DNA of 64,000 bases from Haloarcula rubra. Its GTDB lineage: Archaea > Halobacteriota > Halobacteria > Halobacteriales > Haloarculaceae. The notes under the pieces were generated by a model that saw only the letters and a list, made by a program, of their open reading frames with translations, was not told the origin of the DNA and searched no databases. Every line of letters starts with the position of its first letter. Positions within the stretch are counted from its first letter, which is position 1. The stretch lies in assembly GCF_019599465.1 (NCBI RefSeq), contig NZ_RKLR01000002.1, positions 496,001 through 560,000 on the forward strand, written 5' to 3'. The position numbers and the translations under genes were made by a program. Shown one piece after another: positions 1 to 64,000 of this stretch.

Positions 1-1
1 C

Positions 2-1318
2 ATGGAGGACGCGACTGGCCCCGACACCGACGAACTGGAACACCGCATCGACGAACTGGAGAACGAGGTCGGCAGTCTCTCCTCGACGGTCAACACTGTC
101 CGCACGGAGAACGAGTCCATCTCCGAGTCGGTCGACGAGGTCCAGGAGAACGTCCGCAAACTGCTGGACATCTACGAGATGGTCACGCGCGGGGTCAACC
201 CCTTCGCGGACGACGTCGACGCCGGGATGGGCGGCGGCATGGGCGGTGGTGGCTCCTTCGGTCTGTTCGACGACGACGGTGGTGGCGACGAGGAGGAGGA
301 CATCGACGACGACGTCGCCACCGCGGACGCGGAGGGCTTCTTCGACGAGGACCTCGTCGAGGACGACGGCGGCAGTATGTCGATGGACGACGGCGACGAC
401 ATGTTCGCCGACGACGACTTCGGCGGCGGCGACTTCGAGGACGACGGCGGGTCGTTCGACGAGGGGTTCGACGACTTCGAGGAGGACGACGACATGAGCA
501 TGGACGACGGACTCGACGTGGACGAGGGGGGTACCGACGACGGTGACGACGGTGAGGGTGGCAAGTCCTTCGCCGAACTGAAAGACGAGTACGAGTCCGG
601 CGACGCCGACTGGGCCGAGGGCGAGGAGTCTGCCGACGAGGCGGCGATGGAGGCGGGCGACGAGATGCTGGACGACGACGAGGACCTCTCTGCGGACGAC
701 GACCTGTTGGAGGACGACGACGGTGGCCTCGAGAACGACGACCTGTTCGACGAGGTCATCGAGGACGACGCGATGGACGACGCCCCGGAGGCAGTCGAAC
801 CGGACCCGGAACCCGAAGTCACGTCCGACCCGGACCCTGAGCTGGAGCCCGAACCCGGCGCCACGCCGGACCCAGACCCGGAGCAGGCGCCGGACCCGGA
901 ACCCGAAGTCACGCCCGACTCGGAGCCAGAACCGGACCCCGAACCGACGACCGAGGCGGACCCCGACGCCGACAGCGACGGCGGCAAACCGTACCTCCAG
1001 ACGATGCCAGAGGGGTTCGCGGCGGACCTCATCGTCGTCGAGTGGCTGGAGTTCCTCGTCAGTCGGGCCGGTTACCGCGAGGCGTCCCGTGCGATAGACT
1101 ACTACGAGACCATCGGCTGGATAGACGCGTCCGTCGCCGACAGCCTCACGGAGTACCTCCGCGGGTTCGACGACGTGGACGACACCGGCAGTGGTCTCAC
1201 CATCGACCACCACACCGAGAGCCTCCGCTACATCTCGCAACTGGACGACGACAGCGGGGCCGACGCCGTCGCGCTCTCGAAACTCGTCGGGGGTGGTGCC
1301 GATGGGCTTCAGCGTTAG
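2..1318 (+). CDS. flaCE: Archaellum accessory protein FlaCE/D type
   Basis: This is a soluble component of the archaellum motor (FlaC/D/E group), known to link chemotaxis signalling to the FlaH-FlaI-FlaJ motor. Residues about 8-55 look like a coiled coil, followed by the FlaC signature VRKLLDIYEMVTRGVNPF. Then comes a very long Asp/Glu/Gly-rich stretch (about 70-260), a Pro-rich DPEP segment (about 262-325) and a C-terminal FlaD/E-like domain containing VVEWLEFLVSRAGYREA. The disordered acidic middle is longer than the folded parts. The first ATG is the second base of the window, so the true start could lie upstream and the gene may be partial. It overlaps flaF by 17 nt and heads the visible archaellum operon. 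Confidence 0.85.
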   Translation: MEDATGPDTDELEHRIDELENEVGSLSSTVNTVRTENESISESVDEVQENVRKLLDIYEMVTRGVNPFADDVDAGMGGGMGGGGSFGLFDDDGGGDEEEDIDDDVATADAEGFFDEDLVEDDGGSMSMDDGDDMFADDDFGGGDFEDDGGSFDEGFDDFEEDDDMSMDDGLDVDEGGTDDGDDGEGGKSFAELKDEYESGDADWAEGEESADEAAMEAGDEMLDDDEDLSADDDLLEDDDGGLENDDLFDEVIEDDAMDDAPEAVEPDPEPEVTSDPDPELEPEPGATPDPDPEQAPDPEPEVTPDSEPEPDPEPTTEADPDADSDGGKPYLQTMPEGFAADLIVVEWLEFLVSRAGYREASRAIDYYETIGWIDASVADSLTEYLRGFDDVDDTGSGLTIDHHTESLRYISQLDDDSGADAVALSKLVGGGADGLQR

Positions 1319-1745
1319 TGGCTCGGCGGCCCTCGTCTTCGTCGCCATGTTCATCGGCTTCGGGATGTTCTACTCGGCGACCGCCAACGGCTTCGAGAAC
1401 GTCAACGACGCCCGCGACGCACAGGCCGACCGGACGCTCGAACAGCAGAACACCGCCATCGACGTGACCGACGTGACCTACAACACGACGGCCGACTCGC
1501 TGAACGTCACCGTCGTCAACACGGGGTCGACCGACCTGACCGTCGCCGACGTGGACTTGCTGGCGGACAACGTGTACCTCACCGGCTACCGGACCGCCGT
1601 CGACGGCGACGAGACGACGGACATCTGGCTCCCCGAGGAACGACTCGTCGTCAACGCCACGGGGCTGACGACGGACCCCGGCCGGGTGAAGGTGGTCACC
1701 GGCCCCGGCGTCTCGGCCGTCGAGACGACGCAGGTGGTGAGCTAG
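1302..1745 (+). CDS. flaF: Archaellum stator protein FlaF
   Basis: FlaF is the S-layer-binding part of the archaellum stator and forms a complex with FlaG outside the membrane. The 147-residue product starts MGFSVSGSAALVFVAMF, a single N-terminal membrane helix of the pilin-like type, followed by a beta-rich domain rich in N-x-T/S (NTTADSLNVTVVNTGSTDL). The ATG inside the end of flaCE was chosen because the open frame upstream of it encodes Ser/Thr/Arg-rich nonsense and the membrane helix begins right at this Met. The stop codon is immediately followed by the flaG start, which supports translational coupling. Confidence 0.88.
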   Translation: MGFSVSGSAALVFVAMFIGFGMFYSATANGFENVNDARDAQADRTLEQQNTAIDVTDVTYNTTADSLNVTVVNTGSTDLTVADVDLLADNVYLTGYRTAVDGDETTDIWLPEERLVVNATGLTTDPGRVKVVTGPGVSAVETTQVVS

Positions 1746-2201
1746 ATGGCGAGCGTCTCCGTCTCTCACCTCATCATCTTCATCGCGTCGATGATGATAG
1801 CGGCGAGCGTCGCCGGCGTGTTCACCGACAGCATCGGCCAGTTGAGCAACGCCGTCTCCGAACAGGGACTGGACGTCAGTAGCGACGTCCGGACCGACGT
1901 CGAGATCATCTCCGACAGCGGGAGCGACGCCGTCTACGACAGTAACGGCGACGAGAACGTCACGCTCCACGTCAAGAACACCGGGTCCGAACCACTCGGG
2001 GCCGACCCCGGACAGATGGACCTGTTCCTCGACGGGCAGTTCGTCTCGAACTTCGGGGTGACGCTGCTCGACAGCGGGAGCGTCTGGCGACCCGGGACGG
2101 TGGTCCGGGTCGAGATAGCGACGTCCGGCCTGTCGGCGGGCGACCACCGCGTCAAGGTCATCGTCAACGGCGACGAGGAGGTGTTCAGGTTCCGAGTATG
2201 A
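1746..2201 (+). CDS. flaG: Archaellum stator protein FlaG
   Basis: FlaG pairs with FlaF in the archaellum stator. The 151-residue protein has one N-terminal membrane helix ([19 protein letters not shown]) and an external beta-sandwich that contains [13 protein letters not shown], the same kind of strand pattern as FlaF. The start ATG touches the flaF stop with no gap, and its own stop overlaps the flaH start (ATGA), so F, G and H are almost certainly one transcript. Order and spacing match the conserved haloarchaeal fla (arl) cluster. Confidence 0.88.
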
Positions 2202-2959
2202 GTCTCGCAAGCACCGACCTGTTCTCGCTGGGACTGGACGACCACGACCGACTGAACAAGGAACTGGGCGGGGGCATCCCGCCGGGCAGCATCATCCTCG
2301 TCGAGGGCGACTACGGGGCCGGCAAGTCGGCGATGAGCCAGCGGTTCACCTACGGCCTCTGCGAGGAGGGCCACGACGTGACGTACCTCTCGACGGAACT
2401 CACCGTCGGGAGCTTCCTCGACCAGATGCACTCCCTGTCGTACGACATGGTCGACCACATCCTAGACGAGGACGTCCTGTTCTTGCACGCCGACATCGGG
2501 GACTCGAACACGTTCTCGGGCGGCGAGGAGGAACAGGACCGCAAGGAACTGCTCCGCCGCCTGATGGAGGCGGAGGTGATGTGGGACGCCGACGTCGTCG
2601 TCATCGACACGTTCGACGCCATCCTCCGGAACGACCCGAAGTTCGAGGCGCTGGTTCGCCAGAACGACGAGCGACAGGCGGCGCTGGAGATAATCTCCTT
2701 CTTCAGGGACATCATCTCACAGGGGAAGTGCATCATGCTCACCGTCGACCCGTCGACGCTGGACGAGGAGGCCATCGGGCCGTTCCGCGCCATCGCCGAC
2801 GTGTTCATCGAACTGGAGATGATAGAGGTCGGCAACGACGTACGCCGGCAGATAAACGTCCTGCGTTTCGCCGGCATGGGAGAACAGGTCGGTGACACCG
2901 TCGGGTTCTCGGTGCGGTCGGGGACCGGCATCGTCATCGAATCGCGGAGCGTCGCATAG
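2198..2959 (+). CDS. flaH: Archaellum ATPase-like regulator FlaH
   Basis: FlaH is a RecA/KaiC-like ATP-binding protein that forms a ring beneath the motor and regulates FlaI. A Walker A motif GDYGAGKS lies at residues 37-44 and a Walker B region ([13 protein letters not shown]) around residues 127-139. In FlaH proteins ATP is bound but hydrolysis is weak; that is family knowledge. Length (253 aa) is slightly above the usual 230-240. It overlaps flaG by 4 nt and is followed by flaI after 15 nt. Confidence 0.9.
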
Positions 2960-2966
2960 GAGGTGA
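2959..2966 (+). promoter_or_regulatory. Strong Shine-Dalgarno site for flaI
   Basis: GGAGGTGA is a full match to the archaeal anti-SD and ends 8 nt before the flaI ATG at 2975. It begins on the last base of the flaH stop codon. It fixes the flaI start and suggests that flaI is translated independently within the operon, unlike its neighbours, which are coupled by overlap or abutment. Confidence 0.8.
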
Positions 2967-2974
2967 CCTAAGAT

Positions 2975-4648
2975 ATGACAGACCACGGACGCGCGAAACC
3001 CTCGGACGAACTGCGACAGATTGCCGCCCGTCGCCCCCACCTGCGGGACCACCTCAAGAAGTTCAAACAGATCACCGGGGAGTTCCCGATGCTCATCGAC
3101 GAGGCCGACGGTGAGTTCGAGTCCGACCGCCCGAACGTCCTCTACCCCGTCGGTGGTCCAATCTTCTGTCACGTCTACGGCGACGTCGGACAGGACACGA
3201 AGTACTACGCCATCGAACCGGAACTGGACCAGGAGGAACAGGCTGTCTTCGGGAAGGTCCGAAACCGACTCCTCCAGAAGAGCGTCAACAAACCCGCACC
3301 CGAGGACGAGGCGGAGTACGACGACCGAATCGAGGAGTTGTTGCAGGAGACCACGCGCGTCCGCGACGAGGACACCGACAGCGGCGTCCTCACTCGCCTG
3401 TCGAACCTCACCGACGTCGGCAGCGTCGAGGTCACCCAGTCCACGTACGAGAACATCCTCTACCGCCTCAACCGGGACATCGTCGGTCTCGGACCGCTCG
3501 AACCGGTGATGCGCGACCCGGCCAACGAGGACATCCACGTCATCGGCCGGAGCGAGTGTCACGTCGACCACGGGGTCTACGGGATGCTGGAGACGACAGT
3601 CGAGTGGCAGAGCGAGGAGGCGTTCGACCAGTGGCTTCGGAACATGGGCGAACGGATGGGCGACCCCGTCTCGGACTCGGACCCCATCGTCGACTCGACG
3701 CTCCCGGACGGGTCGCGACTGAACCTCATCTACTCCGACGACGTGAGCCTGAAAGGGCCCTCGCTCACCATCCGGCAGGGCGACGAGATTCCCCTCTCGG
3801 TGTTCCAGATTACGAAGTGGATGACCCTCTCGCCGGAACTGGCCGCGTACCTCTGGCTCTGTCTGGAGAACGAACAGACGGTGTTCGTCGTCGGCGAGAC
3901 GGCCTCGGGCAAGACGACGACGCTGAACGCCATCACCTCGTTCATCCCCGACGACGCGAAGATATACACCGCCGAGGACACCGCAGAGGTGCTCCCGCCG
4001 CACAACACGTGGCAGCAACTGCTCACCCGCGAGGGCGAGGACGAGGGGACCAGCATCGACATGTTCGACCTCGTGGCGGCCGCACTCCGGTCCCGTCCCG
4101 ACTACATCATCGTGGGCGAGGTCCGTGGCGAAGAGGGTCGGATGGCGTTCCAGGCGGCCCAGACCGGCCACCCGGTGATGCTGACCTTCCACGCCAGCGA
4201 CATCGTCTCGATGATTCAGCGCTTTACCGGCGAACCCATCAACGTCCCCGAGACGTTCATGGACGTCGCCGACGTGGCCCTGTTCCAGAACCGCGTCAAG
4301 CAGGGCGACAAGGTCCTGCGCCGGGTCACGAGCGTCCAGGAGATAGAGGGCTACTCCAAGGAGATGGACGGCGTCGTCACCCGGCAGGTGTTCAACTGGG
4401 ACCCCGTCGAGGACGAAATCGTCTTCCAGGGGATGAACAACTCCTACGTCCTCGAAGAGCAGATTGCGACGCTGCTGGGGTACGAGGACACCCGCGACAT
4501 CTACGACGACCTGCAGTTCCGGGCGAACCTCATCGAACGCGCCATGCAGGAAGGCATCCTCGGCTACCACGAGGTCAACGACTTCATCTCCGACTTCCAG
4601 CGTGACGGCGTCGAGGGCATCCCGTTCAACGTCTCCAGGCCCAACTGA
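2975..4648 (+). CDS. flaI: Archaellum assembly and rotation ATPase FlaI
   Basis: FlaI is the secretion-superfamily hexameric ATPase that powers both archaellin assembly and rotation at the cytoplasmic face of FlaJ. The 557-residue protein carries Walker A GETASGKT at residues 307-314, an Asp box-like ETAEVLPPHN region just after it, and a Walker B/His-box region (DYIIVGEVRGEEGRMAFQA, then GHPVMLTFHA). The N-terminal 130 residues are acidic and less conserved. The start follows an ideal Shine-Dalgarno sequence. flaJ begins 2 nt after the stop. Confidence 0.93.
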   Translation: MTDHGRAKPSDELRQIAARRPHLRDHLKKFKQITGEFPMLIDEADGEFESDRPNVLYPVGGPIFCHVYGDVGQDTKYYAIEPELDQEEQAVFGKVRNRLLQKSVNKPAPEDEAEYDDRIEELLQETTRVRDEDTDSGVLTRLSNLTDVGSVEVTQSTYENILYRLNRDIVGLGPLEPVMRDPANEDIHVIGRSECHVDHGVYGMLETTVEWQSEEAFDQWLRNMGERMGDPVSDSDPIVDSTLPDGSRLNLIYSDDVSLKGPSLTIRQGDEIPLSVFQITKWMTLSPELAAYLWLCLENEQTVFVVGETASGKTTTLNAITSFIPDDAKIYTAEDTAEVLPPHNTWQQLLTREGEDEGTSIDMFDLVAAALRSRPDYIIVGEVRGEEGRMAFQAAQTGHPVMLTFHASDIVSMIQRFTGEPINVPETFMDVADVALFQNRVKQGDKVLRRVTSVQEIEGYSKEMDGVVTRQVFNWDPVEDEIVFQGMNNSYVLEEQIATLLGYEDTRDIYDDLQFRANLIERAMQEGILGYHEVNDFISDFQRDGVEGIPFNVSRPN

Positions 4649-4650
4649 CG

Positions 4651-6399
4651 ATGGCCCAGAGCGAAGCCGAGACCGGCATCGACCTCACCATCACCGAGAC
4701 TATCCAGAGTCTCGTCGAGTCGTACCGCCAGATGACGATTCCGCTGGAGCGGTACCTCTTCTTCATCCTGCTTCCGTCGGTCGCCTTCTTCGTTCTCTCG
4801 ACTGTCGGTGCACTCCTACTCGACCTCCCGATGGCCGTCCGTGCACCCATCCCACTGCTGGGCTTTCTCGCGATGGTGTCGGCCGTCTTCTACCCGAAGA
4901 TTCTGCTGAGTCAGCGCAAGCGCGAACTCAACAACCGCTTTCACCTCCTCATCACCCACATGACGGTGCTGGCGACGACGAAGATAGACCGCATGGAGGT
5001 GTTCCGCACGCTCGCACAGGAGGAGGAGTACGGGGAACTCGCCATGGAGATGCACCGCATCGTCCAGTTGGTCGACACGTGGAACCAGAGCCTGGACGAC
5101 GCCTGCCGACGCCGCGCCAAGGAAGTGCCCAGCGACGCCTTCTCGGATTTCCTCGACCGGCTGGCCTACACGCTCGGGGCCGGTCAGTCGCTGGAGGACT
5201 ACCTGCTCTCCGAACAGGAGCAGATCATCCAGCACTACACCACGGTCTACCGGAGTTCGCTGGACAGTCTGGAGGTCATGAAGGACCTCTACCTCTCGAT
5301 GATTCTCTCGATGACGTTCGCGCTGGTGTTCGCCGTCGTCCTCCCCGTCCTCACGGGGACGAACCCGACGATGACCGTCAGCGCCGTCATCGTGATGTTC
5401 ATCTTCGTCCAGTCGGGCTTCTTCCTCGCCATCCGCTCGATGGCGCCCTACGACCCGGTGTGGTTCCATCCGGAGGAGTACCCCTCGCCCATCGAGGAGC
5501 GGCTGGACAAGTCGATGTACGTCGGCGTCGGCCTCTCGGCACTGCTCGCGTTCGTCACGGTCGGCGGGTTGTTCGGCGTCTCGCCCGTTACGCTGAACGA
5601 CCTGCTGTTCTTCCTCGACTCGGTGCCGTTGCCGTTCTACGCCGTCGTCCCGATCACCCCGATGCTCGTCCCCGGCATCGTCTTCCGGCAGGAAGAACAG
5701 CGCGTGAAGGCCCGCGACGACGAGTTCCCCAGTTTCATCCGCGCGCTGGGGGCCACCGAAGGGGCGAAACAGTCGACGACGGGGATGGTGCTCCGGACCC
5801 TCCGGAAGAAGGACTTCGGGCCGCTGACCCACAACATCGACGACCTGTACAAACGCCTGAACATGCGCATCGAACCGACGGCGGCGTGGCGCTTCTTCAC
5901 CGCCGACTGTCGCTCGTACCTCATCCAGACGTTCTCCGAGATGTACCTCATCGGTCGGGAGATGGGTGGGTCGCCGAAGCAACTGGGCGAACTCATCGCC
6001 GCCAACATGAATCAGGTCCTCCAGCTGCGCCAGAAGCGCAAACAGGCGACGACGACGCTCGTCGGATTGCTGTACGGGATTACGGCCGCGTCCACCTTCG
6101 CCTTCTTCATCGGTCTGCAGGTCGTCAACATCCTCGCCCAGATGTCGCTGGACCTGAACGCCGGGAGCCGACTCGACGTGAACTCCCTCATCAACACCGG
6201 CGTCTACAACATCCCGCTCATCGAGTTCCTGCTGGTCGTCATCATCATGTTCTCGGCGATGCTGTCGGCGCTGATGATTCGGACCGTCGATGGCGGCCAC
6301 AAGGCCAACACCTACATGCACTTCGTCGTCCTCTCGTGGATCGGTGCCATCACCGGGACGTTCACGAAGTGGCTGGTGACGCAGTTCCTCGCTATCTAG
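4651..6399 (+). CDS. flaJ: Archaellum membrane platform protein FlaJ
   Basis: FlaJ is the polytopic membrane core of the archaellum motor, related to type II secretion F proteins. The 582-residue product has hydrophobic pairs near the N-terminus (about 30-85), a cytoplasmic T2SF-like domain, a central set of helices (around 210-260 and 290-345), a second cytoplasmic domain with ATEGAKQSTTGMVLRTLR, and C-terminal helices ending in FLAI. Two T2SF-like segments are expected for the family. It is the last gene of the visible fla operon; a T-run follows the stop. Confidence 0.93.
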   Translation: MAQSEAETGIDLTITETIQSLVESYRQMTIPLERYLFFILLPSVAFFVLSTVGALLLDLPMAVRAPIPLLGFLAMVSAVFYPKILLSQRKRELNNRFHLLITHMTVLATTKIDRMEVFRTLAQEEEYGELAMEMHRIVQLVDTWNQSLDDACRRRAKEVPSDAFSDFLDRLAYTLGAGQSLEDYLLSEQEQIIQHYTTVYRSSLDSLEVMKDLYLSMILSMTFALVFAVVLPVLTGTNPTMTVSAVIVMFIFVQSGFFLAIRSMAPYDPVWFHPEEYPSPIEERLDKSMYVGVGLSALLAFVTVGGLFGVSPVTLNDLLFFLDSVPLPFYAVVPITPMLVPGIVFRQEEQRVKARDDEFPSFIRALGATEGAKQSTTGMVLRTLRKKDFGPLTHNIDDLYKRLNMRIEPTAAWRFFTADCRSYLIQTFSEMYLIGREMGGSPKQLGELIAANMNQVLQLRQKRKQATTTLVGLLYGITAASTFAFFIGLQVVNILAQMSLDLNAGSRLDVNSLINTGVYNIPLIEFLLVVIIMFSAMLSALMIRTVDGGHKANTYMHFVVLSWIGAITGTFTKWLVTQFLAI

Positions 6400-6408
6400 C
6401 GACCACTT

Positions 6409-6415
6409 TTTGCAC
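6409..6415 (+). terminator. T-run terminator after the archaellum operon
   Basis: CTTTTTG lies about 10 nt after the flaJ stop. Runs of T after a stop codon are the usual archaeal intrinsic terminator, and no other gene follows on this strand until 8.8 kb. Confidence 0.5.
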
Positions 6416-6421
6416 CGTCGC

Positions 6422-6602
6422 GAGCGCGGCGGTGGCGCGCTCGCTCGGGCAAAAACGTGGGGGAAAATCGCGGCATCGCCTCCCGTCGCGCCTTCGGCGC
6501 GGTGGTCGGCTCGCCGCGGTCGAACCGGCGGCTGCGCCGCCGGATGCTCACGCTGGGCGGCCTGCCTTTCCCCGTCTTCGCTCGGGACCGGTACGCCGGT
6601 CC
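6422..6602. repeat. Cluster of four short hairpins between convergent genes
   Basis: Four perfect inverted repeats sit in the 288-bp spacer between flaJ and aconitase: 6422-6428/6436-6442 (GAGCGCG/CGCGCTC), 6487-6492/6496-6501 (CGCGCC/GGCGCG), 6525-6532/6536-6543 (CCGGCGGC/GCCGCCGG) and 6585-6591/6596-6602 (GGACCGG/CCGGTCC). Loops are 3-7 nt. No convincing gene lies here. They may act as bidirectional terminators or be a relic of a small repeated element. Confidence 0.5.
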
Positions 6603-6687
6603 ACTCGTTCACGGCCGACTGGCCCGGTATCGACAGTCCCGTCGCTCACGGACGCAGCGAAAGAAAAACCGTGATTGTGGATTCCGC

Positions 6688-8661
6688 TCAGTCGTCTGCG
6701 GGCGCGCCGCTGCCCTCTTCGTGCTGCTGTTTCGTGTGCGAGAGCTTGCCACCGGCGGCGAGGATCTCGCGCTCGCGCGGGGAGGCGTCGAGGTAGCCGG
6801 TCGCTTCCCAGTCGTCGTTGACGCGGATCGTGAACTCCTCGTCGCCGGAGCGGACGGCCTCGGCGGTGTCGTCGACGATCTTGACGTCGTCGCCCTGCTC
6901 GATGCGCTCGTAGGTCTCCTCGTCGATCGTGAGCGGGACGATCCCGAAGTTGAAGAGGTTCGCCTTGTGGATGCGGGCGAAGCTCTGTGCGAGGACGGTC
7001 TCGATACCGAGGTACATCGGGCACAGCGCCGCGTGCTCACGCGAGGAACCCTGCCCGTAGTTCTCGCCGGCGACGAGGACGCCGCCGTCGGCTTCCAGCG
7101 CGCGCTCGGCGAACGTGTCGTCGACGCGCGAGAGCGTGAACTCCGAGAGCTTCGGGACGTTCGACCGGTACATCAGGATGTCCTGCGTGGCCGGGATGAT
7201 GTGGTCCGTGGTGATGTTGTCCTCCATCTTGAGGAGGGCCTCACCGCCGACGTCGGCCTCGAGCGGGTCCTTCAGCGGGACGTCGCCGATGTTCGGGCCC
7301 TTGATGAGGTCGTCGTCGACGGCCTCGTCGGGAGCGATGAGGTCCGACTCGGAGTTGCCGATGTACTCGTCGGGCATCTCCAGACCCGGCGCTTCGAGGT
7401 CGCCGAGTTCGTCGGCGAGGTCGCGCGGGTCCACGATTTCGCCCTTGATGGCCGCCGCGGTGGCGACCTCCGGCGAGCAGAGGTAGACGTTGTCGTCCTC
7501 GATACCGGAGCGACCCTCGAAGTTGCGGTTGAAGGTCCGCAGGGAGACCGAATCCGAAGCCGGGACGTGGCCGATGCCGATACAGGCACCACACGTCGCC
7601 TCGGAGAAGTTGACGCCGGCGGCCATCATCTCCGCGGTCCAGCCCTGTCGGGCCAGCATCTCGGAGGCCTGCTTCGACCCGGGAGCGACGATCATCTCGG
7701 TCTTCTTGTCGATGTTACGCCCTTCGAGCATCTTCGCCGAGGGCAGGATGTCCTCGTAGGCACCGTTCGTACAGGAGCCGATGATGACCTGCTCGACGTC
7801 GACGCCCTCGACCTCGCGGACGGGGACGACGTTGTCCGGCATGGAGGGCTCGGCGATGAGCGGTTCGAGGTCCGAGAGGTCGACGACGATCTCGTCGTCG
7901 TACTCGGCGTCCTCGTCGGGGCCGATGTCCACGAACTCGTCCTCGCGGCCGAGGCGTTCGAGGTAGTCCTCCGTCTGCTCGTCCGTCGGGAAGATGGAGG
8001 AGGTGGCACCCAGTTCGGTGCCCATGTTGGTGATGGTCGTCCGCTCGGGGACGGTCAGCGTCTCGACGCCGGGGCCGGTGTATTCCAGCACCTTGCCGAC
8101 GCCGCCCTTGACCGACAGGCGGCGGAGCAGCTCCAAGATGACGTCCTTGGCGGTGGCCCACTCGGGCAGTTCGCCTTCGAGACGCACGTTGACGACTTCG
8201 GGCATGTCGATGTAGTAGGCGCCGCCACCCATCGCGACGGCGACGTCCAGCCCACCGGACCCGATAGCGAGTTCGCCGAGGCCGCCGGGGGTCGGGGTGT
8301 GGGAGTCCGAGCCGAGCATCGTCTTGCCGGGCGCGGCGAAGTTCTCCTTGTGGACGTTGTGACAGATACCGTTGCCGGGGCGCGAGAAGTGCGCGCCGAA
8401 GGTCCCTGCCGCCGAGCGCAGGAAGCGGTGGTCGTCCGTGTTCTTGAAGTCGAACTGGTAGGTCTGGTGGTCACAGTACTGGGCGGCCAGCTCCGTCTGG
8501 ACCTCTTCGAGGCCCAGCGCCTCGAACTGCAGCCAGACGAGTGTCCCCGTCGTGTCCTGTGTGAGTACCTGGTCGATCTCGATACCGATCTCCTCTCCGG
8601 GTGTCAGCTCCCCTTCGACGAGGTGGTCGTCGAGAATCTTTTCCGTGAGCGTCTGTCCCAT
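6688..8661 (-). CDS. acnA: Aconitate hydratase
   Basis: It interconverts citrate and isocitrate in the TCA cycle. The three cluster cysteines are visible: C297 in SCTNG and C357/C360 in CGAC; the active-site region GSDSHTPTPGGLG is at 117-129 and the C-terminal swivel domain carries YGQGSSREHAA. At 657 residues it is shorter than the roughly 900-residue bacterial AcnA and resembles the compact archaeal/mitochondrial form. The start at MGQTL is chosen because a TATA box at 8687-8697 puts transcription only a few nt upstream; the open frame before it (20 residues) would overlap that promoter. Divergent from dut. Confidence 0.93.
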   Translation of the reverse strand: MGQTLTEKILDDHLVEGELTPGEEIGIEIDQVLTQDTTGTLVWLQFEALGLEEVQTELAAQYCDHQTYQFDFKNTDDHRFLRSAAGTFGAHFSRPGNGICHNVHKENFAAPGKTMLGSDSHTPTPGGLGELAIGSGGLDVAVAMGGGAYYIDMPEVVNVRLEGELPEWATAKDVILELLRRLSVKGGVGKVLEYTGPGVETLTVPERTTITNMGTELGATSSIFPTDEQTEDYLERLGREDEFVDIGPDEDAEYDDEIVVDLSDLEPLIAEPSMPDNVVPVREVEGVDVEQVIIGSCTNGAYEDILPSAKMLEGRNIDKKTEMIVAPGSKQASEMLARQGWTAEMMAAGVNFSEATCGACIGIGHVPASDSVSLRTFNRNFEGRSGIEDDNVYLCSPEVATAAAIKGEIVDPRDLADELGDLEAPGLEMPDEYIGNSESDLIAPDEAVDDDLIKGPNIGDVPLKDPLEADVGGEALLKMEDNITTDHIIPATQDILMYRSNVPKLSEFTLSRVDDTFAERALEADGGVLVAGENYGQGSSREHAALCPMYLGIETVLAQSFARIHKANLFNFGIVPLTIDEETYERIEQGDDVKIVDDTAEAVRSGDEEFTIRVNDDWEATGYLDASPREREILAAGGKLSHTKQQHEEGSGAPADD

Positions 8662-8686
8662 AACGTCCCCATGTCGATTGCCAGCG

Positions 8687-8697
8687 CGTATAAATCC
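8687..8697 (-). promoter_or_regulatory. TATA box of aconitase
   Basis: On the minus strand GATTTATACGC is centred near 8692, which predicts transcription from about 8665, some 4 nt before the aconitase ATG at 8661. This is a leaderless arrangement and supports the chosen start. Confidence 0.6.
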
Positions 8698-8798
8698 CGC
8701 GTATTCCGCCCTATTTTTCATCGACCGCTACCGGCGTCGGTCGATTTGCTGCGGCGGGCAAACAGCAGCGTTTTCGCCGTGGGGGTCGACCCACCGTC

Positions 8799-9263
8799 AT
8801 GTTCAAGAGTGGCGCGTTCGTCGCCGACAGGCTCGGCGACGTGCGGGAGGCACAGGTCCAGCCGAACGGCGTCGACCTGACGCTGGGTGCGGTGTACGAG
8901 CAAGTGGAACCCGGGCGTATCGAACGAGACGGCAAGACCGTCGGCAAGCGTCGCGAACTCGACCCGGAAGACGGCGTCTACTCGCTGGAGCGAGGCGGCT
9001 ACGTCGTCGAGTACGCCGACCGGGTGGTCGTCCCGGAGGGACACGTCGGCTTCCTGTACCCCCGGTCCTCGCTGCTCCGGAACTCCTGTATGCTGGATAC
9101 GGCCGTCTGGGACGCGGGCTACGAGGGCCGTGGCGAGGGGCTCTTGGAGGTCCACCACCCCGTCGAACTGGAGCGCGGCGCCCGCATCGCCCAACTGGTC
9201 CTCGCGGAGGCGGCCCACGAGGGGACCTACGAGGGGAGCTACCAGCGCGAGAACCTCGACTGA
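8799..9263 (+). CDS. dut: dUTPase / dCTP deaminase-family protein
   Basis: A 154-residue trimeric dUTPase/DCD-family enzyme that keeps dUTP low and supplies dUMP for thymidylate synthesis. Family motifs are QPNGVDLTL (21-29), YPRSSLLR (87-94) and WDAGYEGRG (104-112). It is shorter than the 190-200-residue haloarchaeal dCTP deaminase, and I favour the dUTPase-type name, but the deaminase/dUTPase division cannot be settled from motifs alone. It is monocistronic as far as can be seen, divergent from aconitase across 137 bp. Confidence 0.8.
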   Translation: MFKSGAFVADRLGDVREAQVQPNGVDLTLGAVYEQVEPGRIERDGKTVGKRRELDPEDGVYSLERGGYVVEYADRVVVPEGHVGFLYPRSSLLRNSCMLDTAVWDAGYEGRGEGLLEVHHPVELERGARIAQLVLAEAAHEGTYEGSYQRENLD

Positions 9264-9340
9264 GCGTCGTCGGTACCGGACCGACCTGCGCCGGCGTCCG
9301 GATACGGTAGGTGGTGCGGATATGCCGGACTCGACGGGCA

Positions 9341-9368
9341 TATTTAAGTAATACTACGGAGTAATACT
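9341..9368 (+). promoter_or_regulatory. Orphan TATA box with two AGTAATACT palindromes
   Basis: TATTTAAGTA at 9341-9350 looks like a strong archaeal TATA box. AGTA-A-TACT, a palindrome with one central base, occurs at 9347-9355 and again at 9360-9368, 13 bp apart. The predicted transcription start near 9370 is about 125 nt before the next gene, which has its own closer TATA. The site may serve a long leader or a small RNA, with the palindromes as an operator. Confidence 0.45.
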
Positions 9369-9494
9369 CACTGGTGTCTCGGACCGCCGGGCCACGCCTC
9401 TGACAGCACGTTCCCTCGGTCCACCCGGACACCGGTTTTCTGTCGGACGGTCGTCTGCCTGAGTTTTATGTCGCCGCCGCCCGGACGTGAGGAC

Positions 9495-10157
9495 ATGATT
9501 GTGGAATTTCACGTAGAGACAGGGTTCCTTCGTGACGTCGGCAGGTCGGCCGACGACGGAGTCACGATGCAACATCTCCAGTGTACCGAGGACGGGTGTC
9601 GGGCCGTGGTCTGGGTCGGCACGGACGAGAAGAGCAGCGTCGACGCGACGCTGGTCCGCGACGACAGCGTCGCCAGAGCGGTCCACGTCGGACCGGAGGC
9701 CGGGGGTCACTGGTACGTCGTTCACACGACGAACGCGCCGCTGAACACTGTCGGTGACGGGTTGCTGCGTACCGACGGCGTGTTCGTCCGTTCGACGTTC
9801 GACGACGACGGCTGGGCGGTCCGCGGCCGGTTCCCCGACCGCAGTGCCGTCCTCACGTTCCGCGAACACGTCGTCGCGGAGAACCTCGACGTCGACGTCC
9901 GTTCGATGGTCGAGGACGACGCCGACGAAGCGACGGAGACGTTCGGCGTCACCGGCCCGCAACGGGAGGTGCTCTTGCTCGCGCTCGAATCGGGGTACTT
10001 CACCGTCCCGCGGGACGCGTCGCTCTCGGACCTGGCCAGCGTCCTCGACATCTCCAGTCAGGCGGCCTCCGAGCGACTGCGACGCGGGACGGGGACGCTC
10101 GTCGAGCAGACGCTCGCGGCACCGGACCGCCACCAGCTCGGACTCCCGAACAACTGA
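9495..10157 (+). CDS. Bacterio-opsin-activator-type HTH regulator
   Basis: A 220-residue haloarchaeal transcription regulator with a C-terminal HTH_10 domain (about residues 160-215: TGPQREVLLLALESGYFTVP then SLSDLASVLDISSQAASERL), the domain of Bat-like proteins. The N-terminal 150 residues resemble the beta-rich domain found in other HTH_10 proteins and carry no recognisable sensor motif. The ATG at 9495 is preferred over an upstream GTG because GTTTTATG at 9462-9469 places transcription at about 9493, leaderless. The target is unknown; brp, a retinal gene, is 12 kb away and need not be linked. Confidence 0.8.
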   Translation: MIVEFHVETGFLRDVGRSADDGVTMQHLQCTEDGCRAVVWVGTDEKSSVDATLVRDDSVARAVHVGPEAGGHWYVVHTTNAPLNTVGDGLLRTDGVFVRSTFDDDGWAVRGRFPDRSAVLTFREHVVAENLDVDVRSMVEDDADEATETFGVTGPQREVLLLALESGYFTVPRDASLSDLASVLDISSQAASERLRRGTGTLVEQTLAAPDRHQLGLPNN

Positions 10158-10249
10158 GACGCACCGTGGCGTCTCGTCGTCGGGCCGGTTGTTTCACGTT
10201 CTGAAACCACGCATAGCTGGTTATACCCTTCGACGGGATAGGTGTGACC

Positions 10250-10528
10250 ATGAAATCGGACGACGGAACAGTGTACATGATACGGGGCGGGGCCGCCGGT
10301 GAGGGCAGCGACGAGTGGGTCAGCCCCGAACCTGCGGCCGACGTCATCGTCGACGCCGTCGTCGCGGCGACGGACCTCGACCGTGACGACGTCGACGCTA
10401 TCGAGTCGTACGTCGACGCCGCCGACCTCCGAGCGGTGGTCGGCGACGGTGACCGCGAGCGAATCAGCTTCGAGGTAGCGGGCCACGAGGTGACCGTGAC
10501 GGCCGACGGGGACGTCACCGTGGCCTGA
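10250..10528 (+). CDS. HalOD1 output domain protein
   Basis: A 92-residue protein made of little more than one HalOD1 domain, a haloarchaeal module often found after response regulator receivers. Features matching the family are the helix [17 protein letters not shown], the LD..D..ES.VD segment and the C-terminal strand pattern [20 protein letters not shown]. The ATG at 10250 fits leaderless transcription from the TATA TTATACCC near 10221; a GTG 6 nt upstream is possible. Its role is unknown. It is followed by mgsA after 41 nt. Confidence 0.75.
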
Positions 10529-10569
10529 CGGGCGATACCACTTTGCCGGCCGCCGACGTTGGCCGCGAC

Positions 10570-10953
10570 ATGGTACGCGTCGCACTCATCGCCCACGACG
10601 ACGAGAAGCCCGAGATGATAGACTTCGTGACGGCGTACGAGGGCATCCTCTCGGAGTTCGACCTCGTCAGCACGGGCACGACCGGGAAACGAATCATGGA
10701 GGAGACGACTCTCGACGTCGACCGGAAGCAGAGCGGTCCCCTCGGCGGCGACACGCAAATCGGCGCGCTGGTGGCCGAAGACGAGATGGACGCCATCGTC
10801 TTCCTCCGGGACCCACTGACCGCACAGCCACACGAACCGGACATCTCTGCGCTCTTGCGAATCTGTGACGTCCACGACGTGCCGATGGCGACGACCCGAA
10901 CCTCCGCCGAGTACGTCGTAGAGGGTGTCGCCGCCGACGCCGAGGCGGAGTGA
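10570..10953 (+). CDS. mgsA: Methylglyoxal synthase
   Basis: It converts dihydroxyacetone phosphate to methylglyoxal and phosphate, a bypass that relieves phosphorylated-sugar stress. The 127-residue product has the MGS-like fold motifs: [10 protein letters not shown] near the start, STGTTGKRI (phosphate binding), [20 protein letters not shown] with the catalytic Asp region, and [20 protein letters not shown]. The ATG at 10570 matches the usual family start; the 9 codons before it are not conserved-looking. Close to full length for the family. Confidence 0.88.
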
Positions 10954-10958
10954 CGCCG

Positions 10959-11657
10959 TCAGTCGGCGTACTCCGGCCGCTCCGCGTACGGTATCGGGTC
11001 GCGCTCGCCGACCCGCTGGAACGCTTCTAGACGGAAGGCGCAGGCGTCACAGGTGCCACACGCCGGTTCGTCGCTCCGGTAACAGGACCACGTGTCGGCG
11101 TAGGGGACCCCCAGTTCGAGTCCGCGCTCGGCGATGTCCGTCTTCGAGTCCTCGACGAACGGGGCCTCGATGCCGATGTCCGTCTCGGGTTTGGTCCCCA
11201 CGTCGACCACCCGCTCGAACGCCTCGAAGAACGCCGGGCGGCAGTCGGGATACCCAGAGAAGTCCTCGCTGTGGGCGCCGACGAACACCGCCCCGCAGTC
11301 GTTGGTTTCGGCGTAGGAGACGGCCATCGACAGCAGATTCGCGTTCCGGAACGGGACGTAGGAACTCGGAATCTCGTCGCTCTCCGTGTCGGCGTCGGCG
11401 ACGGCCATCTCGTCGTCGGTGAGCGACGACCCGCCTATCTGCTGGAGGTGGCTCGTCTCGACGTGACAGAAGTCGGCCGCGTCGACGTGGTCGGCCAGCG
11501 CTCGCGCGCACTCGAACTCGCGTTGCTCGGTGTTCTGGCCGTAACTGGTGTGGAGCAGGTACAGGTCGTCGTACCCGCGGGACTGTGCTTCGTAGGCCGC
11601 CGTGGCGCTGTCCATCCCGCCGGAGGCGAGGACGACGGCGCGGTCGTCGTGTGTCAT
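10959..11657 (-). CDS. queC: 7-cyano-7-deazaguanine synthase QueC
   Basis: QueC turns 7-carboxy-7-deazaguanine into preQ0 using ATP and ammonia; in archaea preQ0 is the precursor of archaeosine in tRNA. The PP-loop SGGMDSATA is at residues 12-20, and the C-terminal zinc site is C..RSDEPACGTCDAC. Length (232 aa) is normal. It is third in the queD-queE-queC operon, 12 nt after queE, and its end lies 5 nt from the convergent mgsA stop. Confidence 0.92.
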   Translation of the reverse strand: MTHDDRAVVLASGGMDSATAAYEAQSRGYDDLYLLHTSYGQNTEQREFECARALADHVDAADFCHVETSHLQQIGGSSLTDDEMAVADADTESDEIPSSYVPFRNANLLSMAVSYAETNDCGAVFVGAHSEDFSGYPDCRPAFFEAFERVVDVGTKPETDIGIEAPFVEDSKTDIAERGLELGVPYADTWSCYRSDEPACGTCDACAFRLEAFQRVGERDPIPYAERPEYAD

Positions 11658-11669
11658 CTTGGTAGAGTC

Positions 11670-12449
11670 TCAGGTGCCCGGCGCGTCGTTCCAGAGGTCG
11701 ACGTGCAGGCGCGGTGTGTACCGGTAGCCGTACTCTATGGCGAGGTCGGCGACGACCCCGCGGGTCGCTTCGAGTTCGTCTCGGGTCTGGCCCTCCGGCA
11801 TCAGAAGGACGCGGTCGTCGGGGACGGCGGCGTCGGCCGCCTCGCGCACGCGTGAGACGAGACTCTCTATCTCGGCCACGTCCTCCGGGCCGGTGACGAC
11901 GAACTTCAGTTGCGTCTCGTAGCTCTCGACCAGTTCCGACAGCGTCGGCACGTCGAGTCGCCGGTCCTCGTGACGGTCGGCCCACTCGCCGTCGCCCTTC
12001 GGGTCCCGGTCGGCGGTGGGCGTACTGGAGGCGAGTTTCGGGCTGACGCTCGCGAGGTCGATCGGGGCGTCCCGATAGATGGTCCCGTTCGTCTCGACGG
12101 TGGTGTGGTACCCCCGGTCGTGCAGTTCGTCCAGCAGGTCGACGCTGGCCTCGTGAACCAGCGGTTCGCCGCCGGTCAGGACGACGTGGTCGGCGTCGTA
12201 CCCCTCGACGGCGGCCACCACGTCCTCGACGCTGTACCAGTCGCCGGTCGGTTCCCACGAGGTGTGGTACGAATCACAGAACCAGCACCGGAGGTTACAG
12301 CCGCTGGTACGGACGAACACGGAGGGGACGCCCGCGAGACGGCCCTCGCCCTGCAACGAGCAGAACAGTTCGTTGACGGGCAGGTCGCCCGCCGAACCGG
12401 AGCGGTCGACGGCCTCGTCTACGCCGTCGGCGTCGTCGGCGACCGGCAT
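11670..12449 (-). CDS. queE: 7-carboxy-7-deazaguanine synthase QueE
   Basis: A radical-SAM enzyme making the 7-deazaguanine ring from the QueD product. The motif CNLRCWFC (CX3CX2C) binds the 4Fe-4S cluster, and FCSLQGEG just before it is the usual QueE substrate segment. TGGEPL follows about 40 residues later. The product is 259 residues. The start MPVADD overlaps the queD stop by one base (TGATG), so the much longer open frame running upstream through queD is rejected. The role in archaeosine synthesis is inferred from the operon. Confidence 0.92.
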   Translation of the reverse strand: MPVADDADGVDEAVDRSGSAGDLPVNELFCSLQGEGRLAGVPSVFVRTSGCNLRCWFCDSYHTSWEPTGDWYSVEDVVAAVEGYDADHVVLTGGEPLVHEASVDLLDELHDRGYHTTVETNGTIYRDAPIDLASVSPKLASSTPTADRDPKGDGEWADRHEDRRLDVPTLSELVESYETQLKFVVTGPEDVAEIESLVSRVREAADAAVPDDRVLLMPEGQTRDELEATRGVVADLAIEYGYRYTPRLHVDLWNDAPGT

Positions 12450-12898
12450 CAGCGGGTACGGAGTTCGCTCGTCTCCCGGACCGACACCGAGACGTCGGAG
12501 ACGGTGTCCGGGAGGCGGTCGGTCAGACGCGACTCGAGGACGACGGCCATCACTTCGGCCGTCGGCGGGTGGTCCAACACGACGAGGGCGTCGCCGTCGC
12601 CGCTGGCCTCGAACGCCTCGACGAGGGGGTCCCCTCGTTCGACGAGGAACCGGTGGTCCCACTCGTCGACGACGCCGGTCACGTCGCCCTTGTCGACGAC
12701 CCACCCCTCGTCGGTGAGGGTACCGGTGACGCGGACCGTCACCTCGTAGTTGTGGCCGTGGGGGCGCGAACACTTCCCGTCGTGGTGCATGAGCCGATGC
12801 CCGGCCGAGATGCGGATGGGCCGGTCGCCGCCGACGACGAGCTCCCGCTCGCCGGTCGTCGCGACCGGGTCCTCGACGGACGATATTCGCTGAGTCAT
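12449..12898 (-). CDS. queD: 6-carboxytetrahydropterin synthase QueD
   Basis: First enzyme of the preQ0 branch, converting dihydroneopterin triphosphate to 6-carboxytetrahydropterin. Zinc ligands are visible as HRLMHHDGKCSRPHGHNYEV, where the Cys and the HGH are characteristic. The WDHRFLV and DHPPTAEVMA segments complete the family pattern. Length is 149 residues. It is the first gene of the operon, divergent from the unknown gene at 13 kb across about 110 bp. Confidence 0.9.
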   Translation of the reverse strand: MTQRISSVEDPVATTGERELVVGGDRPIRISAGHRLMHHDGKCSRPHGHNYEVTVRVTGTLTDEGWVVDKGDVTGVVDEWDHRFLVERGDPLVEAFEASGDGDALVVLDHPPTAEVMAVVLESRLTDRLPDTVSDVSVSVRETSELRTR

Positions 12899-13007
12899 AC
12901 TCCGTGATTACCGAGGTCGGAGATAAACCCCTCGGACCGTGGCCAGACACCGTGTGTGGTGCGCACCCGCCGCAAACGATAGGTCGGTGCAGTCCTCAGG
13001 GAGGGGT

Positions 13008-13700
13008 GTGACACGACGAGCGGTCGAAGACGGGTTCGAGACGTACCTCTCGGACCTCGTCGACGAGACGTACGCGGCGTTCGACGTGGCCGCCGTCCTG
13101 CGTGGGTCACGCAGCGGCGGCAGTCGCGCCGCGAGCAAACTCCTGAAGAACAGCGACCCCCTCGAACGCCACGTCGTCCGGCCGAAACTCCGCGAGTACC
13201 AGCGGACCATCCTCCACCAGTTCGACCCGGTGCTGGACTACGCGGCCGACACCGAGGCGTCGTTCGAGGCGTACGAAGACGAGGTACTGGCCCGGGACCT
13301 GTACTGGAACGCGCTTCGGCCGTCGGTCCGGGGCGAGCGACGCGACGCCATCCGCCGGCGACTGCTGGACCGCCAGCGGGCGTTCGGGGACGCCCTCGTC
13401 CCCCTCGTCGCCGCCGACAGCGACGACTTCTGGGCGGCCGTCGTCGAGGCCTACGACTACGACGAGGCCGTCGACGTCGTCGAGGAACACTTCGAGTTCA
13501 GTACGCCGCTTCGGGACGAACGGGACGCCTTCGCGTTCGAGTTGGAGATAGACCCCGGTGAGGTGCTGGGCGGACTCGCACGGGCGCTGCCGTCGCTGAC
13601 CGTGGAGTTCACCGACGAGGCCGTCCGGTCGATGCGCCGCGCCGAACAGCGCGTCATCCCGCAGGCCAAAGCCGACGCTGAACGGGCGTTCGGGGACTGA
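13008..13700 (+). CDS. Uncharacterised haloarchaeal protein
   Basis: I do not recognise this family. From the GTG at 13008 it encodes about 230 residues, strongly acidic, alpha-helical in appearance, with no signal peptide or membrane segment. The frame is open further up to 12939, but those 23 codons (RHRVWCAPAANDRS) look non-coding. AGGGAGGGG just before the GTG could act as a ribosome site. Codon use matches its neighbours, so it is likely real. It is divergent from queD and followed by a long non-coding stretch. Confidence 0.6.
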   Translation: MTRRAVEDGFETYLSDLVDETYAAFDVAAVLRGSRSGGSRAASKLLKNSDPLERHVVRPKLREYQRTILHQFDPVLDYAADTEASFEAYEDEVLARDLYWNALRPSVRGERRDAIRRRLLDRQRAFGDALVPLVAADSDDFWAAVVEAYDYDEAVDVVEEHFEFSTPLRDERDAFAFELEIDPGEVLGGLARALPSLTVEFTDEAVRSMRRAEQRVIPQAKADAERAFGD

Positions 13701-14118
13701 GTATCGGCGGCGCTCGGAGACGTTGGCAGGTCGGTGCCACGCCGTGGTGGGGTCGGCGCGGCACCAGCGATTGGATTGGTGCACGGGACCGCTCCTGACA
13801 CGAGAGCGGTCACGTTAGGCTGACTGACGACGGCAGGCATGGGTCGGCCGTGGAAATGGTGTAGACGCCATGTGGGCATGGGGTCTGGCGACCGGCTGGT
13901 GGGTGGGAAGCCCGGTCGCCGAAGTCGGCCTGACGGCCCGCCACCGGTACACAGACGTCGCTCCGGTAAATAGTCTACGAAATATGTTACTTTCAAACCG
14001 AGTAAGTTCTTTCACCACCGAGGAGGCGAGCTACACGCTATCTACCCGGGAAAAACATATTTCGAATATTGTCTCGTTCGTTATATGACTCCCCTCGCCG
14101 CCCGAGCGCGGCACCACG
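13701..14118. other. Gene-free convergent region with hairpins and an AT-rich patch
   Basis: No convincing gene lies in this 418-bp region between two convergent genes. It has perfect inverted repeats at 13761-13766/13777-13782 (GCACCA/TGGTGC), 13787-13794/13804-13811 (GACCGCTC/GAGCGGTC) and 13887-13895/13912-13920 (GGCGACCGG/CCGGTCGCC). From 13960 to 14085 the DNA turns markedly AT-rich. A minus-strand TATA-like CTATTTACC at 13965-13973 would start a transcript near 13942 running through all three hairpins. A structured RNA on the minus strand is possible but unproven. Confidence 0.4.
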
Positions 14119-14826
14119 TCAGGTCACCGCGTCGAACGCGCGCGCGACGAGGTCGGGGTCGTACGTCCAGACGCCGCGGTAGTGGTCCTCGTCGGTCGCT
14201 TCGGCGACGAGCGCACAGCTCTGACTGTCCCCGCCGGCGTCGAACAGGACGAACCAGTACCGGGCGAGTTCCGTGTCGACGTCCGTGTGGGCCGTCAACG
14301 GGGCGTCGTCGAGGTAGCCGTCGGGCGCGCCATCGGGCACGTAGACGTGGACGTCGACGTCGCTGGTCGCCGCGAGGTCACGGTAGAGGGTCGCCTGCGC
14401 CTCGAACGCCGCCACCGACTGGAAGCCCACGTAGAGTCGCCCCCGTCCGGTCCGCCACGCCCGGTCCTCTATCTCGCGTGAGGTGGCGAGCAACTGGCGC
14501 CGGTCGAGGGTGACGAACACCGTCTGGTCGAGCAGTTCGAACAGGGCGCGATACTCGGCGTCGGCCGAGTCGAGGTCCTCGGGCCGGTTGATGGGCGGGG
14601 CGAGAAACACGAGCAGGTCCGACAGCGAGAGCGCACCACGGAACCGGCCGTCGTCCCTGACGACGACGAACGCCTCGGCGCTGATGGTGGGTATCTTCCG
14701 GTGCTCGACGCTCAAGTTTCTGGTCGCGAGCGTCTCGGAGAGGTCGCTTCCTGTGTCGTCGGGGGCGTAGACGACGACCCGCTTCCGTTCGGCGGCGACG
14801 TCGGCGAGAATCGACCCGAGCGTCAT
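14119..14826 (-). CDS. DICT sensory domain protein
   Basis: A 235-residue protein that is essentially one DICT domain, a haloarchaeal/bacterial sensory module thought to sense light or redox signals and often fused to diguanylate cyclases or regulators. Matching segments are AFVVVRDDGRFRGALSLSDL, LAPPINRP and the FELLDQTVFVTLDRRQLLAT helix. There is no effector domain in this protein. It lies 16 nt after a winged-helix gene on the same strand, so the pair probably acts as sensor and regulator. ATG at 14826 or GTG at 14832 could be the start. Confidence 0.75.
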   Translation of the reverse strand: MTLGSILADVAAERKRVVVYAPDDTGSDLSETLATRNLSVEHRKIPTISAEAFVVVRDDGRFRGALSLSDLLVFLAPPINRPEDLDSADAEYRALFELLDQTVFVTLDRRQLLATSREIEDRAWRTGRGRLYVGFQSVAAFEAQATLYRDLAATSDVDVHVYVPDGAPDGYLDDAPLTAHTDVDTELARYWFVLFDAGGDSQSCALVAEATDEDHYRGVWTYDPDLVARAFDAVT

Positions 14827-14842
14827 CGACACGGGTGTCGTA

Positions 14843-15265
14843 TCACGAGTCGGGTGTCGGTGCCTGTCCCGTCTCGACGGCCCGCTCGTACTCGGTGGCG
14901 AACCTGAGCAGGTCGCAGACGGGGTCGGAGAGCGACGCCAGTCGTACTTCGTCGGTGCTCTCGTCGTAGTCCACGAGGCCGGTGTCGGCCAGCAGCGGGA
15001 CGTGTGCGTGGACGAGTTCTATCTTCATCTTGGCCCACTCGTCGGGACCCGCCGGCCCGCTGTCCGTGGCCTCCCAGCCGACGAGGACGTCCGTCAGGTC
15101 GTCGAGCGAGGCGGTCGATTCCTCCGTCAGTATCGCGAGCAGGCGTCGCCGTTTCTCGTTCGCCAGCGCCTTGAAAAGCTCGTCGGGCGGCGGACCTACC
15201 CCCTCGCCATCGAAGTCCCCGGCGTCGAGCGAGAGCGCCGAGTGGCTGTCGTCACCGGGCGTCAT
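14843..15265 (-). CDS. Winged-helix protein (DUF7344 type)
   Basis: A 140-residue ArsR-like winged-helix protein of the haloarchaeal type that begins with a disordered acidic tail and then ELFKALANEKRRRLLAILTE, followed by SLDDLTDVLV and a recognition region KIELVHAHVPLLADTGLVDYDESTDEV. These proteins usually precede a DICT or membrane protein gene, as here. The promoter lies in the AT-rich stretch 15270-15320 upstream (minus-strand TAGTTATAGTCTAG). The regulated genes are not identifiable. Confidence 0.72.
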   Translation of the reverse strand: MTPGDDSHSALSLDAGDFDGEGVGPPPDELFKALANEKRRRLLAILTEESTASLDDLTDVLVGWEATDSGPAGPDEWAKMKIELVHAHVPLLADTGLVDYDESTDEVRLASLSDPVCDLLRFATEYERAVETGQAPTPDS

Positions 15266-15411
15266 GCGTTATCACTAGACTATAACTACGGTTGGTGCAT
15301 TAATAGTTGTTGCCCAGCTTTTAACTCCGAGTGGTGGTCTCGAAAACGCCACTCTTAGACACTCTATAGCCGGAAAAACTCACCCGCTCGGTGCGGCTCA
15401 CCCCGGCGCGG

Positions 15412-16734
15412 TCAGTCGTCGTACGGCCAGTCGCCGGTAATCTTCATCCCTTCCGCGAGGGCCTCGGCTTCGAGTGCCGCGGCTATCGTCTCGGGGTCTG
15501 CCCGGTCGTACGACTCCGTGGTGAGCGTGACGGCGAGCTCGGTCAGCAAAATTGCCTGTTCGCGGAGGGTGCGAGGTTCCAGTTTGTCCAGCGTGTCCGC
15601 GTGAGTGTGCCCCCAGCCACGGCCCGTTTCGCCCGTCTCGCTCATGACGTGGATTCCGGGGACACCCCACTTGACGAACGGCCAGTGGTCGCTGTGGGGG
15701 CTCTGTTCCGGACTCGTCGTCACGGGGTGGTCGAACCGGTCGGCCACCGACTCGGCGGCCTCGCCCAGCGCGTCGAACCCGTGCGTGAAGAACTGGAGGG
15801 TACGGCCGCGGACGACGCCGTCTAGGTTCAGTATCGCCCGTATCGATTCGAAGTCGCGCGTCTCGGCCAGTCGACCCGACCCGACGAGTCCGACCTCCTC
15901 CGCGCCGAAGGCGACGAACTCGACGCGGCTCTCCAACTCGTCCTTGCGGGCGGCCAGCGCCCGGGCGAGTTCGACGACGGCGGCGGTGCCGGCGCCGTTG
16001 TCGCTGGCGCCCTCGGCGATGTCGTGGGCGTCGACGTGACTCGTCACCAGCACCCGCTCCTCGGTGTCCGGGCCGAGTTCGGCGTGGACGTTCTGACTCG
16101 TCGCGGCGGGCGTCTCGCAGTCGACGGCGACGGTCACGGCGTCGCCCTCGTAACGGCGGGCCAGTCGTGCACCCGTCTCGTTGGCGACGCCGACGGCGGG
16201 TATCTCGCCGATGGGCGCGTCCTCGGTGCCGACGCTTCCGGTGGGCGGGAGCATCCCTTCGACGTGGTTCCGGTAGACGAAGGCGGCCGCCCCGGCCTCG
16301 ACGGCGTGGTAGTACTTCTCCCGGCGGTGGATGTAGCGCTCGTACCAGTCGGGCACGTCCGACCGGGCCATCGCCACCTTCCCCTCGCAGTCGGCGTCCT
16401 CGAAGTCCTCCGGCAGGCCGTACCCCACGTCGACCAGTTCACCGGTGGCCGACCCCGACGGGGAGCGCGGCAGGGCGATGACCTCGCGGTCGGCCGCGGC
16501 GACGGTGGCGGTGTCGACGGCGATGCTGCTGTCGCCGCGGACCCACCCCTGCACGTCGAACGGTTCGAGGCGGGCGTCCTCGGCGTACTCGCCCAGCGCG
16601 TCCCGTGTTCTCACGGCGGCCTCGCGTTCGCCCTCGCTCCCGGCCATCCGGTCGCCGACGTCGACGAGCGTCTCCAGATGCGACCAGCCGACGTCGCTGG
16701 TGAACGTCTCGCCTATCCACTCGCTGTCGGTCAT
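15412..16734 (-). CDS. M28 family zinc peptidase
   Basis: An aminopeptidase-type metalloprotease of 440 residues with an inserted PA domain. Metal ligands expected for M28 are visible: H and D in VTSHVDAHDIAEGASDNGAG, the EE pair in AFGAEEVGLVGSG, D in ILNLDG and H in SPHSDHWPF. There is no signal peptide, so it should be cytoplasmic. The ATG at 16734 is used because the frame upstream overlaps the divergent alcohol dehydrogenase and reads as nonsense. Confidence 0.85.
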   Translation of the reverse strand: MTDSEWIGETFTSDVGWSHLETLVDVGDRMAGSEGEREAAVRTRDALGEYAEDARLEPFDVQGWVRGDSSIAVDTATVAAADREVIALPRSPSGSATGELVDVGYGLPEDFEDADCEGKVAMARSDVPDWYERYIHRREKYYHAVEAGAAAFVYRNHVEGMLPPTGSVGTEDAPIGEIPAVGVANETGARLARRYEGDAVTVAVDCETPAATSQNVHAELGPDTEERVLVTSHVDAHDIAEGASDNGAGTAAVVELARALAARKDELESRVEFVAFGAEEVGLVGSGRLAETRDFESIRAILNLDGVVRGRTLQFFTHGFDALGEAAESVADRFDHPVTTSPEQSPHSDHWPFVKWGVPGIHVMSETGETGRGWGHTHADTLDKLEPRTLREQAILLTELAVTLTTESYDRADPETIAAALEAEALAEGMKITGDWPYDD

Positions 16735-16813
16735 ACCCGCTTCTGGGGGCCGGACGCGGTTTAATCCCCGCCCTGCCCCCGCCGTTTTCACCGTCCCGCT
16801 CCAACGAGGAGCC

Positions 16814-17875
16814 ATGCGCGCAGCAGTACTGACGGGGTACGGCGACCCGCTGACGATTCGCGATGTCGACCCGCCCGACCCAGCGCCGGACGGGGCTGTC
16901 GTCGCCGTCGAAGCCTGTGGCATCTGCCGGAGCGACTGGCACGCGTGGCAGGGTCACGGCGAGTGGGCCGACGACGACGTACCGCTGGGGCAGGTGCTCG
17001 GTCACGAACCGGCCGGCCGCGTGGTCCAGACGGGCACACAGGTCCAGTCCGTCGCCGTCGGTGACCGCGTCGTCGTCCCGTTCAACCTCGGCGACGGCAC
17101 CTGTCGGCACTGCCGGAACGGCCACGGCAACGTCTGTGCGGACGGGTGGGCGCTAGGGTTCGAACCCGACGCGCCCGGCGCGTTCGCCGAACGGGTGGCC
17201 GTGCCACGCGCCGACTACAACCTCGCGCACCTCCCGGACGGCGTCGGCTTCGGGGCGGCCGCGGCGCTGGGCTGTCGGTACGTCACGGCCTACCACGCGC
17301 TGGCCCACCGGGCAGACTTGGCTGCCGGCGAACGCGTCGCTGTCCACGGGTGTGGCGGCCTCGGCCTCGCGGCGGTGCAGATTGGGAACGCGCTGGGCGC
17401 CCGCGTCGTCGCCGTCGACGTGCGAGACGCACCGCTCGAACTGGCTCGCGCCGTCGGTGCGAGCGCCACCGTCGACGCCTCGGCGTCCGACGACGTGCCG
17501 ACGGCGGTCCGGGACCTGACCGACGGCGGCGCACACGTCTCCGTGGACGCGCTGGGGCGGGCCGAGACCTGTCGCAACAGCGTCCAGAGCCTCCGCTCGC
17601 GAGGGCGACACGTGCAGGTCGGGCTGACCACCGACGCCGAACGCGGCGAGGTACCCCTTCCCACCGACCGGATGACGCGCTGGGACGTGGACTTCCTCGG
17701 GTCCCGCGGGATGCCGCCCTCACGGTACGACGAACTGCTGGCGCTGGTCGCCGACGGCACCGTCGACCCCGGCGAACTCGTCACGCGACGGGTGGCGCTG
17801 GACGACGTTTCGGACCGACTGGCGGCGATGTCCGACTACGACACCGAGGGCATCGAAGTCGTTACCGACCTGTGA
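16814..17875 (+). CDS. Zinc-dependent alcohol dehydrogenase
   Basis: A medium-chain dehydrogenase of 353 residues. The catalytic zinc site is seen as C38 in GICRSDWH and H64-E65 in GHE, and the nucleotide fold as GCGGLGLAAVQIGNALG. The structural zinc lobe reads DGTCRHCRNGHGNVC, so the first of the usual four cysteines is replaced, a variation also met in other haloarchaeal dehydrogenases. The substrate is unknown. It converges on the Gfo/Idh/MocA gene with a 14-bp overlap of the 3' ends. Confidence 0.85.
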   Translation: MRAAVLTGYGDPLTIRDVDPPDPAPDGAVVAVEACGICRSDWHAWQGHGEWADDDVPLGQVLGHEPAGRVVQTGTQVQSVAVGDRVVVPFNLGDGTCRHCRNGHGNVCADGWALGFEPDAPGAFAERVAVPRADYNLAHLPDGVGFGAAAALGCRYVTAYHALAHRADLAAGERVAVHGCGGLGLAAVQIGNALGARVVAVDVRDAPLELARAVGASATVDASASDDVPTAVRDLTDGGAHVSVDALGRAETCRNSVQSLRSRGRHVQVGLTTDAERGEVPLPTDRMTRWDVDFLGSRGMPPSRYDELLALVADGTVDPGELVTRRVALDDVSDRLAAMSDYDTEGIEVVTDL

Positions 17876-18875
17876 GGTCCTCGACGTGGACCGTCTCTCC
17901 CCGCTGGGTCGCCTCGTAGGCGGCTTCGAGGAACGCCGTCACAGCCAGTCCGTACTCGCCGGTGACGACGGAGTCGGCCGTCCCCTCCACGGCGTCGACG
18001 AAGTTGCGGAGTTTCCGCTCGGTCAGCGTCTCGAAATCCCGGTCGCCGTCGACGTGCACCTCGCGAGTCGAGTCGGGCGTCGTCACTGTCAGGTCGCCGC
18101 CGGCGAGCGAGACGTGGCCCTCCGTGCCCCAGATAGAGATTCCGTCGTCGGGGACGATGTCGGTGCCGTCGCCGCTGACACAGACGCTCGCCGTGACTCG
18201 CCGGCCGTCGGCGTCGAGCGTCGCCGCCAGCGCGCTGTTGACGTCCACGTCGTGGCCCCTGTCGTCGACGACGCCGGTCACGGCCGTCGGTTCCGCGTCC
18301 AGCACCCACAGCGTCGCGTCGACGAGATGGGTCCCGGAGTCGAACAGTTGGCCGCCGCCGGAGAGCGACGGCGTGGTCCGCCACGTCCCCTCGTGTTCGG
18401 CTATCCACCGCTGGCCCAGATAGGCGTTGACCGTGTGCGGCGTCCCGATGGTGCCCGACTGGACGATGCGCCGGAGTTCGGCGAACAACGGGTCGAAGTG
18501 TCGCTGGAACCCGACCTGCAACACCCGGTCCCGGTCGGCGGCCGTCTCGACCAGTTCGCGGGCCGTCGCCAGTTCCGTCGTCAGCGGCTTCTCGACGAAC
18601 GCGTGCAGGTCCCGCTCCAGCGCCGCCATCGCGTGGTCGTGGTGGAGGGTGTGTGGCGTACAGACACTGACCGCGTCCAACTCGTCGGCGTGTCCGGCGA
18701 GCAGTTCCCCGACCGACTCGTAGGCCGGGCGGTCGAACGAGTCCTCGAACGTCGTCCGGGCCTCGGCCGCGACGTCGACGCCGGCGACGAGTTCGACGTC
18801 GTCGAAGCCCGCGTACTGTCGACACTCCCGCCGGCCGAGTCCGCCGAGGCCGATGGCACCGATTCGGACTGTCAT
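17862..18875 (-). CDS. Gfo/Idh/MocA family oxidoreductase
   Basis: A 337-residue NAD(P)-dependent sugar dehydrogenase-like protein. The Rossmann start is GAIGLGGLGRRECR, the EKP motif appears as FVEKPLTTELATARELV, and the second domain contains GGGQLFDSGTHLVDATLWV with the family His and Asp. The start MTVRIG matches the family; the longer frame upstream lies antisense to the CPBP gene. The substrate cannot be deduced. It follows the CPBP gene on the same strand by 46 bp. Confidence 0.87.
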   Translation of the reverse strand: MTVRIGAIGLGGLGRRECRQYAGFDDVELVAGVDVAAEARTTFEDSFDRPAYESVGELLAGHADELDAVSVCTPHTLHHDHAMAALERDLHAFVEKPLTTELATARELVETAADRDRVLQVGFQRHFDPLFAELRRIVQSGTIGTPHTVNAYLGQRWIAEHEGTWRTTPSLSGGGQLFDSGTHLVDATLWVLDAEPTAVTGVVDDRGHDVDVNSALAATLDADGRRVTASVCVSGDGTDIVPDDGISIWGTEGHVSLAGGDLTVTTPDSTREVHVDGDRDFETLTERKLRNFVDAVEGTADSVVTGEYGLAVTAFLEAAYEATQRGETVHVEDLTGR

Positions 18876-18921
18876 GCCGGCAGCGACGCCCGTCGAAGGA
18901 ATAAAACCGTCCCGTCGCCGC

Positions 18922-19635
18922 TCACATCGAGAGGAACGTCCCCACGAGCAGGAGGGCGTTGTAACTGCCGTGTGTGACGATGGGCACCAGCAGATTGCCC
19001 GTCCGCTCGTAGATGGTGCCGAAGACGAGGCCGCCCACGGTGACGACGGCGACGCCGGCCAGCGCACCGGCGACGGACCCGGTGAAGTTCAGCAGGTGGA
19101 TGCTCCCGAAGACGAGACTCGACAGTACGACTGCGAGGGTGGGGCCGAACGACTGCCGGAGTCGCCCCTGAATCGCCCCGCGGAAGAGCAGTTCCTCGGC
19201 CGGTGCGACGAGGACGATAGAGAGCGCCGCCAGTCCGAGCGCCACCCGCGGGTCGGCCATGATGGGGCCCTCGAACACGCTCCCCTCGGGCGCCAGTCCC
19301 AGCGACGCGAACAGGACGCTGAGGCCGACTGCGGCGGTGAGGGTGACGAGGAGTCCACCGACCGTGTAGCGAACGTCCACCCGCGTCGGCCAGCGAACCC
19401 GCACGCCGCCGTGCCGTCGAACGTACAGGTAGCCGACGACGAGGAATGCGAGTTGGCCGGCCGCGGCGAGGACGAGGAACCCACCCGGACTGCCCACGGA
19501 CGGGCCGAACAACACGAGCGGCACGGTGAACACGACGCCGAAGACGACGCTCACGGCCAGTCCGGCGACGAGCAACCCGGCGGCGACACCGAGTGCGCGG
19601 AGTGGCCCGTCCGGACCGGTGCGCTCTTCGACCAT
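18922..19635 (-). CDS. CPBP family intramembrane metalloprotease
   Basis: A 237-residue polytopic membrane protein of the CAAX/bacteriocin-processing family. Catalytic motifs are PAEELLFRGAIQGRL, the His in SIHLLNF and the C-terminal THGSYN. At least six hydrophobic segments are visible. Substrate is unknown; many haloarchaeal members have no assigned function. The start ATG at 19635 fits leaderless transcription from CATATTTTT (minus strand) near 19660; 16 further in-frame codons upstream would overlap that promoter. Confidence 0.85.
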   Translation of the reverse strand: MVEERTGPDGPLRALGVAAGLLVAGLAVSVVFGVVFTVPLVLFGPSVGSPGGFLVLAAAGQLAFLVVGYLYVRRHGGVRVRWPTRVDVRYTVGGLLVTLTAAVGLSVLFASLGLAPEGSVFEGPIMADPRVALGLAALSIVLVAPAEELLFRGAIQGRLRQSFGPTLAVVLSSLVFGSIHLLNFTGSVAGALAGVAVVTVGGLVFGTIYERTGNLLVPIVTHGSYNALLLVGTFLSM

Positions 19636-19733
19636 ACGGTCTCTCTGGCTTTCTGTCGTGAAAAATATGCGCCGCGTTTCCAACGGTCACGGTCCGGTTC
19701 GGGAGTCCACGACACCGCCCGTGGCGGTCGGTG

Positions 19734-19982
19734 TCACTCCCCTTGTTCGACTTCGTATATCTCGTCTGCGGTCAGCCCGTGGGCCTCCCGGTGGACCTTC
19801 TCACCAGCCTCCTTGTTCGGGCCTTCGAAGAGGCAGAAGACAGCACCCTCCTCCTCGTCGAACCAGTAGTTCCGATAGTCGACGTCGTACTTCTCTTGGG
19901 TCTCGAGGTCCTTCTTGTGGGCCTCTACGACGTCCTCGACGCTCGCCTCGACGTCTCTGTGGACGTCCATGAACAGTGGCAT
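19734..19982 (-). CDS. DUF4242 / SCO4226-like small protein
   Basis: An 82-residue ferredoxin-fold-like protein starting MPLFMDVHRDVE, with HKKDLETQEKYDVDYRNYW and FCLFEGPNKEAGEKVHREAHG, the pattern of DUF4242, whose Streptomyces member binds nickel. The His and Cys residues could bind metal, but that is only family analogy. ATG at 19982 fits the TATA CAAATAACC (20009-20017) slightly better than the ATG at 19991, which would add three residues. Confidence 0.75.
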   Translation of the reverse strand: MPLFMDVHRDVEASVEDVVEAHKKDLETQEKYDVDYRNYWFDEEEGAVFCLFEGPNKEAGEKVHREAHGLTADEIYEVEQGE

Positions 19983-20260
19983 AGCACCCATAATGTACGC
20001 ATCGATGACAAATAACCGTGATTGTCGGATGGCTCTCCTTGGCCACAGATACAGTCCACGTATTGCCGTTCGATAGTGGGATGTGACGCAGATACGATAG
20101 AACCCATACGACCTTCTCCGTCGTCGTGTCCCACGACCGGCGCGTCGTCGCCCGTCGGGATTCGTCCCTCTCGGTACGTCGAGAGCCGCGGACCAGCGCA
20201 GAGACCCGTAACCCGCTTTCCGCTGGCGGGGGCGCGCTCCGCACGTCCGTCGCAGAAAGC

Positions 20261-20390
20261 GGGCGGCGAGGGATTCGAACCCGGTGCGAGACTTCGCTTC
20301 GCTCGTCTCGCGTGATTCAACTCCCTCGTACCGAATACGTCGCTCGCGATTTGCGAGCGACAGAATACGGGCGGCGAGGGATTCGAACCC
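20261..20390. repeat. Direct repeat of the tRNA-Arg 3' end with two hairpins between
   Basis: The 22 bp at 20369-20390, which form the 3' end of tRNA-Arg (T-arm and acceptor), recur exactly at 20261-20282; with 8 more flanking bases the match is 28 of 30. No 5' tRNA half accompanies the outer copy. Between the copies are hairpins 20286-20292/20305-20311 (GCGAGAC/GTCTCGC) and 20339-20347/20353-20361 (GTCGCTCGC/GCGAGCGAC). The rest of 19983-20260 holds no gene I can support. This looks like an attachment-site scar or a local duplication. Confidence 0.65.
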
Positions 20391-20440
20391 CCGACCATCT
20401 GGTCCGGAACCAGGCGTTCTGTCCGCTGAACTAGCCGCCC
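20368..20440 (-). tRNA. tRNA-Arg (CCG)
   Basis: A 73-nt tRNA on the minus strand. The 7-bp acceptor stem is GGGCGGC/GCCGCCC, the D-arm GTTC...GAAC, the anticodon loop TTCCGGA with anticodon CCG (Arg, codon CGG) and the T-loop TTCGAAT. The discriminator is G and CCA is not encoded. The first pair of the anticodon stem is imperfect. A 9-bp hairpin begins 7 nt after its 3' end. Confidence 0.9.
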
Positions 20441-20489
20441 ACGTCTCCAGATACTCCGCAACCGCTTGTAAGAGTTGTGAACCCGCGAG

Positions 20490-21074
20490 TCAGGGCGATT
20501 CGCTCGTCTCGATGGTGAAGTCGTCGACGGGGTAGGCGACACAGGTCAGACAGTAGCCGTCGTCCATGTCGTCCTCGAACAGTGACTCGTTCTGGCTGTG
20601 GCGGATGTAGTCCTCGGCCGGGCCGTCCTGGATGTGGCCGGCACAGGAGATACACTGGCCCTGCCGGCAGGCGTAGGGGAGGTCCCAGCCTTCCTCTTCG
20701 CCGGCGTCGAGGATGGTCTCGTTGTTGGCGACCTCGATGGTCTCGCCTTCCTTCGCGAACTCGACGTCGTAGTACTCGACCTCGTCGTCGGCGATGTCCT
20801 CGGGGTCGAAGCCCTCGTCTTCTTCCTCGGCTTCTTCGCCCTCGGCGAGTTCACCCTCCGCACCGCCGGCGGGGATGGCGGCCGCACCGCCACCGCCGAT
20901 AGAGCGGTTGTACGGTTCGGCGAAGTCGGTCTCCTGGACCGACGCGGCGCGCTGTTCGAGGACTTCCTGGGAGATGTCTTCCGGCGCCTCCCAGCCGGTC
21001 CCCTTCGCGTAGTGGAACGCCACCACGATGAGAGTCAGCGTGGCCCCGCCGAGGAGCCCTGCGAGTTCAACCAT
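20490..21074 (-). CDS. Membrane-anchored 2Fe-2S ferredoxin
   Basis: A 194-residue protein with an N-terminal membrane helix (LAGLLGGATLTLIVVAFHYA), a long acidic linker with EEEDEGFDPEDIAD, and a plant-type ferredoxin domain holding the cluster motif ACRQGQCISCAG plus the distal CLTC. It should donate or accept electrons at the inner membrane face. The membrane anchor and acidic linker set it apart from the soluble halophilic ferredoxin. Start at 21074 is leaderless behind the TATA GTTTAACTAA (complement) near 21100. Confidence 0.85.
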   Translation of the reverse strand: MVELAGLLGGATLTLIVVAFHYAKGTGWEAPEDISQEVLEQRAASVQETDFAEPYNRSIGGGGAAAIPAGGAEGELAEGEEAEEEDEGFDPEDIADDEVEYYDVEFAKEGETIEVANNETILDAGEEEGWDLPYACRQGQCISCAGHIQDGPAEDYIRHSQNESLFEDDMDDGYCLTCVAYPVDDFTIETSESP

Positions 21075-21240
21075 GTGCGCGGCTATGGAGTACTGGTTTA
21101 ACTAAGCTTTGGATTCGCCCGTTTCGCCGCGTTCTGTTCCGGTTCGAGCGGCCGTCGTTCGCGCCAGCGTACCGCAGAATGATGGGTACTCGACGTCGAC
21201 GCGGGTCGAACCACAGGTGCGAACCGGCAGTCTCGGACGG

Positions 21241-22143
21241 CTACTCGGACCGTCGCGGGACCTCGTGGCGACCGAACCCGTACCGGAGACGGCTGGCGAG
21301 GCGGCGGGAGAACCGGCCGTCGTCGGCGCGAGAGCCGAACCGCTCGGCCAGCGCCTGATAGATGAGCGGCACGGGCACCTCCTGTTCGAGGGCCTCCTGT
21401 ACCGTCCACGTCCCCGTCGACCCGCCCTCGACGCGGTCGGCGACGTCGCCGAGGTCGTTGCCCTCCTCGCGGAACGCCTCCTCACACAGCTCTAAGAGCC
21501 ACGAACGGATGACCGCGCCGTTGTTCCACGTCCGGGAGACGGCCTCCAAATCGAGGTCGTACCGGCCGTTCGCCAGCAGTTCGAACCCCTCGCCGTAGGC
21601 CTGCATCAGGGCGTACTCGACGCCGTTGTGGACCATCTTCACGTAGTGGCCCGACCCGGCCGGCCCCATGCGGTCGTGGCCCGCCGGGCCGGTGGCGACG
21701 GCGTCGAACACCGGCGTCAGTTCGTCGTAGGCCCACTGGGGGCCGCCGACCATCAGCGAGAAGCCCAGTTCCGCACCGGCCGGGCCACCGGAGGTGCCAC
21801 AGTCGAGATAGGCGGCGTCGGTCGCCTTCGCCCGGCGGACCGAGTCCTCGAAGTGGGAGTTGCCGCCGTCGACGACCACGTCGTCGCCGTCGACCAGTCC
21901 GTCGAGTTCGTCCAGCGCGGCGTCGACGGGGTCGCCGGCGGGGACCATCAGCCAGATGCGCTTGTCCTCGCCCAGCGAGTCGGCGAGGTCCGGAATAGAG
22001 TCCGCCGCCCGTGCGCCCGCGTCGGCGGCGTCGGCCACCGCCGCGTCGTCGATGTCGAAGACGACGACGTCGTGGCCCGCGTCGAGCACGCGGTCGACGA
22101 CGATACGTCCCATGCGTCCGAGTCCGATGACGCCTAGTTCCAT
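21241..22143 (-). CDS. gnd: 6-phosphogluconate dehydrogenase (short type)
   Basis: It oxidatively decarboxylates 6-phosphogluconate to ribulose 5-phosphate, the haloarchaeal route to pentoses. At 300 residues it is the short Gnd/YqeC type. Visible motifs are the nucleotide site GVIGLGRMGRIVVDR, VVDGGNSHFEDS, CGTSGGPAGAELG and the catalytic GHYVKMVHNGVEY with Lys and Asn. It is followed upstream by brp on the same strand, 52 bp away. Confidence 0.9.
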   Translation of the reverse strand: MELGVIGLGRMGRIVVDRVLDAGHDVVVFDIDDAAVADAADAGARAADSIPDLADSLGEDKRIWLMVPAGDPVDAALDELDGLVDGDDVVVDGGNSHFEDSVRRAKATDAAYLDCGTSGGPAGAELGFSLMVGGPQWAYDELTPVFDAVATGPAGHDRMGPAGSGHYVKMVHNGVEYALMQAYGEGFELLANGRYDLDLEAVSRTWNNGAVIRSWLLELCEEAFREEGNDLGDVADRVEGGSTGTWTVQEALEQEVPVPLIYQALAERFGSRADDGRFSRRLASRLRYGFGRHEVPRRSE

Positions 22144-22195
22144 ACGGCAGGACTCGCCGAGCGGACAAGTAGGGGTTCCGGTTCCGAGCGTGGAC

Positions 22196-23263
22196 TCAGG
22201 GCACGAACCAGATGCCCTGCCGACGGTCGAGCCAGTCGCCGACGACGACGTGGGGGAGGGCGACGATGGAGACGAAGACGCTCCAGAAGGCGACGCCGCC
22301 GACTAGCGGCGAGGCCGACCCCAGCGGGTTCGGCGCGAAGCGGTACAGCAGGCCGGCGAGCAGGAAGGTCAGCACCGCGCCGGCCATCAGCAGGCCCCAC
22401 GCCGCCAGCGCGACGCGCTGTGGCTCCTCGAAGTCGAGGACGTCCGGGCCGCCGGTCCCGCGCGCGGCGTCGATAGCCACGTCGCGGCCCACCTGCCGCG
22501 TGGAGTACCACAGCGGGAAGTACAGGCCGACGGCGACGACCACGGGGACGACGACGAAGTACGCCCCCAGCAGGGCCGTCTCGGCGGCGTCGACGAGCCA
22601 CGACCGGCCGCCGCCGCGGCGGAAGCCGACGCCGACGTGTGCTAGCGCCGCCGCCAGCCACCCGCCGCCGACGACCCACCGCGTCGTCTCGAAGTACGGC
22701 GTGTACGGCAACAGCGCCCCGGGGTCGAAGATAGCGACCATGTGGTGGCTGAACGTCTGGAAGACGCCGGGCCACGCGACGAGCGGGACGGCCATCACCG
22801 CGCCGCCGCGGACGAGGGCGGCGAGCGCCCGTTGCCACCGCGCTGGCAGGTGGTCGGTGCCGCTGGTCGCGTCGAGCACCGCGAGGCCACCGAATCCCCC
22901 CTTCGCCACCGCCACGCCGATCGCCAGCGCCAGTCCGGCGACGGGCGCGACGACGAACAGGGCGACGAACGCCCCGACCAGCCCCAGATAGCAGCCGAGG
23001 TAGCGCCACCGGAAGTCGAGTTCGCGCCGCCGGAGGTTCGCGAAGTGTTCGTAGCCTCCGTGTGGCAGGTTCAGCGCGACCATCCCGAACAGGTAGATGC
23101 CCGCCTGCGTCGACAGGGACAGCGACACGCCCGCCGCCCGGAGGCCGAGGAACGCCAGACAGACGGCGACCAGTCCCACCCGTGACACCGTGAGAAACCG
23201 GTTGTCACCCGTCAGCGCAGGCAGTGACCGGTGCCCGAGCCGTGTGAGCGTCTTCCCACTCAT
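22196..23263 (-). CDS. brp: Beta-carotene 15,15'-dioxygenase, Brp/Blh family
   Basis: An integral membrane enzyme that cleaves beta-carotene to two retinals, the chromophore of haloarchaeal rhodopsins. The 355-residue protein has about eight to ten hydrophobic segments and iron-binding His motifs NLPHGGYEHFANL, FQTFSHHMVAIFD and ALPHVVVGDWLD. The ATG at 23263 gives a family-typical length; the frame continues far upstream but only antisense to the aminopeptidase. No rhodopsin gene is in the window, so its partner lies elsewhere. Confidence 0.87.
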   Translation of the reverse strand: MSGKTLTRLGHRSLPALTGDNRFLTVSRVGLVAVCLAFLGLRAAGVSLSLSTQAGIYLFGMVALNLPHGGYEHFANLRRRELDFRWRYLGCYLGLVGAFVALFVVAPVAGLALAIGVAVAKGGFGGLAVLDATSGTDHLPARWQRALAALVRGGAVMAVPLVAWPGVFQTFSHHMVAIFDPGALLPYTPYFETTRWVVGGGWLAAALAHVGVGFRRGGGRSWLVDAAETALLGAYFVVVPVVVAVGLYFPLWYSTRQVGRDVAIDAARGTGGPDVLDFEEPQRVALAAWGLLMAGAVLTFLLAGLLYRFAPNPLGSASPLVGGVAFWSVFVSIVALPHVVVGDWLDRRQGIWFVP

Positions 23264-23473
23264 GGCGGGCCCTAGGGACGATTTCCGGGTCAACGGCGGC
23301 CCGCGATGTTGGGGGCGTTTTTCAACTCCGAGCGAGTCCGCTCTCCCCTGTTCGTCACTGCGGCGTCCGTACCAGCCAGATGGGTGCACACGACCGCGCG
23401 TCGACGCTCGCGCGAATCGGGTGACCCGACCGACAGCGGTACGCTTTCCCACTCGCCGCCCGTCGACGGGCGC

Positions 23474-24556
23474 ATGGACGACCGCGTACGCGAACACGCA
23501 CGGACGCTGGTGGACTGGAGCGCCCGCATCGAGGCGGGCGACGACGTCGTCGTACAGGTCGACGAGGGGGCACACGACCTCGCCGTCGCCGTCGCCGAGC
23601 AACTCGGACGGCGGGACGCCAATCTGTTGGCGACGTACGGGTCCGACGAACTGCGCCGCGCTTACCTCCGGGCCCACGACGGCGAGTTCGACGCCGACCC
23701 CGAGTACGAACTCGCGATGTACGACCGGGCCGACAGCGTGTTGATTCTGAAGGGCACGCACAACACCGCCGGCACCGCCGACGTGCCCAGCGACCGGCGA
23801 CAGGCCCACTCGAAGGCCCGGCGGGGCATCCGCGAGGCCCGTCTCGACACCGACTGGGTGTCGACCCAGCACCCGACGCGGGCGATGGCCCAGCAGGCCG
23901 GGATGGCCTACGAGGCCTACGCGGACTTCGTCTACGACGCCACGCTCCGGGACTGGGAGGCGCTGGCCGAGGAACAGGCACGACTGAAGACGATTCTGGA
24001 CGACGGCGAGACGGTGCGAATCGTCGCCGACGGCACCGACCTCACGATGTCCATCGCGGGCCGCACCGCGGTCAACTCCGCGGCCAGCGTCGCCTACGGC
24101 TCGCACAACCTCCCCTCGGGCGAGGTGTTCACCGCCCCCGAGGGAACCGAGGGCGTCGTCACGTTCGACGTGCCGATGACGATTCAGGGTCGGCGGGTGC
24201 GGGACGTGGAACTGACCTTCGAGGACGGCGCAGTCGTCGACTTCGCGGCCGCGCAGGGCGAGGCCGTCGTCGAGGAGGTCCTGGAGACGGACGAGGGCGC
24301 GCGCCGCCTCGGCGAACTCGGCGTCGGGATGAACCGCGGCGTCGACCGCATCACCGACAACATCCTCTTCGACGAGAAGATGGGCGGCACCGTCCATCTG
24401 GCGCTGGGACGGGCCTACGACGCCTGCCTGCCCGAGGGCGCGGCCGGCAACGACAGCGCGGTCCACGAGGACCTCATCACGACGATGGGCGAAGGGTCGC
24501 GGTTGGAGGTCGACGGGGAAATCGTACAGGAGGACGGGCAGTTTCGGTGGGAGTAA
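23474..24556 (+). CDS. M29-family aminopeptidase
   Basis: A 360-residue metallo-aminopeptidase of the thermophilic AmpS/AmpT type. Predicted metal ligands and catalytic residues are E in NLPSGEVFTAPEGT, E in LGELGVGMN, H in DEKMGGTVHLALGRAYD with the Tyr two residues before the Asp, and H and D around SAVHEDLI. No export signal. A related but shorter protein is found at 51.3-52.3 kb. The start MDDRVREH is preferred; the 56 codons before it are Arg/Ser-rich and non-conserved-looking. Confidence 0.85.
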   Translation: MDDRVREHARTLVDWSARIEAGDDVVVQVDEGAHDLAVAVAEQLGRRDANLLATYGSDELRRAYLRAHDGEFDADPEYELAMYDRADSVLILKGTHNTAGTADVPSDRRQAHSKARRGIREARLDTDWVSTQHPTRAMAQQAGMAYEAYADFVYDATLRDWEALAEEQARLKTILDDGETVRIVADGTDLTMSIAGRTAVNSAASVAYGSHNLPSGEVFTAPEGTEGVVTFDVPMTIQGRRVRDVELTFEDGAVVDFAAAQGEAVVEEVLETDEGARRLGELGVGMNRGVDRITDNILFDEKMGGTVHLALGRAYDACLPEGAAGNDSAVHEDLITTMGEGSRLEVDGEIVQEDGQFRWE

Positions 24557-24911
24557 GGGGGTTCGAGCGTCGCGAGCAGCCGCGAACGTCGTGAGCGGCG
24601 GTCACCGACGCCACGCATCTCGTCCGACGCCGACGCGACAGACTCGACGCCCGGCCACACGGCTGTCGGACTCGCGTCGGCACTCGGAACGGTAGAGATC
24701 GGAAAGAGGGGGTGGGGGTGGGGGGTGGTGGCACCCAAAGTGGGTGCACCCGTAGCTTCGACGGTGATAATTAAGAAGCTTCCGGCCTCGCCGTCTCGCG
24801 ATACGTCGTCTCCCCTGAATTTCAAACGCGATACTCCGCTCTGCACACGGTCGCGTTCTGGCCGACGAATCGGCGGCAACACCTTTGTGCTATCACACCA
24901 TACCCCGAGAC
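24557..24911. other. Gene-free stretch with G-run, hairpin and TATA-like site
   Basis: No gene is supported in these 355 bp. A G-rich run lies at 24708-24731 (runs of five, five and six G separated by single T). Directly after it is a hairpin GCACCC-AAAGT-GGGTGC at 24731-24747. GATAATTAAG near 24765-24774 resembles a TATA box but is about 145 nt before the next start. The G-run plus hairpin may terminate the aminopeptidase transcript. Confidence 0.4.
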
Positions 24912-25406
24912 GTGACGACCGTCGCACCGGAGGGACCCGACGGGGCCGACAGCCCACGGGTGAGGCAGGCAGAGCGGGCCGACCTGCTGGAGATTCACCG
25001 CATCGAGCAGTCGGCGTTCCCGCAACCGTGGCCGTTCTCGGCGCTTGAGAGCTACCTCGGCGAGGAGGGATTCCTGGTGGCCGAAGCCGACGGCCCCGAG
25101 GACGTCCCGTCGGTGGCGGGCTACGTCGTCGCCGACACCGTCCCGAACCACGGGACGCCGCTCGGGCACATCAAGGACATCGCGGTCCGCGACGAGTACC
25201 GGCGCGAGGGCGTCGCCAGCGCACTGCTGGAACGGGCCCTCGGCGTCCTCGCGGTGACGGGCGCCGGGTCGGTCAAACTGGAGGTCCGGGCCGACAACCA
25301 CGGCGCGCGACGGCTGTATCGACAGTTCGGCTTCGAACACCGCAAGACCATCCCGAACTACTACAGCAACGGCGAGAACGCGCTCGTGATGGTCCGCTTG
25401 CTCTGA
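24912..25406 (+). CDS. rimI: Ribosomal protein N-acetyltransferase RimI-like
   Basis: A GNAT-fold acetyltransferase of 164 residues; RimI/Ard1 enzymes acetylate protein N-termini. Matching segments are FPQPWPFSALESYLGE near the start, IKDIAVRDEYRREGVASALL (acetyl-CoA loop RREGVAS) and LEVRADNHGARRLYRQFGF followed by YYSNGENALVM, typical of RimI. The GTG at 24912 is chosen since the nine codons before it, from a TTG, are not RimI-like. Substrate range in archaea is inferred. Confidence 0.85.
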   Translation: MTTVAPEGPDGADSPRVRQAERADLLEIHRIEQSAFPQPWPFSALESYLGEEGFLVAEADGPEDVPSVAGYVVADTVPNHGTPLGHIKDIAVRDEYRREGVASALLERALGVLAVTGAGSVKLEVRADNHGARRLYRQFGFEHRKTIPNYYSNGENALVMVRLL

Positions 25407-25449
25407 GACCCGACGGCATATACGTCCGGGCCGTCTCTGTGGACGTACG

Positions 25450-25863
25450 ATGGGATACGCCTGTCCAGTGTGTGGTGACCCGCAGTCAGACGCCGGCCAC
25501 CTCGCGAACCACCTCGCCTTCACGGCGCTGACCGGTGGCGACGACCACGAGACGTGGCTGGACGACACCGTCGACGACTGGGGCCAGATGGGCGAATCGG
25601 AACTGGCCGAGGCCGTCGTCGACCACGCCGAGGAGACGGAGTTCCCGCAGGTGTTCGAGGAGAGCGGCCTCGACGACCACGACCACGACCACGGCGACGG
25701 ACACGACCGCGCCCCGACGAGCGACCTGCCGCCGGGGGCCGACAGTCAGCGCGGGCGGTCGATGAGCGACGACGACCGGGAAGTCCTCGCCGAGGCCCGT
25801 GACCTCACCCGCGAGATGTTGGACGACGAGGCGGACGACGCGTCCGAAGGCGAAACCGAATAA
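25450..25863 (+). CDS. Small zinc-finger protein
   Basis: A 137-residue acidic protein with an N-terminal zinc-finger signature CPVCGDPQSDAGHLANH (CX2CX8HX3H). The middle has an Asp/His run DDHDHDHGDGHD that may also bind metal, and the C-terminal helix is acidic. I take it for a conserved haloarchaeal family that travels with the next gene, but no function is known. It lies 43 nt after rimI and 24 nt before the next gene, so likely part of an operon. Confidence 0.65.
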   Translation: MGYACPVCGDPQSDAGHLANHLAFTALTGGDDHETWLDDTVDDWGQMGESELAEAVVDHAEETEFPQVFEESGLDDHDHDHGDGHDRAPTSDLPPGADSQRGRSMSDDDREVLAEARDLTREMLDDEADDASEGETE

Positions 25864-25887
25864 GCCCGCCGTCCCCTAGACCCGCGC

Positions 25888-26301
25888 ATGGAGACCGAGG
25901 GGCAGTTCTCGCCGACCACAGTCGCCGAGGCGCGTGACCGCTACGAGTCGTTCGGCCCGACCGCACAGGTCGTGGTCAAGGAAGTCGCGAAGGCGATGGG
26001 ACTGGACGCCGACGAGTACGAGGAGCGAGTCACGAGCGACGTGGTCGAGACGGCGCGTGACGTCCTCTTCGCCGAGTCGCTCGCCGTGACCGTCGGGACC
26101 AGCGAGGAGTTCGAGTCGTGGCGGGCCGACACGGACCACGAGGTCACCGTCGTCGGGTCCGAGAACGTCGACAACGTCGTCTGGCACGCCCCGCCGTTCG
26201 CCGACGAGGCGGTGGCGGCGACGTTCCAGTCCGAGCGCAGGGCCGCCGTCGGGACCCTCCGCCGGCAGGCGTTCGGTCGCGTGTACAGCGAGGTCGTCTG
26301 A
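25888..26301 (+). CDS. Uncharacterised haloarchaeal protein (zinc-finger neighbour)
   Basis: A 137-residue soluble protein of unknown function. It starts METEGQFSPTTVAEARDRYE and ends with a helix FQSERRAAVGTLRRQAFGRVY. No catalytic motif or membrane segment is visible. Its stop overlaps the next start by one base (TGATG), so the two are translationally coupled. Codon use is typical of the window. Confidence 0.65.
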   Translation: METEGQFSPTTVAEARDRYESFGPTAQVVVKEVAKAMGLDADEYEERVTSDVVETARDVLFAESLAVTVGTSEEFESWRADTDHEVTVVGSENVDNVVWHAPPFADEAVAATFQSERRAAVGTLRRQAFGRVYSEVV

Positions 26302-26723
26302 TGCGCACGGTCACCCGGAACTTCGTTATCGGCGTGGCCGTCGTCGTCGTCCTCTTGCTGGCGCTGGGGGCGCTCCCGAGTTACCTCAAGAGCGGCGACC
26401 CGTACTACCTCACCGCCACGGCCGAGAACGCGAGTGCCGTCGACGCGAACGGGAGCGCCGTGAACGCGAGCGCCCTCTCGGCCCAGCGGTACCCCTACAC
26501 GACGGCGGCGCTCGCAAACGCGACGGCCAACGGGAGCGACGGGGCTGGCCGATCCGACCCCTACTGGCGCGGCCCAGTCGGGCTGAAAGGCGCGTTCACG
26601 CACTCGCCGTTCGACGAACTCGACGCCCTCCGCCAGCGAGTGCCCGAGGCGGCCGACGACGAGACGGTGCTGGTCCGCCACGACGGTACGCTTTACCGCC
26701 TCGCGGTGACACAGCAACCATGA
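26301..26723 (+). CDS. Membrane-anchored uncharacterised protein
   Basis: A 140-residue protein with one N-terminal helix (FVIGVAVVVVLLLALGALP) and an external domain rich in N-x-S/T sites (ENASAVDANGSAVNAS, ATANGS), suggesting an N-glycosylated surface protein. No known domain is recognised. It overlaps the preceding gene by 1 nt and the Nudix gene by 4 nt, so it sits inside a tight operon. Confidence 0.65.
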   Translation: MRTVTRNFVIGVAVVVVLLLALGALPSYLKSGDPYYLTATAENASAVDANGSAVNASALSAQRYPYTTAALANATANGSDGAGRSDPYWRGPVGLKGAFTHSPFDELDALRQRVPEAADDETVLVRHDGTLYRLAVTQQP

Positions 26724-27262
26724 GCCGAGAGCCGACCCACGACTGGCCCGTCGTCGAATCCGAAGCGGAGTACGAGACGGGGTGGTACACCGGTGGCTAC
26801 GACCGCGTGCGCCAACCCGACGGCTCCGAGAAGGACTACTACTGGGCGGAACTGCCCGACGCCGTCGTCGTCGTCGCGCGAACGGGCGACGAACTCGTCT
26901 TCGTCGACCAGTTCCGGCCGACCATCCGCGAGCAGTGTCTCGAACTCCCCGCCGGCATCGTCGAGGACGGCGAGTCCTACACGACCGCCGGCGCCCGCGA
27001 ACTCCGCGAGGAGACGGGGTTCGAACCCAGCGGCGTCTCGCTGCTGGAGGAGTTCTGGTGTTCGACGGGCGTGTTGCGCCACCGACGCGGCATCGTCTTC
27101 GCCGAGGGGTTGACGCCGGTCGACCAGAGCCTCGACGACAACGAGTTCCTCTCGGTGACGACGGTCCCTATCGCGGACGCACTCGACGTCGCCCGCCGCG
27201 AACCTGCCAACGACGCCACTATCGAGGGTATCCTGCTCGCACGGGCCGAGGACTTGCTCTGA
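26720..27262 (+). CDS. Nudix hydrolase, ADP-ribose pyrophosphatase type
   Basis: A 180-residue Nudix enzyme. The complete Nudix box runs from GIVEDGESYTTAGAREL into REETGF, matching GX5EX7REUXEEXGU. Upstream FVDQFRP and LELPAG are typical of ADP-ribose pyrophosphatases, which hydrolyse ADP-ribose to AMP and ribose 5-phosphate; the actual substrate is not proven. It is the last gene of the operon that starts at rimI or the zinc-finger gene. Confidence 0.85.
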   Translation: MSREPTHDWPVVESEAEYETGWYTGGYDRVRQPDGSEKDYYWAELPDAVVVVARTGDELVFVDQFRPTIREQCLELPAGIVEDGESYTTAGARELREETGFEPSGVSLLEEFWCSTGVLRHRRGIVFAEGLTPVDQSLDDNEFLSVTTVPIADALDVARREPANDATIEGILLARAEDLL

Positions 27263-27324
27263 GTCGGTGGGCGTCGGCGTCTACGTCCGGTGAACGTTTA
27301 GGTATCGACCGCTAGCAGTCCCAC

Positions 27325-27690
27325 ATGGACGGCGAAATCGGGACCGAGGAACTCCGGTCGCTACTCGACGACGAGGACGCCCGTGTCGTGGACATCCGCC
27401 CGCCGGCGGCCTTCCAGCGAGGCCACATCCCCGGCAGCGAGAACGTCCCGTTCCAGTCGCTCGTCGACGAGGTCGAACGGTTCGAGAGCGCGGACCGCGT
27501 CGTGACGGTGTGTCCCCACGGGAAATCGAGCGTGCAGGCCGCCCGCCTGCTGGCCTCCTACGAAGGGTTCGACGGGACGGTCGAGAGCTTCGGACCCGGC
27601 CTCGACGGGTGGGACGGGCCGCTCGAAGACGCCACGGCGGCAGAGGCGGCCGAAGCAGCGGCCGACGAAGGCCCGGACGCCCCGTTCTGA
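27325..27690 (+). CDS. Rhodanese-like sulfurtransferase
   Basis: A single-domain rhodanese of 121 residues. The family strand VVDIRPPAAFQRGHIPGSENVPF is present in pieces (VVDIRPP, GHIPGSENVP) and the active-site loop is CPHGKSS with the catalytic Cys. An Ala-rich acidic tail follows. It may carry sulfur for tRNA thiolation or cluster assembly, but context gives no help. Confidence 0.82.
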   Translation: MDGEIGTEELRSLLDDEDARVVDIRPPAAFQRGHIPGSENVPFQSLVDEVERFESADRVVTVCPHGKSSVQAARLLASYEGFDGTVESFGPGLDGWDGPLEDATAAEAAEAAADEGPDAPF

Positions 27691-28128
27691 GTCGGCCATC
27701 TCGGCGTCGCGGCGGCACTCGTGACAGGTCCGCAGGAAGCGGGCGAACCGGACGACTTCACCGAGTGACTGGCCCTCGGGATACGCCTCGATGCCCTCGC
27801 CGAACCGTCGAACCGTCGTCTGTGCGTGTCTCTGAGAGGCACTTCGACGCCGGAGACGAACAAACTCGAAGCTGCCGTCTATCGCCGACCGTGGTCGTTC
27901 GATAGCCCTCGCTGTTCGGTGAGAGTGTGGTGGCTCGGTCGAAAAACGCATCGTCACAAGGGGCTCAGCGGGGGTAACTGCTCGTCATCGCCACCGACAC
28001 TGGGTACACTACCGACGCTGAAAAAGTCGTCCATCGGCCGCTGGTGTCCGACTCGGGACCGACGCCCCGCCGACCCCGCTGCGTCCGGACGTCGTGGTCG
28101 GACCGAGCGGGCGCAGTGTGCGCCCGTG
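27691..28128. other. Spacer with a possible decayed minus-strand reading frame
   Basis: This 438-bp stretch has no gene I can call firmly. On the minus strand, roughly 27957 down to 27700, one frame has strongly G/C-biased third positions and natural-looking protein sequence (VRRFGEGIEAYPEGQSLGEV, then ARFLRTCHECRRDAE). The frame then continues antisense through the rhodanese gene. No TATA box precedes it. It may be the tail of a lost gene or an overlapping gene. 27958-28128 shows nothing else. Confidence 0.35.
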
Positions 28129-29766
28129 CTACAGGTCCGCTTCGAGCCAGACGTAGTCACACGGGTCCAGCAGGAAGGTGACGCCGCCGTCCTCGACGTG
28201 GTAGCCGCCGGTGCCGACGACTTTCTCCGTCGCGACGTCGGGCACCTCGAACCCGACGACTGGCTCGCGGTACTCGTCGGCGAAGTTGTGCACACACATG
28301 AGGGCCGTCCCCTCGTGGTCGATACGGTGGACGAAGACGTCCTTGTGCCCGGAGTCGACGATAGTGTACTCGCCGTCGTTGATGACCGGGTGGTCGTGGT
28401 GGGCGTGGACGAGTCGCTGGACGCGCGAGAGCAGGGAGTCGGGGTCGTCGCGCTGGTCGGCGACGTTGACGTGCTCGTAGCTGAACCGCCCCTCGTCGAC
28501 GACGGGGTTGTACAGGTCCGCTGGGTCGGCCGACGAGAAGCCGCCGTTCTCGCTGTCGTCCCACTGCATCGGCGTCCGGACCGACTCCCGTTCGGGCAGC
28601 GAGAGATCCGCGCCCATCCCGATCTCGTCGCCCGAGAGCAACACCGGCGTCCCGGGCAGCGAGAGCAGGAGGCTGTGGGCCATCGCGATGCGGTCGTGGT
28701 CGGCGTCGTACATGTCGGCCAGTCGGAGGCGGTGGCCGCGGCCGAATATCCACGAGTCGCCCTCCTCGTCGCCGAAGTACTCGCGGGCGTGGTCGATGGT
28801 CTCGTTCGGGAGTTTGAGGAGGTTCCACTCGTCGTGGTTCCGCAGGAATGTCGCCCACTGGCCGAAGCCTTCGATGTCGGGCAGAATCTCGTTGGCCCGG
28901 TACAGCGGCCACGTGTCCTTGACGCCGACGCCGTAGGTGAGGTGGACGTTCAGCACGAAGTTGAACAGGAGGTCGAACGCCTCGCCGTCGCCGAAGTAGT
29001 GGCCGAGGTTCTCCGGCTGGTCGTCGGCCTCGGCCAGCAGGACGGCGTCGCCCTGTTCGTCGCGCACCACCCGGCGCATCTCCTTGAACAGCCCCATCGG
29101 GTCGTCCAGCCGGTGGCCGTGGTGGCCTTTGGCCTGTTGCATCGGGTGGGCGGCGTCGATGCGGAAGCCGTCCGCGCCCTGGTCTATCCAGAAGCGCAAC
29201 ACGTCGAATATCTCCTCCTGCACCGCCGGGTTCGCGACGTTGAGGTCCGGCTGGAAGTGGTAGAACTGGTGGAAGTAGTGCTTCCCGGCGGCCTCGTCGT
29301 AGGTCCAGACGCCGTCCTCGCGGTCCGGGAAGATGTTGATCGTCTCGTAGGCGCCCTCGAGGTCGTCGGTCCACAGGTAGTAGTCGTGGTACTCCGAGTC
29401 GGGGTCCTCGCGGGCGCGCTGGAACCACTCGTGGTCGCTCGACGTGTGGTTGAACACGAGGTCGGTCAGGATTCGGATGTCGCGGTCGTGAGCCCGCTCA
29501 CACAGCTCCTGGAAGTCCGCGAGCGTCCCGAGTCGGTCGTCGACCCCGCGGTAGTCGGCCACGTCGTAGCCGTTGTCCCGGAGCGGACTCGGGTAGAACG
29601 GGCGCAGCCACAGACAGTCCACGCCCAGTTCGTCGAGGTAGTCGAGTCGGTCGATGACGCCCTGGAAGTCGCCCCAGCCGTCGCCGTCGCTGTCGTTGAA
29701 CGTCTTGACGTCTAGCGAGTAGACGACTGCGTCCTCGTGCCATCCTTCGTCGTAGGTCGGTATCAT
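28129..29766 (-). CDS. GH13 enzyme, trehalose synthase-like
   Basis: A 545-residue alpha-amylase-family enzyme most like trehalose synthase (maltose to trehalose isomerisation): WHEDAVVYSLDVKTFNDSDG near the start and LWLRPFYPSPLRDNGYDVAD are typical. The catalytic triad is D204 in GFRIDAAH, E246 in LLAEADD and D312 in LRNHDEWN. No signal peptide. It lies 2 nt after the amylase-like gene on the same strand, so the two are one operon. A hydrolase acting on maltodextrin cannot be excluded. Confidence 0.85.
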   Translation of the reverse strand: MIPTYDEGWHEDAVVYSLDVKTFNDSDGDGWGDFQGVIDRLDYLDELGVDCLWLRPFYPSPLRDNGYDVADYRGVDDRLGTLADFQELCERAHDRDIRILTDLVFNHTSSDHEWFQRAREDPDSEYHDYYLWTDDLEGAYETINIFPDREDGVWTYDEAAGKHYFHQFYHFQPDLNVANPAVQEEIFDVLRFWIDQGADGFRIDAAHPMQQAKGHHGHRLDDPMGLFKEMRRVVRDEQGDAVLLAEADDQPENLGHYFGDGEAFDLLFNFVLNVHLTYGVGVKDTWPLYRANEILPDIEGFGQWATFLRNHDEWNLLKLPNETIDHAREYFGDEEGDSWIFGRGHRLRLADMYDADHDRIAMAHSLLLSLPGTPVLLSGDEIGMGADLSLPERESVRTPMQWDDSENGGFSSADPADLYNPVVDEGRFSYEHVNVADQRDDPDSLLSRVQRLVHAHHDHPVINDGEYTIVDSGHKDVFVHRIDHEGTALMCVHNFADEYREPVVGFEVPDVATEKVVGTGGYHVEDGGVTFLLDPCDYVWLEADL

Positions 29767-29768
29767 AC

Positions 29769-31712
29769 TTAGATATCTCCTGTGTCAGTTCGCTGGTTCT
29801 CCGTCGGGAGGACGGCGACGCTCTCGACGGTGACGGTGTCGCCGTCGCCGGCCACGTCCGTGCCCGTCACCACGTCCCGCGTCGCCACTCGTTCGCCGGG
29901 GACCGAGACGGACGCGGTCCCCTCGCCGAAGTGGAGCGCGACGACGTAGCGCTCGTCGGCCTCGCGGGCGAACGCCACGACGGCGTCGCTGTCGCTCTCG
30001 TAGGGGACCGGTTCGTAGTCGCCGGCCGGCCCCAGCGCCGGCGTCGTCTCGCGGGTCTCGGCGAGCCGTCGGTAGTGCTCGCGCAGGTCCTCGTCGGCGT
30101 GGTCCCAGTGAATCTCGCCCCGGCGGGTTCGCTCGCCTATCTCCTGCCCGGCGTAGAGCATCGGCACGCCGGGGAGCGTGAACTGCGCGCCCGCGGCGGC
30201 CTCCGTCGCGGCGCGACCGCAGGCGTCGACGTAGCGCTCTTCGTCGTGGTTCTCGACGTAGCAGAGGAACCCGGCGCCGTCGGGGAACCCGGTCAGCGTC
30301 CGCTCGTCGATGGCGTCCGTGATGGCCTCGGCGTCGGCGTCGCCCGCCCCGACGGACCGGAACGCGCTGTACAGTTCGGTGTCGAAGTGGGTCTGGAAGG
30401 CCAGATGGTGGTAGTCGGCGACGTAGGGGATGGTCTCGTCCAGCAGGAGGAACGTCTCGTCCTGCGCGCGGACGCGGTCCCGAATCTCCCGCCAGAACGA
30501 GATGGGGACGGCCCACGCCATGTCACACCGGAAGCCGTCGACGTAGCCGGCCCACTTCTCGACCGCGTCGAGCAGGTGGCGCCGGACTTTGAGGTTCCGG
30601 AAGTTCAGGTTGGCGATGTACGGCCACTCGAAGTACGTCGCGGGACTCCCGTCGTCTTCCCACTCGTACCAGTCCCGGTACTCTGGGTCGCCGCTCTCGG
30701 CCCGCTGGAAGAACTCGTGGTCCCGCGCCGAGTGGTTCAACACGAGGTCGAAGAGGACGTGCATGTCCCGTTCGTGGGCCGCCTCGACCAACCGCTCGAA
30801 CTCCGCCTCCGTGCCGAGGTCGTCGGCGACCGAGTGGAAGTCGGTGATGTTGTAACCGTGGTCGAACCCGTCGTGCTGGAGGACGGGCGTCAGCCAGAGG
30901 GTGTCGACGCTGAGGCTCTGGACGTAGTCGAGGTTCTCGGCGATGACCTCGAACACCGACTGGTCCGGGTCGGGGTCTTTGAACCCCCGGACGTACACTT
31001 CGTAGACGGACATCTCCGTGCTCCACGTCGGCGGTTCGTTGGGGAACTCGACGGTGCCGTCTCCGTGTACCGTGACCACGGTGGGAACGCCGTACTGCTT
31101 GCCCAGCGCGACGGCGTGGACCCGGACCGAGCCGTCGACGTCGTCGAGTCCGAAGACGGCCTTCCGAGTGCTCACACGGAAACTGCGCGGGGTCGAGTCA
31201 CGGTCGTCGACGCGGAAGTCGACGCCGAGCGTCCCGTCGTCGGTGCCGCCGACGCCCGCCGTCGCGTCCGCCCGCACCGTCACCACGCCGTCGTCGACGT
31301 CGACGGAGAGGTCGACACGGGGCCGGCCTGCACCGCCGCGGCGGCCGGCGTGGGCGGCCACGCCGGACCCGCTCCCGCTCGCGCTCATCGGCACGCCGGT
31401 GTTGGTTCCGTCGCCCGCGCCCCCGCTCCGCCCGGCGAACTCGTCGAGGAAGTGGCCGGGGACGGACAGGTCTCCGGGGAACACGCGAACGGTCAGTTCG
31501 TAGCTCTCCTCGGGCGCGTCGAGTGCGACGGTGTACACGCCGGGTGCGTCGGGTTCGAACCGAACGACCGGGGCGTCGTCGAGTGTGACCGCGCTCGCCG
31601 CCGGTTGCTCGGCGATTCGCCAGCGATACGTCGCGTCCGGGTCCGGGTCGCGTGGGGCCAGTTGTGTGGCCTCTCCGACAGCCAGAAACCTCGGTGGCCC
31701 AGGATGGGGCAT
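29769..31712 (-). CDS. GH13 alpha-amylase with N-terminal beta domains
   Basis: A 647-residue GH13 enzyme. The first 90 residues form an Ig-like domain, then a Gly/Ser-rich linker (about 95-130), a second beta domain to about 220, and the catalytic barrel with D397 in GFRCDMAW, E426 in LLLDETI and D490 in VENHDEER. It resembles haloarchaeal cytoplasmic MalA-type amylases that act on maltodextrins; no signal peptide is seen. The start at 31712 is leaderless behind CTATTTAC near 31740 (minus strand). First gene of a two-gene operon. Confidence 0.85.
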   Translation of the reverse strand: MPHPGPPRFLAVGEATQLAPRDPDPDATYRWRIAEQPAASAVTLDDAPVVRFEPDAPGVYTVALDAPEESYELTVRVFPGDLSVPGHFLDEFAGRSGGAGDGTNTGVPMSASGSGSGVAAHAGRRGGAGRPRVDLSVDVDDGVVTVRADATAGVGGTDDGTLGVDFRVDDRDSTPRSFRVSTRKAVFGLDDVDGSVRVHAVALGKQYGVPTVVTVHGDGTVEFPNEPPTWSTEMSVYEVYVRGFKDPDPDQSVFEVIAENLDYVQSLSVDTLWLTPVLQHDGFDHGYNITDFHSVADDLGTEAEFERLVEAAHERDMHVLFDLVLNHSARDHEFFQRAESGDPEYRDWYEWEDDGSPATYFEWPYIANLNFRNLKVRRHLLDAVEKWAGYVDGFRCDMAWAVPISFWREIRDRVRAQDETFLLLDETIPYVADYHHLAFQTHFDTELYSAFRSVGAGDADAEAITDAIDERTLTGFPDGAGFLCYVENHDEERYVDACGRAATEAAAGAQFTLPGVPMLYAGQEIGERTRRGEIHWDHADEDLREHYRRLAETRETTPALGPAGDYEPVPYESDSDAVVAFAREADERYVVALHFGEGTASVSVPGERVATRDVVTGTDVAGDGDTVTVESVAVLPTENQRTDTGDI

Positions 31713-31718
31713 ACCAGC

Positions 31719-31736
31719 ACTATCCAGAGGGATAGT
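31719..31736 (-). promoter_or_regulatory. Candidate operator over the GH13 operon promoter
   Basis: ACTATCC-AGAG-GGATAGT is a perfect 7-bp inverted repeat. On the minus strand it lies between the TATA box (about 31737-31744) and the transcription start near 31714, a position where a bound regulator would block the polymerase. It does not resemble the published Halobacterium TrmB consensus (TACT-N7/8-GAGTA) as I recall it. Confidence 0.5.
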
Positions 31737-31968
31737 AAATAGATTTTGCAGACGACCACAACCCCCGTTGTAAACGAGCCCGAGTCGGGGCGGGGCGAGC
31801 GACGTCGCCCACCGAACCGACCGTCGACGTGCGGCCCCGAACCGAGAGCTACACGGCCTATATAGCCGACTGTACCACTACGCTCGATACGGAGCGGACC
31901 GGGCCGCTCATACTCCAAAATACCCCTATTATAAACGAGTTTAATACTCCTCCGGCCTGTTTCAGGTG

Positions 31969-33120
31969 ATGACGCAGGACTCAAAGACGCTGTCCGACCG
32001 TGTCTCGCGGCGCAAGTTCATCGCGGCCACAGGGGTTTCGGGTGCGGCAGCCATCGCCGGGTGTTCGAGCGGCGACGGCGGTAGCTCCGACGGCGGTAGC
32101 TCCGACGGTGGTAGCTCCGGCGGGGAGTCCACGGAGAGCATGGAGAACACCGACAGCACCGACAGCGGGAGCGAGTCCGGTTCCATCTCCCCGCTGGAGG
32201 CCGGTGGGTCCTCGACGGTCTACCCCGTCTCCAACACCGCGGCGTCCTACTGGAACGCCAACCGACCGGCCAGCGACTCCGAATACTGGCCTCACGGCGA
32301 GTACGACATCGACACCGACAAGAATCTCGCCGACTACTGGGCGGGCCTCTACGGCTTCGAACCCGGCGAGGACGGCGACCCGCCGTTCACCTTCGCCGTC
32401 GGCCTCTCGCACTCCGGGACCGGCGTCGAGAAGGTCATGAACGGCCAGCACGACATCGGGAACTCCTCGGGGAACGTCGAGGACGAACTCCCGGACCGAG
32501 ACTCCTACGAGCAGTTCGTCGACCACGTCGTCGCCGTCGACGGCCAGCCGCTGGTCGTCTCCCAGGAGATAGCCGACGCCGGCGTCGAGCAGATCACCGG
32601 ACAGCAGCTCAAAGACCTCTACAAGGGTCGCATCACGAACTGGAGCGAACTCGGTGGCCCGGACAAGGAGATTCAGGTGCTCGGCCGCGTCAAGGGCTCG
32701 GGGACCCGCACCTCCTTCGTCTCGAACGTCTTCGGCAACCCCGAAGAGGACACGCAGGTCGCCAACCGCTACGGCCAGAACCAGCGCCTCGCACAGGCCA
32801 TCGCACAGGCCGACAACGCCATCAGCTACCTCGCGCTGGCGTTCATCAACACGGACGGCCTCGCCCCCATCGCCCTCGAGTGGGAGGGGACGACCTACAG
32901 TTACCAGGACGAGCAGAACGGCCTGGACTCCAAGGAGTACCCGCTCTCGCGCGACCTGCACATATACACCTGGGAGGGCACCTCCGAGAAGGAGGCCTCC
33001 GTCATCAACATGTGCCTGCACCCGTTCGGGCAGGAAACCTTCGTCGCGCCGAACAACTACTTCACGCTCGGTCAGCGCCGTCTGGAAGAGCAACGCGCCA
33101 AGCTGCCCGACCAGGTCTGA
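31969..33120 (+). CDS. pstS: Phosphate ABC transporter substrate-binding lipoprotein PstS
   Basis: It captures phosphate outside the cell. The N-terminus has a Tat motif SRRKFIAATG and a lipobox IAGC, followed by a GGSSDGGSSDGG linker. Binding-site segments are GGSSTVYPVS, GTGVEKV and VKGSGTRTSF. 383 residues from the ATG at 31969, which is leaderless relative to GTTTAATAC near 31943; a GTG 3 nt upstream is the alternative. It starts the pst operon. Upstream, TAAAC-GA-GTTTA at 31932-31943 overlaps the TATA region, and TAAACGAG also occurs at 31771. Confidence 0.92.
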   Translation: MTQDSKTLSDRVSRRKFIAATGVSGAAAIAGCSSGDGGSSDGGSSDGGSSGGESTESMENTDSTDSGSESGSISPLEAGGSSTVYPVSNTAASYWNANRPASDSEYWPHGEYDIDTDKNLADYWAGLYGFEPGEDGDPPFTFAVGLSHSGTGVEKVMNGQHDIGNSSGNVEDELPDRDSYEQFVDHVVAVDGQPLVVSQEIADAGVEQITGQQLKDLYKGRITNWSELGGPDKEIQVLGRVKGSGTRTSFVSNVFGNPEEDTQVANRYGQNQRLAQAIAQADNAISYLALAFINTDGLAPIALEWEGTTYSYQDEQNGLDSKEYPLSRDLHIYTWEGTSEKEASVINMCLHPFGQETFVAPNNYFTLGQRRLEEQRAKLPDQV

Positions 33121-33188
33121 CCGCTGCGAGTCGAGGACAGCAGTCGGGGAGAGACCACGACTTCCGCATCGATTTTTGATACAACGAC

Positions 33189-34310
33189 ATGATAGACGAC
33201 GTACGAACGAACACACGAGAGACGATACTCGGCGGGGACGCGACAGAGGGGTCACTGCTGGCGGTCGGCGCGTCGGCGGCGACGCTCGCGGCGACGATTC
33301 TGGTGTTCCTCTTCCGCCCGGCCATCGCCGTCCCGATGGTCGGCGCGTTCATCTTCGTGACCGCACTGGGGTGGGTCACGTACCAAGCCGAGATAGCACG
33401 ATTGCTGACGCTAATCGCCACCGTGTTGACGGTGTTGACTGTCACCTTCATCACCATCTTCCTCTTCGCCAGCGCCCTCCCGGCGTTCGTCGAACACGGG
33501 TTGGGGCTCTTGCTCGTCCCGATTCAGGGCGGGGAGGTGCGCTGGTTCTTCTGGCTCGAATCCGTTCTGCCGGTCGGCGAGAGCTACTGGAACCCCGCCG
33601 GCGGGGCCTACTCGCTGATTCCCGCCATCTGGGGGACGGTGATGGTCACGCTCGTCGCGGGCGCCATCGCCGGACCGCTGGGCCTGTTCGGCGCGCTGTT
33701 CATCGCCGAGGTGGCCAGCGACGGACTGCGCGAGGTAATCAAACCCGGCGTCGAGGTGCTGGCCGGGATTCCCTCCATCGTCTACGGGTTCATCGGCTTT
33801 CAGGTGTTGAACGGGTTCGTCCAGCGGTCGTTCCTGGACGACGGCGCGAGCTTCCTCATCGCGGGCGTGGTCGTCGGCGTGATGGCGCTCCCGACGGTCG
33901 TCTCCGTCGGCGAGGACGCCCTCTCCAGCGTCCCCGACGCGATGGGTGACGGCTCCATCGCGATGGGTGCGACTCGCTGGCAGACGATGAAGAGCATCTC
34001 CATCCCCGCCGCGTTCTCGGGTATCTCCGCCGGGGTCATCCTCGGACTGGGCCGGGCCATCGGCGAGACGATGGCCGTCGCGGCCATCATGGCCGCCGGC
34101 GTCGGCCTCGCGAACCCGCTGTTCGACTTCTTCGACGCGAGCGCGACGCTGACGAGCCTCATCGCGGTCAACTACGGGAGCGCCTCGGAGAGTACGGTCG
34201 ACGTACTGTTCGTCGCGGGCGTGATGCTGTTCGTCATCGTCGCGGGGATGAGCGTCGTCTCCCAGTACATCGAGCGCCAGATGCGAGAGAAACTCCGGGG
34301 TGAAGCATGA
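33189..34310 (+). CDS. pstC: Phosphate ABC transporter permease PstC
   Basis: One of the two membrane subunits of the Pst importer, 373 residues. Helices begin around residue 20 and the ABC-transporter loop is EDALSSVPDAMGDGSIAMGA followed by ISIPAAFSGISAGVILGLGRAIGETMAV, as in PstC. A 68-nt gap separates it from pstS, and its stop overlaps the pstA start by 4 nt. Confidence 0.92.
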   Translation: MIDDVRTNTRETILGGDATEGSLLAVGASAATLAATILVFLFRPAIAVPMVGAFIFVTALGWVTYQAEIARLLTLIATVLTVLTVTFITIFLFASALPAFVEHGLGLLLVPIQGGEVRWFFWLESVLPVGESYWNPAGGAYSLIPAIWGTVMVTLVAGAIAGPLGLFGALFIAEVASDGLREVIKPGVEVLAGIPSIVYGFIGFQVLNGFVQRSFLDDGASFLIAGVVVGVMALPTVVSVGEDALSSVPDAMGDGSIAMGATRWQTMKSISIPAAFSGISAGVILGLGRAIGETMAVAAIMAAGVGLANPLFDFFDASATLTSLIAVNYGSASESTVDVLFVAGVMLFVIVAGMSVVSQYIERQMREKLRGEA

Positions 34311-36958
34311 GCGAGGGATACGCCGACGAGACGACACTGGTCAACGCGGAGTCGAACGTCTACGACCGCGGCCTCGACGCCGCCATCGGGCTGAGCGTCC
34401 TGACGTTCGCGCTCGGGATGGTCACGCTCGTCGACGCCGTCCCGCTGAACGCCAGCGGCGCGGCACTGGGCGAGTCGCTCGTGACGGTGCTGGCCGTCGT
34501 CGGCGGCGGCGTCGGCATCGTCGGCGTCTCCTCGTGGGCCAACGTCACGCCCGTCGAATCCCATCGGGTCCGCGGCATCGCGCTCGGACTGGTCGGCAGC
34601 ACGCTCGGTCTGACGGTGCTGGCCTACGCGGTCCCGGTGACGCTGGCGACGCTGCTGGGCCTCACGCTCGTCGTCGAGGCCGTCGCCGTCGCGACTGCCG
34701 GCCTCGCCTCGCGCGTGGAGGCGGTCGACACCGGTCCGAACACGAGCGCCGGCCTGCTCGCCGGCGTCGTCTTCGGCGCGCTCGGACTGGCCATCGGGAC
34801 CGCAGTCGGTGGCTCGCTCGTCGGCTTCGATTCGCCGGCGTGGGTCGCCGTCGCGCTGGGTGCCGGACTGGTGCTCACGGCCCTGACGGTCCTCCCGCGC
34901 GAGGACGTCGGGTCGACGGTTCCGGCGGCGCTCGTCGTCGGGACGCTCGGTCTCACTATCGCCACGGCCGCCGTCGGCGTCGGCTGGCAGTGGAACCCGC
35001 AGTCGCTGTCGGGCGGGTTCACCGGCGGCGCGGTCGTCCCGCTGTTCGTCCTCGTCGGGGCGGTTCTCTCGGCGTGGGCGGCCGCGAAGTGCCGCGCCGG
35101 GTTCGGCGCCCGCGGCCGAGAGTTCGGCGCCTTCCTCGTCATCAACCTGAACGCGTTCCTGATGGTCGCCGTCATGGCGACCATCGTCGTGTTCGTGACG
35201 GTGAAAGGCGTCGGCTACGCGCTCCACGGGTTCACCATCGGGGCGCTCTCGGCGCTCGTCCTGCTCGCGCCGCTCCTCGTGGTCGTGGCGAACGCCGCGC
35301 GGACGCCTGCGGGGACGAGTGACTGGCACACCGGCGCGCGCCAGTTGTTCCGACTCCTGCCGCTCGCCGCCGTCGGCTCGGTCGCGGCCGTCCTCCTCTC
35401 GGTCCTCCTCACCGGCGACCGACTGGCCTACCCGTTCACCTACTCGGTACAGGTCAACCGGGCCCAACGGTCGCTCGACACCGCACTCGCCGTGACGCCG
35501 GAACCGACGGTCGGGTCGCTCCTGCTCGTCGTCCCGGCGCTGTCGCTGTCGGTCTACTTCTTCCGGTCGTACGGCTCGCTCCGCAACGTCGGGCGTCGCT
35601 TCGAGTGGGTCGAGACGGCTCGGCGGACGCTCCCGCTCGCCGTCGCGGGGACCGTCGCCCTGACCGGCCTGTTCCTGCTGGTCGGCCCGACCCCGCTCGG
35701 CCTCCCGCTGGGCGGGACGCTCGGCCTCGCCGTGGTCGTGCTGGCCGCCCTCGCCGCCCTCGCGCTCTCGGCGCTCCCGCTGGGCGGCGTCCTCGTCGGC
35801 GAGGGCGCGCTGGCCGACCGCGCACAGGACGCCGCGACGCTGTTCACGCTCGGCGTGTTCGGCGGTCTCGCCCTGCTGACGGCGGCCCTCTTCCTGCAGG
35901 CGACGGCGACGGTCACGCCCAGCGTCGGCCCGGTCAACGTCGTCCCGGCCGTCGCGCTGGCCGGCGCGGTGGCGTCACTCGCGGCCACGGCGCTGGTCGC
36001 CCGCGCGAAACGCCGGACCGACGAGACGCTCCAGCGGCGCTTACTGGGCGAGGAGACGTCTCTCGGCCTGACCGGCGTCGCCGGCTTCCTGACGCTGCTG
36101 GGGCTGCACGTCGCCGTGACGAAGGTGTCGTTCACCGCCCTCGGCGTCAGCGTCGCCAACGCCGGCACACTCTCGTGGCCGATGACGATGCAGACGTACG
36201 TCCCGCTGGGGGCCGAACCCGGCGGCATCCTGCCCGCCGTCGTCGGCACGGTGTGGCTGGTCACCGGCGCGACGCTGTTCGCGGTGCCGCTGGGCGTCGG
36301 CGCGGCCGTCTTCCTCACCGAGTACGCCGAACAGGGCCGCTTCACCGCGCTGGTCGAGATAGCGACGAACGCGCTCTGGAGTACGCCGAGCATCGTCTTC
36401 GGCCTGTTCGGGGCCGCCTTCCTCATCCCTCGGCTGGGCGGCGACGAGTCCCTGCTCGCGGGGATGCTCGTCCTCGGGTTCATGCTCCTGCCGCTGGTGC
36501 TCATCACCAGTCGCGAGGCGGTCAAGGCCGTTCCCGACGAGTACCGTGACGCGAGCGCGGCGCTCGGCGTTTCCCAGTGGGTGACCATCAAGAGCGTCGT
36601 CGTGCCGGCCGCGATGCCCGGCGTCATCACCGGCGTCATCCTCGGCGTCGGCCGCATCGCCGGCGAGACGGCCCCGCTCATCCTCGTGCTCGGGTCGACG
36701 CTGAACGCGACGGAGTCGGCACAGGTGCTGGACGGCTTCCGCTTCACCGCGCAACCGCCGTTCGTCGCCAACGACGCCCTCCTCTCGGCGTCGGCCTCCC
36801 TGCCGACGCAGGTGTGGGCGGTCATCGCCGCCGGCGTCAGCGGCTCCCCCTCGATGGGGTGGGCGTCGGCGTTCGTCCTGCTGCTGGTCGTACTGACCTT
36901 CTACGCCGTGGGTATCACGGCGCGGACCTACTTCCGGAGGAAGCTAACCTATGAGTAA
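34307..36958 (+). CDS. pstA: Phosphate ABC transporter permease PstA with large N-terminal extension
   Basis: An 883-residue membrane protein, far longer than the common 280-300-residue PstA and longer than the 500-550-residue forms of many haloarchaea. The final 290 residues are Pst[21 protein letters not shown] (the EAA loop) then [20 protein letters not shown]. The first 590 residues hold some 14-16 hydrophobic segments arranged in weakly repeating blocks, with no domain I recognise. There is no frameshift and codon use is uniform, so it looks like a genuine fusion or expansion. It overlaps pstC by 4 nt and pstB by 8 nt. Confidence 0.9.
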
Positions 36959-37871
36959 CGCGCTTGACGACAGCGAGACGGAGACGACGGGGCGTACAGC
37001 GAGCCAGACGACCACGACGACGGCCGGCGAGAGCGACGAGCGGGTCCGCGAGGCGTGGACCGACTACGACTTCGCGGGGACGCCGAAGCTCTCCGTCGAG
37101 GACCTGAACGTCTGGTACGGGGACGACCACGCGCTCAAGGACGTCTCCATGGACATCCCCGAGAACTCCGTGACGGCGCTCGTCGGTCCCTCGGGCTGTG
37201 GGAAGTCGACGTACCTGCGCTGTCTCAACCGGATGAACGACCGAATCAAGGCCGCCCGAATCGACGGGTCGGTCGAACTCGAAGGGACGGAAATCTACGA
37301 CCCGAACGCCAACCTCGTCGAACTGCGCAAACGCATCGGGATGGTGTTCCAGTCGCCCAACCCCTTCCCGAAGTCCATCCGCGAGAACATCTCCTACGGC
37401 CCGCGCAAGCACGGCAACATCGAGAAGGGACTGCTGGCGCGCCTGTTCGGCCGCGACGACACCGAGGCGGAGTACGAACTCGTCGAGCGCTCGCTGAAGC
37501 AGGCGGCGCTGTGGGACGAGGTCGAGGACCGACTCGACGACAACGCGCTGGGCCTGTCGGGCGGCCAGCAACAGCGGCTCTGCATCGCCCGCTGTCTCGC
37601 CGTCGACCCCGAGGTCATCCTGATGGACGAACCGGCGTCGGCGCTGGACCCCATCGCCACCTCGAAGATAGAGGACCTCGTCGAGGAACTCTCGAAGGAG
37701 TACACCGTCGTCATCGTCACGCACAACATGCAGCAGGCGGCCCGCATCTCCGACCAGACGGCCGTCTTCCTCACCGGCGGCGAGTTGGTGGAGTACGACG
37801 ACACGGACAAGATATTCGAGAACCCCGAGAGCCAGCGCGTCGAGGACTACATCACCGGCAAGTTCGGGTGA
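36951..37871 (+). CDS. pstB: Phosphate ABC transporter ATPase PstB
   Basis: The ATPase of the Pst importer, 306 residues. The first 45 residues are a Thr/Glu-rich tail unusual for PstB. Then follow Walker [10 protein letters not shown], the signature LSGGQQQR and Walker [13 protein letters not shown], plus the switch His in VTHNMQQ. PstB-specific CLNRMND follows Walker A. The start overlaps the pstA end. Confidence 0.94.
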
Positions 37872-37974
37872 ACGCCTCGGGGCGCCGGCGTCCGGCGCAC
37901 CGACCACGACCGTATCGTGCCCTACGCGAGGCGTCGTCCCGCCGCGTGGGTGTGACTACCACGACACACGACCG

Positions 37975-39018
37975 ATGGAAACACGCAAGATACAGCAGGT
38001 CGGCGGCGGCACGTACACCGTCTCGCTCCCCAAAGAGTGGGCCGAGGTGGCCGGCATCGAGACGGGGTCGGTCGTCGACCTCCACACGCACATCGACGGC
38101 GTCCTCGTCGTTCAGGCACAGGAGCGCGACCGGGAGACGACGGGCCGCCTCAGCCTGACGGTCCCGCACGCCGACCCCACGTGTATCGAACGCGCCCTCC
38201 GCGCGGCCTACGCCGCGGGCGTCGACGTACTCGAACTCGACGCGCCCGACGGGTTCGGCGACGCACAACAGCGCGCCGTCGAGCGCGTCGCCCGGACGCT
38301 CACCGGCGTCACCGTCACCGAGTCGACGCCGACGACGATGACGGTCCGGACGCTGTTGGACGCGGACGAGGTGTCCATCAGACAGTCGGTCCGGCAACTC
38401 CAGTTCGTCGCGCTGTCGATGCACCGCGACGCGACGGCGGCCCTGACCGGTCCGACGACGGTCGACAGCCCCGCCGACAGGGACGACCAGGCCGACCGCC
38501 TGTACGCCATGGTCGACCGCTACTTCGAGCGCGGACTGGCCCGCTTCGACGAGATGGACGCGCTGGGGTTGACCCGCTCGGAACTGTTCGTCTGCTGGGT
38601 CACGGCCAGAGAACTCGAACGGGTCGCCGACCACGCCGAGCGCATCGCGACGACGGCCGAGGCATTCGACGACCCGATGGACGACGCCACGGCCGAGTCC
38701 GTCGCCGACCTCGCCGCGACGGCCCGGGACGTCGTCGAGGACGCGGTCCGCGCCATCGTCGGCGACGCGGGCGTCGAGTCGGCCCGCGAGGCGCTCCACG
38801 CCCGCGACGCGCTCCGGGCGGACGTCGAGGCGCTCGACCGCCGCCTGTTCGAGTCGCCGACCGCCCCGTACCGGCTCACCCACGTCCTCGACAGCATCCG
38901 TCGGACCGCCGAACACGGCGGGAACGTCGCCGAACTCGCCCTGCGGACCGCCATCCGCGACGGTGAACTGGGCGACCAGACGGTCGAGACGACGGTCGAC
39001 GGTCGGCCGGCGGAGTGA
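37975..39018 (+). CDS. phoU: PhoU domain protein with AbrB-type N-terminus
   Basis: A phosphate-signalling regulator of 347 residues. Residues 1-45 (METRKIQQVGGGTYTVSLPK, then EWAEVAG) form a SpoVT/AbrB-like DNA-binding domain, and the rest contains two PhoU helical repeats with the acidic metal site region (ELFVCWVTARELERVADHAE). In haloarchaea such proteins sit beside pst genes and probably repress or tune uptake. It lies 103 nt after pstB on the same strand. Whether it binds DNA is inferred from the fold only. Confidence 0.85.
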   Translation: METRKIQQVGGGTYTVSLPKEWAEVAGIETGSVVDLHTHIDGVLVVQAQERDRETTGRLSLTVPHADPTCIERALRAAYAAGVDVLELDAPDGFGDAQQRAVERVARTLTGVTVTESTPTTMTVRTLLDADEVSIRQSVRQLQFVALSMHRDATAALTGPTTVDSPADRDDQADRLYAMVDRYFERGLARFDEMDALGLTRSELFVCWVTARELERVADHAERIATTAEAFDDPMDDATAESVADLAATARDVVEDAVRAIVGDAGVESAREALHARDALRADVEALDRRLFESPTAPYRLTHVLDSIRRTAEHGGNVAELALRTAIRDGELGDQTVETTVDGRPAE

Positions 39019-39071
39019 GGCCGCCGCCCGAAACCGCCGACTTATCCGTCCCGCGGTGCGTACGGCAGGCA

Positions 39072-39818
39072 ATGACCGTCCACCACGAGGGGGTGACCGT
39101 CGACTGGCTCGGGTACGCCACCATCCGCGTCGCCGGCGACGACACCGTCGTCTACACCGACCCCGGACGCTACGGGGTCCTGACGGGGGAGTGGGAGCCG
39201 TACGCGGACGGCGTCGGTCACCCGCCGAGCACCGACTACCGCCCCGAAGACGCCGACGTGGTCTGTGTCACGCACGTCCACCACTACGACCCGGACGGCA
39301 TCGACCGGGTCGCCAACGAGGAGACGACGGTCGTCGCCTTCGAAGGTATCGACGGCCGCGACGTCGAACGCGACCTCCCGGCCATCGTCGACCTGCCCTA
39401 CGAGGTCCGGCAGGTCGACGCCAAGGCGCAGGTGACCGTCGGCGACGTCCCAATCTGGACGACGCCGGCCCACAACGAACCCGACGGCCCGCACACCCTC
39501 TCCGACGGCACGCCGTACCACCCCGAGGGGTTCGGGTGTGGGTTCATGGTCAAGGTGAACGGCACCCGCGTCTACTACCCCGGCGACAGCGACGTGCTGC
39601 CGGGCCACCGCACGCTGGACACCTCGCTGTTCTGTCCCCCCATCGGCCCGCGGGCGACGATGGACCGCCACGAGGCCGCCGCCCTCGCCGCGACCATCGA
39701 ACCCCGTCTGGTCATGCCGGTCCACTACAACACGTTCTCGAACCTCGAAGCCGACTCCCGCGAGTTCGCCGCGGACGTGGCCGAGGCCGGCGTCCCAGTC
39801 GTCCTCGACGAGAACTGA
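39072..39818 (+). CDS. Metallo-beta-lactamase-fold hydrolase
   Basis: A 248-residue protein of the MBL superfamily, most like UlaG/UPF0173-type hydrolases (LGYATIRV, YTDPGRYG). The metal motif reads THVHHYDPDG instead of the standard HXHXDH: the two first His are kept but the Asp is one place later and the last His is missing. Later ligands PAHNE, PGDSD and PVHYNTF are present. Activity may therefore differ. It follows phoU by 53 nt on the same strand; a link to phosphate is not shown. Confidence 0.78.
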   Translation: MTVHHEGVTVDWLGYATIRVAGDDTVVYTDPGRYGVLTGEWEPYADGVGHPPSTDYRPEDADVVCVTHVHHYDPDGIDRVANEETTVVAFEGIDGRDVERDLPAIVDLPYEVRQVDAKAQVTVGDVPIWTTPAHNEPDGPHTLSDGTPYHPEGFGCGFMVKVNGTRVYYPGDSDVLPGHRTLDTSLFCPPIGPRATMDRHEAAALAATIEPRLVMPVHYNTFSNLEADSREFAADVAEAGVPVVLDEN

Positions 39819-39828
39819 CCGCGCCGTC

Positions 39829-41139
39829 TCAGTCGCCCTCCTCGTCCCACGCGGCCCACTCCCGGTGCGTGGCGGCGACGGCCCCGACTTCGTCGGCGTC
39901 GAGTCGGCCCCGCTCTGTCACGACGGCGGTCACCGCCGCCGCCGGCGTCACGTCGAAGGTGGGGTTCGCCACCGTCAGGTCGGCGTCGCCGTCGTACACC
40001 TCGGCGGCGTCGCGGGGTTCGAGGTCGTAGTCGGCCGTCGTCGCGACTTTGTCGCTCGACGCGACGACCAGACAGTCGGCGCCCGCCGCGGCCGCCGCCA
40101 GCGCCGCCGTGCGGGTCCCTACCTTGTTGACGACGCGGCCGTCCGGGAGGACTCGGTCGGCACCGACGAGGACGGCGTCGGCGTCCCAGTCGGCGAGTTC
40201 GAACGCGAAGGCGGCGTCGGTGGTGAGCGTCACGGCCGTCCCGTCGGCCAGCGACTCGGCGACGCCGACGCCCTCGCCGCCGGGCCGGGACTCGGCGACC
40301 AGCACCGCGTCGGGGTCGGCCGCCCGAATCGCCGCCGTGACGGTACCCGACCGCGAGAGCGTCGCCACACGGCCCGGGAGCGTCTCGGCGGCCCGTTCGG
40401 CCGCTCTACGGTCGGCGTCGACGGCCCGTTCGATGGCCCGCCGGGCCGCCGTCTCGACGGCCGCGGGCGTCCGGTCGTCGCTGGCTGTCGACATCACGCG
40501 GTCGACGCGGGTGGCGAGGACGGCCATCGACGGCCGGGTGTCCCGGAGTCGTCGCGCGAGCGACGCCAGCCCCGTCCAGTCGTCGCCGTCGCGGTCGGCC
40601 GATTCGAGTTCGTCCGCCCGTCCCTCGGCGGCCAGTGCCGCCTCGTCGCGCAGGGTCTCGAGTGCCCGCAGCGAGAGCCACGCCGACCCGTGGGTCCGGT
40701 CGTCCCGGACCGTCGCCACGCGGGGCCGCACCCGGTCGTAGGAGGTCCAGAGGCGCGGGACCGTCTCGCGGCGGAGTATCTCCGGCGGGTGGACCCACGC
40801 CGTCGCCGTCGTCTCCTCGTTCGTCTCGACCGCCCGCGAGTCGCAGTCGAACAGGAACGGGTGGACGAGCCATCGGATGTCGCGGTCGGCGTCCTCGACG
40901 GGGAACGGGTCGCCGCCGGTGACGAGTGTCGACGCTCCGGCGAGGCCGGTCTCCTCGGCTATCTCGGCCCACGCCGCCGTCTCGGGGTCGCGTCGCTCGC
41001 GCTCCCGTTCGTCGTCGACGACGTGTCCGGCGACGCCGCCCCACCGACCCCGGTACGACCCGACGGCGTCGCTCCGCCGGCGGAGCAACACCTCGCCGTC
41101 GTTGCGGAGGAACGCGGTGACGACTGCCCGTTCGTCCAT
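39829..41139 (-). CDS. Nudix-like domain fused to eIF2B-alpha-like domain
   Basis: A 436-residue two-domain protein. Residues 1-140 are Nudix-like, with AEIAEETGL at the box end, but the box has an insertion and Ala in place of the usual Arg. The C-terminal 270 residues are of the eIF2B/MtnA/ribose-1,5-bisphosphate isomerase family: ATLSRSGTVTAA and LVGADRVLPDGRVVNKVGT. The site that is Cys in the sugar isomerases (T-H-C-N) is SRSG here, as in true eIF2B subunits, so isomerase activity is doubtful. A nucleotide or sugar-phosphate sensor is possible. Convergent with the MBL gene. Confidence 0.78.
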   Translation of the reverse strand: MDERAVVTAFLRNDGEVLLRRRSDAVGSYRGRWGGVAGHVVDDERERERRDPETAAWAEIAEETGLAGASTLVTGGDPFPVEDADRDIRWLVHPFLFDCDSRAVETNEETTATAWVHPPEILRRETVPRLWTSYDRVRPRVATVRDDRTHGSAWLSLRALETLRDEAALAAEGRADELESADRDGDDWTGLASLARRLRDTRPSMAVLATRVDRVMSTASDDRTPAAVETAARRAIERAVDADRRAAERAAETLPGRVATLSRSGTVTAAIRAADPDAVLVAESRPGGEGVGVAESLADGTAVTLTTDAAFAFELADWDADAVLVGADRVLPDGRVVNKVGTRTAALAAAAAGADCLVVASSDKVATTADYDLEPRDAAEVYDGDADLTVANPTFDVTPAAAVTAVVTERGRLDADEVGAVAATHREWAAWDEEGD

Positions 41140-41256
41140 GCGTTCGCGTAGGCTCCCGGTCCCAATCAAACCGGAGGCCGCAGTCGAGTCGGCGACCCCG
41201 GCTCCCGCCCGAAGTGACGGCGAGACTATATGATTCTGTGGTCCCTCTGTGTCGAC

Positions 41257-42003
41257 GTGGCAGACACGACACCGCACTTCGACCTGCTGGACGGCGAGTT
41301 CGGCCGCCGTCCCCGCACTGCCGTGTTCCTCTACCCCGCGGACGACGCCGTCTACGACGAGTGGGTCGACGGCGGCCCGGTGGCGGCGGCCGTCGTCGAC
41401 GGCCTCGACCAGTTCGTCGAGTTCGGGGCGCTGGGCGGGTACGCGGCGTTCACGCTGGCGCCCTCGGAACCGTTCGTGGCCGACGACGGCGGGGCCGACT
41501 ACGACGACACGACGAAGGCGGCCTTCGTCGACGCCTTCGAGACGTACACGGAGCGCCACCCGGAACTGTACGGCGCTCGGGGGCTGCACTACGGCGTCGC
41601 CGGGGGGTTCGACGGCGGCGGCGGGTTCAGCGCCGACGAACTCGACGAACTCGCCTTCACCACGAACTGCCGGATGGTCGTGGGGACGGCCTCCGAGGAC
41701 GCCGCCCGCGTCGAGGCGTTCACCAAGCAGGAACTCGGACACGCCCTCGTCGGCTACCGCCACCTCGCGAAGACGAGCGTGCTGGTCGAGCGCGGGAGCC
41801 ACATGCACGAACACGACACGGGCGTGGTCTCCCCCTCCGGCGAGGTGTCGCCGATGGCGGTGACCTACCACGACAGCCACGCCGCCCACGGGGCCTGTGC
41901 CAACGGCCACCCGCACTTCCGGGGGTACGACCCGAACTACACCGACTGCACGAAGCTAGCGGTCGAGCGCACGGCCGAGGCGGTATTCGGGGGTGAGGGA
42001 TGA
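41257..42003 (+). CDS. Metzincin-like protein with altered zinc motif
   Basis: A 248-residue protein of unknown function. It contains QELGHALVGYRH, which is the metzincin signature HEXXHXXGXXH except that the first His is Gln, and a later SPMAVTY that could be the Met-turn. Further His/Cys-rich sequence (HMHEHD, HDSHAAHGACANGHPH) follows. There is no signal peptide. GTG at 41257 is preferred because a TATA ACTATATGATT (41225-41235) covers the upstream ATG at 41230. It overlaps the next gene by 4 nt (ATGA). Confidence 0.6.
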   Translation: MADTTPHFDLLDGEFGRRPRTAVFLYPADDAVYDEWVDGGPVAAAVVDGLDQFVEFGALGGYAAFTLAPSEPFVADDGGADYDDTTKAAFVDAFETYTERHPELYGARGLHYGVAGGFDGGGGFSADELDELAFTTNCRMVVGTASEDAARVEAFTKQELGHALVGYRHLAKTSVLVERGSHMHEHDTGVVSPSGEVSPMAVTYHDSHAAHGACANGHPHFRGYDPNYTDCTKLAVERTAEAVFGGEG

Positions 42004-42764
42004 GCGACGACTCGACGGCACGGGTCACCGCGACCCGACGCAGTGTCCTCAGGGCCGGTGGCGTCCTCGGCGGTGGATCGCTCCTCGGCGTCGCCGGAAC
42101 GGCGTCTGCGGGGACCACGACGCGGGTGGTCGACGTCGCGGTCGAGTTCGACGTGGACACCCCACCAGACACCACCCTCCGGGCGTTGCACGTCGACGGG
42201 GCGCCCCCCTACCGCGTCGCGACCGACGAAGGGCGACTCGTCACCGACCCGTACGGTACCCTGACGGCCGCCGACCGGAGGCGACTCGACGACGCGGCCT
42301 TCGTCGTGCGGGACGCCGCCGGCGTGACCGACACGGGCGACCGCCTCTCGACGGCGCTGGCCGCTCGGGACGAGACCGTCCGGTGGCTTCCGAGGCGACT
42401 CGCGTCCGACTACCGTCCCGTCGCCGCGGTCCGACTGGCCGCGCCGCTGGCCGTTCGCCGCCCGTCGGTGTCCCGCGTCGGCGAGGCGGCCCGTGTCGGT
42501 CTCGGGAGCGACCGCCACCGCGTCTCGCCGGGCGAGACGCTGACGCTCGAACTGTCGACACGAACGGCGACCGTGGAGACACGGACGCTCGGTGCGGGTG
42601 ACGGGGACGCGGGACCTCCCGACGGTGCGGACGACCCGGCGTCGCTCGCCGACGTCCCGCCGGCCGTCGAGACCGACGTCGGAGAACTACGGACCGCCGT
42701 GACGCCGCTCGTTCGCGTGCGGCACCTCGGCGACCTGATCGTCGAACACGGCTCGCGCGCCTGA
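42000..42764 (+). CDS. Tat-exported uncharacterised protein
   Basis: A 254-residue protein with a Tat signal TRRSVLRAGG, hydrophobic core and AxA-like cleavage region GTASAGT. No lipobox Cys. The mature part is acidic and beta-rich with no domain I recognise; a long variable loop (DGDAGPPDGADDPAS) lies near the end. It is coupled to the metzincin-like gene by an ATGA overlap, so the two probably work together. Confidence 0.68.
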   Translation: MSDDSTARVTATRRSVLRAGGVLGGGSLLGVAGTASAGTTTRVVDVAVEFDVDTPPDTTLRALHVDGAPPYRVATDEGRLVTDPYGTLTAADRRRLDDAAFVVRDAAGVTDTGDRLSTALAARDETVRWLPRRLASDYRPVAAVRLAAPLAVRRPSVSRVGEAARVGLGSDRHRVSPGETLTLELSTRTATVETRTLGAGDGDAGPPDGADDPASLADVPPAVETDVGELRTAVTPLVRVRHLGDLIVEHGSRA

Positions 42765-42769
42765 CCGAC

Positions 42770-43873
42770 TTACAGCGCGTCGAGCAACCGGTCCACGTCG
42801 CCCTCGTCGTTGAACGCGTGGACCGACGCCCGGACGGCCTCGGGGTGGGGGAGCGACCGGACGACGATACCGTCCGCGGCGAGTCGCTCGACGGTCGCCT
42901 CCGGGTCCTCGACGGCGAACGTGACGAGGCCGGACTCGTACCGCTCGGGGCTCAGCAGGCGGTCGTCGAGGCCGTCTTTCAGGCGATCGGTCAGGCGCTC
43001 GACCCGCGTCTCGACGGTGTCGAGGCCCACCGACTCCATCGTCTCGATGGCCGCCGCGAGCGCGACGTAGGGTGCCGGCGAGGTGGTCCCGACCTCGAAC
43101 CGTCTGGCGCCGGTGTGGTAGGCGTACTCGTCGGCGTTCATCTCCTCGACGCTCCGGTAGCCGATGCGGGTCTGTCGGAGTCGGTCGTGCGCGCCCGGGT
43201 CGACGTACAGCACGCCGGCGCCCCAGATGCCCAGCAGCCACTTGTGGCCCGCGGCCGTCACGAAGTCCGCGCCCCACTCTGTCACGTCGACGGGGTGCTG
43301 GCCGACCGACTGGACGGCGTCGACGAGTACCTGCGCGCCGGCGTCGTGGGCGATGTCGACCACCTCGCCGACCGGCAACCGGGTGCCGTGGGTCCACGTC
43401 AGCGAACTGAGTACGACGAGTCGCGCGTCCGCGACGGCGTCTCTCACCGCGTCTAGGTCGAGACGGCCCCGCTCCGTCTCGAGCACCCGGACCTCGACGT
43501 CGTGCGTGTCGGCGAGTCGGTCCCACGGCAGGGTCCCGGCGGGGTGTTCGAGGTCGGTGCGGACGACCACGTCGCCGGGTTGCCAGTCGATGGCACTCGC
43601 GACGAGGTTGACGCCGTCGGCGGTACTCCGGGTGAACGCCACGTCGTCGGGCCGAGCGCCGATGTGGTCGGCCGCCACCTCCCGTGCGGCGGCGATGGCG
43701 TCCCACGCGACGGCGTACGGGCCCTCGCCGGCGGGCGCTTCGAAGGCGTGTCGTTCCAGAAAGTCGGTCGCCGCGTCGACGACGGGCCGGGGACTGGGGC
43801 CGCTCGCACCCGTGTTGAAGTAGGTACACCGGTCCAGTGCGGGTATCGCCGCACGAAGCTCCGCAGGGTCCAT
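42770..43873 (-). CDS. Class V aminotransferase (cysteine desulfurase-like)
   Basis: A 367-residue PLP enzyme. YFNTGASGPSPRPV near the start, VLVDAVQSVGQHPVDV with the PLP-ring Asp, and the Lys of TAAGHKWLLGIWG mark the class V fold. No catalytic Cys loop of SufS/IscS is evident, so it could be an isopenicillin-epimerase-like or other lyase rather than a desulfurase. Convergent with the Tat protein gene, divergent from znuA. Confidence 0.82.
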   Translation of the reverse strand: MDPAELRAAIPALDRCTYFNTGASGPSPRPVVDAATDFLERHAFEAPAGEGPYAVAWDAIAAAREVAADHIGARPDDVAFTRSTADGVNLVASAIDWQPGDVVVRTDLEHPAGTLPWDRLADTHDVEVRVLETERGRLDLDAVRDAVADARLVVLSSLTWTHGTRLPVGEVVDIAHDAGAQVLVDAVQSVGQHPVDVTEWGADFVTAAGHKWLLGIWGAGVLYVDPGAHDRLRQTRIGYRSVEEMNADEYAYHTGARRFEVGTTSPAPYVALAAAIETMESVGLDTVETRVERLTDRLKDGLDDRLLSPERYESGLVTFAVEDPEATVERLAADGIVVRSLPHPEAVRASVHAFNDEGDVDRLLDAL

Positions 43874-43928
43874 AGCGGTGTCAGGAGGGCCGGCGCCTTG
43901 AGCGCTGTGCCGTGGTTGTCTCAGAGAA

Positions 43929-43942
43929 TTAGACTGGTCTAA
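43929..43942. promoter_or_regulatory. Palindrome TTAGACTGGTCTAA upstream of znuA
   Basis: TTAGAC-TG-GTCTAA is a perfect 6-bp inverted repeat in the 120-bp divergent spacer. It resembles DtxR/SirR-family metal-regulator boxes, which begin TTAG and end CTAA. For znuA, the TATA CTATTATTTA is at 43961-43970, so the palindrome lies upstream of it, between the two divergent promoters. Metal control is inferred from its neighbour. Confidence 0.5.
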
Positions 43943-43993
43943 ACTTTGCCTTAGAACACAACTATTATTTAGTTCGCCCCTTCTCTTTCCTCC

Positions 43994-45079
43994 ATGTCGA
44001 ACGACGACGGTCAGCGCAGTCACGGGCGAGGAGTATCCAGACGACAGGCCCTCGCCGCCGGTGGCAGCTTGCTCGCGACGGGACTCGCCGGCTGTATCGG
44101 CGGTAGCACGGGTCGGTCCGATAGTGCGGAGAACGGGTCGGGACAGTCGGGCGACGGTCCCGTCGCGGTGGCGTCTTTCTTCAGTTTCTACGACTTCGCA
44201 CGGAACGTCGCGGCGGACACGCCGATTACGGTCGAGAACCTCGTCCCGACGGGGCTGCACGGGCACGGCTGGGAGCCGAACGCCAGCGTCACGAAGGACA
44301 TCGTCGACGCCGACGCGTTCATCCACGTCGGGGAAGACTTCCAGCCGTGGGCCGACCGGGCCATCCAGACGCTCGAAGACGACGACGCCGACACTCACCT
44401 CGTCAACGTCCGCGAGGGCATCGAACTGGTCGACCTCGCGGCGACGCTCGACCGCGACGAGGAGGGCGTCGGCGCACAGCGCGGCAAGGACCCCCACTTC
44501 TGGCTCGACCCCGGACGGGCCGCCACGTCGGTCGACAACATCGCCGACGGGTTCGTCGAACTCGCTCCCGACCACGCCGAGACGCTACGGAGCAACGCCG
44601 AGCAGTACAAGTCCGAGGTCCTGCAGCGCATCGACGCCGACTACCGCGCTATCTTCGACGCGGCCGACCGCGACGTCGTCCAGCTCGCGGCCCACAACGC
44701 GTTCCAGTACATCGGCGTCACCTACGGCGTCCGGATGCGGCCGCTCGTGACGAACCTCGCCGCCAGCGGCGACGTGAAGCCCTCCGACATCACCGAGGCC
44801 AAGGCGGTCATCGAGGACAACGACATCCGGTACATCGCCAACGGCGTCTTCGAGTCCCGCAAGCCCGCGAAACAGCTTCTGGCGGAGACGCAGGTGGAGG
44901 CGTACTTCCCCGTCACGCCGTACGCCGGGGTCCGCGAGGACTGGGTCGAGAACAACTGGGGCTACGAGGAGATAGCCTACAGAATCAACATGCCTACCTT
45001 CGAGGTCGTCCTCGGGAACAAACCGCCAGCCGAGGCCGGGTACGACGGCTGGGCCGAGGAGTGGAGGAACTTCGAATGA
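43994..45079 (+). CDS. znuA: Metal ABC transporter substrate-binding lipoprotein
   Basis: A 361-residue ZnuA/TroA-type protein that captures Zn or Mn. It has a Tat motif VSRRQALAAGG and a lipobox LAGC. Metal ligand candidates are His in GLHGHGWEP, DPHFWLD and LAAHNAFQY and an Asp/Glu near YFPVTPYAGVRE. The long His-rich loop of bacterial ZnuA is absent, so Mn is as likely as Zn. Leaderless start behind a TATA at 43961. First gene of znuACB. Confidence 0.88.
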   Translation: MSNDDGQRSHGRGVSRRQALAAGGSLLATGLAGCIGGSTGRSDSAENGSGQSGDGPVAVASFFSFYDFARNVAADTPITVENLVPTGLHGHGWEPNASVTKDIVDADAFIHVGEDFQPWADRAIQTLEDDDADTHLVNVREGIELVDLAATLDRDEEGVGAQRGKDPHFWLDPGRAATSVDNIADGFVELAPDHAETLRSNAEQYKSEVLQRIDADYRAIFDAADRDVVQLAAHNAFQYIGVTYGVRMRPLVTNLAASGDVKPSDITEAKAVIEDNDIRYIANGVFESRKPAKQLLAETQVEAYFPVTPYAGVREDWVENNWGYEEIAYRINMPTFEVVLGNKPPAEAGYDGWAEEWRNFE

Positions 45080-45819
45080 GCGAGGCCGACCCGGTCGTCG
45101 AACTCGCCGACGTGTCGTTCGGCTACACCAGCGCCCGCGTCGTCGAGGACGTCTCGTTGCGAATCGACCCCGGCGAGTACGTCGCCGTCGTCGGCCCCAA
45201 CGGCTCCGGGAAGTCGACGCTCATGCGACTCGTGCTCGGTCTCCTGCGGCCGGACGCGGGGACCGCTCGCCTGTTCGGTGACCCGGCCCACAAGTTCGAC
45301 GACGGCGCCCGAATCGGCTACGTCGCACAGCAGGCCAGCGCCTCGAAGGAGATGCCCATCACGGTCCGTGAAGTCGTGCGGATGGGCCGCTACCCGCACG
45401 TCGGGTTCGGCCGCCTCTCGGCCGAGGACCACCGAATCGTCGACCGAGCGCTCGACACCGTCGGCATGTACGACTTCGCGGACCGCCGCATCACGAACCT
45501 GTCGGGTGGTCAGCGCCAGCGTGCGTTCATCGCCCGGGCGCTGGCCAGCGAGGCGGACCTCCTCGTCTTGGACGAACCGACCGTCGGCGTCGACGCCGAG
45601 TCGGTCGACGCCTTCTACGACCTCCTCGAATCGCTGCACGCCGACGGCATCACCGTCCTGCTCATCGAACACGACCTCCGGGCCGTCACCGAACACGCCG
45701 CCCGCGTCGTCTGTCTCAACCGCGAGGTGTACTTCGACGGCCCGACCGACGCGTTCGTCGAGAGCGACGCGCTGGCCCGGGCCTTCGGGACGGCGATGCC
45801 GGTCGGGGGGGACGCCTGA
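45076..45819 (+). CDS. znuC: Metal ABC transporter ATPase
   Basis: 247-residue ATPase energising the metal importer. Walker A GPNGSGKST, signature LSGGQRQR and Walker B LLVLDEPTVGVD are all intact, with the switch His in LIEHD. It overlaps znuA by 4 nt and znuB by 1 nt, so all three are coupled. Confidence 0.92.
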   Translation: MSEADPVVELADVSFGYTSARVVEDVSLRIDPGEYVAVVGPNGSGKSTLMRLVLGLLRPDAGTARLFGDPAHKFDDGARIGYVAQQASASKEMPITVREVVRMGRYPHVGFGRLSAEDHRIVDRALDTVGMYDFADRRITNLSGGQRQRAFIARALASEADLLVLDEPTVGVDAESVDAFYDLLESLHADGITVLLIEHDLRAVTEHAARVVCLNREVYFDGPTDAFVESDALARAFGTAMPVGGDA

Positions 45820-46823
45820 TGGGCGCGCCCGCCTTCTTACTCCAGTCGAGTCCGACCGACGCCGTCCTCTGGCCGCTGTACTGGCTGCTCGGCCTCTGGT
45901 CGGCGTTCCTGTCGTGGCTGGGTGGCGTCACCGGCCTCGAACTCCTCCAGTACGGGTTCATGCACCGCGCCGTCCTCGTCGGCCTCTGCATCGGCGTGAT
46001 GGCGCCGCTCATCGGCACCTTCCTCGTCCACCGGCAACTCGCGCTCATCGGCGACGCGCTGGCGCACACGGCGTTCGCCGGCGTCGCCGTGGGCCTGTTC
46101 CTCAACGCGGTCGTCGACCTCGGCGTGTCGCCGTACCTCACCGCCGTCGTCGTCGCGATGCTGTCGGCGCTGCTCATCGAACTCATCTCGGAGGCGACCG
46201 ACGCGTACAACGACGTCTCGATGGCCATCGTCCTCTCGACGGGGTTCGCCCTCGGGACGGTCCTCATCAGCCTCAACGCGGGCGGCCTCGCGGTCGGCAT
46301 CAACCAGTACCTCTTCGGCAATCTCTCGACCGTCTCGGCCGAGAACGCCGCCATCCTGCTCGTCCTGTTCGGCGTCGTCGTCGCCACCGTCGCCGTCACG
46401 CGCAACCAACTGCTGTACGTCACGTTCGACGAGACGGCGGCGGCCGTCTCGGGTATCCCGGTCGGCTGGTACAACCGACTGATGGTGATGCTGACGGCGC
46501 TCGTCGTCGTCGGCGCGATGCAGATAATGGGCGTCATCCTCGTCGCCGCGATGCTCGTCGTCCCGGTCGCCAGCGCGGCACAGGTCGCCAGCAGTTTCCG
46601 CTCGTCGCTGCTCACTTCCGTCGTCCTCGCCGAACTCGCCGTGACGCTCGGCATCGGCGTCGCCTACTACGGCGAAGCGACGGCCGGCGGCGTCATCGTC
46701 CTCGTCGCCGTCGCGATATACGTCGTCACCGTCCTCGCGGGCAAACTCCGCAGTCGCCTCGGCGACACGACGGCCGCGGACGTCGGCCGCATCTCGGCCG
46801 AGGACGAGTCGACCGCCGACTGA
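45819..46823 (+). CDS. znuB: Metal ABC transporter permease
   Basis: 334-residue ABC-3-type permease with eight or nine hydrophobic helices. Conserved segments are FMHRAVLVGLCIGVMAPLIG near the N-terminus, GDALAHTAFAGVAVG and VVGAMQIMGVILVAAMLVVP. Completes the Zn/Mn importer with znuA and znuC. Confidence 0.9.
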   Translation: MGAPAFLLQSSPTDAVLWPLYWLLGLWSAFLSWLGGVTGLELLQYGFMHRAVLVGLCIGVMAPLIGTFLVHRQLALIGDALAHTAFAGVAVGLFLNAVVDLGVSPYLTAVVVAMLSALLIELISEATDAYNDVSMAIVLSTGFALGTVLISLNAGGLAVGINQYLFGNLSTVSAENAAILLVLFGVVVATVAVTRNQLLYVTFDETAAAVSGIPVGWYNRLMVMLTALVVVGAMQIMGVILVAAMLVVPVASAAQVASSFRSSLLTSVVLAELAVTLGIGVAYYGEATAGGVIVLVAVAIYVVTVLAGKLRSRLGDTTAADVGRISAEDESTAD

Positions 46824-46836
46824 GTCGCTCTCGCCG

Positions 46837-47184
46837 TCAGACCAGCGCCGTCGCCACGACCCCGCCGAGCGCGACGCCGACGAGGGCGACGACGAGCGTC
46901 CCGCCCGCGTACAGCGCCGCCTCGCGGGGGTGGCCCAGTTCGGCCAGTCGTACCGTCTCGAAGGCGAACGACGAAAAGGTCGTGAAGGCCCCACAGAACC
47001 CGGTGCCGACGGCTAGCGCGACCGACTCGCCGACCGGCGCGACGACGAGTGCGCCCAGCAGGACGCTCCCCAGTACGTTCACCGTGAGCGTGTCCGCCCG
47101 GTTGCGTTCGAGGCGCGTCCCGACGAGGTGACGGCCCAGCGCGCCCGCCGTCCCGCCGAGGCCGACGAGCAGGAGGGGGTTCAC
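46837..47184 (-). CDS. crcB: Fluoride channel subunit CrcB (second)
   Basis: A 115-residue Fluc/CrcB protein with four helices. Family features are GGTAGALGRHLVG, the Asn in TLTVNVLGS and GFCGAFTTFSSF. The GTG at 47184 overlaps the stop of the upstream crcB as GTGA, giving the usual MNPLLLV start; a GTG at 47193 would add three residues. Two different CrcB subunits side by side suggest an antiparallel heterodimer that exports fluoride. Confidence 0.88.
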   Translation of the reverse strand: MNPLLLVGLGGTAGALGRHLVGTRLERNRADTLTVNVLGSVLLGALVVAPVGESVALAVGTGFCGAFTTFSSFAFETVRLAELGHPREAALYAGGTLVVALVGVALGGVVATALV

Positions 47185-47576
47185 GACACCCACCTCGCGA
47201 CGAGGCGGCCGAGGACGACGCCGAGGAACGCCAGCGCGTAGTTGGCCGCGACGTTCCCGACCGCGAGCATCGGGGGGAGCCCGCTCGTCTGGACGGCGAA
47301 CGTGCTGTACGTGGTGAACGAGGAGAGAAAGCCCGTGCCGACGACCAGACGCGTCTCCGCCGAGAGGACGTCCGCGAGGTGGGCCTCGTACAGCAACACC
47401 CCGAGCGCGAAACTCCCGGCGACGTTGACGAGGAGCGTCCCGACGACGGCGCCGTCGACGGTCCCTCCCCCGGGCACCGCAATCGAGACGGAGTGGCGCG
47501 CGACCGCCCCGACGAACCCCCCGAGCGCGACCAACAGGAGCGGTTCGGCCCGCGAGAGGGCGTGCGATTCGGTCAT
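47181..47576 (-). CDS. crcB: Fluoride channel subunit CrcB (first)
   Basis: A 131-residue CrcB protein: LVALGGFVGAVARHSV, the pore Asn in GTLLVNVAGSFALG and GFLSSFTTYSTFAVQ. It is longer at its N-terminus than its partner by an acidic tail. It is coupled to the second crcB and lies 28 nt after the HerA-like gene on the same strand. Confidence 0.88.
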   Translation of the reverse strand: MTESHALSRAEPLLLVALGGFVGAVARHSVSIAVPGGGTVDGAVVGTLLVNVAGSFALGVLLYEAHLADVLSAETRLVVGTGFLSSFTTYSTFAVQTSGLPPMLAVGNVAANYALAFLGVVLGRLVARWVS

Positions 47577-47604
47577 TACCGACCCCTCGCGGTGGCCCTA
47601 CTCG

Positions 47605-48645
47605 TCAGTTGTGATGTGCGCCGCTCACCCGCTCGGAGACGCGCGGACTCTCGCCTCCGTGAGGCGTCCGTCGCTCTCTGACTTGCACGTGGTGGACGGA
47701 CTCGGTCACGTCGTCGACGACCAGCGCCGCGCCCGTCGCCGTCGGGAGGCGGCCCTCGATACCGCCGTCGAGGTACGTGGGCCGCGCCTCTACGAGCGCC
47801 GCCACGTCCGCCTCGCTGGTCAGCCGATGGGCCAGCAGCAGGTCGGCCTGCGAGACGGCGACCGACGGCAGGGCGCTCGGGCGTTGCGTCGCCAGCCAGC
47901 AACTGACGCCCGGGTGGCGTCCCCGCGTCAGCAGGCGACGGAGCGCCCGGCCCGCGACGCCGTCGGTGAAGGCGTGGGCCTCGTCGACGAGGAGCCACGG
48001 CAGTCGTGGCGTCCTCTCGGCCACACGGGCGTCGTACAGCGTCCCGGCGACGGCCGCGAGGACGGCGTTCGCGGGCGCGCGGTCGACGCCAGAGAGGTCG
48101 AGGACCGTCACGCGCCCGCCGCAGAGCGACTCCAAGGACAGTCCCGTCGGGTCGAAGACATCCCACGTGGCGGCGAGCGAGAGGTGGTTGCTCGCGGCCC
48201 GCCTCGTGGCCGCGTCGGCGTCGCTCCCGTCGACCCACTCGGCCATCCCCGTCAGCGTCTCCCGCCGGGTCGCCGCCCGCCAGACCAGCGACCCCGGACC
48301 ACTCGCCGGGTCGAGTCCGAGGAGCGCACACCACAGCGACGGGTCCAGCGCGTCGGCCCGGACCCGTGGCTCGACCACCGTCGCGTCGATAGCGGCGTCC
48401 GAGAGCGGGGCGAACGCGCCCATCGGGTCTGCGACGACGGGTGCGACGCCCTCGGTGGCGGCCAGTTCCTCCAGCAGGACGCCCAGCGTGTACGTCTTGC
48501 CAGACCCGCGCTTGCCGACGACCAGCCCCGCGTGTGGCCGGTCGACGTCTACGTCCACCGGCGCGCCGTGGCTCCCGTCTCTCGCTCGGTAGTGACCGAG
48601 ACGCGCCGTGGGCCCGCGCTCGGCCGCTCGTCCGACGACGACCAT
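47605..48645 (-). CDS. HerA-like / DUF87 P-loop ATPase
   Basis: A 346-residue ATPase of the HerA/FtsK type. Walker A GKRGSGKT is at 44-51, Walker B WLLVDEAHAF in the middle, with ATQRPSALP as the sensor. The N-terminus is a short barrel-like domain (GHYRARDGSHGAPVDVDVDR). HerA acts with NurA in DNA end resection, but no nurA is adjacent and this protein is shorter than typical HerA, so its role is open. It lies 28 nt before crcB. Confidence 0.75.
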   Translation of the reverse strand: MVVVGRAAERGPTARLGHYRARDGSHGAPVDVDVDRPHAGLVVGKRGSGKTYTLGVLLEELAATEGVAPVVADPMGAFAPLSDAAIDATVVEPRVRADALDPSLWCALLGLDPASGPGSLVWRAATRRETLTGMAEWVDGSDADAATRRAASNHLSLAATWDVFDPTGLSLESLCGGRVTVLDLSGVDRAPANAVLAAVAGTLYDARVAERTPRLPWLLVDEAHAFTDGVAGRALRRLLTRGRHPGVSCWLATQRPSALPSVAVSQADLLLAHRLTSEADVAALVEARPTYLDGGIEGRLPTATGAALVVDDVTESVHHVQVRERRTPHGGESPRVSERVSGAHHN

Positions 48646-48720
48646 ACCGGCGCTGGCCGTGCCTTCGGACTTGAACCTCCGGCCGAGGGTTCAAGTGCGG
48701 AGCCGGGACCACGCCACCCC

Positions 48721-49164
48721 ATGAGCGACTCACTGTGGCGCGACGAACGGGCTATCGAGGGACTGCCGATTCGGCTGGTCATCGCGCTGGTCGTCGGCGT
48801 CGCCTGCCTGAGCGTGATGATGAGTACCATCTCCGGCATCGAGACGCTGCAGGTCACCGAAGTCGACGTGCAACCCCACCCGGAGGTGACGACGCCCGGG
48901 GAGCGCGAGGTGGCCGTCACCGTCGTCGACCCCGAAGGCGCGCCCGTCTCCGGCGCGACTGTCGTCGCGAAGAGCGGGACGGCGACGCTCGACAGCGTGG
49001 CGACGGCGGAGACGGGGGCGGCCGGCAACGCCACCCTCTCGCTGTCGCCGTCGCTGGGGGCGAACCAGCAGGAAGGGACGGTGGTCTTCGACGTGAAACC
49101 GCCGGCGAGCAGCAGCTATCGGGACAGCCGGTCGAACACGGACCTGCTCGTCGTGCGCGGCTAG
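48721..49164 (+). CDS. Membrane-anchored protein with carboxypeptidase-regulatory-like domain
   Basis: A 147-residue protein: RAIEGLPIRLVIALVVGVACL is a pilin-like N-terminal helix, and the rest is a single beta-sandwich (VTVVDPEGAPVSGATVVAKS, then TAETGAAGNATLSL) like carboxypeptidase-regulatory or Ig-type domains. Similar anchored proteins are common in haloarchaea, with no known function. It converges on the PCMT-like gene with a 4-bp overlap of ends. Confidence 0.7.
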   Translation: MSDSLWRDERAIEGLPIRLVIALVVGVACLSVMMSTISGIETLQVTEVDVQPHPEVTTPGEREVAVTVVDPEGAPVSGATVVAKSGTATLDSVATAETGAAGNATLSLSPSLGANQQEGTVVFDVKPPASSSYRDSRSNTDLLVVRG

Positions 49165-49889
49165 TCCCAGTCTATCCAGTCCTGCTCCCACCCGGTGCGG
49201 GACTGGGCGTTCCGTCGGGCGTGCTCTTGGTCCTCGCGGCGGGTCCGGTTGCGCTCGACGGTGTCGGCCTGTTCGCCCTCGACGAGCATCGGCCGGAACG
49301 CGACGCTGCCGAGCCGCTGGGCCTCGCCGTCGGCGTCGACGATGGCCAGCGTCTGCTGGTTGGCGCCCAGCGGCATCACCAGTCGCCCGTCGTCGGCCAG
49401 TTGCGCGAGCAGGGCACGGGGCGGTTCGATGGCCGCCGCTTCCAGCAGAATCCGGTCGTAGGGGGCGTACTCCGGCAGGCCGTCGGCGCCGTCCCGTCGG
49501 TCGACGAGGACGCCCTCGTAGCCGGCCTTCGCGAGGTTCTGCCGGGCGTCGATGACGAGTCGACGGGTGATGTCGATGGCCTGCACGTTCGCGGCGCCGA
49601 CCCGTTCGGCGAGGACGGCGGCAGTGTAGCCGACGCCGGCCCCGACGACGAGGACCTCGTCGCCGTCCTCGGGTGCCAGCGCTTCGAGCAACCGGGCGGC
49701 GGTGCTGGGCGAGAGGACGCGGGTTCCGAGTCGTTCGAACGGGCGGTCGGAGTAGGCCTGTTGCTCCCCGACGAAGGCCTCGCGCGGGACCGCACGCATC
49801 GCCGCCGACAGCCACGCGCTCTGGACGACACCCTTGCTGTCGTGTTGCAGGCTGTCGACCATGTCGCCGCGCAGTACCGCAGGGTCCAT
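49161..49889 (-). CDS. PCMT-family methyltransferase, divergent copy
   Basis: A 242-residue SAM-dependent protein related to protein-L-isoaspartate methyltransferase. Motif I is VLVVGAGVGYTAAVL, but the family TISAPHM segment is replaced by RVLSPSTAA and the C-terminal tail is long and charged (NRTRREDQEHARRNAQSRT). It may have a different substrate or have lost activity. It lies 64 nt downstream of the canonical pcm on the same strand. Confidence 0.78.
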   Translation of the reverse strand: MDPAVLRGDMVDSLQHDSKGVVQSAWLSAAMRAVPREAFVGEQQAYSDRPFERLGTRVLSPSTAARLLEALAPEDGDEVLVVGAGVGYTAAVLAERVGAANVQAIDITRRLVIDARQNLAKAGYEGVLVDRRDGADGLPEYAPYDRILLEAAAIEPPRALLAQLADDGRLVMPLGANQQTLAIVDADGEAQRLGSVAFRPMLVEGEQADTVERNRTRREDQEHARRNAQSRTGWEQDWIDWD

Positions 49890-49953
49890 ATCCGAGATTC
49901 CGGCCGGAGCTATATGAATCACGCGCCCCGCGGGTCGCCGCGGTATCGTCGGC

Positions 49954-50583
49954 TTACTGCAACCGGACGAACCGGACGGCGCCGTGGTCCTCACGGGCCA
50001 GCGACCCGTCGGGGCGTCGACGGGCACGGACCAGCGTCTGTCGGCGCTGGCCACCGACGGGTGCGAGCAACAGCCCTCCGGGCCGGACCTGTTCGACGAC
50101 GGCGCTCGGGAACTTCGAGGCCGCACACGTCAGGTACGCGCGGTCGTAGGAGGCGTACTCTGGCCACCCCTGTCTCCCGTCGCCCGCGCGGACCGAGACG
50201 TCGCCGTACCCCGTCTCTGCGAGCGTCTCGCGTGCTCGCCGGGCCAGTTCGTCGTGGTACTCGACGGTGTAGATGTCGGCCGAACCGACGAGTTCGGCGG
50301 TGACGGCGGCGTGGTAGCCACATCCGGTCCCGACTTCGAGGACGCGGTCGCCTCGCTGGAGGTCGAGTAGTTCCGCCATGATGGCCACCATGTGGGGCGC
50401 AGAGATCGTCTGGTCTCGGCCTATCGGGAGTGGCCGGTCGCGGTAGGCGTCGGTCCGGTACTCCTCTGGCACGAACCGGTGTCGTGGGACGGCCTCCATC
50501 GCCTCGAGAACTCGCTCGTCGTCGACGCGTCCCTCCCGGAGTCGGTCGACCAGTTCGGTGCGAGCGCGGGCCCAGTCGGGCAT
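49954..50583 (-). CDS. pcm: Protein-L-isoaspartate O-methyltransferase
   Basis: It methylates isoaspartyl residues in aged proteins for repair. The 209-residue protein has the conserved DQTISAPHMVAIM, SAM motif VLEVGTGCGYHAAV and GDGRQGWPEYASYDRAYLTC. Size is normal for the family. It starts 1 nt after the zinc-finger gene stop, forming an operon with it and the divergent paralogue. Confidence 0.9.
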   Translation of the reverse strand: MPDWARARTELVDRLREGRVDDERVLEAMEAVPRHRFVPEEYRTDAYRDRPLPIGRDQTISAPHMVAIMAELLDLQRGDRVLEVGTGCGYHAAVTAELVGSADIYTVEYHDELARRARETLAETGYGDVSVRAGDGRQGWPEYASYDRAYLTCAASKFPSAVVEQVRPGGLLLAPVGGQRRQTLVRARRRPDGSLAREDHGAVRFVRLQ

Positions 50584-50584
50584 C

Positions 50585-51238
50585 CTACCAGGCGGACCAG
50601 GCCGTCGAGGACTCGTCGCGGACGTACAACCGGTTGATGTCTTTCGCCACTGCGCTGTCGCCGTCGAAGTCCATCTTCTTGTGGTCGTAGCCGTGGGCGT
50701 CGTCGCGGACGTGGATGCCCTCCACCGTGAACTCCTCGTCGCCGAACGCCTCGGTCTCGCCGACGACGAACTCGAAGTCGCCGGGCACCTGCAGTTTGAA
50801 GCTCTCGGTCTCGTCGTGGCGCCCGTCCTTCGGGTGCATCGTGACGTTGACCGCGACGTTCCCCACCGCGCGGGACCAGATGGTCTCGACGGCCTCGACC
50901 GAGGCTTCCTCTTCGCGGCCCTCGTCGGTCTCCAGACTCGTGATGCGGACGGTGAGAACGGCCTCCTCGGTCTCCAGCAGGAACTCCTCGCCGACGGCGA
51001 GGTCCGCGTCCTCGGGGACGTCGACCTGCGCGGTGAACGATTCGCCGTCCTGGGAGACGACGACGTCTCTCTGGAGCGTGGTCTCCTCGGGCAACTGTTC
51101 CTTGTGGACGTGGTCGCAGTCGGTACAGCGGACGGTGACGTGGCCGCCGGGTTTGAGGACCTCGTGGACGGTCTCTAAGTCCGGCGAACAGGCCGGACAG
51201 GGGAGCGCGACGCGCTCTCCGGGTGTCGCTTCGGTCAT
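50585..51238 (-). CDS. HVO_0476-type zinc finger protein
   Basis: A 217-residue protein with an N-terminal zinc ribbon (CPAC ... CTDC, residues 14-41) followed by an acidic beta-rich region and a C-terminal segment YDHKKMDFDGDSAVAKDINR. I recognise it as the haloarchaeal HVO_0476-like family; function is unknown. It is the first gene of a minus-strand operon with pcm, which suggests a part in translation or protein quality control, but that is only context. Confidence 0.72.
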   Translation of the reverse strand: MTEATPGERVALPCPACSPDLETVHEVLKPGGHVTVRCTDCDHVHKEQLPEETTLQRDVVVSQDGESFTAQVDVPEDADLAVGEEFLLETEEAVLTVRITSLETDEGREEEASVEAVETIWSRAVGNVAVNVTMHPKDGRHDETESFKLQVPGDFEFVVGETEAFGDEEFTVEGIHVRDDAHGYDHKKMDFDGDSAVAKDINRLYVRDESSTAWSAW

Positions 51239-51329
51239 ACCTCCGTGTTGACCGCCCGGGCCTAAATGGTCGTCGCCACGGCTCTCGTCGTGGTTCTCCG
51301 TGGCACGGACCGGTCGCCGGCCCGACCGT

Positions 51330-52283
51330 TCACTCGCCCCGCGGCAGGTCCACTTCCACCCCGTCCGCGTACACGGTCGGCTCGGTCAGGATGCCGTCCA
51401 GATGGATGGGGGCGTGCGTGTCGCCGCCGATGGCGTGGTCGTCGCCGATGGCGATGTGGACGGTGCCGCCGGCCTTCTCGTCCAGCAGGACGGAGCCGAC
51501 GAGGTCGGTGACGGCGACGTTGGTACCGATGCCCAGTTCCGCGAGGTTGTAGGCGTCCCGGCCCACCTCGTCGGCGGCCGTCTCGACCTGTTCGCGGATA
51601 GCCGGGTCGTCGATGTCGGTGACGTAGCCGTCCGCGACTTCGAAGCGGAGTTCCCTCCCGTCGAGTTTCCCGTGAGGGCGCATCGTCCCGTCGACGACGA
51701 AGGTGCCGTCGGCCGTCTCCGGGGCGAGGAACACCTCGCCGGCCGGGAGGTTCGACATCTCGCCGGGTTCGTGGACGATGCCGGTGTCCACGTTCCACTC
51801 CCGGGATCCGACGCCGAACGTGATGTCCGTGCCCTGCGGCGAGGTGACCCGAATCTCGGCGGCGTCCGCGACCTGTGCGAGGACGTCCTCGCAGTGCTGT
51901 CGGATGGCCTCGTAGTCCGCGTCTAGCCCCATCAGGAACACGCCCTCGCTGATACCGGGGAGGGTGGCGACCCGCGCGCCGGCGGCGTTGGCCTCGCTGC
52001 GGGCCTCGGTGTGGCTCAGGCTCTTGGTCGTCGGCGCCAGCACCACGTCGGCGGTCCGCATCGCGCCGGCGACGGGGGCGGGCGGTTCCTCGCCGTGTTG
52101 GCTCCCCGGCGGGTAGCGCAGGAAGACGGTGTCGTCGGTAATCTCGGCGGCGACACGGTACAGCGCCTCGCCGATGGCCTCGCGCTCGTCGTCGGTCACG
52201 ACGGCACACGACTCGTCGGACTGGAGGTTCATGCACTGCCTGACGGCCGTCTCCGCCGGGGCGCGAAGGGAGGAGTTGTCCAT
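51330..52283 (-). CDS. M29-like aminopeptidase, short form
   Basis: A 317-residue relative of M29 aminopeptidases. Ligand motifs are E in NLPAGEVFLAPET, E in LAELGIGTN, H in DEKAGGTVHIAIG and H/D in HAPIHLDGIL. The Tyr that follows the His in true M29 enzymes (GRAYD in the 23.5-kb gene) is absent here (IAIGDDHA). It may be an amidase-like relative rather than a peptidase. Divergent from GAPDH. Confidence 0.75.
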   Translation of the reverse strand: MDNSSLRAPAETAVRQCMNLQSDESCAVVTDDEREAIGEALYRVAAEITDDTVFLRYPPGSQHGEEPPAPVAGAMRTADVVLAPTTKSLSHTEARSEANAAGARVATLPGISEGVFLMGLDADYEAIRQHCEDVLAQVADAAEIRVTSPQGTDITFGVGSREWNVDTGIVHEPGEMSNLPAGEVFLAPETADGTFVVDGTMRPHGKLDGRELRFEVADGYVTDIDDPAIREQVETAADEVGRDAYNLAELGIGTNVAVTDLVGSVLLDEKAGGTVHIAIGDDHAIGGDTHAPIHLDGILTEPTVYADGVEVDLPRGE

Positions 52284-52396
52284 ACGGACGCCTCGGCCCG
52301 GTCGGGATTAACTCTTGGTGGAAACTCGGGGGTGGACGAACGTCGAAACCACCGCCGTGTGTCGTGGTAACAGGGTCCGATAGTACAACTATCCGA

Positions 52397-52418
52397 GTTA
52401 ATTTCTATCATCATTAAC
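52397..52418. promoter_or_regulatory. Inverted repeat upstream of GAPDH promoter
   Basis: GTTAAT-N10-ATTAAC is a perfect 6-bp inverted repeat directly upstream of the GAPDH TATA region (AAAGAATAT at 52422-52430). Relative to the predicted leaderless start at about 52453 it covers -56 to -35, a typical activator position in archaea. It may control the gap gene in response to sugar supply. Confidence 0.5.
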
Positions 52419-52455
52419 CGCAAAGAATATCCTCTCACCCCGTGAACAGTCGTCC

Positions 52456-53520
52456 ATGCTCCACGTGGGCATCAACGGCTTTGGCACCATCGGCAAACGG
52501 GTCGCTGACGCGGTCCGTGTCCAGCCGGATATGACGGTGGCGGGCGTCTCCAAGCGCTCCCCGAACTTCGAGGCAACTATCGCAGACGACCGCGGCTACG
52601 ACCTCTACGCGGCCGGCGAGGACGGCAGGGTTCCGTTCGACGCCGCCGGTCTCGACACCGCCGGCACGGTACACGACCTCGTCGAGGTCAGTGACGTCGT
52701 CGTCGACACGACGCCGGGCGGCGTCGGCGCATCCAACGCCGAAATCTACGAGGACCACGACACGCCGGCCATCTTCCAGGGCGGCGAGGACCCCGACGTC
52801 GCCGACGTGAGCTTCGTCGCTCGCGCCAACTACGACGCCGCCGTGGGTGCCGACAGCGCCCGCGTGGTCTCCTGCAACACGACCGGTCTCTCACGCCTGT
52901 TCGCCCCTCTAGAGGAGACTTACGGCATCGAGAAGGCGCGCGTCACACTGGTCCGCCGGGGTGGCGACCCCGGACAGACCTCGCGCGGCCCCATCAACGA
53001 CACACTCCCGGACCCCGTCGAGATTCCCTCCCACCACGGCCCCGACGTCAAGACGGTGTTCCCGGACCTCGACATCGACACGATGGGGATGAAGGTGCCG
53101 ACCACGCAGATGCACACCCACAGCGTCAACGTCACGCTGGAGTCGACGCCGTCGGCCGAGGCGGTCCGTGAACTGCTGGGTCGGGAGTCACGCCTGTTCC
53201 TCATCCCCGAGACGCTCGGTATCGACGGCGCCGGGAAACTCAAAGAGTACACTCGCGACGCCGGCCGCCCGCGCGGCGACGTCTGGGAGAACTGCATCTG
53301 GGCGGAGTCGGTCACCGTCGAGGACAACGACCTCTACCTGTTCCAGGCCATCCACCAGGAGGCCGACGTGGTCCCCGAGAACATCGACGCGGTGCGTGCC
53401 CTCTCGGAACGGACCGCCAGCGCCCGCCAGAGCATCGACCGGACCAACGACGCACTCGGCGTCGGCCGCGGACTCGTCGAACACGAGGGGAACGCCCCCC
53501 GAAGCACTGCCGACGACTGA
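52456..53520 (+). CDS. gap: Type II glyceraldehyde-3-phosphate dehydrogenase
   Basis: The archaeal type II phosphorylating GAPDH, here probably serving gluconeogenesis and the lower glycolytic steps. The 354-residue protein starts [18 protein letters not shown], has the catalytic Cys in [10 protein letters not shown] and the family segment [14 protein letters not shown]. Start at 52456 is leaderless behind AAAGAATAT. It converges on a phosphoesterase gene after 15 bp. Confidence 0.93.
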
Positions 53521-53535
53521 CCGACCGGTCGCCGG

Positions 53536-54027
53536 TCAGCCCAGTTCGTGGAACGTCAGGTCGCCGCTCTCTGTATCCAACGTCGCCACCGAGAACGGGT
53601 CCGAGGCCGGCGGGATGGCGATGCCGCCGGGGTTGATTCGTACCGTCCCCTCGTACTCCTCGGTGCCGGCCTCGTGCGTGTGACCGTGACAGACGTAGTC
53701 GTACGTCCCGCACTCGACGAGTGCGTCGACGATAGCGCCGCTCGTCCCGTGGTACACCGCGAACTCGGCGCCGTCGAGGGTCAGTTCGCCCATCTCGCCG
53801 AGGTAGGTGCCGAACTCCTCGACGGTCGATTCGAGCGCCCACTCGCCGTCGTTGTTGCCGCGGACGGCGTAGAACGCCCAGTCGCCGTCGAACGGCGTCG
53901 CCGAGAACGGGGCGACGAAGTCCCCGCAGTGAACCACCGTCTCGACGCCCGCGTCGTCGAACGTCTCGACGGCCGCCTCGACCAGTCCCGTGTTGTCGTG
54001 CGTATCGGAGACGATGCCGACCTGCAT
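53536..54027 (-). CDS. YfcE-type metallophosphoesterase
   Basis: A 163-residue phosphodiesterase of the MJ0936/YfcE type. All four metal motifs are present: DTHDN near the start, HCGD, GNND and GHTH. The natural substrate is not known; related enzymes act on cyclic and model phosphodiesters in vitro with Mn or Ni. Convergent with gap. Confidence 0.88.
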   Translation of the reverse strand: MQVGIVSDTHDNTGLVEAAVETFDDAGVETVVHCGDFVAPFSATPFDGDWAFYAVRGNNDGEWALESTVEEFGTYLGEMGELTLDGAEFAVYHGTSGAIVDALVECGTYDYVCHGHTHEAGTEEYEGTVRINPGGIAIPPASDPFSVATLDTESGDLTFHELG

Positions 54028-54118
54028 GGACTGGCGTTCGCCGGGTGGTCACAAGAACGTACCCCTCGCCGCGTCCGCTCCCGCGAGGCTTTTGTCCCGC
54101 AGGAGCGAACCCCAGTCA

Positions 54119-54367
54119 ATGGCACAGGGTATCCTCGACACGCTGGGACTGATGGCCATCGTCGTACTGGCGATTCCGGTCGGCCTGTTCGGCGTCGAGC
54201 ACCTCGTCCGGGGCGAGATGGTCGCCGGTGTCGTCTACCTCGGCATCGCCGTCGGGATGGTCGTGATAGAGCAGTACCTCACGACGCCGACTGACGTCCC
54301 GGGGATGGTCGCGGAGAAGACGGTCGGCGCCGTCGTCAAGACCGACGACCCGGCCGACGAGGACTAG
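54119..54367 (+). CDS. Small two-helix membrane protein
   Basis: An 82-residue protein with two hydrophobic segments ([20 protein letters not shown] and [17 protein letters not shown]) and a hydrophilic acidic tail. It seems to be a conserved haloarchaeal type of unknown function. The ATG at 54119 is chosen because the frame upstream lies antisense to the phosphoesterase. It converges on the PIN-domain gene with a 4-bp overlap. Confidence 0.68.
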
Positions 54368-55038
54368 CGCTCCGACCGCCAGCGGTCGGGGTCGTCCGCC
54401 GCGAGATACTCCGTCAGCAGGGAGGGGAAACTCCGGCCCTTGAGGTACCGTAGCCCGAAGTCCTCCGCCCAGTTGATGATGCCCTGGTCCTCCGTGACGA
54501 CGCCGGCGTCCAGTTCCTTCGCCAGCATCAGGAGGTCGAAGTCCTCGCGGGAGTCCAGCACCCCCTGCCGGAGGGTGTCGCGGTACTCGTCGCGCAGGTC
54601 GGAGATGACCTTGTCCACCTCTGTCATGTGGTCGTGTTCCTCGACCGTCTCAGCGCGGGACTCCTCGGCCTTCCGGACGGCCTTCTCGGAGACGCGCAGG
54701 CCGCGGTCGACCCGGTCGGACATCTCGTCGATGAACTTGTAGACGAGGTCGGCGGGGACCATCACCTCGTGGTGGGCCGGCGCCTTCGTGATGACCCACG
54801 TGTCCAGTTTCGTCAGCACGTCGTCGCTGACGTCGCGGTTCTCCAACATCCCCGTCAACTCCGCTTTGATGGAGGGCGGCATGTAACAGGAGATGTTGTG
54901 AATCTGCTTCGCCGCCGCGACGAGCTCCAGGAGCTCCCGACACGCCGCCTCGACGTCCTGGTCCGGTCCCCGTATCTCCGTCGTGAGAAACAGCGAGGTG
55001 TCCAGCACGAACCGTTGCTTGAGCGGGCGGTCGGCCAT
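54364..55038 (-). CDS. RNA ligase partner protein (PIN-domain type)
   Basis: A 224-residue protein of the archaeal RNA ligase partner family, with a PIN-like fold: [10 protein letters not shown] near the start carries the first Asp, and [20 protein letters not shown] the later acidic cluster. It always accompanies Rnl3 RNA ligase genes and here is divergent from one, sharing an 87-bp promoter region. It may be a nuclease providing ends for the ligase; that is inference from the fold. Confidence 0.85.
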
Positions 55039-55125
55039 ACCGGCGGTAGGACGCCTGTCCACTAATGTCTGCTGACGGGTCCGACGCCCCGATACGTTTA
55101 GTCACTACGTGAACAACTCCCACAC

Positions 55126-56241
55126 ATGGCTCGGGACTGGTCGTCGGTGTTCGACCTCGGCGACACCGACCCCGAAGACCTGCTGGAGCACTTCGACCGG
55201 GCGTGGTTCCGCGGGGAGGCGTATCGGTACCTCTCGGACGCGCGCCACGGCGTCGAACGCGGCACCGCCATCGTCGACGACGTCGTCGTCCGGGGCTACC
55301 CCTCGATGCCGCGAGCGCTCGTCCTCGAACCGGCCGTCCACGAGGTGTTCGACGGCCCCGTCGCGGTCGAGGAGAAACTCAACGGCTACAACGTCCGGGT
55401 CGCCCGCGTCGACGGCGATGTGCTGGCGTTCACCCGGAGCGGGTTCGTCTGTCCGTACACGACCGCGAAAGTCGAGCGGACACTCGACCCCGACGGCTTC
55501 TTCGAGGACTACCCCGAGCACGTGCTGTGTGGCGAACTCGTCGGCCCGGAGAACCCCTACACCGAACACGACTACCCGGAGGTCGAGGAGGCGGCGTTCT
55601 ACGTCTTCGGCGTTCGCCACCGCGAGACGGGCGACCCGATGCCGGTCGACCGCCGCCGGGAGTGCTGTGTCGACTACGACCTCGACCCGGTCCGCCACTA
55701 CGGGACGTTCACGCCCGCGGCGGCCGTCTCGACGGCGAGAGAGGCCGTCCGTGACCTCGACGCCCACGGCCGGGAGGGAGTCGTCCTCAAGTCCACCGAC
55801 GGCCGGCGCGCGCTGAAGTACACCACCAGCGCCATCCACCGCGCCGACCTCGAACACGCCTTCGCGCTCCCGTTCGATTACGGCCGGGACTTCATCTTCA
55901 CCCGCGTCCTGCGCGAGGCGTTCCAGGCCGTCGAGTTCGAGGACTCCTCCGAACGGGTCCGAGAGCGAGCGCGAAAACTGGGTGAGTCGGTCCTCCTGCC
56001 GGCCGTCGAGACGGTGCGGGCCGTCGAGGCAGACGACCCGGTCGGCGAGACGCACACGGTCAGGGCCGACCCCGCGGTAATCGAGGCGCTGTTGTCGTAC
56101 TTCCGGGACAAGGGGCTGGAACTGACGGTCCAACGGGACGAAATCGAGGACGGTGAACGGGTGGTCACGTTCACGAAAGTGGCCCGGTCGACCCGCGACA
56201 AGACGGCGTACTACCTCTCGGGCGGGACGATAGACGAGTGA
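55126..56241 (+). CDS. ATP-dependent RNA ligase, Rnl3 type
   Basis: A 371-residue archaeal RNA ligase. The adenylated Lys is K84 in EEKLNGYNVRV (motif I, KXNG form). Downstream VLCGELVG and REGVVLKS are motifs IIIa and IV, and LKYTT motif V. The C-terminal 130 residues are the Rnl3 dimerisation/accessory domain. Related enzymes circularise RNA in vitro. It is divergent from its PIN partner and convergent with the helicase after 1 bp. Confidence 0.88.
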   Translation: MARDWSSVFDLGDTDPEDLLEHFDRAWFRGEAYRYLSDARHGVERGTAIVDDVVVRGYPSMPRALVLEPAVHEVFDGPVAVEEKLNGYNVRVARVDGDVLAFTRSGFVCPYTTAKVERTLDPDGFFEDYPEHVLCGELVGPENPYTEHDYPEVEEAAFYVFGVRHRETGDPMPVDRRRECCVDYDLDPVRHYGTFTPAAAVSTAREAVRDLDAHGREGVVLKSTDGRRALKYTTSAIHRADLEHAFALPFDYGRDFIFTRVLREAFQAVEFEDSSERVRERARKLGESVLLPAVETVRAVEADDPVGETHTVRADPAVIEALLSYFRDKGLELTVQRDEIEDGERVVTFTKVARSTRDKTAYYLSGGTIDE

Positions 56242-56242
56242 G

Positions 56243-58084
56243 TCAGTCCGCGACGATGGCCTCGCCGGCCTCGTCCAGCAGTTCGTCGATGGAGCGCTCG
56301 CTCGGTTCGTTCTCGAGCAACACGTCGATTGGGAGGGTCGGTGCGCCGTCGACGAGGTTCTCCATCAGGACGAGGCGCTCGCGGGCCCGGGACATCCCGA
56401 CGTAGAACACGCGCCGTTCGTTGTCGGTCAGCGTCGGCACCGGACTCGTGTGTTTCGTGAACTCGTCGACGCCGGGCACGTCGATGCCCTTCTGGTCGAC
56501 GGTGGCGGCCATCTGCTCGACGACCTTCTCGGTGAGGTCCGTCGCGACGAACACGTGGTCGGCCTCCCGGCCCTTCGCGGAGTGGATGGTGCCCAGACGG
56601 ACGCGGTCGGGGTCCATCCCGCGGTAGTCGCCCTTGAAGTAGGCGTTGACCGTGCGCTCCTGGAAGTTCGTGACCTTCCGGAGCATGTCGCCCGCCGAGG
56701 CGGGGTCGGGAACGAACGGGACGTGGTCGGTGACGACCGTGTGGTCGATCTCGATCTCGGCGATGTCCTCGGAGTCGCTGTCCTCCTCGATGTCTTCGAG
56801 GGCGTCGAAGAACTCGTCGCGTTCGCCGGTGCCGAAGGCGGAGTCGACGAGCATGTCGGCTAGTCGCCGCGCTTCGAGTACCGAGAGCGTCTCCTCGTTC
56901 TCGACGGCCTCGACGGCGTTGACGTACTGGGTCAGTCGGTCGGTCCACATCCGCTGGTCGGTCAGACAGGAGAAGGGGATGCCGTCGCCGATGAACTCGT
57001 CGATGAACTGGAACATCTGGTAGCGCGCCCGGAACAGCACCATCACCGTCTCGTCGGACTGGTCGACGGTGCCGGTGACGTTGCGCGCGAGGTCGTACAT
57101 CGAGGGGTTCTGCACGGCCTCGACGCGGCCGCCCTCCTTGCGCGGATTCAGGTCCTTCTCCTGCCGTTTCTCGATGTGGCGCACCTCGCGGTTGACGACG
57201 TTGAGGATGCGCGAGGGGAGTCGGTAGGAGTTCGGGAGAATCTCGTCCTGCGTGACGTCCTCTTCGAGCAATAGGTCGGGGTCGGCCCCCTGCCACGCGT
57301 AGACGACCTGGTCGTCGTCGCCGGCGATGAGGACCCGCTTCATGTGGGGTTTCCACTCCTCGTAGACGTCGTACTGCAGGGTCGTGATGTCCTGGAACTC
57401 GTCGATGATGAGGTAGTCGACGTTCGGGAGCAGGGACCGCTGGGCGACCCGTTCGAGCATGTCGGCGAACCCGGTCAGGTCGTTGTCGCCCTTGTAGGTG
57501 CGCCAGCCACGGATGGCGCTGGGCACGTCCACCCGGTCGTCGTCGGTGGGCCACGTCGGCGTGTACTTGTTGCCCGTCTGGGCGTTGTCGTCTATCTCCG
57601 GCGGGAGGCGGACCTCCTCGTCGTCCCACTTGAACGGCACGTCGTACCAGTCGGCGACGTCCCGCCGGGTCCGCTGGAGCCACTGGCTGGTGGCGATAAT
57701 CTTGTTACCGAGCGTCGTCGACCGGGCCGAGCGCCGCCGGGACCCCTCGTACTCGTCCTCGTACTCGATGCCGAACTGCTCGCAGAACTCCTCCTTGTCG
57801 TCCTCGCCGACGACGTCGCCCCGCGAGAGGTTCAGCAGTTCGTACGCCTTCGCGTGCATCGTACAGACGTTCCCGCGCAGGGCACGCGGTGTCAGGTCCA
57901 GTCGCTCGGCGAGACGCTCCCGTATCTCCGCGGCCGCGGCCCGCGTGTACGAGACCACCAGCACGTCCCGGAAGTCGACGTCGTCGTCCTCCAGCAGTTC
58001 CTCGACGCGGTCGAGCAGCGCCGTCGTCTTCCCGCTACCGGGCCCACCGAACAGGCGGACAACCTCGGTGGTCGAATCAGTCAT
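56243..58084 (-). CDS. UvrD/Rep-family DNA helicase
   Basis: A 613-residue superfamily 1 helicase. Motifs are Walker A GGPGSGKTT, YTRAAAAEIRERL, Walker B DEFQDIT, AGDDDQVVYAWQGA, and VGMSRARERLVL. It is about 100 residues shorter than E. coli UvrD, with reduced 1B/2B subdomains. The ATG at 58084 is chosen; nine more in-frame codons upstream have no support. A role in repair or recombination is likely. Confidence 0.88.
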   Translation of the reverse strand: MTDSTTEVVRLFGGPGSGKTTALLDRVEELLEDDDVDFRDVLVVSYTRAAAAEIRERLAERLDLTPRALRGNVCTMHAKAYELLNLSRGDVVGEDDKEEFCEQFGIEYEDEYEGSRRRSARSTTLGNKIIATSQWLQRTRRDVADWYDVPFKWDDEEVRLPPEIDDNAQTGNKYTPTWPTDDDRVDVPSAIRGWRTYKGDNDLTGFADMLERVAQRSLLPNVDYLIIDEFQDITTLQYDVYEEWKPHMKRVLIAGDDDQVVYAWQGADPDLLLEEDVTQDEILPNSYRLPSRILNVVNREVRHIEKRQEKDLNPRKEGGRVEAVQNPSMYDLARNVTGTVDQSDETVMVLFRARYQMFQFIDEFIGDGIPFSCLTDQRMWTDRLTQYVNAVEAVENEETLSVLEARRLADMLVDSAFGTGERDEFFDALEDIEEDSDSEDIAEIEIDHTVVTDHVPFVPDPASAGDMLRKVTNFQERTVNAYFKGDYRGMDPDRVRLGTIHSAKGREADHVFVATDLTEKVVEQMAATVDQKGIDVPGVDEFTKHTSPVPTLTDNERRVFYVGMSRARERLVLMENLVDGAPTLPIDVLLENEPSERSIDELLDEAGEAIVAD

Positions 58085-58156
58085 TGCACCTATACTAGGC
58101 CCCCGGACCAATAAACGACGTGCTTTCGAGAAACGGGGGTTACTCGGCTCAGACCG

Positions 58157-58456
58157 CTACCGATACAGCGAGACGTACAGCATCGCGAACCCGATGATGA
58201 AGGGGATGGTCTCGGCCATCTGGAAGAACACCTGCACGAGCGCGCCCACCTCGCCGGCGCTCAACTGGGTGATGACACTGGAGATGGCGACGCCCATGCT
58301 GATGAACGCGAAGCCGACGAACGCGTACTGGAGTCGTTCGGACGGTCGCTTCCGGTAGGCCTGAAAACTGATGAGCGTGATACCGAGCGTCAGGCCGAAC
58401 ACGACCATCCGCATCAACACGAGCGCTCCGCGCGCGATTGCGACGCCCTCGGCCAT
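58157..58456 (-). CDS. Small membrane protein paired with a winged-helix regulator
   Basis: A 99-residue protein with three hydrophobic helices (MRMVVFGLTLGITLISFQAY, FVGFAFISMGVAISSVI, VFFQMAETIPFIIGFAMLYV). Such proteins commonly sit directly after ArsR-like winged-helix genes in haloarchaea; function is unknown. It follows the regulator by 26 nt on the same strand. Confidence 0.68.
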   Translation of the reverse strand: MAEGVAIARGALVLMRMVVFGLTLGITLISFQAYRKRPSERLQYAFVGFAFISMGVAISSVITQLSAGEVGALVQVFFQMAETIPFIIGFAMLYVSLYR

Positions 58457-58482
58457 CCGTTCAGTACTCCCCTTTCATGCGG

Positions 58483-58833
58483 TCACTCGGGATTCAGTTC
58501 GTCCCACAGCTGACTGAACCGGTCTGGGAGGTTCTCTTCCCGGTAGATACGCACCTTGTACTCCTCGTCCTCCAGCGAGATGACCGTGGACTCGAAGTTG
58601 GACTCGTACACCTTGTAGTGGTTCCCGTCCTCGGCGACCAGCGTGTGGTCCTTGACGAGGTCGTACTCGTCCAGCAGTTCGATGCGGCGGTACACGGTCG
58701 GCAACGAGAGGTCGCACTCCTCGGCGAGTTCTTTGGCTGAATGCGGTTCGCGGCTGATGGCTGCCAGCACCCGTCGTGCGTGCTGGTCCCCGATTGTGTC
58801 GAGAACCTCCTCGATACTCTTGTCCTCTGCCAC
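58483..58833 (-). CDS. ArsR-like winged-helix regulator
   Basis: A 116-residue regulator: IGDQHARRVLAAISREPHSA then KELAEECDLSLPTVYRRIELLDEYDLV is the helix-turn-helix, followed by a beta domain EDGNHYKVYESNFESTVISL. It precedes a small membrane protein. The start is leaderless behind CTTATGTGAC (minus strand, about 58853-58862). It is divergent from padR and shares an inverted repeat with it. Confidence 0.8.
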   Translation of the reverse strand: MAEDKSIEEVLDTIGDQHARRVLAAISREPHSAKELAEECDLSLPTVYRRIELLDEYDLVKDHTLVAEDGNHYKVYESNFESTVISLEDEEYKVRIYREENLPDRFSQLWDELNPE

Positions 58834-58861
58834 TGTAAGTGAGTTCTCATCCGGTCACATA

Positions 58862-58904
58862 AGCGTTTTCGAGAGCCGGGGTTGTTTCAGAGTCGGAAAA
58901 CGCT
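58862..58904. promoter_or_regulatory. Long-spaced inverted repeat between two divergent regulators
   Basis: AGCGTTTTC (58862-58870) and GAAAACGCT (58896-58904) form a perfect 9-bp inverted repeat with 25 bp between. The left arm abuts the TATA of the minus-strand winged-helix gene and the right arm lies just before the TTTATATG TATA (58911-58918) of the PadR gene. It could let one regulator control both genes. Confidence 0.55.
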
Positions 58905-58962
58905 GGTGGGTTTATATGACGACACGGCCACTACGCTCTCTTGCGGATCGCGTTCAGGTGAG

Positions 58963-59463
58963 ATGATGTCCGGAGACAACCTCCGTCGCGTCGCGACGGG
59001 CAAGACGATGGGTGACCGACCAGACGAGCGACTGACCCCCCTCGGAGGGTCGAGTGACCCACGAACGAACGACACTGCTAGTCGTGACGCTCTCCCGGAG
59101 TCGCTGTTGACTTCGGTCGTCGACGACGTCGCCGACGGCGACCTCGCCGTCGACGACGGCATGGTGACCCAGAGCCTGGACGAGATTCTGCTCGCGCTGA
59201 TAGCGTTGTCCGACGACGAGACGCACGGGACCGGTCTCATGGCGGAGCTGTCGCGTCTGTTCGACGCGGACCTGAGTCCGGGTACCGTGTACCCGCGTCT
59301 GCACGACCTCGAAGCCGACGACACGCTCACGGTGCACGAGCTCGTACAGACCAAGCAGTACTCGATAACCGACACCGCCGCAGCGGAATCGCGAATCGAG
59401 GCCGCGGCGTACAGGCATCTCCTGCTGGGGATGTTCCTACACGCGTCGCTGGACGCGCTGTAA
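58963..59463 (+). CDS. PadR-family transcription regulator
   Basis: A 166-residue protein with a disordered N-terminus (about 65 residues) and a PadR winged helix: SLDEILLALIALSDDETHGT, LMAELSRLFDADLSPGTVYPRL, then HELVQTKQYSITDTAAAESR. GTVYPRL is the characteristic recognition-helix end. AGGTGAG stands just before the ATG pair at 58963/58966, and transcription should begin near 58941. Targets unknown; self-regulation through the upstream inverted repeat is plausible. Confidence 0.82.
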   Translation: MMSGDNLRRVATGKTMGDRPDERLTPLGGSSDPRTNDTASRDALPESLLTSVVDDVADGDLAVDDGMVTQSLDEILLALIALSDDETHGTGLMAELSRLFDADLSPGTVYPRLHDLEADDTLTVHELVQTKQYSITDTAAAESRIEAAAYRHLLLGMFLHASLDAL

Positions 59464-59496
59464 CTACTCTCGTCTACCGCTTTGCGGCGTCGACGA

Positions 59497-59580
59497 GGGC
59501 CGACGACTGACCCCCGTCGGCCCCTCGGCGCTCGGGCGACGAACGCCACCGGTCGACGACTGACCCCCGTCGGCCGGTGG
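59497..59580. repeat. Two tandem hairpins with identical cores
   Basis: A 22-bp perfect direct repeat occurs at 59501-59522 and 59554-59575. Each copy folds into a hairpin with the same 9-nt loop ACTGACCCC. The first is 59497-59523 (GGGCCGACG/CGTCGGCCC). The second is 59546-59580, with outer arms CCACCGG/CCGGTGG and one T-G wobble. The outer stems differ in sequence yet both still pair. They lie 34-117 nt after the padR stop. They could be terminators, protein-binding RNA hairpins or a repeat family. Confidence 0.55.
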
Positions 59581-59661
59581 CCGTTTCTCGCGATACTCGA
59601 CCCGACAGCGCACCCGCTACGTCGTCGGATGCGGAAAAAACGGACCGCCGTCGAACCGGTC

Positions 59662-59841
59662 TCAGTTTACCGGTGTCCAGCCACACACCGAGCACTCGCT
59701 CGCGGCAGACTCGTGAAGGCCGCCACAGTCCGGACACTGCTTCTTGTTGTAGTTCTCCTCCCAACCCGTCTCGTCGACGTCGTGGCCTCGTTGGGAGAGG
59801 AATTCGTCGAACATGTCGTCTCCACTCGGTGCGGTCGCCAT
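59662..59841 (-). CDS. HVO_0416-type zinc finger protein
   Basis: A 59-residue zinc-ribbon protein, MATAPSGDDMFDEFLSQRG onward, with two CXXC knuckles: CPDCGG and CSVCGW. It fits the short HVO_0416-like haloarchaeal family of zinc finger proteins, function unknown. The ATG at 59841 is leaderless behind CTCTAAATACTGG (minus strand) near 59868; the seven codons before it would cover the promoter palindrome. Confidence 0.72.
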   Translation of the reverse strand: MATAPSGDDMFDEFLSQRGHDVDETGWEENYNKKQCPDCGGLHESAASECSVCGWTPVN

Positions 59842-59844
59842 ACA

Positions 59845-59859
59845 TGCTATGGTATAGCA
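59845..59859 (-). promoter_or_regulatory. Palindrome at the zinc-finger gene start
   Basis: TGCTAT-GGT-ATAGCA is a perfect 6-bp inverted repeat lying just upstream of the start codon, between the TATA box and the predicted transcription start. A repressor bound here would block transcription; self-regulation or another small regulator is possible. Confidence 0.45.
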
Positions 59860-60013
59860 CACCAGTATTTAGAGCTACCGATACTGAGAAACGTTGCCGC
59901 ACGACACGATACGTATCGACGCCGGTGCCGTACCGACCTTCCGTCCGCCGATTCGTCGCCGTCGACGGTAGGTCCGGAGATACACTTACCCCGACGCCGG
60001 CCGAGGCGTGGCT

Positions 60014-60735
60014 ATGGCTATCGGTGAGGACCTGCTCGTACCGACGCTGATCGTCGGGGGTATCGGACTGTTTCTCCTCGGTGCCGGGCTCCGCGAGGCC
60101 TACCTGACGGTCCGGCTCTGGCGCCGGCGTGCGGTTCCCATCGGTGACCTCGGGGAGGCGTCCGGGACGGTCACCGTGACGGGCCGTGCGGAACGAATCG
60201 ACGAGACGCGCCGGGCACCGCTGTCCGGACGGGACTGCCTCGCCTACGCCTGGCGAATCGTCGGCCTCCGGACGGTGCGCGGGTTCGACGGCGCGTCGAA
60301 CAGTCCTACCACCAACTCGCCCGCGGGCAGGACGCCGTGCGGTTCCGACTCAGCGACTACAGCGGGAGCGTCGTCGACCCGAGCGAGGCGACGCTCCGCC
60401 TGAACGAGGCACAGGTCTCCGACCCGGTGCGCGACCCGGTCGGGCGGAACGACGTCTCGCTGGCCGGCGTCTCCCACGACGGCCCCCGCCAGTACTACGA
60501 GGCGCGCGTCGACGAGGGCGAGACCATCGTCGTTCAGGGCCGCCTCAGACCGTCCGACGACGCCCGACTCGACGTCGAGAAAATCGGGGTCCAGCTGTCC
60601 GGGCGCGGCCTGTACATCGCCGATTCGGACCGGTCGCAGGCGATTCGCCGCTCGGCGCTCGCCGCAGGCGTATCGCTCGTCCTCGGCACCGCGGCGCTGG
60701 CCGTCCTCGCCGTCCTCCTCGGCGTCGTCCCCTGA
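60014..60735 (+). pseudogene. Frameshifted GIDE-like membrane protein
   Basis: Two overlapping frames together make one protein. Codons from 60014 to about 60295 give an N-terminal membrane helix (PTLIVGGIGLFLLGAGLREA) and TVTVTGRAERIDETRRAPLS. The second frame, from about 60295 to 60735, gives EQSYHQLARGQDAVRFRLSD, then SGSVVDPSEATL, and a C-terminal helix. The switch needs one base to be restored near 60296. The fold resembles the GIDE/MULAN membrane domain found in haloarchaea. It is either a pseudogene or a sequencing error. TATA-like ATACACTTACC lies upstream. Confidence 0.72.
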
Positions 60736-60890
60736 CCTCGAAGCCCCTCGGAGTCCCGTCGTGAGAGACTGGCCTATCTCCGTGGTGATTCCGGTCACAC
60801 TATCCCGGCGTAACGGGTGTCTCTACGAAGACGACACACCGAGTTCCGTCGGTCGGCAGGTCGTCGACCTGGAACCGGGCAGAAGTTGGA

Positions 60891-60965
60891 TGGGCCCTGC
60901 CGGATTTGAACCAGCGCTCAATCGGTTATGAGCCGATCGCTTTAACCAGACTAAGCTAAGGGCCC
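60891..60965 (-). tRNA. tRNA with CAU anticodon (probably Ile2)
   Basis: A 75-nt tRNA on the minus strand: acceptor GGGCCCT/AGGGCCC, D-arm GCTTAG...AAAGC, anticodon loop CTCATAA with anticodon CAT, T-loop TTCAAAT, discriminator A. The acceptor, T-stem and T-loop resemble tRNA-Ile2 (whose C34 is modified to agmatidine in archaea to read AUA) more than elongator Met, but Met cannot be excluded. No encoded CCA. Lies between the frameshifted gene and tRNA-Asn. Confidence 0.8.
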
Positions 60966-61074
60966 CTTCGTGCGTCGTTTCTCGGTTCCACGTCTTTAGC
61001 CTGTCGGGTCCGCGTCGGCCGGTTCGTGGGTCGCCGGCTCGCGAGGCTCGCCGTGTAGCGAACCGAGAGAAGGA

Positions 61075-61147
61075 CGCCACCGCCAGGGCTCGAACCTGGG
61101 ACAACCTGGGTAACAACCAGGTGCTCTACCAACTGAGCTACGGCGGC
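61075..61147 (-). tRNA. tRNA-Asn (GTT)
   Basis: A 73-nt tRNA on the minus strand: acceptor GCCGCCG/CGGTGGC, D-arm GCTCAGTTGGTAGAGC, anticodon loop TTGTTAC with anticodon GTT, T-loop TTCGAGC and discriminator G. No CCA encoded, matching the nearby CCA-adding enzyme. A TATA-like ATATTTAAC (minus strand) lies about 35 nt upstream of its 5' end. Confidence 0.92.
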
Positions 61148-61243
61148 TTGCTCGCATGCATCGATTGACGGAGTTGTTAAATATGGCTTTCGTTTCCGAG
61201 CGCCATCGACACGCTTTCACGCACTCTGTGAGTACCGGCGGAC

Positions 61244-62641
61244 ATGAGCGACGAGTTCGACGCCGTCGTCGAGCGGGTCCACGAGCGGGTCTCGCCCGAC
61301 GCCGAGGAGCGCGAGCGGTTACAGCGGGCCGCCGAGACGGTGATGGAGCGGGCAGCGGACGCTATCGCCGACCTCCCCGTCTCGGCCGAGGTGATACAGG
61401 TCGGGTCGACGGCCAGAGGGACGTGGACCGCGGGGGACCGCGACGTCGACGTGTTCGTCGCGTTCCCGCCGGACCTGCCACGGGAGACGCTGGAGGAGTA
61501 CGGGCTGGACGTGGGCCACGCCGTCCTCCCCGAGGGCCGCGAGGAGTACGCCGAACACCCCTACGTCGTCGGCGAGTGCGAAGGGTACACCGTCGACCTG
61601 GTTCCCTGTTACGCAGTCGAGGACGCCACGGCCATCCAGTCGGCCGTCGACCGGACCCCGTTCCACACCCGCTATCTCGACTCGCGGCTGGACGACGCAC
61701 TCGCCGGGGAGGTCCGGGTCACGAAGCAGTTCCTGAAGGGTATCGGCGTCTACGGGAGCGACCTCCGGACGCGGGGGTTCTCGGGCTACCTGACGGAGTT
61801 GCTGGTGCTGGAGTACGGTGGGTTCCGCGAGTTGGTCGCGGCGGCCGCCGACTGGCACCCGCCGGTCACCTTCGACCCGGAGGGCCACGGGACCGTCTCG
61901 TTCGACGGCCCGCTCGTGGTCGTCGACCCGACGGACCCCGAGCGCAACGTCGCCGCCGTCTGTTCGGCGACCAACGTGGCGCGGTTCCAGCACTACGCGC
62001 GTGCCCTCCTCGCGAACCCCCGAACCGACCTGTTCGAGGCCAGCGACCCCGACCCGTACGACGCCGACGCCGTCAGGACGGCCGTCGAGCGTCGCGGGAC
62101 GACGCCGGTGGCGTTGCGGTTCGACGCCCCGGACGTCGTCGAGGACCAACTCTGGCCACAGTTACGGAAGTCGCTGGGCGGCCTCACCGACGAACTCGAC
62201 CGGCGGGGGTTCGACGTGCTCCGCTCGGCGACGTTCACGACGGACACCAGAGGTGCGAATGAGGAGACCGAGTCGGACGGCGCGGGCGAGGCGGTGCTGC
62301 TGGCGGAACTCGCCGTCGCCGAACGCCCGGCCGTCGAGCGCCACGACGGGCCGCCGGTCCACGTCCGCGAACACGCCACGGGGTTCTACGAGGCGTACGC
62401 CGACGACCCCGACGTGGCGGGCCCGTTCGTCGACGGCGAGCGATACGTCGTCGAACGACCGCGCGAGGTGACGACCGCGGAGGCGTTCGTCACGAGTGAC
62501 GCGCTGTTCGACGTGCGACTCGGGCCGCACGTCGAGTCGGCGCTCGAAGCGGGGTACGACGTGCTCGTCGGCGAGGAGATAGCGGCACTGGCCGACTCGT
62601 TCGGCGTGGCACTGGCCGACTACTTCGATCCGAAGCCCTGA
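61244..62641 (+). CDS. cca: CCA-adding tRNA nucleotidyltransferase, class I
   Basis: It adds CCA to tRNA 3' ends, required because the tRNAs here lack it. 465 residues, the usual archaeal length. The catalytic GSTARGTWTAGDRDVDVF gives the two carboxylates D67 and D69, and VDLVPCY the third. The C-terminus holds the tail and body domains. Its 3' end overlaps the convergent deacetylase-family gene by 22 bp. Confidence 0.93.
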   Translation: MSDEFDAVVERVHERVSPDAEERERLQRAAETVMERAADAIADLPVSAEVIQVGSTARGTWTAGDRDVDVFVAFPPDLPRETLEEYGLDVGHAVLPEGREEYAEHPYVVGECEGYTVDLVPCYAVEDATAIQSAVDRTPFHTRYLDSRLDDALAGEVRVTKQFLKGIGVYGSDLRTRGFSGYLTELLVLEYGGFRELVAAAADWHPPVTFDPEGHGTVSFDGPLVVVDPTDPERNVAAVCSATNVARFQHYARALLANPRTDLFEASDPDPYDADAVRTAVERRGTTPVALRFDAPDVVEDQLWPQLRKSLGGLTDELDRRGFDVLRSATFTTDTRGANEETESDGAGEAVLLAELAVAERPAVERHDGPPVHVREHATGFYEAYADDPDVAGPFVDGERYVVERPREVTTAEAFVTSDALFDVRLGPHVESALEAGYDVLVGEEIAALADSFGVALADYFDPKP

Positions 62642-63627
62642 GCGGCGACCCGGTCGAGGACGTCGCGGGCGTCCTCGCTCACGCCGTCGTCGGGTTCCAT
62701 CGGTTCGTAGCCGTCGAACACCTCGTGGACGGTCGTCACCGAGTCCGAGAGGGTATCGAGGCCGTAGCCGCCTTCGAGGACGAAGGACAGGTCGGCGCCA
62801 CAGTCGTCGGCGAGCGTGCGCACCCGCTGGGTCATGGCGCCGTACCCCTCCGTGGTCACGCGCATCCGCGAGATGGGGTCGTGCTCGTGGGCGTCGAAGC
62901 CGGCGCTGACGACGAGCAGGTCCGGGTCGTAGTCGGCGATGGCCGGACCGATGGCCTCGTCGATGGCCGCGAGGTAGTCGGCGGTGTCCGCGCCGGGTTG
63001 GTACTTCACGTTGAGGTTCGTGCCGTCGGCGTCGTTCTCGCCCGTCTCGTCGATGGCACCGGTACCGGGATAGAGGCCGTCCTCGTGGATGGACGCGTAG
63101 AACACGTCCTCGCGGTCGTAGAAGATGTCCTGCGTGCCGTTGCCGTGGTGGACGTCCCAGTCGAAGATGGCGACCCGCTCTGCATCCGCTTCGAGGGCGG
63201 CCTGTGCGGCGACGGCGGCGTTGTTGATGAAACAGAACCCCATCGCGTCGTCGTAGACGGCGTGGTGGCCCGGCGGGCGGCCGAGTGCGAAGGGTGTGTC
63301 GCGGGCCGAGACGCCGTCCATCGCCGTCTCGGCGGCCCAGACGGCCAGCCCGGCCGAGGCTACCGCGGCGTCCCACGTCGCCTCGACGGCGACGGTGTCG
63401 GCGTCCCAGTTGCCCCCGCCGTCGTCGCAGAACTCGCGGAACTCCTCGACGTAGTCGGCGTCGTGGACGCCGTGGACCAACTCCATGTCGACGTCGTTGG
63501 GGGCGACGTACTCGACGCCGTGGCGGTCCTTGAGTGCGCGTCTGACCGCCCGGAGTCGGTCGGGACTCTCGGGGTGGCGCGGGCCGGTGTCGTGGTCCAG
63601 ACAGACCTCGCGGTAGCCGAAGTTCAT
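62620..63627 (-). CDS. Histone deacetylase family protein
   Basis: A 335-residue zinc-dependent deacetylase (class I/II HDAC and acetylpolyamine amidohydrolase fold). Active-site parts are RPPGHHAVYDD, the Asp/His of DWDVHHGNGTQ, the Asp of SAGFDAHEHD and the transition-state Tyr of LEGGYGLD. Substrate may be protein lysine or polyamine. Its start follows the histone stop with zero gap, so the two are cotranscribed. A protein deacetylase is favoured by that context. Confidence 0.9.
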   Translation of the reverse strand: MNFGYREVCLDHDTGPRHPESPDRLRAVRRALKDRHGVEYVAPNDVDMELVHGVHDADYVEEFREFCDDGGGNWDADTVAVEATWDAAVASAGLAVWAAETAMDGVSARDTPFALGRPPGHHAVYDDAMGFCFINNAAVAAQAALEADAERVAIFDWDVHHGNGTQDIFYDREDVFYASIHEDGLYPGTGAIDETGENDADGTNLNVKYQPGADTADYLAAIDEAIGPAIADYDPDLLVVSAGFDAHEHDPISRMRVTTEGYGAMTQRVRTLADDCGADLSFVLEGGYGLDTLSDSVTTVHEVFDGYEPMEPDDGVSEDARDVLDRVAAQGFGSK

Positions 63628-64000
63628 TCAGTAGTACTGGCCGAGTTGGAAGTAGGTCTCGATGTCTGCCGCTTTGACTGTTCGGCGGTCGGCGTGACGG
63701 GCCAGCGTCGCCGCGGCGGCGGCCACGTCGTCGGCGAACGCTTCGAGGATGTTCGCGAGGGCGACGCGAGCGTCCATCGCCACGCGGTAGTCGTCGTCGA
63801 TGTCGAGGCGCGCGATGCGGTCGACCGGCGCCACCGGGAGTTCCAGACTGTCCTTGTCCGGGACGTGTCCGACGCCGAAGTCCGACGGCATCAGCGTCTT
63901 TCGGCCGTCCGCGGTCGCTTCCTCGGCGGCGGTGACCGCGAGCGACGCTCCCCGTCGTTGAATCCGACGAGCCAGTTCCTCTGCCGCGTCGGCACTGACC
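63628..64000 (-). CDS. Archaeal histone (double histone fold), partial
   Basis: Haloarchaeal histones contain two fused histone folds in about 140-150 residues. The visible 124 residues run from inside fold one (VSADAAEELARRIQRRGASL onward, ending at the window edge) through TLMPSDFGVG to fold two (LPVAPVDRIARLDIDDDYRV, then ADRRTVKAADIETYF). The reading frame continues past base 64000, so the N-terminus is missing. Internal ATG at 63891 is not the start. It is upstream of, and directly abuts, the deacetylase-family gene. Confidence 0.9.
   Translation of the reverse strand, partial: VSADAAEELARRIQRRGASLAVTAAEEATADGRKTLMPSDFGVGHVPDKDSLELPVAPVDRIARLDIDDDYRVAMDARVALANILEAFADDVAAAAATLARHADRRTVKAADIETYFQLGQYY

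Follow-up and report, generated by a model that had tools for sequence, protein, structure and literature searches.

The first zinc-binding histidine of the HExxH motif is usually treated as irreplaceable. A single metalloproteinase of the QEXXH type has been characterised, VMP3 of Volvox with its motif QEXXHXXGXXH, which is reported to prefer copper (PMC7717551, citing Heitzer and Hallmann 2002). A metzincin that is encoded next to a dedicated partner is presented in PMC8235301, which describes a phage-derived two-gene pair from Listeria where the second gene codes for a TIMP-like, inhibitor-like protein. Partner proteins may also serve export. The tyrosinase MelC2 of Streptomyces hitchhikes out of the cell on MelC1, a helper with a Tat signal which is also required for copper incorporation (PMC2758597), and the E. 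coli complexes HybOC and PaoABC are Tat hitchhikers in which just one of the subunits has a signal peptide (PMC4273604).

The gene pair described here is located on a stretch of 64,000 nucleotides from Haloarcula rubra, the whole of which is referred to as the window. The original prediction for this pair was confirmed in part: its first gene, A, codes for a metzincin-like protein, and a swap to glutamine and the pairing with a Tat partner recur across the group.

The gene pair

41226..41231, + strand: TATA-like box CTATAT, 26 nt before the GTG start (from sequence; kept in L002, a relative with 90% identity)
41257..42003, + strand: gene A, 248-residue signal-less metzincin-like protein (from translation, family profile and Foldseek matches to metzincins)
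42000..42764, + strand: gene B, 254-residue partner with Tat signal (R13-R14) and ASA cleavage motif; ATGA overlap with the stop codon of A

The GTG at 41257 was assigned as start codon of A. It is kept in the 90% relative, where an in-frame ATG further upstream (41230) is replaced by ATC. We infer that the CTATAT box is a haloarchaeal promoter of the leaderless type; a scan for bacterial-type promoters and terminators gave no match. The original prediction had proposed that A is coupled by ATGA to a Tat-exported protein, and indeed the stop codon of A overlaps the ATG of B, which starts with a twin-arginine signal (TRRSVLRAGGVLGG...TASA). The arginine pair is invariant in the B family, which also shares a C-terminal TPxVxxRNxG motif. 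Only the Tat signal of B was matched by Pfam. An AF2 model of B is beta-rich but too weak for interpretation (pLDDT 37.6, pTM 0.36).

Active site signature

41728..41730, + strand: codon 158, CAG (Gln), replaces the first metal-ligand His (His in 97 and Gln in 19 of 120 members)
41731..41733, + strand: codon 159, Glu, position of the catalytic base (kept in 21 of 21 Gln members)
41740..41742, + strand: codon 162, second ligand His (118 of 120 members)
41812..41814, + strand: codon 186, displaced third ligand His in an EHxLG motif (116 of 120 members)
41848..41868, + strand: SPMAVTY, residues 198-204, Met-turn-like (P199 in 115, M200 in 85 and Y204 in 107 of 120 members)
41896..41949, + strand: Cys214 ... 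Cys231, possible disulfide (pair conserved in non-type-I members)

The open reading frame of A (41257-42003) encodes QELGH, and the codon for Gln158 is, as had been pointed out, a single base away from a His codon. It had also been claimed that the motif equals the metzincin signature in all but this glutamine, and here the prediction has to be corrected. HExxHxxGxxH wants a glycine at position 8 and a histidine at position 11, but in QELGHALVGYRH these are found at positions 9 and 12. The histidine at position 12, H169, is shared by L002 and the window protein but by no other member. Being unconserved and one residue too far away, it was ruled out as third ligand.

We assign this role to H186, because it is conserved throughout the family while H169 is not. 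H162 and H186 are both invariant across an alignment of 77 sequences, a conservation beyond chance, and in a nine-member alignment the invariant residues are E159, H162, H186, G189, P199, C214 and C231. H186 sits in a (D/E)HxLG motif, 24 residues past H162, and has been moved off the helix by an insertion which displaces it by about 18 residues relative to metzincin spacing. Of the idea that the metal site has been rebuilt from the His-rich tail, only H186 is left, and this is the usual third ligand throughout the family, HExxH members included; H182 and H184 show no general conservation. The segment SPMAVTY, which had been proposed as Met-turn, follows the zinc helix, and its SPM is conserved at the sequence level. 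As the strict signature HExxHxxGxxH is not found in A (QELGH, with the third His at +24 from H162), we do not file A as a classical metzincin.

Fold and relationship to metzincins

An AF2 model of A was computed from four sequences, a limited alignment depth, and is poor (pLDDT 48.6, pTM 0.53). In this low-confidence model the order of elements is b-a-b-a-b-aB-aC, with QELGH on a helix formed by residues 149-164 which is followed by the C-terminal helix. When the model was compared to the PDB with Foldseek, the top matches were ADAM8, ADAM33, snake-venom metalloproteinases and fragilysin (E 2.6e-3, prob 0.97), with TM-scores of only about 0.3 to 0.4. A sequence search of the PDB with A returned haemagglutinin matches only, which were dismissed as spurious.

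A search that was led by B uncovered additional B-like genes, and these adjoin sister proteins with HELVHLYGAQH, HEAGHAYGASH...TPM or HELLHTFNAEH...SIMYSW. QELGHLYDARH and MEPGHIYGAKH also occur among these sisters. Profile comparison of the A family (A6) with the B-paired HExxHxxGxxH sisters (A10) by hhalign gave a probability of 96.2 (E 2.3e-9), QELGH being aligned with HELVH and H186 with the canonical third histidine, while the controls (eight shuffled profiles, one reversed profile and the B profile) reached at most 0.1. A single A10 sister, L187, passes the Pfam model Reprolysin_5 (27.4, cut-off 27). The Foldseek matches, the hhalign result and this sister together argue that A is metzincin-like by descent. 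The predicted kinship, the glutamine in place of the first ligand and the Met-turn-like SPM are all supported. A metzincin-type fold of A is very probable.

Distribution of the family

Single-sequence searches with A reach few relatives, while a profile search reaches the whole family, which was found in 104 of 392 sampled Halobacteriales genomes, about a quarter. In a sample of the phylum, all 15 genomes with matches belong to Halobacteriales. A is matched by no Pfam or NCBIfam model (for Pfam, none at E<=10), and the literature that was searched contained no paper on the family. Type I is a large and conserved subfamily of about 300-390 residues, and nearly all of its members have their own Tat signal and a canonical helix, AIHETLHTFL. 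A second set, to which the window protein belongs, is more diverse; its proteins have about 210-280 residues, and most of them lack a signal.

PKD and PPC-like domains are typical of secreted proteins. Two signal-less QExxH members (L011:883-2091 and L012:1090-2298) are fused to PKD and PPC-like domains, and a small Tat protein is encoded directly upstream of each of them.

Glutamine at the first ligand position

Besides histidine and glutamine, the first-ligand column of the 120 members contains Met, Ser, Thr and a gap, once each. When shorter matches are counted, there are 21 Gln members. All of them retain Glu159 and His162, and His186 is present in all 19 for which that column is covered. 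With the rest of the site retained, the change is a specific exchange of one ligand and not decay. In a column scan of the 21 Gln members, no other column was found to gain a ligand-type residue in step with the glutamine.

It had been reasoned that close homologues with a normal HExxH would make the glutamine a local mutation. However, the nearest relatives of A, with 90% (L002) and 29% (L003) identity, both have Gln, as do members of other branches, and a local mutation was rejected on these grounds. The window protein and these two relatives form a supported clade, all with Gln. There were at least 7 changes between His and Gln in a careful tree (62 rows, with the Gln/His column removed) and at least 9 in a quick tree (115 rows). 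Glutamine is involved in 7 of about 9 substitutions (p about 0.001 if all single-base missense changes of a His codon are equally likely), a rough argument which points to selection for Gln and not to decay. An association of Gln with the presence of a B partner (Fisher 2e-5) is not claimed, as it is not independent of the tree; an independent-pairs test was uninformative.

Natural His, Gln, Met and Asn-for-Glu variants, together with HExxH sisters, thus occur within one family, and this series makes ligand choice and metal selectivity testable. The Asn-for-Glu members (L103, L105, L108 and L140) have an HNAIH motif, with both histidines kept and the catalytic Glu replaced; in the same four, the Met of the Met-turn is changed to Ala. 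L103 and L105 are still paired with B. A number of A genes (L006, L014/L039, L015/L113, L035/L111, L036) are broken by frameshifts or stop codons, in most cases within the active-site helix or downstream of it, which appears to be rapid decay of accessory cassettes.

Probable export with a Tat partner

A lacks a signal peptide, and its sequence has no other export signal. The arrangement that is characteristic of Tat hitchhikers, a signal-less subunit next to a partner with a Tat signal, was found in 33 pairs of A and B. B is located 3' of A in 19 and 5' in 14 of them and, as both gene orders occur, B cannot be explained as an N-terminus that has split off from A. In contrast, none of the 70 A members with their own Tat signal has an adjacent B. 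The Fisher value for this exclusion (4e-16) overstates independence because of shared ancestry, the pattern being partly clade-structured with about 6 state changes on the tree. Two members with a Tat signal of their own, L053 and L055, sit nested alongside partner-type ones, and the position of a third, L009, among these is unresolved in the tree.

For 21 signal-less members no B was called. Among these, L002 does have B, in a longer reading frame, and this case comes on top of the 33 pairs. Four are of type I, and the others have a different Tat neighbour, lie at a contig edge or are fragments. From the opposite direction, 9 of the 14 extra B-like genes that were tested adjoin an A-like gene, and a clear A-like neighbour is absent for the other 5.

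Pairing in both orders and exclusion with own signals bear out the proposed functional coupling of A and B. The simplest reading, which is likely from these patterns, would be that either A bears a Tat signal or B bears one for A. We consider it likely that A is exported piggyback on B. The original prediction had noted that A has no signal peptide, which is correct, and had called this odd; the Tat signal of B, which would carry A, best explains it. Since relatives have several times exchanged a separate carrier for a fused signal or the reverse, the family offers a natural experiment on piggyback export by the Tat pathway.

Genomic setting and mobility

39829..41139, - strand: Nudix/e2b-like gene, left flank of the insertion site (adjoins the right flank in congeners without A/B)
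42770..43891, - strand: class-V aminotransferase-like gene, right flank of the insertion site (adjoins the left flank in congeners without A/B)

The A-B pair of the window is located between these two genes (39829-43891), which are neighbours with a short gap in 11 congeners. When 32 genomes of the same genus were searched, the window genome included, A was carried only by the window genome and by one other (G030). By this pattern, the A-B cassette is an accessory insertion. No match to A was found in viral contigs, phages or plasmids, and no PADLOC model for anti-phage defence was matched. With its accessory distribution and fast divergence, a role of the pair in competition or surface remodelling would fit.

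A second, distant pair is present in the genome from which the window comes (L183:1535-3195; G000:C36:20034-21694); here a B-like Tat protein is combined with an A-like one that contains MEPGHIYGAKH. Over 2,960 bases, this segment matches a contig from a genome of another family (G372) with 100% identity, and the match continues at the other contig end, as if circular. On this identity we regard it as a recent horizontal transfer, which indicates that cassettes of the A-B kind move.

Alternative explanations

As a whole, we consider it on balance probable that A is an exported, divergent member of the metzincin clan, in which the first His has been replaced by Gln while the rest of the site is kept, and that it leaves the cell as a Tat hitchhiker on B. 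A would fold in the cytoplasm together with the product of B, and the Tat signal of B would then take the pair out of the cell. Exported A is predicted to bind a metal, most likely via the glutamine or via two histidines, and might act as a peptidase or as a peptide-binding protein; its metal may not be zinc. That metal-dependent activity has been retained is slightly more likely than not.

The most serious alternative is a pseudo-enzyme: the Gln members would have an inactive zincin fold that serves to bind peptides or partners, and B would be the adaptor. Repeated loss of the first ligand would fit, as would the two HNAIH sisters which have lost the catalytic Glu yet pair with B, and the Ser and Thr variants; activity thus seems dispensable in some branches. 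However, the replacement is almost exclusively by Gln, and no Gln member has lost Glu159 or His162, nor His186 where covered, which weakens the pseudo-enzyme adaptor that had been suggested. Moreover, VMP3 is reported in PMC7717551 as an active and copper-preferring natural QEXXH metalloproteinase. We regard inactivity as the less probable outcome. More doubtful is a bolder version of the preferred reading, namely that QExxH enzymes have evolved repeatedly in haloarchaea to use a non-zinc metal, probably copper, which would be loaded in the cytoplasm before folded export on a dedicated Tat carrier and metallochaperone. By analogy, a copper or other non-zinc site in A is attractive because MelC2 needs its helper for copper incorporation and VMP3 prefers copper.

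B could instead be mainly a secreted inhibitor, an intermolecular propeptide or an immunity protein for A, which would then leave the cell by other means. Gene pairs of protease and inhibitor are described in PMC8235301, and the weak model of B is beta-rich. Such a role is unlikely, given that every branch with its own Tat signal goes without B, even the HExxH members which would be expected to be more active, and that no other export signal is visible on A. That A stays in the cytoplasm and is merely co-transcribed with B would account for its missing signal; this is quite improbable in view of relatives with their own Tat signals, the conserved Cys pair, the fusions to PKD and PPC domains, and pairing with B in both orders. 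That the glutamine is a local mutation of one strain or an error of annotation, for which the single-base distance of CAG might speak, is refuted by the Gln in both nearest relatives and in 21 members overall, and we assign this practically no probability.

Comparison with known systems

The best structural neighbours of the A model are metzincins of the reprolysin/adamalysin type (Pfam Reprolysin_2/3/5, M12B). Sister proteins paired with B carry the HExxHxxGxxH motif and a Met-turn, and one of them passes Reprolysin_5. A itself keeps the Glu, the second and third His and the SPM of this type, but differs by the Gln for the first His, the displaced third His, the lack of a Gly at canonical spacing and the lack of a Pfam match. 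As in VMP3, the Gln of A falls precisely on the first ligand position while Glu and the second His are retained, which holds for all 21 Gln members. The XXGXXH spacing, canonical in VMP3, is not found in A, where H186 follows H162 by 24 residues, and VMP3 is a eukaryotic protein with its own secretion.

Like MelC2 and MelC1, signal-less A is encoded beside B with its Tat signal; no sequence relationship was found between the two systems, and export and metal loading of A are proposed by analogy. HybOC and PaoABC likewise have the signal on one partner only, as A-B has it on B, but they are redox enzymes, and some relatives of A carry the signal fused to the cargo protein itself. The Listeria pair, as presented in PMC8235301, also combines a metzincin gene with the gene for a small secreted partner. 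That partner is inhibitor-like, whereas B tracks export.
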